Assembly: GCA_945874665.1 (NCBI GenBank)
Contig: CAMCHJ010000022.1
Coordinates: forward strand, 1 to 32,585
Length of the DNA stretch: 32,585 nucleotides
Source: Chitinophaga pinensis
GTDB taxonomy: Bacteria; Bacteroidota; Bacteroidia; UBA7662
Reading direction: 5' to 3'
Positions 1 through 32,585 of this stretch are shown one piece after another. The notes beneath the pieces are model-generated. The model searched no databases. It was not told the DNA's origin and was given only the letters and a program-made list of their open reading frames with translations. The position numbers and the translations under genes are program-made. The number at the start of each line of letters is the position of its first letter. Within the stretch, counting starts at the first letter, position 1.

Positions 1-146
1 GCATCGATTTTGACAAAGAATGGGTGCATTTACGCAAATCAAATACGGAGCCCATCATTCGCATTTATGCTGAAAGTGGCACTGCTGAAAAGGCAACTGC
101 CTTGGCTAATCAAATAATTACAGAAATTAAAGCGCTTTTGAAATGA
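1..146 (+). CDS. glmM: Phosphoglucosamine mutase, C-terminal end (partial)
   Basis: This is the last 47 codons of a gene that starts before the window. The visible motif RKSNTEPIIRIYAES is the phosphate-binding loop of the C-terminal domain of alpha-D-phosphohexomutases. This version, followed by a short helix ending in ALLK, matches GlmM, which converts glucosamine-6-phosphate to glucosamine-1-phosphate for cell-wall precursor synthesis in the cytoplasm. The catalytic serine and metal-binding loop lie outside the window, so a phosphomannomutase cannot be fully excluded. The TGA stop at 144-146 overlaps the ATG of the cysteine desulfurase at 143 (ATGA), so the two are probably co-transcribed and translationally coupled. 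Confidence 0.8.
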   Translation, partial: IDFDKEWVHLRKSNTEPIIRIYAESGTAEKATALANQIITEIKALLK

Positions 147-1278
147 AAAAACTCTACTTCGACAATGCTGCCACTACGCCCTTGAGCGAGGAAGTACTGG
201 AAGCCATGGTTCCTGTAATGAAGGAAGTGTATGGCAATCCATCATCGACGCATGGCTTAGGCAGGATGGCTAGAACTGAGATTGAAAAAGCACGTAAAAC
301 AGTTGCAAATTTGCTTCACTGCTCTCCCGCTGAGATTTTTTTTACTTCAGGAGGTACAGAGGCCGATAACATGGCCATTCGTTGCAGCGTAACCGATCTT
401 GGCGTTAAGCACCTCATCAGTACTTGCATCGAGCACCATGCGGTAACCCATACGCTCGATCGAATTGAGGCAGATGGTTTGGCCAAAGTAAGCTATTTGA
501 AAGTAGATGAAAAGGGTCACATTAGTCTTGACGAGCTCGAAACTTTATTACAAACGGGCGGATCAACTTTGGTAACGCTCATGCACGGCAACAACGAAAT
601 CGGCACCATGATCGATTTGGAAGTGGTAGCCAAGCTTTGCAAAAAATACGGGGCCTTTTTCCATTCCGATACTGTGCAAACTACGGGCTATTTCGAGCTG
701 AATTTACAGGAAGTGCCTGTTGATTTCATTAACGGCGCTGCGCATAAGTTTAATGGGCCTAAAGGCGTAGGTTTTATTTACATCCGTGGAGGATTAGGTA
801 TCAAGCCGCTCCTGCAAGGCGGAGCGCAAGAACGGAACATGCGCGGAGGCACCGAAAATATTTATGGCATCGTTGGCTTGGCTAAGGCGCTTGAAATTGC
901 CTATCGTGACCTCGAAGTCAAAAAGGCACACATCAGTAGCATCCGATCGTACATGATTGAAAAGTTGCAAGCACACATTCCGGGTGTTTCATTTAACGGC
1001 GACTACAATGGTAATAGCCTGTATACGGTACTCAACGTCTCTTTTCCTGCACATCCAAAGGGAGAAATGTTGCTTTTTAACTTGGATATTGCTGGCATTT
1101 GTGCCTCAGGTGGCAGTGCTTGTTCTTCGGGCAGCAATGTGGGTAGTCATGTGCTAGGAGGCATCAAGGTCGATGCTAGCCGTCACAATGTGCGTTTTTC
1201 GTTTGGAAAGCAAAACACCCTGGAAGAAGTAGATTATATAGTGGAGCAACTTAAACAGATTTTTGAGCTGCAACCAGC

Positions 1279-1282
<4 letters not shown>
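143..1282 (+). CDS. Cysteine desulfurase, IscS/NifS family
   Basis: A 379-residue PLP enzyme that removes sulfur from L-cysteine, giving alanine and an enzyme persulfide for Fe-S cluster and thio-cofactor synthesis. The N-terminus reads YFDNAATTP, the classical start of the family. EHHAV is near residue 97, HSDTVQ (PLP-contacting Asp176 and Gln179) near 174, and the Schiff-base lysine is K202 in AHKFNGPKG. The mobile catalytic loop is SGGSACSSG with C327. Length and motifs fit the IscS/NifS group rather than SufS. The start codon overlaps the end of glmM. Its 3' end overlaps the convergent LuxC-like gene by 4 bases, with no terminator between them. Whether it works with an Isc, Suf or tRNA-thiolation system cannot be told from this window. 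Confidence 0.93.
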
Positions 1283-2713
<1,431 letters not shown>

Positions 2714-2717
2714 TAAC

Positions 2718-2743
2718 GAAGCCACCTCGGTGGCTTTCTTTTT
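2718..2743 (+). terminator. Rho-independent terminator after ferredoxin
   Basis: AAGCCAC pairs with GTGGCTT around a CTCG loop, followed by TCTTTTT. It begins a few bases after the ferredoxin stop. The opposite strand lacks a T-run, so it works rightward. Confidence 0.88.
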
Positions 2744-2786
2744 ACACAATACATTTAACAGGCATTTAAGCCTGCAAACCAAACAC

Positions 2787-2794
2787 TATATTTG
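2787..2794 (+). promoter_or_regulatory. -7 box of the tandem ligase operon
   Basis: TATATTTG is an exact TAnnTTTG match ending only three bases before the ATG at 2798. With the usual 4-5 base offset, transcription would start at or next to that A, giving a leaderless mRNA. A dyad CAGGC-atttaa-GCCTG (2759-2774) lies where the -33 element would be, and no TTTG is visible there. Confidence 0.5.
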
Positions 2795-2797
2795 CTT

Positions 2798-5470
2798 ATG
2801 CGTGTAGGCATTTTTTTTGGAGGCAATTCTCGTGAAAGGGAAGTCTCATTTGCGGGAGGCCGCACAGTATACGACAACCTTAATAAGGCCTTGTTTACAG
2901 CTGTGCCTATTTTTGTAGATAGCTTTGGCAATTTTGTGATTTTAGATTGGCAATACCTTTACAAAGGCTCTATTCGCGATTTTTATCCTCCTGTAAGTGC
3001 ATTGATGCCTTCTCCCAATCACTTTCAAGTGTATGCTGAGCATTTAGGTGATTTAGATACCGAGGCGCAGTTAGACATGTTGAGGGAGTTAGGGCAGCCC
3101 ATAAAACCGGAGGCGCTAAACGCGCACATTGATTTTGCTTTTTTGGCGTTGCATGGAAAAAATGGGGAAGATGGCCGCTTGCAAGGCCTTTTAGAATGGC
3201 ATGGCATTCCTTATTCTGGTTCAGGTATTTGGGCGTCAGCTTTTGGTATGGACAAAGCGGCTCAAAAACAGTTGATGAGTGCCACCAATATGGAGGTGCC
3301 ACGCTTTAATGTCTTAGAAAGAAATGCTTGGCTGGCATTTAACTTGGTGGAACAAAAGGCTTATTTCTCTTTTTTGCAGCAGCAAATAGGATTGCCATTT
3401 GTGGTCAAGGCTGCTAACCAAGGCAGTTCCATTGGCATTTCAATTATATCACAAGATAATTTTGAGGACTTCCAACAAGCAGTCGACAAGTCCTTGTTTA
3501 GGAGGGTTATCAAAGCAGACTTCTGGTTGGCCTTAACCGAAGAAGAGCGCATTCGCTTTGTGAGGGAGTTTTCCGATATCCGATCGAACATAGGCTTACC
3601 TGCTCGCCTGCCTGCTGGCGAAGTCATTTACCATCCTGAAGCACTTTTGTTGGTATTGAACCGACAGTTAACCGAAAAACACCAATCGGTTACCCTGGAA
3701 GCACTCGATGCCGAGCATACGTTGTTATTCGAGGCTTTTATTGAAGGTGACGAATTTTCTTGCATCGTTATTCAGCAAGAAGATGGCAGTGCGGTTGCCT
3801 TACCGCCCACAGGCATTGTAAAGGGCAAAGAGCTTTTTGATTACCGTTCGAAATATTTGCCGGGTTTGTCACGTAAGGTAACGCCTATTGATTTGCCGGA
3901 GCCAGACATACAGCGCATCCGTACGGCAACCGAAAAGCTTTTTCACAGCTTCGGCTTTGACGTTTATGCCCGCATAGATGGTTTTTTTACCAAAAATGGA
4001 CAGGTGCTTCTGAATGATCCAAATACTACTTCGGGCATGATGCCATCTTCCTTTTTCTTCCATCAAGCGGCCGAAATAGGATTGAATCCAAGTCAGTTTT
4101 TGACCTATATCATTCGTACATCTCTACGTCAGCGAGCCAAAAAAGGCATGGAAATAGGCCATTTACTGGAACAACTCGATGTGGCACTCAAGCAAGAGCA
4201 ACAAGCAGCTGCTCACAAGCGAAAAGTGGCGGTTATTATGGGTGGTTACTCTAGCGAGCGGCATATTTCGGTAGAATCGGGCAGGAATATCTTCGAAAAA
4301 CTGAGCTCATCGGTCGATTATGACCCGATCAGTGTGTTTTTAACTGGAAACGCAGACCATTTTGAACTGTTTGCCATCCCCATCAACCTGCATTTGAAAG
4401 ACAATGCCGATGATATTGCCTCGAAAATTGCAGATTTTAAAGTACATCCGCTCATTGCAACTATTCAGCAGCAGTGTAAAGACATCACTGATTTGTTTGC
4501 ATTTAATGCACTTTTGAAGCCACAGCGTTTGACTTTTAAGGACTTGGCAAACAGGGTAGATGAAGTATTTATTGCCCTACATGGACGGCCGGGCGAAGAC
4601 GGTACCCTGCAAATCGAACTTCAAAAAGTAGGTCTCACTTACAATGGCTCTGAGCCTAGCTCAAGTGCCATCACCATCAATAAATTTGAAACCAATGAGT
4701 TATTAGCGCAGCAGGGTATGCTGGTTGCTCGCCACATGCTGGTGCGTGAAGGTGATTTTTCGAGTCACGCCGCTTTGGTAAATCACATCATTGAAAAATT
4801 CACTTTCCCAATCATAGCAAAACCTGTGGATGATGGTTGTTCATCGGCCGTTAAAAAGTTGAAAAACAGGGAAGAGCTTTTAGCCTATGCTGCGCTCATA
4901 TACCGCCAACACGAAGCATTGATGCCTGCACCAGCTGCAGTGTTGAAACTAAAACTCAAGGAAGAGTTTCCGCAAAAACCTGTTTTTTTGGTAGAGTCGT
5001 TTATTGAAAAAGGCGATGCGAAATTTTTCTTGGAGGTTACTGGTGGCTTACTTACGCATCGTAATGAGCGGGGCGAAGTGGTATACGAGATGTTTGAGCC
5101 TTCAGAAAGTCTGGCTGAAGGCGAGGTTTTATCGCTTGAAGAAAAGTTTTTGGCTGGCGAAGGTTTGAACATTACCCCAGCGCGGTACACAGATAACAAG
5201 GCTGATAGTGAGCGGGTAAGTGCTTTTGTGAAGAAAGAATTGGAGCGAGCTGCACGCATTTTAAACGTAGAAGGCTATTGTCGCATAGACGCGTTTGTTA
5301 AAATTTACGATTTGAATAGGATTGAAGTTTACATCATTGAAATCAATTCTCTTCCTGGCATGACGCCAGCTACTTGTATTTTCCATCAATGCGCCATAAA
5401 TGGGTACAAGCCTTATGAATTTATTGACAAGATATTGGCGTATGGTCGCACTCAAAAATCCTACACATGA
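2798..5470 (+). CDS. Tandem D-alanine-D-alanine ligase-like protein (two ATP-grasp modules)
   Basis: An 890-residue protein, more than twice the usual Ddl length (300-370), made of two successive Ddl-like ATP-grasp modules (about 1-445 and 475-890). Ddl joins two D-alanines for peptidoglycan. Module 1 starts RVGIFFGGNSREREVSF and has HGKNGEDG (119-126), YSGSGIWAS and GSSIG (209-213). In its metal-binding loop, however, the usual EINTLPG is NDPNTTSG, and about 70 extra residues lie near 230-310. Module 2 starts VAVIMGGYSSERHISVESG and has HGRPGEDG (595-602) and a canonical EINSLPGMTP loop (848 on), but its GSSVG-like loop reads GCSSAV. I use ATG 2798 because it starts at the canonical Ddl N-terminus; TTG 2792 overlaps the promoter box. 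The stop overlaps the PASTA gene (ATGA), which supports a cell-wall role. Confidence 0.88.
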   Translation: MRVGIFFGGNSREREVSFAGGRTVYDNLNKALFTAVPIFVDSFGNFVILDWQYLYKGSIRDFYPPVSALMPSPNHFQVYAEHLGDLDTEAQLDMLRELGQPIKPEALNAHIDFAFLALHGKNGEDGRLQGLLEWHGIPYSGSGIWASAFGMDKAAQKQLMSATNMEVPRFNVLERNAWLAFNLVEQKAYFSFLQQQIGLPFVVKAANQGSSIGISIISQDNFEDFQQAVDKSLFRRVIKADFWLALTEEERIRFVREFSDIRSNIGLPARLPAGEVIYHPEALLLVLNRQLTEKHQSVTLEALDAEHTLLFEAFIEGDEFSCIVIQQEDGSAVALPPTGIVKGKELFDYRSKYLPGLSRKVTPIDLPEPDIQRIRTATEKLFHSFGFDVYARIDGFFTKNGQVLLNDPNTTSGMMPSSFFFHQAAEIGLNPSQFLTYIIRTSLRQRAKKGMEIGHLLEQLDVALKQEQQAAAHKRKVAVIMGGYSSERHISVESGRNIFEKLSSSVDYDPISVFLTGNADHFELFAIPINLHLKDNADDIASKIADFKVHPLIATIQQQCKDITDLFAFNALLKPQRLTFKDLANRVDEVFIALHGRPGEDGTLQIELQKVGLTYNGSEPSSSAITINKFETNELLAQQGMLVARHMLVREGDFSSHAALVNHIIEKFTFPIIAKPVDDGCSSAVKKLKNREELLAYAALIYRQHEALMPAPAAVLKLKLKEEFPQKPVFLVESFIEKGDAKFFLEVTGGLLTHRNERGEVVYEMFEPSESLAEGEVLSLEEKFLAGEGLNITPARYTDNKADSERVSAFVKKELERAARILNVEGYCRIDAFVKIYDLNRIEVYIIEINSLPGMTPATCIFHQCAINGYKPYEFIDKILAYGRTQKSYT

Positions 5471-6222
5471 GCTTCATTAAGTTTATAAAGTCAAAGGCCT
5501 TCTTTGTTCAGTTGGGTATTATTTCAGGAATTACCCTGGTGTTGCTCATTGGTTTGGTGCAATACATGAAGTTTTACACTAAGCACGGACAAGAAATTGA
5601 GGTGCCGAATTTAACAGACTTACACATTGATCAATTGCAAGAGATACTTGAAGTTAATGACCTGAAATTCATGGTCATTGACTCTACTTATTTGCAGGGT
5701 AAACGCCCCATGCTGGTGTATGGTCAAGATCCCAAACCGGGGAGTAAGGTAAAGGAAGGTCGTACCATTTACATATCGATCACATCATCCAATACACCAA
5801 AGGTAAAACTCCCCAATCTTATTGATTTAAGTCTGCGTAAAGCCACCATCGATCTAAAAAACCTCGGACTGGGTGTGGGTGCCTTGGTTCTGCGGCCGGA
5901 TATTGCCAATAATGTGGTGCTCGAAATGACCATGGGCGGAAGCAAGGTATATCCCGGCAAGCAAGTGGCAAGGGGTAGCATCATCGATCTTGTAGTAGGT
6001 ATCTACAACGCAGACTCCTTAGTAAATGTGCCTAATTTAGTAGGATTGACAGTGGAAGAGGCCACCTTATATCTAAGCGAAACGGCACTTTATCTTGGTG
6101 CAGTCAATTACGGGGCAGCAATAACTGATAGTTCAAAAGCGTTAGTGGTTCGGCAATTCCCTGAGGTGAACGACGAAGAGCCCATCAATACCATGTCGTA
6201 TGTTGACATTTGGGTAGAATAA
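5467..6222 (+). CDS. Membrane-anchored protein with three PASTA domains
   Basis: A 251-residue protein with a short basic N-terminus, one membrane helix (about 15-37) and an outside part built of three PASTA-like repeats, which begin near EVPNLTDL (45), KLPNLIDL (118) and NVPNLVGL (191). PASTA domains bind peptidoglycan fragments or beta-lactams in Ser/Thr kinases and penicillin-binding proteins. No kinase or transpeptidase domain is present, so this is a stand-alone, probably periplasmic PASTA protein tethered to the inner membrane. It overlaps the tandem ligase gene by 4 bases and is followed after 9 bases by the T9SS-exported protein. The coupling to a ligase that makes peptidoglycan precursor fits a cell-wall sensing or scaffolding role, but this is inferred from context. 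Confidence 0.87.
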   Translation: MSFIKFIKSKAFFVQLGIISGITLVLLIGLVQYMKFYTKHGQEIEVPNLTDLHIDQLQEILEVNDLKFMVIDSTYLQGKRPMLVYGQDPKPGSKVKEGRTIYISITSSNTPKVKLPNLIDLSLRKATIDLKNLGLGVGALVLRPDIANNVVLEMTMGGSKVYPGKQVARGSIIDLVVGIYNADSLVNVPNLVGLTVEEATLYLSETALYLGAVNYGAAITDSSKALVVRQFPEVNDEEPINTMSYVDIWVE

Positions 6223-6231
6223 AAGTAAAGC

Positions 6232-8040
6232 ATGAAACACATCTTTTGGCCGCTTCTAGTTATTTGTTTACTTTCATTTGAATGCACACAGGCACAAGAA
6301 ATAATCACGCCGTTGCGCTCCAATCCACTTCAGGCGCATCAAAATGCAGCTTTTAGAATAGCCAACCAACTCGATACCCTGAACCTGCCTTTTGTAGATG
6401 ATTTTTCCAACAGCCAGGTATCACCAGCTAAAAGCAGATGGACGGATCGATTTGTGTTTATCAATACGGATATGGCCGCCAGTCCACCCACCTTAGGCGT
6501 GGCAACTTTTGACGGGCTAAATCAGTTTGGAGTAGCTTATGACATCTTTTCCCCAACAGCCTCTGGTGTTGCTGATCGTTTAACTTCACAAGCGCTCAAT
6601 TTAAACGGGGATGATGCTGCGGACTCTATTTATCTCAGCTTTTTTTGGCAACCAGCTGGCTTGTGCGATCCGCCAGAAGCCACCGATTCTTTGACATTAG
6701 ATTTTTTTGGTAACGATGGCATTTGGTATCCGGTTTGGGCGGTAACAGGGACCACTAATCGATCGTTTAAGCAAACGTTTGTTGGTGTTAAGGATAGCCT
6801 GTTTTTTCACCAGGGCTTTCGTTTTCGATTTACATCACATGGCAACTTAACTGGTAATGTAGATGTGTGGCACCTCGATTATGTGCGTATGGCTAGAAAC
6901 AGGACCAGTACTGATACATTGATTACAGATGTGGGGTTCAAATCGCGCCCAACTTCCTTACTGAATTTGTATCAAGAAATGCCCTTTAAGCAATTTAAAG
7001 CTGATTCTTCCCGCTATAAAGCAACAACGCACGCCGTAATTGCCCGTAATTTAAGTGAAGGGAGAAACGTTGCTTATAAATTTACCACGAGAAACTTCTT
7101 AACCAACGACGTCCTTGTTGATGCTGCGTTTCAAAGCATTTCACCTTTTCCGAGTCTTTCAGATGTCAACTTCTCCTATGCGAACTTCCCGATCGGAAAC
7201 GCGCCTTCTGACAGTTTAACTTTACAAACCACGTATCTGCTACAAAACAACCCCGATTTCCTGGCCAGTAACGATACCGTTCGTCGTTTTCAGCGTTTTT
7301 GGAATCATTTTGCTTACGATGATGGTACAGCTGAAACAGGCTACGGTTTAAATATTATTGGCGGAAGCATTGCGTACAAATTTTACGTTCCAACACCTGA
7401 TACGCTTCGTGGTATGTGGATGTACTTTACACAAGCAGCCGAAAATGCTGCGTTGGAGCTATTTAACCTGAAAGTATGGTCCTTTATCGGCGAAAATCAG
7501 TTTACAGGGAGCGAATCACAATTAGCGCAGCAGGAATTATTACGTCCGCGCTATGCAGATAGTTTAGGTCAGTTTATGTACTTCGCTTTAGATACACCCG
7601 TGGTGGTTCGCGATTCCTTTTATGTAGGTTGGCAGCAACTCACCCCGCGGCTCCTAAATATCGGTCTAGACCGCAACAACGATCCTCAAAATGTAAAGTG
7701 GTTCAATACCCAAGGTCAGTGGAACCCATCCTTGATTACCGGCAGCTGGATGATCCGGCCTGTTTTGGGTGGGCCATTGGTTTATCCAACAGCTTTGCCC
7801 AAAATTACCCGCTTGCAAACACAGGTATATCCAAATCCAACCAGCGACTATGTGCATATCAATTGTGAGTGTGAAGTGGTGCAATGGTGTATTAAAGACA
7901 TGACTGGAAGGGTAGTGCTTCAAGGTGTGGAGCTCAGTGGGCCAATCGCTGTGGGCGATTTGCCATCAGGAATGTACTTGGTTGAAGTAAATGACAAACG
8001 CGGGTTTTATAACCGACAGAAGCTAATTATAAGCCGCTGA
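6232..8040 (+). CDS. Secreted protein with T9SS type A sorting domain, function unknown
   Basis: 602 residues with a signal peptide (hydrophobic stretch 5-16, probable cleavage after QA near 21) and a C-terminal sorting domain from about residue 532. That domain begins VYPNPTSDYVHI, continues with DMTGRVV and DLPSGMYLVEV, and ends in a short basic strand (QKLIISR). This is the Por-secretion tail that directs proteins through the type IX system to the cell surface. The central 500 residues look like beta-rich extracellular material; I recognise no catalytic motif. A region near 130-220 (FFWQPAG, SLTLDFFGNDG) resembles jelly-roll-like segments seen in other Bacteroidota surface proteins, but this is weak. 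It lies 9 bases after the PASTA gene and is probably the last gene of that unit. Confidence 0.85.
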   Translation: MKHIFWPLLVICLLSFECTQAQEIITPLRSNPLQAHQNAAFRIANQLDTLNLPFVDDFSNSQVSPAKSRWTDRFVFINTDMAASPPTLGVATFDGLNQFGVAYDIFSPTASGVADRLTSQALNLNGDDAADSIYLSFFWQPAGLCDPPEATDSLTLDFFGNDGIWYPVWAVTGTTNRSFKQTFVGVKDSLFFHQGFRFRFTSHGNLTGNVDVWHLDYVRMARNRTSTDTLITDVGFKSRPTSLLNLYQEMPFKQFKADSSRYKATTHAVIARNLSEGRNVAYKFTTRNFLTNDVLVDAAFQSISPFPSLSDVNFSYANFPIGNAPSDSLTLQTTYLLQNNPDFLASNDTVRRFQRFWNHFAYDDGTAETGYGLNIIGGSIAYKFYVPTPDTLRGMWMYFTQAAENAALELFNLKVWSFIGENQFTGSESQLAQQELLRPRYADSLGQFMYFALDTPVVVRDSFYVGWQQLTPRLLNIGLDRNNDPQNVKWFNTQGQWNPSLITGSWMIRPVLGGPLVYPTALPKITRLQTQVYPNPTSDYVHINCECEVVQWCIKDMTGRVVLQGVELSGPIAVGDLPSGMYLVEVNDKRGFYNRQKLIISR

Positions 8041-8052
8041 GCTTAAAATGTG

Positions 8053-8060
8053 TAGCTTTG
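8053..8060 (+). promoter_or_regulatory. -7 box of the thioesterase gene
   Basis: TAGCTTTG is an exact TAnnTTTG match 20 bases before ATG 8081, predicting a leader of about 17 bases. It lies inside the frame that would begin at an upstream ATG at 8048, which argues for 8081 as the start. Confidence 0.5.
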
Positions 8061-8080
8061 TGGTCAAAATCAAAGCATCC

Positions 8081-8608
8081 ATGCGTAAAAATTTCAAAGT
8101 CCCTACTGATTCGCTCACCATCATGAACGAATTGGTGCTGCCGAATGATACCAATACTTTACACAATTTAATGGGAGGCAAACTCCTGCATTGGATGGAC
8201 ATTTGCGCGGCCATTGCAGCACAAAAGCACAGCAATCGCATTGTGGTTACAGCGAGCGTTGATAATGTAAGCTTCAGCAAAGGAATCAAATTGGGTGATG
8301 TTGTTACCTTGTCTTCAAAAGTAACCAGGGCCTTCAATTCTTCTATGGAAGTGCACATTGTTGTTTGGGGAGAGAATATACCTGCTGGACAAAAATACAA
8401 GTGCAATGAGGCTTATTTCACATTTGTAGCCGTTGATCAGCTTGGCAATCCAATTAATGTGCCTGAACTAAAGCCGGAATCTGAAGAGGAAGTGCGTTTA
8501 TACGACGGTGCACTTAGAAGGCGCCAACTGAGGTTAATACTAGGGGGTAGGATGAAGCCCGATGAGGCTACTGAGCTTAAAATGCTATTTACAAATCCAA
8601 ATGCATAA
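8081..8608 (+). CDS. Acyl-CoA thioesterase, hotdog fold
   Basis: A 175-residue cytoplasmic enzyme that hydrolyses acyl-CoA thioesters. The pattern NTLHNLMGGKLLHWMDICAA at about 23-42 is the catalytic helix region of the BACH / YciA-like hotdog family, with the Asp in HWMD the usual catalytic acid. VVTASVDNVSFSKGIKLGDVV and the later NEAYFTFVAVD are the following family strands. I chose ATG 8081 (MRKNFKV) over the upstream ATG at 8048, because the 11 extra codons coincide with a promoter box and look unlike the family N-terminus. It ends at a strong bidirectional terminator. A role in trimming acyl-CoA pools or membrane lipid turnover is inferred from the family. Confidence 0.88.
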   Translation: MRKNFKVPTDSLTIMNELVLPNDTNTLHNLMGGKLLHWMDICAAIAAQKHSNRIVVTASVDNVSFSKGIKLGDVVTLSSKVTRAFNSSMEVHIVVWGENIPAGQKYKCNEAYFTFVAVDQLGNPINVPELKPESEEEVRLYDGALRRRQLRLILGGRMKPDEATELKMLFTNPNA

Positions 8609-8640
8609 AAAAGCCCGTCATCAAATGACGGGCTTTTTTT
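8607..8640. terminator. Bidirectional terminator between convergent genes
   Basis: AAGCCCGTCAT (8611-8621) pairs perfectly with ATGACGGGCTT (8625-8635) around CAA. The stem is flanked by A-run and T-run on the two sides, so it has a U-tract in both directions. It separates the thioesterase from the convergent M16 gene ending at 8657. Confidence 0.93.
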
Positions 8641-8656
8641 ATGGTTCTGATGACGA

Positions 8657-10735
8657 CTACTCAACAGCGAAGTCTGTCTTTTTCATTTTACCATTTACAG
8701 TAACTGACTTCATCTCCAACTTAATCAATTGCGCACCCATGTCTAAAGTAGTGGTGTGCGGAACGAGAATGCCAGGCTTAATGCTCCGGTAGTCGCTCAA
8801 ATCTGAAATTTGAGAAGCTTCACCTTGTGGACCATCAACAGTGGTAACTTCACGGACCTTTAGCCCAGTAGCAACATCGTAATATTCTGTTACTTTTTTG
8901 CCTGACGGACTCACTACAGAAAGTACATAAGCAGGCTGTTCGTTGAGCTTTTCGATACCAACAAGCGTTAACGTCGTTTTACCATCCAAATAATTGGCTT
9001 CGGGCAACATGGCAGCGCTCTCTTTGATCTCTTCAAGTTTTTCGCCTTCCAAGTTTTCACTTCCTTGCATGCCGGAAGCTTTGCCTTTTGTACCATCAAA
9101 AACAATTTTTTGCATGGTCATCGCACCATTCAAAGTGATGTGGTTAATCAACATCCCAGGCTGCATTTTCTTCATTTGCATGCTCAAAGTCATGTTTTGA
9201 ACAGTTGCACCCATGGTCATATCAATATTTTTTACCTTGTCCCAGTTTTTGCGACCGCCAACAGCCGTTATATAGTTTTCAATGACTTTTTCTGCTGTTA
9301 AACCAGCTGGAAGCGGGGCTGCGGCTTCTTTAACCTCATTGCCGAACATGTCATAAAACTCAACTTTGCCCGAGGCTGCGTATTTTTCAAGTCCTGCTGC
9401 AATGGCAGCCTTATTGCCTACGCAAATAATATAAGAGTTGGCTGGCAAAACATACTTTTGAGCAGTTCTTTGTACATCAGCTGGGGTAATGGCTGCCAAA
9501 TTCTTCAAGTAATTGCGGTAGTAGTCTTTTGATAGTTTGTACCGCTCAATTTCGATAGCAAAAGTGGCGATGGTTTGTGGATTTTGAAGCCCTATTGCAA
9601 ATGTTCCGTTTAGATACTTCAAAATACCATCGACCTCCGACACATTGGCCATGGTGTCGCGGATTCTGTTCAGTTCATATAAAAACATCATTATGGAGCT
9701 GTCGGTAACGGCACTGCGCACTTGCGCGTTGGCGTTAAACTCGCCAACTAAATTGTTCTTTGTCAAACTCGAGTATGCGCCGTAGGTAAAGCCGTAGGTT
9801 TCTCTGAGGTTGTTGAATAAACGTGCATCACCGCCGCCAAGGATGGTATTCATCACACTTGCCTTGATGGCATCGTCAGAACCGGGCTTCAAGTCAACGG
9901 GATGTGAAATATTTATCACGGTTTGAACAGCTACTGGCCGATCTACTACAATTACGCGTGTTTGGGCTGGGGGTTCTGGCATGGCATATTGATGACGAGG
10001 CACCTCAGCGCTTTTCCAGCTTCCAAAGGCCTTCTCCACCAAGGTACGAGCCTCATTAACGGTAATGTCGCCTACGAGGGCTAGGTAGCCTACGTTTGGC
10101 TTGAAGTAAGTGTCGAAATGCTTGCGGCAAAGGTCTAAACTGGCTTTTTCAATTGTTTTTTCCGTTGTAATTTGTCCATAAGGATGGTTTTTACCGAAAA
10201 CCAAAGCGTTACCTACTTTACCAGCGATCGCGTTGGCATCGTCTTTTTCAGTTTGGAGATTGGAGGTGAACTGTTTTTTGATGCGGTCCAATTCATCTTG
10301 ACGAAATTCCGTTTCGAGTACCAATTCACTTAAAATGTCAAATAACTTGGTTTTGTGCTTCGATAAAGAAGCAGCATACAAACCGGTTGCTGAAGTACTC
10401 ACGGATGCACCGATTTGGTCGATGATGGCATCAATCTCGGCCTTAGACTTCGATTTTGTTCCGGTGCGGATGAGTTCACCTACTATATCCACATAACCAA
10501 CAGCATCACCTTGCATCACTGGATCTACATCCAATACAAGCGATACGCTCAAGCGGGGTAATTTGTTGTTTTGAACTACAAATACCTTTAAGCCATTGGC
10601 AAGGGTGAAGGTGGCGGGGTCGGCTAGGCGTATTTCAGAGGCAGGACCGGGTTTGGGGCGCTGACTTCTGTCTAGTTGGGCACTGGCTTGTAAGCCAAAG
10701 CCCAAGGCGAGTATAAATAAGAGTATTCTTTTCAT
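8657..10735 (-). CDS. M16-family peptidase-like subunit without HxxEH, with extra C-terminal domain
   Basis: 692 residues with a signal peptide (about 1-19, ending ASA). Residues about 40-440 form a pair of M16 (pitrilysin/insulinase) half-domains, but the region where HxxEH should stand reads GYVDIVGELI, so the zinc site is absent. Later family features such as GGGDARLFNNLRETYGFTY are kept. This is the pattern of the non-catalytic partner in heterodimeric M16 peptidases. The last 230 residues, starting near VIENYITAVGGRKNWDKV, form an additional beta-rich domain resembling LolA/LppX-type lipoprotein-carrier folds (similarity judged by eye). It follows the catalytic subunit by 8 bases in one transcription unit and ends at the shared terminator at 8607-8640. 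It probably acts in the periplasm. Confidence 0.87.
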   Translation of the reverse strand: MKRILLFILALGFGLQASAQLDRSQRPKPGPASEIRLADPATFTLANGLKVFVVQNNKLPRLSVSLVLDVDPVMQGDAVGYVDIVGELIRTGTKSKSKAEIDAIIDQIGASVSTSATGLYAASLSKHKTKLFDILSELVLETEFRQDELDRIKKQFTSNLQTEKDDANAIAGKVGNALVFGKNHPYGQITTEKTIEKASLDLCRKHFDTYFKPNVGYLALVGDITVNEARTLVEKAFGSWKSAEVPRHQYAMPEPPAQTRVIVVDRPVAVQTVINISHPVDLKPGSDDAIKASVMNTILGGGDARLFNNLRETYGFTYGAYSSLTKNNLVGEFNANAQVRSAVTDSSIMMFLYELNRIRDTMANVSEVDGILKYLNGTFAIGLQNPQTIATFAIEIERYKLSKDYYRNYLKNLAAITPADVQRTAQKYVLPANSYIICVGNKAAIAAGLEKYAASGKVEFYDMFGNEVKEAAAPLPAGLTAEKVIENYITAVGGRKNWDKVKNIDMTMGATVQNMTLSMQMKKMQPGMLINHITLNGAMTMQKIVFDGTKGKASGMQGSENLEGEKLEEIKESAAMLPEANYLDGKTTLTLVGIEKLNEQPAYVLSVVSPSGKKVTEYYDVATGLKVREVTTVDGPQGEASQISDLSDYRSIKPGILVPHTTTLDMGAQLIKLEMKSVTVNGKMKKTDFAVE

Positions 10736-10743
10736 GGCTGTAA

Positions 10744-12060
10744 TTATTGGGCTGATTTAGGAAGGTAATAGATAGCAACACGATTGGTGTCGATCAAATA
10801 CTTTTGAGCAACGCGTTGGATGTCTTCACGGGTAACTTTACGGAAGCGCTCAATTTCGGTATTGATCAAATTCGGATCGCCCTGGAACATCCAATAATCA
10901 GAGAGGTTTTCAGCGATTCCTTGCACGCTTGCGTTTTCGTCTACAAAGTCATTTTCTACTTGATTGAGCAGTTTTTGGAACTCCGCTTCAGAAATTAAAT
11001 CGGTTTTGACCTTTTCATATTCCGCAATCATGGCGTTTTCTAAAGCTTGTGGACTCACACCCATGTTTACGATACCGAACATGATAGCAGCGCCAGCATC
11101 TTCTAAAGCAAAAGGAAAGGCTCCTACAAAAAGGCCTTTTTGTTGCTCATCAACAATGCTCTTTTGGAAACGACTGCTTTGGCCTTGCGACAACAAATTG
11201 GTTAACATTCCAAGCGCGTAATAATCAGCACTGCCAATAGCAGGAATTTTATAGCTATGAATTACTGCCGGCAACTGAATGTTGTCGTACACGGTGTCGC
11301 GCACTTCGGCCATTTGTACCGGTTCTTTAACCGTTGGGCGCGGAATGGCTTTGCCGCCTCTAGGAATAGAGCCGAAGTACTTCTCAATCCAAGCTTTGGT
11401 TTCATTTTTGTTAATGTCGCCTGCAATGCTGAGAATGGCATTTTCCGGCACATAAAAGGTGCGGTAGAAATCGTAAAACTCCTCGCGCTTAGCTGAATTT
11501 AAGTGATCCATGGAGCCAATGATGCTGCGACCATATGGGTGAACCTTGAACGTACGCTTCATGGTTTCGTCGAGTAAACCACCGTAAGGGGTATTGTCGT
11601 AACGTTGACGACGTTCTTCTTTCACAACCTCCCGTTGGGTTTCAATACCGATGTTTTCAATTTTAGCATGAACCAACCGCTCACTTTCCATCCACAAACC
11701 CATTTCTAATTGATTGGCTGGTAGGATTTCGAAATAAAACGTGCGCTCAAAATTGGTATTGGCATTTAACACACCACCATTTACTTTCACGAGTTTCATG
11801 TATTCGCCCCGAGCAATATTTTCAGTGCCTTCGAACAGTAAGTGTTCAAAAAAGTGTGCAAATCCCGTGCGATCAGGATGCTCATTTTTGCTACCTACAT
11901 GGTAAGAAATGGTGACGGCCACAATCGGTGTGCTTTTGTCTTCATGCAGAATTACACGCATGCCGTTTTTTAATTCGTATTTCTCGAATTCAATTTTGTT
12001 TTGTGCAGTCACCACCTGAGCGCATAACCCGATGGCCAACAACAAGAACAGTTTTTTCAT
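10744..12060 (-). CDS. M16-family zinc metallopeptidase, catalytic subunit
   Basis: 438 residues with a signal peptide (1-20, ending TAQ). The inverted zinc motif HFFEH is complete (H69, E72, H73 in the sequence FAHFFEHLLFEGT), with the third ligand expected at E148/E149 in REVVKEERR about 76 residues later. VGSKNEHPDRTG just before the motif is typical of bacterial processing-peptidase-like M16 enzymes. A second half-domain follows with SYKIPAIGSADYYAL and SRFQKSIVDEQ. It cleaves small peptides or unfolded segments in the periplasm; the natural substrate is unknown. It stands first in a two-gene unit with the inactive M16 subunit, supporting a heterodimer. The gap of 61 bases to ilvE upstream shows no clear terminator or strong promoter box. 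Confidence 0.92.
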   Translation of the reverse strand: MKKLFLLLAIGLCAQVVTAQNKIEFEKYELKNGMRVILHEDKSTPIVAVTISYHVGSKNEHPDRTGFAHFFEHLLFEGTENIARGEYMKLVKVNGGVLNANTNFERTFYFEILPANQLEMGLWMESERLVHAKIENIGIETQREVVKEERRQRYDNTPYGGLLDETMKRTFKVHPYGRSIIGSMDHLNSAKREEFYDFYRTFYVPENAILSIAGDINKNETKAWIEKYFGSIPRGGKAIPRPTVKEPVQMAEVRDTVYDNIQLPAVIHSYKIPAIGSADYYALGMLTNLLSQGQSSRFQKSIVDEQQKGLFVGAFPFALEDAGAAIMFGIVNMGVSPQALENAMIAEYEKVKTDLISEAEFQKLLNQVENDFVDENASVQGIAENLSDYWMFQGDPNLINTEIERFRKVTREDIQRVAQKYLIDTNRVAIYYLPKSAQ

Positions 12061-12121
12061 GGGAATTAATTTTGTTTAAATATCTGAAAAGAGCTGAATA
12101 AACAGTCTTAAATTGATCGCG

Positions 12122-13195
12122 TTAACTTAATTTATCATTCAACCGAAGTATCCAGCCGTGTGCGTCGGTGGTTTTTCCTGTGCGTATGGCGTCAAGCGCC
12201 TGGTGTAGCTTTTGAGAAATGCCCCTGTCTTCTAACGGAGGCAACGTCATCCTAATGCCTTTATAGGTGATGGTTTGGATCGGTGCAATGGTTGCTGCGG
12301 TGCCTGTGCCAAAGGCATCCTTGAGTTTGCCCTCTTTATAGGCCTCAGAAACCTCCTCAATACTCAATTTCCGAACTTCAAGCTTTATCCCAAGGTCTTT
12401 AGCTAATTTAAGGACGCTATCGCGCGTGATGCCTTCCAAAATGGTGCCGTCGGCAATGGGGGTAACCAAGGTGTCGCCAATTTGGAAAAAGAGGTTCATT
12501 GTGCCTGATTCCTCTACATACTTCATTTCCTTGCCATCCAGCCACACCAATTGATCGAAGCCTTCTTGACGTGCGGTTTTTAGTGGCAACATACCAGCGG
12601 CATAATTGCCAGCCACTTTCGCAAAGCCGGTGCCACGTGGAAAAGCACGTACGTAGTCCTCACTGACTTTCACATTGAGCGGAGCAGTGTAATAGGAGCC
12701 TACAGGACAAGTGAAGATGATGAAGCGGTAGGACTCAGAAGGACGAATGCCCACATATTCGTCGATGGCAAACATAAATGGGCGGATGTATAAGGCATAA
12801 CCATCTTTGTTAGGAATCCATTGCTCATCTACTTTAAGCAGTTCAAGCAAACCATTCATAAATAGGTCTTCTGTAATCTGCGGCATGCAAAGGCGATCTG
12901 CCGACTTATTCATGCGTTTGTGATTGGCTTCAGGGCGAAATAAAAGGGGTTTACCCGCTGGATCGCGATAAGCTTTCATGCCTTCAAAAATCGATTGGCC
13001 GTAGTGGAGGGCGGAAATGGCGGGACTCATGGCGATGGGTTCGTAAGGCACAATGCGTGGATCACACCATTTATCATCTCGGTAATCGGCAATGAACATA
13101 TGATCGGAAAAAACTTTTCCGAAGGGAATGTTGTCAAAATCTACATTGCTGATGTTTGATTGACTGATTCGGTTGATCTTGATGTTTGATAACAT
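12122..13195 (-). CDS. ilvE: Branched-chain amino acid aminotransferase
   Basis: A 357-residue PLP enzyme (fold type IV) that makes and breaks down leucine, isoleucine and valine by transamination with 2-oxoglutarate. The Schiff-base lysine is K193 in GFAKVAGNYAAG. ALHYGQSIFEGMKAYR (63-78), YIRPFMFA and EESGTMNLFF (228 on) are the class-IV signature parts, and the length matches the long BCAT-2 type. I start at ATG 13195 (MLSNIKINRI) rather than the frame's upstream limit at 13306. The 37 extra codons run through the divergent promoter and the start of the neighbouring gene and do not look like family sequence. Promoter box TATTTTTG (minus strand) at 13218-13225 gives a leader of about 20 bases. 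The M16 genes follow on the same strand. Confidence 0.93.
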   Translation of the reverse strand: MLSNIKINRISQSNISNVDFDNIPFGKVFSDHMFIADYRDDKWCDPRIVPYEPIAMSPAISALHYGQSIFEGMKAYRDPAGKPLLFRPEANHKRMNKSADRLCMPQITEDLFMNGLLELLKVDEQWIPNKDGYALYIRPFMFAIDEYVGIRPSESYRFIIFTCPVGSYYTAPLNVKVSEDYVRAFPRGTGFAKVAGNYAAGMLPLKTARQEGFDQLVWLDGKEMKYVEESGTMNLFFQIGDTLVTPIADGTILEGITRDSVLKLAKDLGIKLEVRKLSIEEVSEAYKEGKLKDAFGTGTAATIAPIQTITYKGIRMTLPPLEDRGISQKLHQALDAIRTGKTTDAHGWILRLNDKLS

Positions 13196-13216
13196 GGATA
13201 TCGTTTCAGATGAAAT

Positions 13217-13248
13217 CCAAAAATACGGTTTTAACCCGTTATTTTTGG
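13217..13248. promoter_or_regulatory. Symmetric divergent promoter, ilvE / HolD-like gene
   Basis: CCAAAAATACGG (13217-13228) and CCGTTATTTTTGG (13236-13248) form an inverted repeat with a one-base indel around TTTTAAC. Each arm contains an exact TATTTTTG -7 box: minus strand 13218-13225 for ilvE, plus strand 13240-13247 for the HolD-like gene. Predicted starts are near 13214 and 13251. Neither has a recognisable TTTG at -33; that position falls in the other box. Confidence 0.6.
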
Positions 13249-13254
13249 GACAAG

Positions 13255-13869
13255 ATGTTAACTGATCCCCAAAATTTACAAGCTGAGTTACGAGCCTTAT
13301 CAACAAACTCGACCTTTGTGGCTAGCTTCATTGATGATGTGTCATTTGTTTTGCCTGCTGAAGGCATGGATACAGTAACTGCAACTGCTTTTGGTACGCA
13401 ACAACCAGAAAAACCAACCGAAGTTGTTCTAAATTCCAGTGTTGAAGTAGGGCAAGAGCAGTCAAAACCAAATAAGGACGTGGTTGCAAAGCCTGAAGAA
13501 GTGACAAGCCATGTTAAAGAAGCATTAGAACTAACTGAACTTGTAGATCACGCAGGCAAAGTAGTGGTGTTAGCACAAGAAAAGCCTACTGCTGCTGAAA
13601 TAAGTTTCCTTAACAAAATTTTGGCTGCAGTTGCCGTTGAGCCTGCATCCGTGGTATATATCTATCAGAAATTTACGGCAAGGGAGCTCAGTACTTTTGC
13701 TTCTGCAAAAATAGTTTTGAGCTTTGGGGCTGTTTCAGATTTTGAGCCTGATCACCAAGTGAGAAGCAAAGCCATTACAGTAATTATTGCCAAGTCGCTT
13801 GCTGGCTTAGAGCAAGATGTAGAAGCTAAAAAGAAACTCTGGCTGTCAATGAAAGGCTTTTTTAAATGA
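13255..13869 (+). CDS. Putative DNA polymerase III psi-like (HolD-like) protein
   Basis: A 204-residue protein without signal peptide or membrane helix. The N-terminal 45 residues are followed by a polar Glu/Gln/Lys/Pro-rich linker (about 50-90), then a compact domain (about 100-204). That domain has the same run of elements as E. coli HolD: a strand plus loop (KVVVLAQEKPTAAEISFLN), a helix ending ILAAVAVEPASVVYI, then FGA and a closing LAGLEQDVEAKKKLWLSMK-FF, like the HolD ending where NP-x-ARAALW precedes FF. By-eye similarity only, so function is inferred. I start at ATG 13255 because the upstream TTG (13186) start would include the promoter box at 13240-13247. The stop overlaps the next gene's ATG (ATGA), giving a unit with the nucleotide-pool cleaner. 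Confidence 0.5.
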   Translation: MLTDPQNLQAELRALSTNSTFVASFIDDVSFVLPAEGMDTVTATAFGTQQPEKPTEVVLNSSVEVGQEQSKPNKDVVAKPEEVTSHVKEALELTELVDHAGKVVVLAQEKPTAAEISFLNKILAAVAVEPASVVYIYQKFTARELSTFASAKIVLSFGAVSDFEPDHQVRSKAITVIIAKSLAGLEQDVEAKKKLWLSMKGFFK

Positions 13870-14450
13870 AAACCCTGCTTTTTGCTTCAGCAAACAAATA
13901 CAAAATTGATGAAATCAATGCAGTGCTTGCGCCTTTGGGCTATCAGGTCAAAGGACTACACGATCTAGGCATCACGGATGACATTCCAGAAACGGGTACT
14001 ACTTTAGACGAAAATGCAGCAATCAAAGCATCGTTTTTGTATCAGAAGTTTGGGCAAGACTGTTTTGCAGACGATACGGGTTTGGAGGTTGCGGTTTTAA
14101 ACGGAGCGCCGGGCGTATATTCGGCTCGTTATGCCGGCGCACCTAAGTCGGATATCAAAAACATGGAAAAGTTGCTAACGTCTTTGCAAGGCGAAACCAA
14201 TCGCCAAGCACAGTTTCGAACTGTTTTTTGCTTGATTGAAGATGGAAAGCACCTTTTTTTTGAAGGGAAAGTAGCTGGTGCAATTGCCACTGAACCTCGT
14301 GGAAGCGCAGGATTTGGTTATGATCCCTTGTTTGTGCCTACCGGTGAAAAGTTAAGCTTTGCGCAAATGACAGTGGCTGATAAAAATAAAATCAGCCACC
14401 GGGCCAGGGCCGTGGAGGCATTGATGGCCTATTTAGGTAAACGCAACTAA
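13866..14450 (+). CDS. rdgB: Non-canonical purine NTP pyrophosphatase (dITP/XTP)
   Basis: A 194-residue HAM1/RdgB family enzyme that hydrolyses dITP, ITP and XTP to monophosphates, keeping deaminated purines out of DNA and RNA. It starts LLFASANKYKIDEINAVL (the S/T-x-N-x-x-K-x-x-E motif), has FADDTGLEV with metal ligands D69/D70, GAPGVYSARYAG, GFGYDPLFVP, and the C-terminal KNKISHRARA base-binding motif. Length is typical. The start overlaps the HolD-like gene by 4 bases. The stop (14450) directly abuts the convergent hemH stop (14451), with no terminator between them. A 9-bp hairpin at 14373-14399 lies inside the coding region over the KNKISHR codons. Confidence 0.95.
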   Translation: MKTLLFASANKYKIDEINAVLAPLGYQVKGLHDLGITDDIPETGTTLDENAAIKASFLYQKFGQDCFADDTGLEVAVLNGAPGVYSARYAGAPKSDIKNMEKLLTSLQGETNRQAQFRTVFCLIEDGKHLFFEGKVAGAIATEPRGSAGFGYDPLFVPTGEKLSFAQMTVADKNKISHRARAVEALMAYLGKRN

Positions 14451-15476
14451 TTAACGCAATGGGGAAGTAGCCAAGTCGGCTAAGGTCGCAATCCACTTAG
14501 GATTTTCATTCAAACTCGGTACCAGCTGCACCTTTTCACCACCCATCTCTTCGTATTCTTCTTGGTATTCCGTACCAATTTCAAAAATAGTTTCTAAACA
14601 GTCGGCAACAAAAGCAGGTGAAAACACAAGCACATTTTTGATGCCTTTGTGGGCTAACTCTTCTAATATAACAGAGGTGTACGGCTGAATCCAGGGGGTT
14701 TTGCCTAGGCGCGACTGGTAGCAAACGGTATACTTGTCACGTGGAATATTCAACTTTTCGGCAATGCTGCGTGCTGTTAATTGGCACTGCGCCCCGTAGC
14801 AAAATTGATTGTGAGGGCCGTAGTTTTCACAGCATTTATCTTGCTTTTGACAATGATTTTGCTGATCGGCCTTGATCAATTGCCGCTGTGGGAGTCCATG
14901 AAAACTGAAAATTATATGTTCATAATTATCAGGCATTTGAGCCCTTCCATTATCAGCAAAGGTTTCAATTAAAAGAGGGTGGTCGGGATAGGAATTTACA
15001 AATTCTATGTCCGGAATGGTCTGCCAATGCGATACAATTTCCATGACCCGTTGGTGCACCGATCCTGTGGTAGCCGAGGCATATTGCGGAAACATCGGTA
15101 TTACGCGCAATCGCTGAATACCAGACTTTTCAAAAGTTGCTAAGACAGATGGCAGTGACGGTTGCCCGTAACGCATGGCCAACTTTACAATATAGGCGTC
15201 TCCAAGGGCTTCTTGCAATAAATCCGCGGCACGCTGCGAATAGTACATCAAAGGAGAGCCTTTTTCTGACCATATGGCCTTATAGCTTTTTGCAGATTTA
15301 GGTGCTCTGAAGGGAGCAATGATACCACGAACCAGGAGGTTGCGGGGTATGGCAGGAATGTCGATGACCCGTGGGTCTAACAAGAATTCTTTGAGGTACT
15401 TGCGAACATCAGAAGTAGCGGGGGAGTCGGGCGTGCCTAAATTAACAAGCAGGATGCCAGTTTTTGATTGTATCAA
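14451..15476 (-). CDS. hemH: Ferrochelatase with internal cysteine-rich insert
   Basis: A 341-residue enzyme that inserts ferrous iron into protoporphyrin IX (or coproporphyrin III). GILLVNLGTPDSP opens the protein, SFHGLPQRQ carries the catalytic H193, and CLETIFEIGTEY carries the conserved E295. Between them is an insert with C209, C215, C216, C226 and C231. Four of these could ligate a [2Fe-2S] cluster, as described for a class of bacterial ferrochelatases with internal rather than C-terminal ligands. There is no C-terminal cysteine motif. Its start overlaps the end of the response regulator gene by 4 bases (ATGA), so it is co-transcribed with a two-component system. Residues 43-56 (IPRNLLVRGIIAPF) resemble a membrane-facing lip. 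Confidence 0.93.
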   Translation of the reverse strand: MIQSKTGILLVNLGTPDSPATSDVRKYLKEFLLDPRVIDIPAIPRNLLVRGIIAPFRAPKSAKSYKAIWSEKGSPLMYYSQRAADLLQEALGDAYIVKLAMRYGQPSLPSVLATFEKSGIQRLRVIPMFPQYASATTGSVHQRVMEIVSHWQTIPDIEFVNSYPDHPLLIETFADNGRAQMPDNYEHIIFSFHGLPQRQLIKADQQNHCQKQDKCCENYGPHNQFCYGAQCQLTARSIAEKLNIPRDKYTVCYQSRLGKTPWIQPYTSVILEELAHKGIKNVLVFSPAFVADCLETIFEIGTEYQEEYEEMGGEKVQLVPSLNENPKWIATLADLATSPLR

Positions 15477-16171
15477 TTTGCGTCAGTAAACTTATAACCT
15501 ACACTTCTAACAGAATGAAAGTGGATAGGGTTTTTGGGATCGGCTTCAAAATATTTTCTAAATGACAAAATGAAATTGTCGATGGTACGTGTACTCGGAA
15601 AAACGTCGTATCCCCACACTTTTTCGAGGATTTGCTCACGTGACACAACTTGGTTCTTTTTTTCGACCAACAGCTTGAGCAACATGGTTTCGCGTTTGGT
15701 AATTTGAAAAGAGCCTTTTGAAGTGGTGACCGTGAAGGTGCTAAAATCTATTTCATTGTCCCCAAACCGGTATTTGTATAAATCTTTCTCGCTTTCAGTG
15801 CCTTTAAGACCAGTTTTAATCAAAATACTCACCCTCAATAGCAACTCTTCTAAGTTAAAGGGCTTGGTGAGGTAGTCGTTGGCACCTATTTTTAAGCCTT
15901 TCACCCTGTCCTCGGAGGTGTTTTTAGCCGACACAATGAGAACAGGTGTATCCCGGTTTTCGAGGCGTATGCGTTCGCAAACATCTAAACCATTGATATT
16001 CGGAATCATGATGTCTAAAATCACCAAATTAAACCTCGATTCACGAATGGTGTTTAGTGCATCTAAGCCATCGGCTACAGCCACAACACTGTAACCCTCT
16101 AATTCAAGGTTCAGCTTAATCGTGTCTCTGAGATGTTCTTCGTCTTCAACTAAAAGTATCCTGTAACTCAT
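15473..16171 (-). CDS. OmpR/PhoB-type response regulator
   Basis: 232 residues. The receiver domain (1-120) has D10/E11, the phospho-acceptor D53 in VILDIMIPNING, S81 and K103 (LTKPF). The C-terminal winged-helix domain (about 130-230) includes ITKRETMLLKLLVEKKNQVVSREQILEKVWG and ends RSVGYKF, the usual DNA-binding signature. It is thus a transcription factor activated by phosphorylation, most likely by the kinase whose gene overlaps its start by 26 bases (16146-16171). It is directly followed by hemH, so a link between its signal and heme supply is plausible but not shown. Confidence 0.95.
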   Translation of the reverse strand: MSYRILLVEDEEHLRDTIKLNLELEGYSVVAVADGLDALNTIRESRFNLVILDIMIPNINGLDVCERIRLENRDTPVLIVSAKNTSEDRVKGLKIGANDYLTKPFNLEELLLRVSILIKTGLKGTESEKDLYKYRFGDNEIDFSTFTVTTSKGSFQITKRETMLLKLLVEKKNQVVSREQILEKVWGYDVFPSTRTIDNFILSFRKYFEADPKNPIHFHSVRSVGYKFTDAN

Positions 16172-17318
16172 ATTCTAAGGCTGGCATGATTATTTCAAAT
16201 ATAGCACCATTGGGTAGGTTATCCTTCACTTGTATGTTGCCACCCATGTCAGAAATGATATTTTTGACAATAAACAGACCAAGTCCAGTTCCTTTGGCTG
16301 TCCTGGTTTCCTCGTTGCCAATGCGGTAAAACTTTTTGAAGACGTTTTTTTTGTCCAGGTCCGAAATCCCCGGGCCTTCATCAATCACCTGCAAAATGGC
16401 TTGCTGGTGCTGTTGTCGAAGAACAACACGCACAGGACGATCACCTGGCGCGTATTTTCCGGCGTTTTCAATGAGGTTGGTCAATACAGAAATGAGCAAT
16501 GCTACGTCGCCTTGAATGTTTACATTGTCTTCGATGGAGCTAAGTAAACGACCCTCGAGTAGGGTGCTTTGACTCAAACGCTCTACAGAATCTTTACATA
16601 ATTCAGACAAATTGATGTTGCGGTGTTGAATATGTTTATGCGGATTTTCAAAGCGAGAAGCCAGTAGTATTTTCTCAATGAGCGCATCCAGCCTGTTGAT
16701 CTCCTCTAAACTGTTTCCTACTAGCTTTTGAACTTGACTTTCCTCGAGTTTGCGCTTAAGCAGCGTTTGAAGCATTAATTTGGTGCTGGCAAGTGGGGTT
16801 TTGAGTTCATGGGTAACAGACATTACAAAATTACCTTGCATCAAGTTGAGCTCATCTTTCTCTTTATAGCCCCTAAAAATGGTCATGAATCCCCAAATTA
16901 ATAAACTCACAAATACCAATCCTTCACCAATAAACATCATGGTGCGCTTGGTTTCTTTTTGATCGATAGCGGCTATCACATCTGGGTTAATGATCACAGA
17001 AAGGCCTTTTTCGAAAATATCGAGCTGCATTTCTGGATAGTTCACTTCAAAAAATGTATTGATTAATACAGTGTCTGTTTCAAATGCTCTGCCATTGAAA
17101 TACAAAGTATAATTGGTGCCAGAACCACTGTTAAATTTGGCTTCAAGTAAATTGGCATATAGATCGCGTTGCGCCTGTACACGCTTCATTTCTAAAAGTT
17201 CCTTTCGTAAACCTTGAATTCGGCCATTATCATCGATGTGCGCAAAGGTCCACCAACCGAAGGCTAAAAAAATATAGCCGATTACAAACCAAAAAGTTAC
17301 CCGCGGTTTAAATGTCAT
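16146..17318 (-). CDS. Membrane sensor histidine kinase
   Basis: 390 residues from ATG 17318. TM1 lies at about 7-25 and TM2 at about 125-147, flanking a periplasmic segment of some 100 residues that begins with a likely coiled coil (GLRKELLEMKRVQAQRDLY). The transmitter has the H box VMSVTHELKTPLAS (H170), N box LTNLIENAGKYA, G1 DEGPGISD, F box KKFYR and G2 GTGLGLFIVKN. No PAS or HAMP domain is obvious. The GTG at 17324 is 2 codons upstream but lies next to the promoter box (17326-17333), so ATG 17318 is preferred. The signal is unknown. The gene sits between hemL and hemH and overlaps its response regulator, making a coupled pair. Confidence 0.94.
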   Translation of the reverse strand: MTFKPRVTFWFVIGYIFLAFGWWTFAHIDDNGRIQGLRKELLEMKRVQAQRDLYANLLEAKFNSGSGTNYTLYFNGRAFETDTVLINTFFEVNYPEMQLDIFEKGLSVIINPDVIAAIDQKETKRTMMFIGEGLVFVSLLIWGFMTIFRGYKEKDELNLMQGNFVMSVTHELKTPLASTKLMLQTLLKRKLEESQVQKLVGNSLEEINRLDALIEKILLASRFENPHKHIQHRNINLSELCKDSVERLSQSTLLEGRLLSSIEDNVNIQGDVALLISVLTNLIENAGKYAPGDRPVRVVLRQQHQQAILQVIDEGPGISDLDKKNVFKKFYRIGNEETRTAKGTGLGLFIVKNIISDMGGNIQVKDNLPNGAIFEIIMPALEYELQDTFS

Positions 17319-17325
17319 AATCACT

Positions 17326-17333
17326 CAAATTTA
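17326..17333 (-). promoter_or_regulatory. -7 box of the kinase-regulator-hemH unit
   Basis: CAAATTTA reads TAAATTTG on the minus strand, an exact TAnnTTTG match. Transcription would begin near 17322, about 4 bases before ATG 17318: a nearly leaderless mRNA. No -33 TTTG is visible. Confidence 0.45.
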
Positions 17334-17374
17334 ACCATTAAACGGGCAGAAGAGTTTTAATTTTATGGAGTCTG

Positions 17375-18673
17375 TTATTTATGGAAGGCCACATCCAAAG
17401 CATCGCAGATGATGCCCGCGGCAAAATCAAGCTCTTCCAAAGTGTGAACTGACGACACGAAGCCTACTTCATAACCTGATGGGCCAAAATAGATGCCATT
17501 ATTGATCAAATGGTGGAAGAAAGATTTAAAGTATAACATGCTCGCTGCATCAATTTGTGCTGCCGCCCGCACGTGTTCCAAGTCACTAAATGAAATCCAA
17601 AATACCGATCCTATTTGGAATACCCGAACCGGATATTGCCTCATTGCAATGTGCTTGCGAAGAGAACGGACAAAATGCGCTGTTTTTTTACTCAAGTTCC
17701 TGTAAAAACCCGGTGCCATTAATTGCGAGAGTTGTGCTTTACCTGCCGACATGGCGACTGGATTACCTGAAAGCGTACCTGCTTGATAAACGGGTCCTTC
17801 AGGCGAAACGGTTGACATGATCGTGGCTGAAGCACCATAGGCACCCACTGGCAAACCTCCACCAATGATTTTGCCAAATGTGAGGATATCGGGTTTTACC
17901 CGATACAGGCCTGCGGCGCCTTCAAATCCAACTCTAAACCCACTAATTACTTCGTCAAAAATGAGCAAAGCGCCATTGGCATCGCACTGTGCTCTGAGAA
18001 ATTTTAAGAACTTCCGGGTTTGCAGGAGCAGTCCGTTATTCGCTGGCACAGGTTCGATGATAATGCCTGCAATTTGATCCTTAAACATCGAAAATGCTTC
18101 CAAAACAGCTTGCTCATTGTACAAAGGCAGCACGATGGTTTCGTCTACAAAACTCTTTGGAACACCAGCTGAGGTGCTTTCACCAAAAGTAACCAAGCCC
18201 GATCCTGCTTTTACTAACAAGTGGTCGGCGTGTCCATGGTAACAGCCTTCAAATTTGATGTATTTATCTCTTTTAGTATAACCCCGTGCCAACCGAATGG
18301 CAGACATGACGGCCTCTGTTCCAGAACTCACAAAGCGCAGTTTTTCGATGAAGCGGTGATTGTTGATAATCAGCTGGGCCAGTTCGTTTTCTTGAATGGT
18401 AGGGGCGCCAAAAGAAGTGCCGTTTTGAATGGTTTCAATTACGGTTTCGCGCACTAGGGCGTTGTTGTGGCCCAAGATCAAAGGACCCCATGACGCACAA
18501 AAGTCTAAATACTTATTCCCATCCGCATCCCAAACATAAGCACCATCGCCTTTGGTAATAAAAAGAGGCGTGCCACCCACCGAACGAAAGGCTCGCACAG
18601 GCGAGTTTACTCCACCGGGGAAGTAGTTACGAGCCTCTTTGTATAGATTTTCCGATTGTGTAGTGCTTACCAT
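17375..18673 (-). CDS. hemL: Glutamate-1-semialdehyde 2,1-aminomutase
   Basis: A 432-residue class-III PLP aminotransferase that converts glutamate-1-semialdehyde to 5-aminolevulinate, the second committed step of the C5 heme route. NYFPGGVNSPVRAFR at 16-30 is the family opening. Also visible are FVSSGTEAVMSAIRLARGYT (114 on), YHGHADHLLVKAGSG, IFDEVISGFRVG (PLP Asp), the Schiff-base lysine K268 in FGKIIGGGLPVGAYG, and the closing HTLEELDFA. It lies 36 bases downstream of the hemC-hemD fusion on the same strand, with no terminator between, and shares the pathway with hemA. A separate promoter box precedes the kinase gene beyond its 3' end, so the hemA-hemCD-hemL unit probably ends near here. 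Confidence 0.96.
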   Translation of the reverse strand: MVSTTQSENLYKEARNYFPGGVNSPVRAFRSVGGTPLFITKGDGAYVWDADGNKYLDFCASWGPLILGHNNALVRETVIETIQNGTSFGAPTIQENELAQLIINNHRFIEKLRFVSSGTEAVMSAIRLARGYTKRDKYIKFEGCYHGHADHLLVKAGSGLVTFGESTSAGVPKSFVDETIVLPLYNEQAVLEAFSMFKDQIAGIIIEPVPANNGLLLQTRKFLKFLRAQCDANGALLIFDEVISGFRVGFEGAAGLYRVKPDILTFGKIIGGGLPVGAYGASATIMSTVSPEGPVYQAGTLSGNPVAMSAGKAQLSQLMAPGFYRNLSKKTAHFVRSLRKHIAMRQYPVRVFQIGSVFWISFSDLEHVRAAAQIDAASMLYFKSFFHHLINNGIYFGPSGYEVGFVSSVHTLEELDFAAGIICDALDVAFHK

Positions 18674-18709
18674 GTAGGATAAATGATGTGTAGAAGGAGT
18701 GTTGAGCTA

Positions 18710-20275
18710 TTACAAATGGCTAAAAATGGCCGTTGCAATTTGGTCTTGTCTGTAACCCGAAGGAATAACAACATTGTGTAGCCCTTGTTTGCTCAAGAAT
18801 TCAGCGGTGGCTTCGCCCATGGCCACAACAAGTTGTTCAGAATGTATGCGGTTGTGCGTTAAAAATGCCTCTGCACTTGAAGGACTGCTAAAAACAAGCG
18901 CTGAACAACCGTTTTCAATGCTTTTATGAAGTAATACGGTTTCATAAACCTGCATCTCCGTGAGGAGGCAGTGGTTTTGAAGTGCATTTTGAACGGTATT
19001 CCTGCTTCGATTGCCTACCGGAAAGAGCACACTGCTGCCTGCAAACTGTAATGCAAAATCAGCAGCAACTGCGGTAATGTCTGTATGCAGTCCAGTAAAA
19101 TCTACTTGTAATCCTGCCGCATGTAAGGCTTGGGCAGTTCCTTCACCAACAGCGGCAATTTTGGTTCCGCTTAAGGGTTTGTGCTGCTTTAAAAAGTGCA
19201 CAACCGTATTTCTGCTCACAAAGAAGAGCCAATCGGTAGCTTGTAACGCATTCGATTGAATGGTTTTTGTCTCAATAAGTGCTTCAAACAGCGTTTCATA
19301 GCCATGGTCGCGCAACTGTTTGCCGAGCATAGGCCAAGTAGATTCGTTGCGCGAGATAAATATTTTTCCTTGTCGTGGCTTGTTGCAAAGCGCTAATAAT
19401 CGCTCGGGTAAACCTGCGCTCGTTTCGCTATTTAGTTCTATTTTGATGGGCAACTGATGGTCATTGTCTGATTTGGCCGCCATAACAGTGAAAATCCCAT
19501 TTGCTTTGGTGCAGTACACGCCTACGGGCATGTGACAACCTCCTTCAAACAAATTAAGTGTTTGACGCTCTACAGCTACCACTTCGGCAACTGCTGTGTT
19601 GTGTATGGCCGAAAGGGCACCTTCCATAAAGAGGTCTTCGGTTCTAATTTGCAGTCCAAGCACCCCTTGCGCTGGTGCCGGCACAAAACGATCTGGTTCG
19701 AGTGCAACGGTTATAAAATCTGACATGTCGAGCTGTAAGCGTGATACGCCTGCAGCTGCAATTATTATGGCATCATAGGCGCCTGAGCGACATTTTTGTA
19801 TACGAGTAGGCACGTTACCACGCAAATCAGTGATTTCGAGGTCGGCCTGCAGCAAAGCTATTTGTACTTTTCGTCTAGCCGAAGAGGTGCCAATACGTCC
19901 ACCTTTCTTAACACCTAATCCTGTTGCAGGGTCGCAGGCATCTTTGCGAATGATAAGCAGGTCGCGTGGATCTTCTCGGTAACTTAAAGCTGCAATTTGT
20001 AAGCCGGCTGGCGATGTAGTGGGCAAGTCTTTCAGCGAGTGCACTGCTAAATCTATCCGCTTTTCGAGCAAGGCATCTTCAATTTCTTTGGTGAAAAAGC
20101 CTTTGCCTTCAATTTTATCAAAACTTAAGTCTTGTATGCGATCACCCTTGGTTACGATGATTTCGATTTTACTTTCAAAACCATGCCTCTTGAGCTCGTT
20201 CTGCACATAGTTGGCCTGCCACAAGGCCAAATCACTGCCTCGTGAACCAATAGTTATGATGGCATGGGCCTGCAT
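18710..20275 (-). CDS. hemCD: Fused porphobilinogen deaminase / uroporphyrinogen-III synthase
   Basis: 521 residues, two enzymes in one chain. Residues 1 to about 300 are porphobilinogen deaminase: IGSRGSDLALWQANYV, HSLKDLPT with the catalytic D83, TSSARRKVQ, and the dipyrromethane-attaching C247 in EGGCHMPVGVY. From about 303 (GKIFISRNESTWPM) the chain continues as uroporphyrinogen-III synthase: WLFFVSRNTVVHFL, AAVGEGTA, LFPVGNRSRNTV, LVFSSPSSAEAFL and VVAMGEATAEFL. The product of the first half, hydroxymethylbilane, is unstable and closes wrongly by itself, so fusion with HemD allows direct transfer. No stop or frameshift separates the halves. It overlaps hemA by one base and precedes hemL. 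Confidence 0.94.
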   Translation of the reverse strand: MQAHAIITIGSRGSDLALWQANYVQNELKRHGFESKIEIIVTKGDRIQDLSFDKIEGKGFFTKEIEDALLEKRIDLAVHSLKDLPTTSPAGLQIAALSYREDPRDLLIIRKDACDPATGLGVKKGGRIGTSSARRKVQIALLQADLEITDLRGNVPTRIQKCRSGAYDAIIIAAAGVSRLQLDMSDFITVALEPDRFVPAPAQGVLGLQIRTEDLFMEGALSAIHNTAVAEVVAVERQTLNLFEGGCHMPVGVYCTKANGIFTVMAAKSDNDHQLPIKIELNSETSAGLPERLLALCNKPRQGKIFISRNESTWPMLGKQLRDHGYETLFEALIETKTIQSNALQATDWLFFVSRNTVVHFLKQHKPLSGTKIAAVGEGTAQALHAAGLQVDFTGLHTDITAVAADFALQFAGSSVLFPVGNRSRNTVQNALQNHCLLTEMQVYETVLLHKSIENGCSALVFSSPSSAEAFLTHNRIHSEQLVVAMGEATAEFLSKQGLHNVVIPSGYRQDQIATAIFSHL

Positions 20276-21732
20276 TAAGCTACTTTGCCAGTTTGTCGGG
20301 ATTTTTCAACCGCCATGTATGTTTCGCCCTCTTGTACGGTATTATCAAGTAAAATTTGTTTGGCCAAAACTATGGGTACGGAAATACACTTTTTCTCCAT
20401 GTACCCCATCATTTTTTCGATGAGTACGCGGGTTTGTGCATCAACTGTACTTAGGTCTTTGGAAAATACTTCATCAAAAGCTTTTTTCTTGATTTCTTTT
20501 ACCTGCGTTGGAAAATTACTGAGTGCTAATTCCACGCTTCTGATGCGGTTCATTTCTGCAAAATCCTCGATGCGCTTTTCAATCAGTTCGGCCGCTTTGT
20601 CTAGCTCAGTTTCTCTAAATTCCAAGTTCTTTTCCACTTCGTGCTTTAAAGTTTCAATACTGATGTATTCGATATCTGCACGCTCACGTACCGAAACTGC
20701 AACATCATTTGGTACAGCGAGGTCTATCACCACGGCAGGAAAACTGCTCTCGATGTGAAACTGGTTCCAAATTTCATTGGTAACCAATGGTTCATTGGAG
20801 GAAGTGCAGCTAATCACCACTGATACTTGACGATCGTGTCTGTTTAAGGCCGTCAGTGGAAGCGCCACGCCGCCCAAATAATTGGCGAGCAGTTGTGCCT
20901 TTTCTAGGGTACGGTTGTAAATGGTGAAATTGTTGTAACCTGCTTTTTTTAGGTATTTGGCTACCAAAGTATTGGTTTCACCTGCACCTATAAGCACAAT
21001 GCCAGCATCTGGAGCAAGGTTATAGTCAATGAGTTTACGTACTGCTAATGAAGCTACCGAAATGGGTTTGGCAGCAATTCGAGTTTCTGTATACACTTCC
21101 TTCGAAGTACGTACGGCTTGCTTCATGAGCAAACGTAAAAAATCACCTGTCGCACCTAACTCACGGGCGTCTTCATAGGCTTGGCGTAATTGTCTTGAGA
21201 TCTCTCGCTCTCCAATTACCATGGAATCCATGGAACACGATACTTGAAAAATATGCCTCACGGCTTCTTTACCACGATAAATCTTGGCAAATTGAAGCAA
21301 ATTGGAAATTTGGGTGGGAGAGAAGTTTGGATAAAAAGTCTCTAGTAGTTCTTGCGCTTGGGTAGTGGTAAAGCCTCTCGGGGTGTTCAGTACAAATTCA
21401 ACACGGTTGCATGTAGCTAAGTAAAATAGCTCTTCGATGCCTAATGCCCTGTTTACACGTGTGTTTTGGAGCTTCTCTGCTAATTCCTGCTTTTCGACAA
21501 CCAATTTACCTAAATCACCTAAATAGAAGTGTTTGTGAGTAAATGCAAGTACCGTTAACTTATCCAATCGCTCTTTTTTTGACCTCACAAAGGTCATGAG
21601 GTTCTGTTCCTCTTTTGTCACTTGTTTGTCATAAACCTTGTTTGGAATCAATCTAATCTGCGTAACCAAAGTAAGTTTATGAGGCTTTAGTTTAATAGGT
21701 TTACGACGGTTGTTTGTCTCATTATCCTCCAT
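20275..21732 (-). CDS. hemA: Glutamyl-tRNA reductase with N-terminal extension
   Basis: 485 residues. It reduces glutamyl-tRNA to glutamate-1-semialdehyde with NADPH, the first step of the C5 heme route. The family domain begins only near residue 58 (KLTVLAFTHKH). The nucleophile is C108 in LATCNRVEF, the tRNA/active-site region has MVIGEREISRQLRQAY, and the NADPH domain has VLIGAGETNTLVAKYL; a C-terminal dimerisation helix bundle follows. The 57-residue extension is basic and polar (NNRRKPIKLKPHK). A start at M46 (21597) is possible, but the promoter at 21769-21800 fits ATG 21732 with a leader of about 33 bases, and no box precedes 21597. The gene leads the hemA-hemCD-hemL unit. Confidence 0.94.
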   Translation of the reverse strand: MEDNETNNRRKPIKLKPHKLTLVTQIRLIPNKVYDKQVTKEEQNLMTFVRSKKERLDKLTVLAFTHKHFYLGDLGKLVVEKQELAEKLQNTRVNRALGIEELFYLATCNRVEFVLNTPRGFTTTQAQELLETFYPNFSPTQISNLLQFAKIYRGKEAVRHIFQVSCSMDSMVIGEREISRQLRQAYEDARELGATGDFLRLLMKQAVRTSKEVYTETRIAAKPISVASLAVRKLIDYNLAPDAGIVLIGAGETNTLVAKYLKKAGYNNFTIYNRTLEKAQLLANYLGGVALPLTALNRHDRQVSVVISCTSSNEPLVTNEIWNQFHIESSFPAVVIDLAVPNDVAVSVRERADIEYISIETLKHEVEKNLEFRETELDKAAELIEKRIEDFAEMNRIRSVELALSNFPTQVKEIKKKAFDEVFSKDLSTVDAQTRVLIEKMMGYMEKKCISVPIVLAKQILLDNTVQEGETYMAVEKSRQTGKVA

Positions 21733-21768
21733 TAGTTGACCTCAGCTAGGGTGGTTGATTATAATCTT

Positions 21769-21804
21769 CAAATATAGAATAAACTACTTAAATATCCAAA
21801 TATA
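21769..21804 (-). promoter_or_regulatory. hemA promoter with doubled TATATTTG
   Basis: On the minus strand TATATTTG stands at 21769-21776 and TTTG at 21797-21800, 20 bases apart, a full match to TTTG-N19-21-TAnnTTTG. The TTTG is itself the end of a second TATATTTG (21797-21804). The predicted start is near 21765. The rest of the 211-base gap to rnhA (21733-21943) is AT-rich, with no gene or hairpin I can support. Confidence 0.7.
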
Positions 21805-21943
21805 AAAACGCACAGCTTTTAAATACTTGCTTATGCTGTAAAATAGGGTAGTTAATGTATTGACTATTAATGCTGTATCTGGTACAAAAATCCATATGCT
21901 GCTCTAACTTGACACACGGCGTCTGAAATCCGCAAAAAAGTGC

Positions 21944-22414
21944 TTACTGCTTTAGTTTGTGTATTCCTTCGTAAACCACATCGGTCAACAAATCAGTGCC
22001 ATCGGCGGCCGATGTTGCAAGCTCGTCGCATCGATTGTTCAGCGGATTGTCGGCATGACCCTTTACCCAAATAAACTCGGGCTTATAGGCTTGCAACGAG
22101 GGGATCAATCGCTGCCAAAGGTCAATGTTTTTAACGTCCTTCCAGTTTTTACGCACCCATCCTTGTATCCATTTTTTGTTGATGGCGTCAACCACGTACT
22201 TGGAATCGGAGTATATTTTGATCTCGTGTTTGCCAGGCTTGAGGGTTTCTAAGGCGATAATTACTGCCAGAAGCTCCATGCGGTTGTTGGTTGTGAGTTT
22301 GTAGCCCGCAGCTAACTCCTTGCGGTGATGACCAGAAAGTAAAACGGCTCCGTAACCGCCTCGACCTGGATTTCCGCGGGCTGCCCCGTCTGTATAAATA
22401 CTGATTTGTGCCAT
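21944..22414 (-). CDS. rnhA: Ribonuclease HI
   Basis: A 156-residue endonuclease that cuts RNA in RNA:DNA hybrids. Catalytic carboxylates stand where expected: D9 in IYTDGAARGNPG, E47 in NNRMELLAVI, D70 in IYSDSKYV and D130 in NRCDELA, with H120 in WVKGHADNP. The basic protrusion (KKWIQGWVRKNWK, about 80-92) is present. Length matches the E. coli enzyme (155). The ATG shares one base with the folC stop at 22414, so it is the last gene of the exbB-exbD-tonB-folC-rnhA unit. No terminator hairpin is evident after it. Confidence 0.97.
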   Translation of the reverse strand: MAQISIYTDGAARGNPGRGGYGAVLLSGHHRKELAAGYKLTTNNRMELLAVIIALETLKPGKHEIKIYSDSKYVVDAINKKWIQGWVRKNWKDVKNIDLWQRLIPSLQAYKPEFIWVKGHADNPLNNRCDELATSAADGTDLLTDVVYEGIHKLKQ

Positions 22415-23709
22415 TAAATTATTTCTGCCACCGTAAAGGTACTGCCACCAATGAAAATCAAGTCATTTTCTTCGGCGGCTGTTTTAGCGGCTTCAAAAGC
22501 CAACGCTACTGAGTTGTAAACGGCACCTTTCAGTTGATACGGCGCTGCCTGCTGTGCTAAAATAGCAGCGTCTAGTCCCCTGGGTATACCTGCTTTCGAA
22601 AAATAATAAATTGCGTTTTTGGGCAAAATAGATAGTATTTTATCAATGTCTTTGTCTTTAACCATGCTGATTACAAAGTGCAGTTGCTCGTACTTAAGTT
22701 GGTTCAGCTGCTTGAGTAGGAGCTCAATGCCAGGTAAATTATGGGCGGTATCTGCAATGGTCAACGGTTTTTCTTGAAGCACAGTCCATCTACCTGCAAA
22801 ACCAGTCAATTGGCAGCAATTCGCTAGTCCAGCATGTATGGCCTTCGTTTCAATGGCCCAACCCATGTTAACGAGTTGGTCGATGCTAGCGAGTACCGTT
22901 TGCAGGTTTTTTTGCTGATAATGGCCAGCCAAATCTAACTGCAGGGCCTCGTGCACACAACGATTGTTTTTCCAAACGCTAAATGTTTGGGAAGAGTGTG
23001 ACGCTTGCTCGAGTCTTGCTTCAAAAATTTGATCGGCATATTTGAGCAAAGCACGCTTTTCATTGGCGGTTTTTTCGAATACGGCGTAAACCTCTTCTTG
23101 CTTTTCTCCTACAATGATGGGTACATCGGACTTGATGATACCGGCTTTTTCGACCGCAATGAGGGGCAAGGTATTGCCAAGCATGTCCATGTGATCGAAG
23201 CCGATGTTGGTAATAACCGAGAGCAGGGGTGTAATCACATTGGTAGAATCAAGCCTGCCGCCCAAACCAGTTTCTATCACCGCAATAGCTACTTTATGCC
23301 GCATAAAATGGTCGAAGGCCATACCTACCGTCAGTTCAAAAAATGAAGGCTGTATGCTTTCAACGAGCGGCTTTACTTGATCGGTAAATGATACCACCTC
23401 TTGCTCACTGATCATTTCACCGTTGATGCGAATGCGCTCCCGGAAATCGCGCAGGTGAGGAGAGGTGTACAAGCCTGTTTTGAAGCCAGCCGCTTGTAAA
23501 ACCGCCGCCAGCATATGTGCCGTTGAACCTTTTCCGTTGGTACCTGCAATGTGGATGCACTTGAGCCCTTTTTCGGGATGGCCGAGGAACTTACAAAGCG
23601 CCTTGGTATTGCTCAAGTCCTTTTTATAAGCCACTACACCTACCCGTTGGAACATAGGCAACTGGCTGAACAAAAAGTCCAGCGTAGCTTGGTAAGCCGA
23701 TTGACTCAT
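22414..23709 (-). CDS. folC: Dihydrofolate synthase / folylpolyglutamate synthase
   Basis: A 431-residue Mur-ligase-family enzyme that adds glutamate to dihydropteroate and to folates. The P-loop is GTNGKGS (56-62) in IHIAGTNGKGSTAHML. TSPHLRDFRERIRING (82 on) is the folate-binding omega loop. FELTVGMAFDHF, VIETGLGGRLDSTNV and TNIGFDHMDMLGNT are conserved Mur-family segments, and the C-terminal domain starts near FAGRWTVLQEKPLTIADTAHN. The start overlaps the TonB-like gene by 4 bases and the stop overlaps rnhA by one, so its expression is tied to the transport genes upstream, though no functional link is apparent. Confidence 0.96.
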   Translation of the reverse strand: MSQSAYQATLDFLFSQLPMFQRVGVVAYKKDLSNTKALCKFLGHPEKGLKCIHIAGTNGKGSTAHMLAAVLQAAGFKTGLYTSPHLRDFRERIRINGEMISEQEVVSFTDQVKPLVESIQPSFFELTVGMAFDHFMRHKVAIAVIETGLGGRLDSTNVITPLLSVITNIGFDHMDMLGNTLPLIAVEKAGIIKSDVPIIVGEKQEEVYAVFEKTANEKRALLKYADQIFEARLEQASHSSQTFSVWKNNRCVHEALQLDLAGHYQQKNLQTVLASIDQLVNMGWAIETKAIHAGLANCCQLTGFAGRWTVLQEKPLTIADTAHNLPGIELLLKQLNQLKYEQLHFVISMVKDKDIDKILSILPKNAIYYFSKAGIPRGLDAAILAQQAAPYQLKGAVYNSVALAFEAAKTAAEENDLIFIGGSTFTVAEII

Positions 23710-24506
23710 TGCAATTTGAAAATGAAGGTGATGGTACCTGTTTGTTCCTCGCGATCGGAGGGTGAAAAACGCGCTCTAAGCGCTGCATCTTCGCACTTTC
23801 TTTGGATACTTGAGTTGCTTAGAGTTGTTCCGCGAGCTCCAGCTTTCGCAGAGAGCACCTCGCCACGACTGTTAACCACAACGGTAACGATAATTTTACC
23901 CTCGGTTTGGCTTTGATCGCTGATGGTAGGCTTCTGCGTTAAAGTTCGGCCAGCCATACTAAAATCAGGCGAGCCAGTCAATCCACCCGTACTGCCATCG
24001 CCCTGTCTGTTGGTGTCTTTGCTACCATTTACTTTTCCTTGGTCGCCGGGTTTGCCCGTTTCACCCTGACTCCCGCCTGTGGACCCAGCTCCGCCGCCTG
24101 GGTAGAGGGCTCTGGGATTTACTTTAGGTTTTGGATCTTCCACTGGCGTTTCAACGGGCTTGGTTGACTCGGTAACTGGCTTTGGGCGCTGCGAAGGCTT
24201 GGTTACAGGTCTCAGGGCTGGCGCTTCTTCTGTTTCTTGGGTAGCTACATTTTTTTCACTGCTGGAGCTAGAGGAGGAAGTCGACGCAGCTGGTTCATCG
24301 TTTTGATCTTGACTGTCGGCAGCTTGGTCGGGCTGTACGTCACCCATACCATCGTCGGAAGTGCCAAAATTAATGGCGATGCCCTGTTCCGCAGGAAGTG
24401 GAAGAGGTGTTTTGAAACCAAAAAACAAAAACAATACGAGCAAGAGACCATGAAATATCACGGTGCCTGCTATGCCTTTGTAGTTATTTTTGTCTTCCGT
24501 ATTCAT
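23706..24506 (-). CDS. TonB/TolA-like energy transducer
   Basis: 266 residues. A short cytoplasmic tail and one membrane helix (about 11-30, TVIFHGLLLVLFLFFGF) are followed by a long low-complexity periplasmic part. This has an acidic stretch (50-70), a serine run near 75-85, and Pro/Lys-rich repeats (RPVTKPSQRPKPV, VETPVEDPKPKV, about 95-135). A Gly-rich segment (GGGAGSTGGSQGETGKPG) follows. The last 75 residues form a TonB-type C-terminal domain: GKIIVTVVVNSRGEVLSAKA, CEDAALRARFSP, GTITFIFKL. It follows ExbD by one base, so it belongs to an ExbB-ExbD-TonB (or TolQRA-like) complex that passes proton-motive force to the outer membrane. The Gly-rich insert is longer than in typical TonB. Confidence 0.88.
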   Translation of the reverse strand: MNTEDKNNYKGIAGTVIFHGLLLVLFLFFGFKTPLPLPAEQGIAINFGTSDDGMGDVQPDQAADSQDQNDEPAASTSSSSSSSEKNVATQETEEAPALRPVTKPSQRPKPVTESTKPVETPVEDPKPKVNPRALYPGGGAGSTGGSQGETGKPGDQGKVNGSKDTNRQGDGSTGGLTGSPDFSMAGRTLTQKPTISDQSQTEGKIIVTVVVNSRGEVLSAKAGARGTTLSNSSIQRKCEDAALRARFSPSDREEQTGTITFIFKLQ

Positions 24507-24507
24507 C

Positions 24508-24897
24508 TTATTCAGGATCAGTGGCCAAAATCATCTTGATTTTTAGCTTATTCGCAATGCCCATTACTTTCACAACTTCTTCAATGGGCACAGACTTCTC
24601 AGCATTTAACACCACAGTTGCATCATCTTCTGTGGCTACATTTATTAACTTACCTTCTAATTCAGAGATGTTTATCATGTCTTGATTGAAGTAAAAGTTT
24701 AGGTCTTTATCAATGCTTACTGACACCGACTGCGTAGCCAAAGTACGACCTGAGCTTTTGGGTAAGAGGAGTTTGAGCGCATTTGGCGAGACCAATGTGG
24801 ATGTCAACATGAAAAAAATCAGCAACAAAAACACGATGTCGGTCATCGACGACATGTTGAAATCAACGTTACGCTTATTGCGGGTTTTTAGATTCAT
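24508..24897 (-). CDS. ExbD/TolR-type proton channel subunit
   Basis: 129 residues with one membrane helix (about 17-38). It bears the essential aspartate D20 in SSMTDIVFLLLIFFM, then a periplasmic domain (LKLLLPKSSG to the end, including VVLNAEKSVPIEEVVKVMGIA). It forms the rotor-like core with ExbB/TolQ that couples proton flow to TonB. The start overlaps exbB by 4 bases and the TonB-like gene starts 1 base after its stop. ExbD and TolR cannot be separated by sequence alone; the TonB-like partner favours ExbD. Confidence 0.93.
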   Translation of the reverse strand: MNLKTRNKRNVDFNMSSMTDIVFLLLIFFMLTSTLVSPNALKLLLPKSSGRTLATQSVSVSIDKDLNFYFNQDMINISELEGKLINVATEDDATVVLNAEKSVPIEEVVKVMGIANKLKIKMILATDPE

Positions 24898-25583
24898 TTC
24901 TTGGATGGTTCTTGAAGCAGGTCTAAAAATTCTACTGAACGCGCCTCTAGGGTATAAACCACTTTATCGATCATGGATACCAAAAGATTATAACCGATGT
25001 AGGCGATGATGCCAACGATTAAACCTGCAGCTGTAGTTAACATGGCCTCGTAAATACCGCCTGATAAAACGCCCGGATCGATGTTGTTGCCTGCTTTTGA
25101 CATGTTATAAAAGGCCTTGATCATGCCTGTTACTGTACCCAAAAAGCCAATCATCGGTGCTGCCCCGGATATGGTAGCCAAAGTACCCATATTTTTTTCG
25201 AGCTTACCTACTTCAATCTTACCTACGTTTTCAACGGCGGTTTCAATGTCTTTAAGTGGCCGACCAATGCGCATCACGCCTTTTGCCATCATCCTGGCCA
25301 ATGGATGATCTGTTTTATTACACAAATCTTGAGCAGAGTGAATGTTACCGCTTGCTACAAAATCTTTAATGAGACTCATAAAATTGGCGTCTTCTTTCCG
25401 CGCTTTTTTAATGGTGATGTAGCGTTCTATAAAAATATAGACTGCCATAAAGGAGAGGATGACAAGAGGAATCATAAAAAAACCTCCTTTCAAAACCATT
25501 TCAAAGATGTTCATCTTTTCTTCGGTGGGAGCCATCGCAACGGTAGCGGCAGCGTTTTCTGTAATTTGGAGTAGTAACGACAT
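24894..25583 (-). CDS. ExbB/TolQ/MotA-type proton channel subunit
   Basis: 229 residues with three membrane helices (about 35-54, 134-157 and 177-199). The family segment MGTLATISGAAPMIGFLGTVTGMIKAF precedes AMLTTAAGLIVGIIAYIGYN, which are the helices lining the ExbD pore. The cytoplasmic loop between TM1 and TM2 contains NKTDHPLARMMAKGVMRIG. It is the first gene of the exbB-exbD-tonB-folC-rnhA unit, behind a TATTTTTG box about 55 bases upstream, and divergent from gyrA. Confidence 0.94.
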   Translation of the reverse strand: MSLLLQITENAAATVAMAPTEEKMNIFEMVLKGGFFMIPLVILSFMAVYIFIERYITIKKARKEDANFMSLIKDFVASGNIHSAQDLCNKTDHPLARMMAKGVMRIGRPLKDIETAVENVGKIEVGKLEKNMGTLATISGAAPMIGFLGTVTGMIKAFYNMSKAGNNIDPGVLSGGIYEAMLTTAAGLIVGIIAYIGYNLLVSMIDKVVYTLEARSVEFLDLLQEPSKK

Positions 25584-25638
25584 GCTTTATCTAGATAATG
25601 GTCTTAAACGTAAATGTGATTATAATCTTGTTCTAGCG

Positions 25639-25667
25639 CAAAAATACAACTGTGAACCACAATGCAA
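25639..25667 (-). promoter_or_regulatory. exbB operon promoter
   Basis: On the minus strand TTG (25665-25667) is followed after 18 bases by TATTTTTG (25639-25646). The start is predicted near 25635, leaving a leader of about 52 bases before ATG 25583. Confidence 0.5.
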
Positions 25668-25816
25668 GCAGGTGTGGATTATTAAGATGCCATTGTTGAA
25701 AGATTGTTAAAAGCGTATCTGGTTGTTTTTCAGCGTATTGAGTAGTTTGGCTAAATTTTCATCATTTATCTGCTCATTACCTGCTTATCTACACCTTCTT
25801 TTTAAGGCGTTTTTCG

Positions 25817-25824
25817 TATTTTCG
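25817..25824 (+). promoter_or_regulatory. Weak candidate -7 box for gyrA
   Basis: TATTTTCG differs from TAnnTTTG at one base and lies 35 bases before ATG 25860. No -33 element is apparent. It is the nearest plausible box in the 276-base gap to exbB, which contains no gene that I can support. Confidence 0.25.
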
Positions 25825-25859
25825 GGCGGTTAAATTCAGACCTAATAATTAGTTCTAGC

Positions 25860-28352
25860 ATGGCAGAAGGAGAGAAGATCATACCCATTAATATTGAGGA
25901 TGAAATGAAGTCGGCCTACATCGATTATTCGATGTCGGTGATTGTTTCAAGGGCCCTGCCCGACGTACGCGATGGTTTAAAGCCCGTTCACCGTCGTGTT
26001 TTACATGGTATGAACGAGCTAGGGGTAAACTACAACAAGGCGTACAAAAAATCAGCCAGGATTGTGGGTGAGGTACTCGGCAAGTTTCACCCGCATGGTG
26101 ACAGTTCCGTTTATGATACCATGGTGCGTATGGCGCAAGATTGGAGCATGCGCTATCCATTGGTGGATGGCCAAGGTAACTTTGGTTCGGTTGACGGTGA
26201 TAGTCCTGCTGCGATGCGTTATACCGAAGCGCGCTTAACCCGCATGGCGGAGGAGCTGTTGAATGACATTGACAAAGAAACCGTTGCCTTCCAATTAAAT
26301 TTTGACGACTCATTAGAAGAGCCAACAGTACTGCCTAGTAAATTCCCCAATCTCTTGGTGAATGGCTCATCAGGTATTGCCGTAGGTATGGCCACCAACA
26401 TGGCCCCGCACAATTTGCGAGAAGTGATTGATGGCATTTTGGCATACATCGACAATCGTGACATTACGTGTGAGGAATTGATTCAGTTTGTTAAAGCGCC
26501 AGACTTTCCAACCGGTGGTATCATTTATGGTTACGAAGGTGTTAGAGAAGCCCTATTAACAGGTCGTGGACGCGTTGTAATACGTGCCAAAACTAATATT
26601 GAAGTACTCGATAACGGTCGCGAACGCATCGTTGTTACCGAAATCCCGTTCTTGACCAACAAGGCCGATATGCTGCAAAAAACAGCAGAATTGGTTAACG
26701 ACAAGAAAATTGAAGGCATCAGCGACATTCGTGATGAGTCGGACCGCGATGGCATGCGAATCGTTTACGAAATCAAACGTGATGCCATGGCAAGCGTGGT
26801 ATTGAACCACCTTTACAAGTTCACCAATTTGCAAAGCAGTTTCTCGGTTAACAACATCGCCTTGGTAAAGGGCCGTCCTGTTGCTCTGAACCTCAAGGAC
26901 CTCATGGTGCATTTTGTTGATCACCGTCACGAGGTAGTCATTAAACGAACTGAGTACGAGTTAAGAGAAGCCGAGAAAAAGGCACATGTTCTTCAGGGTT
27001 ACCTCATTGCGCTTGATCATTTAGATGAAGTAATTTCGTTGATTCGCAATTCTGCCAATCCTGATGATGCCAAAACTGGTCTCATTGAGCGTTTTGGATT
27101 GAGCGAAATACAGTCCAAAGCCATTCTTGAATTACGTTTACAGCGCCTCACGGGCATGGAGCGCGATAAGATCAAGAAGGAATACGAAGAAATTATGGCC
27201 TTCATTACGCGTTTGCAAGCCATCTTAGCTGATGAGAGTTTGCGGATGCAGATTATCAAAGATGAACTTGCCGAAATCCGTGAGCGTTATGGCGATGACC
27301 GTCGGTCAACCATTGAATACGCTGCCGGCGATTTCCGCATGGAGGATATGATTGCCGATGAAGAAGTGGTGATCACTATTTCACATTTGGGCTATATGAA
27401 ACGCACGGTGCTCACCGATTACAAGGTGCAAAACCGCGGTGGACGTGGCGCTCAAGGTGGTGCAACTCGTGAAGAAGACTTTATCGAACATATTTTTGTA
27501 GCCTCCACACACAACTACATGTTGTTCTTTACTGAACAGGGACGTTGTTTCTGGTTGAAGGTATATGAAATCCCAGAAGGTGGTAAAAACACCAAAGGAA
27601 GGGCTGTACAAAACATGATCAGTATTCCACCTGATGATAAAATTCGAGCTTATATCGCGGTGAAAACGCTCACAGATATGGAGTATTTGAACAGCACCAA
27701 TATCATCTTCTGCACGAAGCAAGGGGTAATTAAAAAGACTTCTCTCGAAGCTTACAGCCGTCCGCGCGTAAATGGCATCAATGCCATCAACATCAACGAA
27801 GGCGACCAATTGCTCGAAGCCAGATTGACAACGGGTACCTCTGAGATACTCTTAGCCATTAAATCAGGCCGCGCCATCCGCTTCAATGAAGAAAAAGTGC
27901 GTCAAATGGGCCGTTCTTCCACTGGCGTTCGAGGCATTACCTTAGATAACGAAGTAGATGAAGTTGTTGGCATGGTATGTGTTGACAGTCCCGAAACCAC
28001 CATCCTTGTTGTTTCTGAAACAGGTTATGGTAAACGTTCGGAACTGGATGAATATCGCATAACCAACCGTGGAGGTAAAGGCGTACGCACTTTAAATGTG
28101 ACTGAAAAAACTGGCCGTTTGGTGGGGATTTTGGATGTAACAGATGAAGACGATTTGATGATCATCAACCAAAAAGGCGTGACCATCAGATTAGGTGTTG
28201 CTGATTTACGGGTAATGGGACGTGCAACTCAGGGAGTACGATTGATTAAAATGAAAGATGGAGACTCTATTGCTTCAATTACCAAAGTCAAAAGAGACGA
28301 AGAGGTAGAAGGAGAAACAGAGGAGCCAGAAGCAACTAACGATAACAATTAA
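25860..28352 (+). CDS. gyrA: DNA gyrase subunit A
   Basis: 830 residues of a type II topoisomerase that introduces negative supercoils with GyrB. It opens with [20 protein letters not shown], has [18 protein letters not shown] (31-48), and the catalytic Y121 in [10 protein letters not shown]. The quinolone region reads [17 protein letters not shown], keeping a serine (S82) and an aspartate (D86) at the positions of E. coli S83 and D87. The GyrA box that starts the DNA-wrapping C-terminal domain is QNRGGRG (523-529), with Asn where E. coli has Arg. Six blade-like repeats follow to about 805, then an acidic tail ([16 protein letters not shown]). The TPR gene begins 10 bases downstream and is probably co-transcribed. 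Confidence 0.98.
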
Positions 28353-28362
28353 ACAATAGATC

Positions 28363-29517
28363 ATGAAAAAGATCCTGTTAAGTCTTGTATTGGTCATGAG
28401 CACAGCAAGTCTTTTCGCTCAGAACCAAAAGGTACAAAGTGCCATTTTGTACAACCGTCATGGTGAGCTCGACAAAGCGCAAGCTGCCATTGATGAAGCC
28501 ATTCTCAATCCAAAAACGAGTGAATCGGCCAAAACGTGGTACTACAGGGGTGAAATATACTTGAGTATATTCGGTAGCGACCAATTCTCGAGTTTAGCTA
28601 GCGACCCATTGGTAACTGCTTTAGAGAGTTATTCCAAAAGCTTGGTGCTGGATTTAAAAAACGACTTTAGTGATGACTCTAGGCGTAAAATTGGTTCAGC
28701 CTTTAATAACATCTACAACAGAGGTGTGGAACGTTATTCAAAGAAAGATTTTGTGAATGCCTTAGCAGATTTCGAGCGGTTGTTGGTACTCACCCCAGGC
28801 GATACGAATTTAATATTCAACGCTGCACTGGCGTCAGAAAAACTGAATGACAATGCCAGGGCAGTGAAGTATTTCAACAACTTACTTGCGATTGATTTTA
28901 AAACAGCCGCCATTTATCAAACATTGGCACAAATCATGAAAGAAGAGAAGGATACTGCAAGAGCCATTGAGTACCTGGCTGCTGGTAGGAAAGCTTTTCC
29001 AAATGAAGTGGGCCTGGTAATTGATGAGTTGAACATCTACATGATTCAAAACCGTCAAGCTGAAATTGTTACCAATCTAAATGAAGCCATCAAGTTAGAT
29101 CCAGAAAACGCAACCTTGTATTATGCCTTAGGATATGCTCACGATCGGCAGAAGAACGAAGAGCTTGCAGCATTAAATTACAGCAAAGCCATAGAGAAGA
29201 AGCCTGATTATTTTGAGCCTTATTACAACTTGGGTGCTCTGTACTTTAATAAGACAGTAGAAATGCTGAAGGAAGCGAATAAAATTCCTTTCAACCAACC
29301 TAAGAAGTATGAGGAAGCCATGGTGAAAGTGAAAGCGTCCTTTGAGAAGGCACAACCTTTCTTGGAAAAGGCCCATGAACTTAATCCTGCAGATATTGAT
29401 GCTATGAACTCTTTGCAGCAGCTTTATGTGCAGACCAAGCAAAATGAAAAAGCCTTGGCTATGAAGAAAAAGAAGGACGATGCTACCAAGCCGCCAGTTG
29501 AAGTTCAAAAGCCATAA
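28363..29517 (+). CDS. Exported TPR-repeat protein
   Basis: 384 residues with a signal peptide (1-19, hydrophobic ILLSLVLVMSTASLFA, cleavage before QN). The mature part is largely helical tetratricopeptide repeats: units such as ALADFERLLVLTPGDTNLIF, AVKYFNNLLAIDFKTAAIY, NATLYYALGYAHDRQKNEEL and YYNLGALYFNK are recognisable. The tail is Lys-rich (KKKKDDATKPPVEVQKP). It is a periplasmic protein-interaction scaffold of unknown partner. Placement directly behind gyrA is probably co-transcription for expression level rather than shared function. It ends at the hairpin 29536-29563. Confidence 0.88.
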   Translation: MKKILLSLVLVMSTASLFAQNQKVQSAILYNRHGELDKAQAAIDEAILNPKTSESAKTWYYRGEIYLSIFGSDQFSSLASDPLVTALESYSKSLVLDLKNDFSDDSRRKIGSAFNNIYNRGVERYSKKDFVNALADFERLLVLTPGDTNLIFNAALASEKLNDNARAVKYFNNLLAIDFKTAAIYQTLAQIMKEEKDTARAIEYLAAGRKAFPNEVGLVIDELNIYMIQNRQAEIVTNLNEAIKLDPENATLYYALGYAHDRQKNEELAALNYSKAIEKKPDYFEPYYNLGALYFNKTVEMLKEANKIPFNQPKKYEEAMVKVKASFEKAQPFLEKAHELNPADIDAMNSLQQLYVQTKQNEKALAMKKKKDDATKPPVEVQKP

Positions 29518-29527
29518 ACAGAATGCT

Positions 29528-29535
29528 TAAATTTG
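29528..29535 (+). promoter_or_regulatory. Candidate -7 box of the methyltransferase gene, upstream of a terminator
   Basis: TAAATTTG is an exact TAnnTTTG match immediately before the terminator stem. Transcription from it would begin near 29539, inside the left arm of the hairpin. No TTTG/TTG lies at the right -33 distance (nearest TTG is 27 bases away), so support is moderate. Confidence 0.35.
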
Positions 29536-29563
29536 AGCTGCTCTTTGGAGCAGCTTTTTTTTT
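29536..29563 (+). terminator. Rho-independent terminator after the gyrA-TPR unit
   Basis: AGCTGCTC (29536-29543) pairs perfectly with GAGCAGCT (29548-29555) around TTTG, followed by eight further T. The next gene's ATG (29567) is only 3 bases after the T-run. Confidence 0.92.
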
Positions 29564-29566
29564 GCT

Positions 29567-30916
29567 ATGAATTTACCAAATGCCTTTGTGTTGCGGGTGG
29601 AGCAAGAACTGCCCAATCAAGCCAGCAAATTGTTTAGCACCATTGCTGAAAACGCACCATCAGTGAGTGTTCGGTTAAATGCCGCTAAAAACAGGGCTGA
29701 GCACTTGCCCCTAAACAGCAAAGTACCATGGGCGGAGCTGGCATATTGGTTAAAAGAACGGCCTGTGTTTACCCTTGACCCAGCCTTTCATGGAGGCGCT
29801 TACTACGTGCAAGAATCGTCATCGATGGTTATTGATGCAGTTTTGGCGCAATTGCCCAGCTATAAAAAAGCTTTGGATGTGTGCGCTGCCCCCGGAGGGA
29901 AGTCGCTGCTAATAGCGGATAGGCTGGCCGAAGATGGTTTTTTAATTTGCAATGAGCTTGTTCCAAAGCGTGCCGAGATTCTGAAAGAAAATGTAATCCG
30001 TTGGGGAAACAGCCGTATAAGCATTGTGTCAGGCGAAGCTGCTGCCTTAGCGGCCTCAGGATGTACGTTTGACTTGGTATTGGTGGATGCGCCTTGCAGC
30101 GGTGAGGGCTTGTTTAGACGAGATCCTGACGCTATTCATAATTGGCACCCTGATCTTCCAACCCAATGTGCGCTAATGCAAAATACAATCCTAGAGGATG
30201 TTTTGCCGGCTCTGGAGCCTGGCGGACACCTGATATACAGCACATGTACCTTTGGGAGGCTCGAAAATGAGGCCATATGGCATCAACTGCAATCGTATGG
30301 CCTAGAGCCGGTAGCATTGACATTTCCGGCCGAATGGGGATTTTTAGATGCGGCTGATTTGTTCGAAGACATGCCTAAATCCAGCGCTTTTAGGGCCATA
30401 CCAGGTTACGCCAGCGGCGAAGGTTTTTTTGTAACCGTGTTTAAAAAGCCAGAAGTATCAGGGCATGTCTTGCAAAGTGAATCGGTGGCTGTTGTTTACG
30501 CCGAAAATCCCGTTGTACATCCGCAAGCACCTCTGAAGCTTTTTGCGATGGCGGGGCAACAATTTGCAGCGCTGCCCAAGCAATGGGCCTATGTGCTGAA
30601 GCTCTCCAATCAGCTAAAAGTAATATATCCAGCCGGGGAAGTAGGTTATATGCATCCACAAAATGGATTTGTACCTGCGCATGCTCTGGCCTTGAGTACG
30701 GATGTCTTGACTGATTTTGATAAACACAGCTTCGACTTAACACAGGCGAGGTGGTACTTGGCCCGCAAGGATTTTAGTCCTGTAGTTATTCCTACAGGTT
30801 ACTTTTTAATCCAATGGCAAGGGTATCATCTAGGATGGGCATTTAATAAAAAAGGAAAGTTTGTCAACTGCTTTCCCGCTGCTTATAAAATCAGGATGGA
30901 TTTACCGAGAATTTGA
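29567..30916 (+). CDS. NOP2/Sun-family rRNA cytosine-5 methyltransferase (RsmF-like)
   Basis: 449 residues with an SAM-dependent RNA m5C methyltransferase domain: VCAAPGGKSLLIADRL (SAM loop, 105 on), DAPCSGEGLFRRDP with C177 (release cysteine), and YSTCTFGRLENE with C227 (the covalent nucleophile). The N-terminus (NLPNAFVLRVEQEL and SVRLNAAKN) is the RsmF/YebU type rather than RsmB, which has a NusB-like domain. The C-terminal 150 residues (from about 300) are the PUA-like RNA-binding part found in RsmF-type proteins. The probable target is a cytosine in 16S rRNA, but specificity differs within the family. The last 26 bases overlap coaE on the other strand. Confidence 0.9.
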   Translation: MNLPNAFVLRVEQELPNQASKLFSTIAENAPSVSVRLNAAKNRAEHLPLNSKVPWAELAYWLKERPVFTLDPAFHGGAYYVQESSSMVIDAVLAQLPSYKKALDVCAAPGGKSLLIADRLAEDGFLICNELVPKRAEILKENVIRWGNSRISIVSGEAAALAASGCTFDLVLVDAPCSGEGLFRRDPDAIHNWHPDLPTQCALMQNTILEDVLPALEPGGHLIYSTCTFGRLENEAIWHQLQSYGLEPVALTFPAEWGFLDAADLFEDMPKSSAFRAIPGYASGEGFFVTVFKKPEVSGHVLQSESVAVVYAENPVVHPQAPLKLFAMAGQQFAALPKQWAYVLKLSNQLKVIYPAGEVGYMHPQNGFVPAHALALSTDVLTDFDKHSFDLTQARWYLARKDFSPVVIPTGYFLIQWQGYHLGWAFNKKGKFVNCFPAAYKIRMDLPRI

Positions 30917-31487
30917 GCAGCTCGGCATGAATGGCCATCACTTGTTCAATAAGCGACTGTTGGCCATCGTTGGTGATGATAAACTGTGCATAGCTGCGCT
31001 TAGCGTCTTCAGGCATTTGTTTCGCCATACGCGCCTTAATTTCCTCTAAAGACCACTGATTTCTCATTTGTACCCTTTGGATACGAATTTTTTCAGGTGC
31101 CGTTACCAGGATTATGCAATCGAGCTGCTTATAGCTTTCTGATTCTATTAACAGCGCTGCTTCACGCAAAGTATAAGGACCGCTTTGTGCTTCATGCCAA
31201 ACCATGGCATCTTCAGCAACCGCGGGATGTACCAAAGCGTTTAGTTGGGTAAGCAGTGAGGCATCCGAAAAAGCTTGTTGGCTTATGTAAGCTGTATTTA
31301 ACTGCCCTTGAAGATCATAAGCATCTGTGCCGAAAAGTGCAATCACCTGGTTTTTAAGTCGGGGTTCAAGCATCAACGCCTTTGCTCGGCTGTCAGCATC
31401 GTAAATTGGAACACCCAAGGTTGCAAAAATCCTGCAAATTGTGGTTTTGCCGCTGCCCATATTACCCGTTATCCCTACCTTAATCAT
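30891..31487 (-). CDS. coaE: Dephospho-CoA kinase
   Basis: 198 residues of a P-loop kinase that phosphorylates dephospho-CoA at the 3' hydroxyl, the last step of coenzyme A synthesis. GITGNMGSGKTTICRIF (P-loop, about 5-21), YDADSRAKALM (substrate Asp), LVHPAV and the lid part RVQMRNQWSLEEIKARMAKQMPEDAKR are all present. Length is normal. The start overlaps the ybbR-like gene by 4 bases. Its 3' end overlaps the convergent RNA methyltransferase by 26 bases (30891-30916), both frames intact. Confidence 0.96.
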   Translation of the reverse strand: MIKVGITGNMGSGKTTICRIFATLGVPIYDADSRAKALMLEPRLKNQVIALFGTDAYDLQGQLNTAYISQQAFSDASLLTQLNALVHPAVAEDAMVWHEAQSGPYTLREAALLIESESYKQLDCIILVTAPEKIRIQRVQMRNQWSLEEIKARMAKQMPEDAKRSYAQFIITNDGQQSLIEQVMAIHAELLKFSVNPS

Positions 31488-32428
31488 GGCTGAAGATAAT
31501 CAATCGTTTTAGGGAAAATTTCGGTGTCTAATACTAAACTGTTAAGTACTCGAAGTTCTGGAATTAAAAACGACTGATTATCTGCCGCTGACCAGTTTAC
31601 ACTTGCCTTGAAATCAGTTATTTGTACGTCTTGAAAGTCTCGCGCAGCTACTAAATACCGCACCTTTATGGTCGATGGAATGAGGATGACATTTGAAGGG
31701 AAGCCAATTTTATCAATACTGATTTCAATTTCATTAGAGATGATTTTATCGACTTCAAGCCGATAATCGATTTGGTTAAACGACAACTTGGCTTCTTGGA
31801 GTTTAGGCAGTTTGAGTTTCAGGGTTTTACTAAAAGGCTTATTTACTTTGTAAAGCTTTAGCTCTTCGGTAAGAATGTGCTTGAAATGACTTGGAATCGG
31901 TTGGTTTGCATACAAGATTACCGAATCTTTAGACAAGAGGGCAGGAGATATACTATCGAAACCTTCACCGTATGTGATTTGATTGTTGACAACAATTGGC
32001 AGTTTTTTAAAGTAAAGGCGCTTGCTGTCTATGCTAACGAAATCAGGCTCGAAGGCATTTAATCTTACTTTTTCATTTAGCCCCAATGCCTTGCTTATTT
32101 CGCTACGTTTTGGTGTCCAACGGCCGTCACGGATGGCGTCGTAATCTACTTTCACCACCTCGTGTTTACTACGCCTCAAAAAGCGAAAAAGCTCCAAGCC
32201 TTCACCCGCAACGTTCACCTTTAATGTTGGCAATGGCTCCTTCAATCGTACTTGATGCGGTACATTGTCAAAGGCAAAACGTATTTCAATCTCCATGACG
32301 CGCTCCGCATTTAAAGAAGTCAGCAGCCACAGCACAAAAGCAAACAGCCAAGAAATCAAAAAGGCTATGCCGTTTTTATTCCTGGCTGCTATGATGTTCT
32401 TTCCGCTCGATATTGACCAGAAAGCCAT
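31484..32428 (-). CDS. YbbR-domain protein, membrane-anchored
   Basis: 314 residues with a single membrane helix (about 19-38, NGIAFLISWLFAFVLWLLTS) near the N-terminus. A beta-rich periplasmic part follows with YbbR-like repeats, for example PHQVRLKEPLPTLKVNVAGEG and LSKDSVILYANQPI. YbbR domains occur in CdaR, which regulates the diadenylate cyclase CdaA in Firmicutes. No cyclase gene is in this window, so the role here is open. It lies 6 bases after yajC and overlaps coaE by 4. Confidence 0.86.
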   Translation of the reverse strand: MAFWSISSGKNIIAARNKNGIAFLISWLFAFVLWLLTSLNAERVMEIEIRFAFDNVPHQVRLKEPLPTLKVNVAGEGLELFRFLRRSKHEVVKVDYDAIRDGRWTPKRSEISKALGLNEKVRLNAFEPDFVSIDSKRLYFKKLPIVVNNQITYGEGFDSISPALLSKDSVILYANQPIPSHFKHILTEELKLYKVNKPFSKTLKLKLPKLQEAKLSFNQIDYRLEVDKIISNEIEISIDKIGFPSNVILIPSTIKVRYLVAARDFQDVQITDFKASVNWSAADNQSFLIPELRVLNSLVLDTEIFPKTIDYLQP

Positions 32429-32434
32429 GCTTAA

Positions 32435-32585
32435 TTATTTCTTTTCAGCAGGGTAAGCCACTGCAGTATTCTCAGCTGAGATGGCTGAACGTTCGATTTT
32501 CAAACGGTTTTGGCCTTCAACCTCTATGATGACCGTTGTTTCGTCGGTCTCAACAATTTTACCATGTACACCTCCGATGGTTACA
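32435..32585 (-). CDS. yajC: Preprotein translocase subunit YajC, C-terminal end (partial)
   Basis: The last 50 codons (stop at 32435-32437) of a gene that begins to the right of the window. Reading VTIGGVHGKIVETDETTVIIEVEG, then NRLKIERSAISAE, it matches the cytoplasmic C-terminal domain of YajC, a small accessory of the Sec translocase (SecDF-YajC). The N-terminal membrane helix is outside the window. It leads into the ybbR-like and coaE genes. Confidence 0.9.
   Translation of the reverse strand, partial: VTIGGVHGKIVETDETTVIIEVEGQNRLKIERSAISAENTAVAYPAEKK

Follow-up and report, generated by a model that had tools for sequence, protein, structure and literature searches.

The window (the whole 32,585-nucleotide stretch of DNA that was analyzed) encodes the only D-Ala-D-Ala ligase (Ddl) found in its genome, and this enzyme is a single 890-aa chain with two diverged Ddl modules. 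The sequence evidence tilts towards a built-in heterodimer, in which module 1 carries a full Ddl site and module 2 would be a working second ligase site with a changed acceptor pocket. Across much of the Bacteroidota class to which the window belongs, such tandems have taken the place of the stand-alone Ddl, and they apparently form a widespread two-module Ddl family, hitherto undescribed; no description of a tandem Ddl was found in the searchable literature, and the database name of these proteins is simply D-alanine--D-alanine ligase. Ddl is an essential drug target (D-cycloserine) and sets the vancomycin-binding end of the wall precursor. With a putatively heterodimeric fused Ddl in ~45% of the class genomes sampled, in which one site has a Phe at the switch position and a fixed Cys, E. 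coli is no safe guide to the wall-precursor chemistry of these bacteria.

Gene, chain and fold

The ligase ORF starts at ATG 2798 and ends at TGA 5468-5470, encoding 890 residues with zero internal stops. Pfam identified two copies each of PF01820 (Dala_Dala_lig_N) and PF07478 (Dala_Dala_lig_C) on the chain, one pair per half and above the gathering scores. The single ORF and the doubled Pfam pairs bear out the first-pass annotation, which had described two Ddl modules in one chain. The motifs that it quoted were all located at residue level in both modules, and the 4-base overlap that it reported with a PASTA gene is real, the ligase stop and the PASTA start sharing ATGA. A pseudogene, a frame error or an assembly chimera was ruled out by the identical architecture across hundreds of genomes. 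The features are as follows, with equivalent positions given in E. coli DdlB numbering:

2798..5470, + strand: two-module D-Ala-D-Ala ligase gene, 890 aa (ORF, Pfam); sole Ddl found in the genome
2798..4153, + strand: module 1, residues 1-452; predicted complete Ddl fold; full Ddl active site with E270 changed to Asp (D407)
4013..4039, + strand: module 1 metal loop NDPNTTSGM, residues 406-414; D407 = E270, N409 = N272
4154..4216, + strand: linker helix between the modules, residues 453-473 (secondary structure, AlphaFold2 model)
4217..5467, + strand: module 2, residues 474-890; predicted complete Ddl fold; ATP, metal and D-Ala-1 residues retained; S150C, Y216F, S281T
4835..4852, + strand: module 2 serine-loop counterpart GCSSAV, residues 680-685; C681 = S150
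5129..5170, + strand: module 2 omega-loop core, residues 778-791; K783-F784 = K215-Y216; model confidence low here
5467..6222, + strand: PASTA-repeat membrane protein with three PASTA (Pfam); 4-base overlap with the ligase; the tandem's usual 3' neighbor

An AlphaFold2 model of the full chain, made with an input alignment of 34 family members, has a mean pLDDT of 88 and a pTM of 0.88. By structure comparison, residues 1-452 of the model match the Thermus thermophilus Ddl 6u1d (Z 37.4), E. coli DdlB Y216F (Z 35.7; 1.6 Å across 303 residues) and the Leuconostoc mesenteroides LmDdl2, 1ehi (Z 35.1), and residues 470-884 match the A. baumannii Ddl 5d8d (Z 31.3). The chain is thus predicted to consist of two complete Ddl folds linked by a helix.

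A terminator-like hairpin of the intrinsic type lies at 2718-2737, in the gap that separates the ligase from the ferredoxin gene upstream, so that the ligase and PASTA genes probably begin their own transcript. Window positions 2787-2794 read TATATTTG, which fits TAnnTTTG, the Bacteroidota -7 promoter element, and the last base of this octamer lies 3 bases before ATG 2798. With TATATTTG so near the ATG, the ligase mRNA may have almost no leader, or the real start codon could be elsewhere.

Active sites of the two modules

The first-pass annotation had considered each module damaged at a different motif, and had proposed that the halves be aligned with DdlB. A residue-level alignment to E. coli DdlA and DdlB and to Bacteroidota single Ddls places E270D as the only change among the metal ligands of module 1, and S150C, Y216F and S281T in module 2.

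The module 1 motifs are HGKNGEDG (residues 119-126), GSSIG (209-213) and NDPNTTSG (406-413). The last of these had been taken for a lesion, but in the correct register D407 is the counterpart of E270, and N409 that of N272. The sole metal-ligand change, E270 to D, is conservative, and Asp occupies this position in all module 1 sequences examined, truncated and split forms included. All other residues mapped, E15, H63, K97, K144, S150, S151, E180, E187, K215, Y216, R255, D257, N272, G276 and S281, are retained, and the catalytic set is complete with E270D. The change from Glu to Asp at a metal ligand may lower the activity of module 1.

Module 2 has HGRPGEDG at residues 595-602, GCSSAV at 680-685 and EINSLPGMTP at 848-857. 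It retains E15, H63, K97, K144, S151, E180, E187, K215, R255, D257, E270, N272 and G276; the E187 counterpart, E746, is fixed in all aligned rows. The substitutions are Cys at S150, Phe at Y216 (F784; a change absent from the first-pass annotation) and Thr at S281. The triad E15-S150-Y216 therefore reads E-C-F and the full catalytic set is not present, whereas the residues for ATP, metal and D-Ala-1 are. GCSSAV reflects a genuine replacement of S150 by C that all full tandems share, but "damaged" does not describe a module whose active site is conserved throughout. Neither Cys at S150 nor Thr at S281 was seen in any of the single Ddls aligned. The module 2 changes gather on the acceptor (second-substrate) side. 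In lactobacilli, Phe or Tyr in the active site determines depsipeptide versus dipeptide activity (PMC8807649).

The residue states of both modules are fixed in 124 aligned tandem rows (one incomplete), save for K144R in five module 1 rows. Among 91 tandem rows less than 85% identical to one another (pairwise identity down to 41%), 17 of 18 catalytic columns in module 1 and 17 of 17 in module 2 are at least 99% conserved, versus ~20% of all columns (hypergeometric p ~1e-12). The main motifs are unchanged in deep-branching tandems, and dN/dS between the window and its closest relative is low (~0.03) in both modules, with dS near saturation. Residue states that are fixed or nearly so in 123 tandem proteins indicate that both sites are under selection. 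The motifs flagged by the first-pass annotation are therefore family hallmarks rather than lesions.

Distribution and origin

A stand-alone ddl elsewhere in the same genome, which the first-pass annotation suggested looking for, was not found; a search of the genome (96% complete) returned no other Ddl. The remaining PF07478 matches, frames of 459 and 949 aa, were rejected as a hidden second ddl and read as biotin-carboxylase- and CarB-type ATP-grasp proteins. Among 100 relatives, 58 have the tandem (a few broken by contig ends), 39 a single Ddl of ~320-360 aa and none both; the other 3, all incomplete genomes, have neither type. Best scores across 395 genomes drawn from the whole class were bimodal, with ~45% tandem by count, and a phylum-wide draw of Bacteroidota showed no tandem outside the window's class. 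At least 501 stretches encode relatives of the ligase, and named carriers among the matches listed include Hymenobacter, Pontibacter, Rufibacter, Adhaeribacter, Rhodocytophaga, Saprospiraceae and Chitinophagales. One record with a Bacteroidota-type tandem ligase (L110) is titled Candidatus Saccharibacteria; this contig is probably mislabelled or a contaminant.

The PASTA gene is directly downstream in 77 of 114 testable loci. In this class a PASTA gene also adjoins or neighbors several of the single ddl genes, and thus the tandem occupies the usual ddl slot.

Two candidates for an additional Ddl were rejected. The second match in a supposed two-tandem genome (G093) is a methyltransferase-ATP-grasp fusion, and a candidate second Ddl in G279 (L186) is a 310-aa protein without GGxSxE and HGxxGEDG. 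This ATP-grasp protein (L186:1015-1947), in a genome with a truncated ligase, has a DINTMPN loop, the usual Ddl N-terminal motifs being missing. A 660-aa frame at L065:3339-5321, in a genome that also carries the tandem, resembles a fusion of a methyltransferase and a Ddl-like ATP-grasp domain.

Modules 1 and 2 form two distinct clades in the tree. Their grouping together versus the single Ddls has a support of 85 (not starred), at a point where long branches meet. On these sequences the tandem may stem from an internal duplication or from two old paralogues that fused.

Truncated, split and module-2-only forms

Families f59, f104 and f106 have 550-634-aa proteins consisting of module 1 and the front part only of module 2, for example Bernardetia WP_338815673.1 (623 aa). 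These truncated forms nest inside the tandem module 1 sequences with a support of 99, and thus represent loss from a tandem. No second Ddl was found in the genomes of these families that were checked; one of them (G540, f106) has a further 314-aa Ddl-like ATP-grasp frame (L248:994-1938), in which the usual HGxxGEDG loop is missing by motif scan. The metal loops of module 1 read HDPNTLPGM, HDPNTIPGM or IDINTLPGM, Asp being kept even in the otherwise canonical-looking loop. In the module 2 remnant E15 and HGxxGEDG are gone, yet it is predicted to be well folded. The remnant was considered as a normal Ddl dimer interface and this was rejected: the BpDdl interface is formed by helices 3-5 and the last part of helix 8 (PMC6899670), and these helices were read as lying mostly past the HGxxGEDG loop, which is missing from f59. 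The truncated ligase gene of Bernardetia sp. Wsw4-3y2 (L298:2998-4869) sits on a 602-kb plasmid.

In family f121 the two modules are on separate genes in most members, with the reduced genomes of Amoebophilus and Cardinium among these, and are fused in one genus. Amoebophilus asiaticus 5a2 and Cardinium hertigii cEper1 are both capable of generating peptidoglycan (PMC3486910). In the split forms module 2 still precedes the PASTA gene and module 1 is relocated; the catalytic residues are kept save for H63Y in one module 1 and G276A in module 2. All five free-standing module 2 sequences inspected (L205, L209, L213, L228 and L229) have Ala at G276, in an NTLPALT-like loop, where the fused module 2 has Gly. 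In two of these (L228 and L229, from two 0.7-Mb Amoebophilus relatives) the serine loop reads GSSVGV or GSSYGV, Ser replacing the otherwise fixed Cys.

In one 0.7-Mb draft genome, 96% complete (G564), module 2 is the only module found; its residue at position 150 is Ser, and MurF and MraY are present. Module 1 may be absent from the draft assembly rather than from the organism. MurF and MraY are absent from another genome (G657) together with both modules, and the carriers have MurF and MraY. These fused, split, module-1-only and module-2-only forms are a natural set in which the role of each half is open to direct test.

Proposed working and alternatives

The first-pass annotation had proposed a built-in heterodimer with one catalytic and one regulatory module, or an enzyme with a changed substrate. 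The heterodimer is well supported by the two clades, fused in most genomes and on separate genes in Amoebophilus and Cardinium. In such a joined pair module 1 would synthesize D-Ala-D-Ala for MurF, with Asp as one Mg2+ ligand; it departs from a normal Ddl in that ligand alone, and in three families no other complete site is present, so that D-Ala-D-Ala is its most likely product. Module 2 would turn over as a second ATP-grasp ligase site, which either uses a different acceptor or sets the product balance. A division into one catalytic and one regulatory module fits worse than two catalytic sites of different specificity, since R255, D257, E270, N272, K215 and E15 are kept in module 2 of all full tandems, and decay among the remaining residues is confined to forms whose module 2 has its C-terminal half deleted.

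The main rival, which we consider unlikely, is that module 2 is a pseudo-ligase that binds ATP and D-Ala without turnover and acts as a scaffold or allosteric sensor for module 1. S150C and Y216F alter two of the three triad residues, and the catalytic half of module 2 is gone in f59, f104 and f106 while the predicted well-folded front stays, so that module 2 activity is dispensable in places. However, the six residues just named are not only fixed in full tandems but also kept in split module 2 genes, and decay of E15 and HGxxGEDG in the remnant is expected only if they are needed elsewhere for catalysis or ligand binding. Machinery for phosphoryl transfer and D-Ala-1 that is kept in full tandems, and almost entirely in split forms, and decays once the module is cut back argues for turnover over a purely structural role. 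Furthermore, module 2 is alone in G564 beside intact MurF and MraY. The same genome also speaks against the main reading, under which module 2 would have to suffice there.

If module 2 does turn over, its product could be D-Ala-D-Lac or another D-Ala-D-X, giving two kinds of wall-precursor ends. The retained E-S-Y triad of module 1 makes a changed substrate improbable there; it is module 2 that has a fixed Phe at the Y216 position, which in lactobacilli decides between depsipeptide and dipeptide (PMC8807649). This reading is nevertheless less probable than a pseudo-ligase: Cys at S150 and Thr at S281 are foreign to the single Ddls aligned, the scores with D-Ala-D-Lac families are far under their cut-offs, and no VanH- or VanX-like gene was seen beside the ligase among the window ORFs inspected. 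A literature search on the peptidoglycan ends of these species came back empty, and one on the vancomycin susceptibility of Hymenobacter was uninformative. Least probable of the readings weighed here is a reversal of roles, in which the main D-Ala-D-Ala ligase would be module 2, and the altered one module 1. The retained EINSLPG and the module-2-only genome, with Ser again at position 150, point that way, but three families rely on module 1 as their sole complete Ddl, both the E-S-Y triad and S281 are intact in module 1, and G564 is one 96%-complete draft from whose assembly module 1 may be lost. A bolder extension of the two-site heterodimer, about as unlikely in our judgment as the pseudo-ligase, is a bifunctional ligase with two specificities: many Bacteroidota would make two D-Ala-D-X ends, or C681 would take part in new chemistry, and Amoebophilus and Cardinium would run the two sites separately.

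Comparison with known ligases and fusions

By domains and predicted fold, each half is in the Ddl superfamily; with its two modules, the chain as a whole departs from the standard Ddl. The tandem resembles the stand-alone DdlA/DdlB (TIGR01205, PF01820 + PF07478) in the fold of each half, in nearly all catalytic residues, in its PASTA neighborhood in this class and in being the single Ddl source of its genome, but it has two diverged modules in one chain, with E270D in module 1 and S150C, Y216F and S281T in module 2. Against a TIGR01205 cut-off of 245.65, the whole protein scores 353.8 and the halves alone 217.6 and 140.1. Its 890 aa, in a conserved two-module architecture, are outside the size of a single Ddl module (~300-370 aa). 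These departures do not weaken the case for a Ddl-like working of module 1. No NCBIfam model for the tandem architecture was among the top matches.

LmDdl2 (1ehi) and the VanA-type ligases have the same fold. LmDdl2 presumably has Phe at the Y216 position, as module 2 does, and VanA has His there; unlike these ligases, module 1 has Tyr at this position, and module 2 departs through Cys at S150 and Thr at S281. The score of the whole protein with the D-Ala-D-Lac ligase model NF000206 is 170.8, below the cut-off of 550. The Chlamydia-type MurC-Ddl fusion (NF011171, PRK14573) likewise has a Ddl within a longer fused wall-synthesis protein, but its partner is MurC versus a second Ddl in the tandem; the chain scores 161.5 against a cut-off of 1015 and has zero Mur ligase domains. 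The large subunit of carbamoyl phosphate synthetase has two fused, diverged ATP-grasp sites, both acting, but belongs to another ATP-grasp family with a different reaction and substrates.
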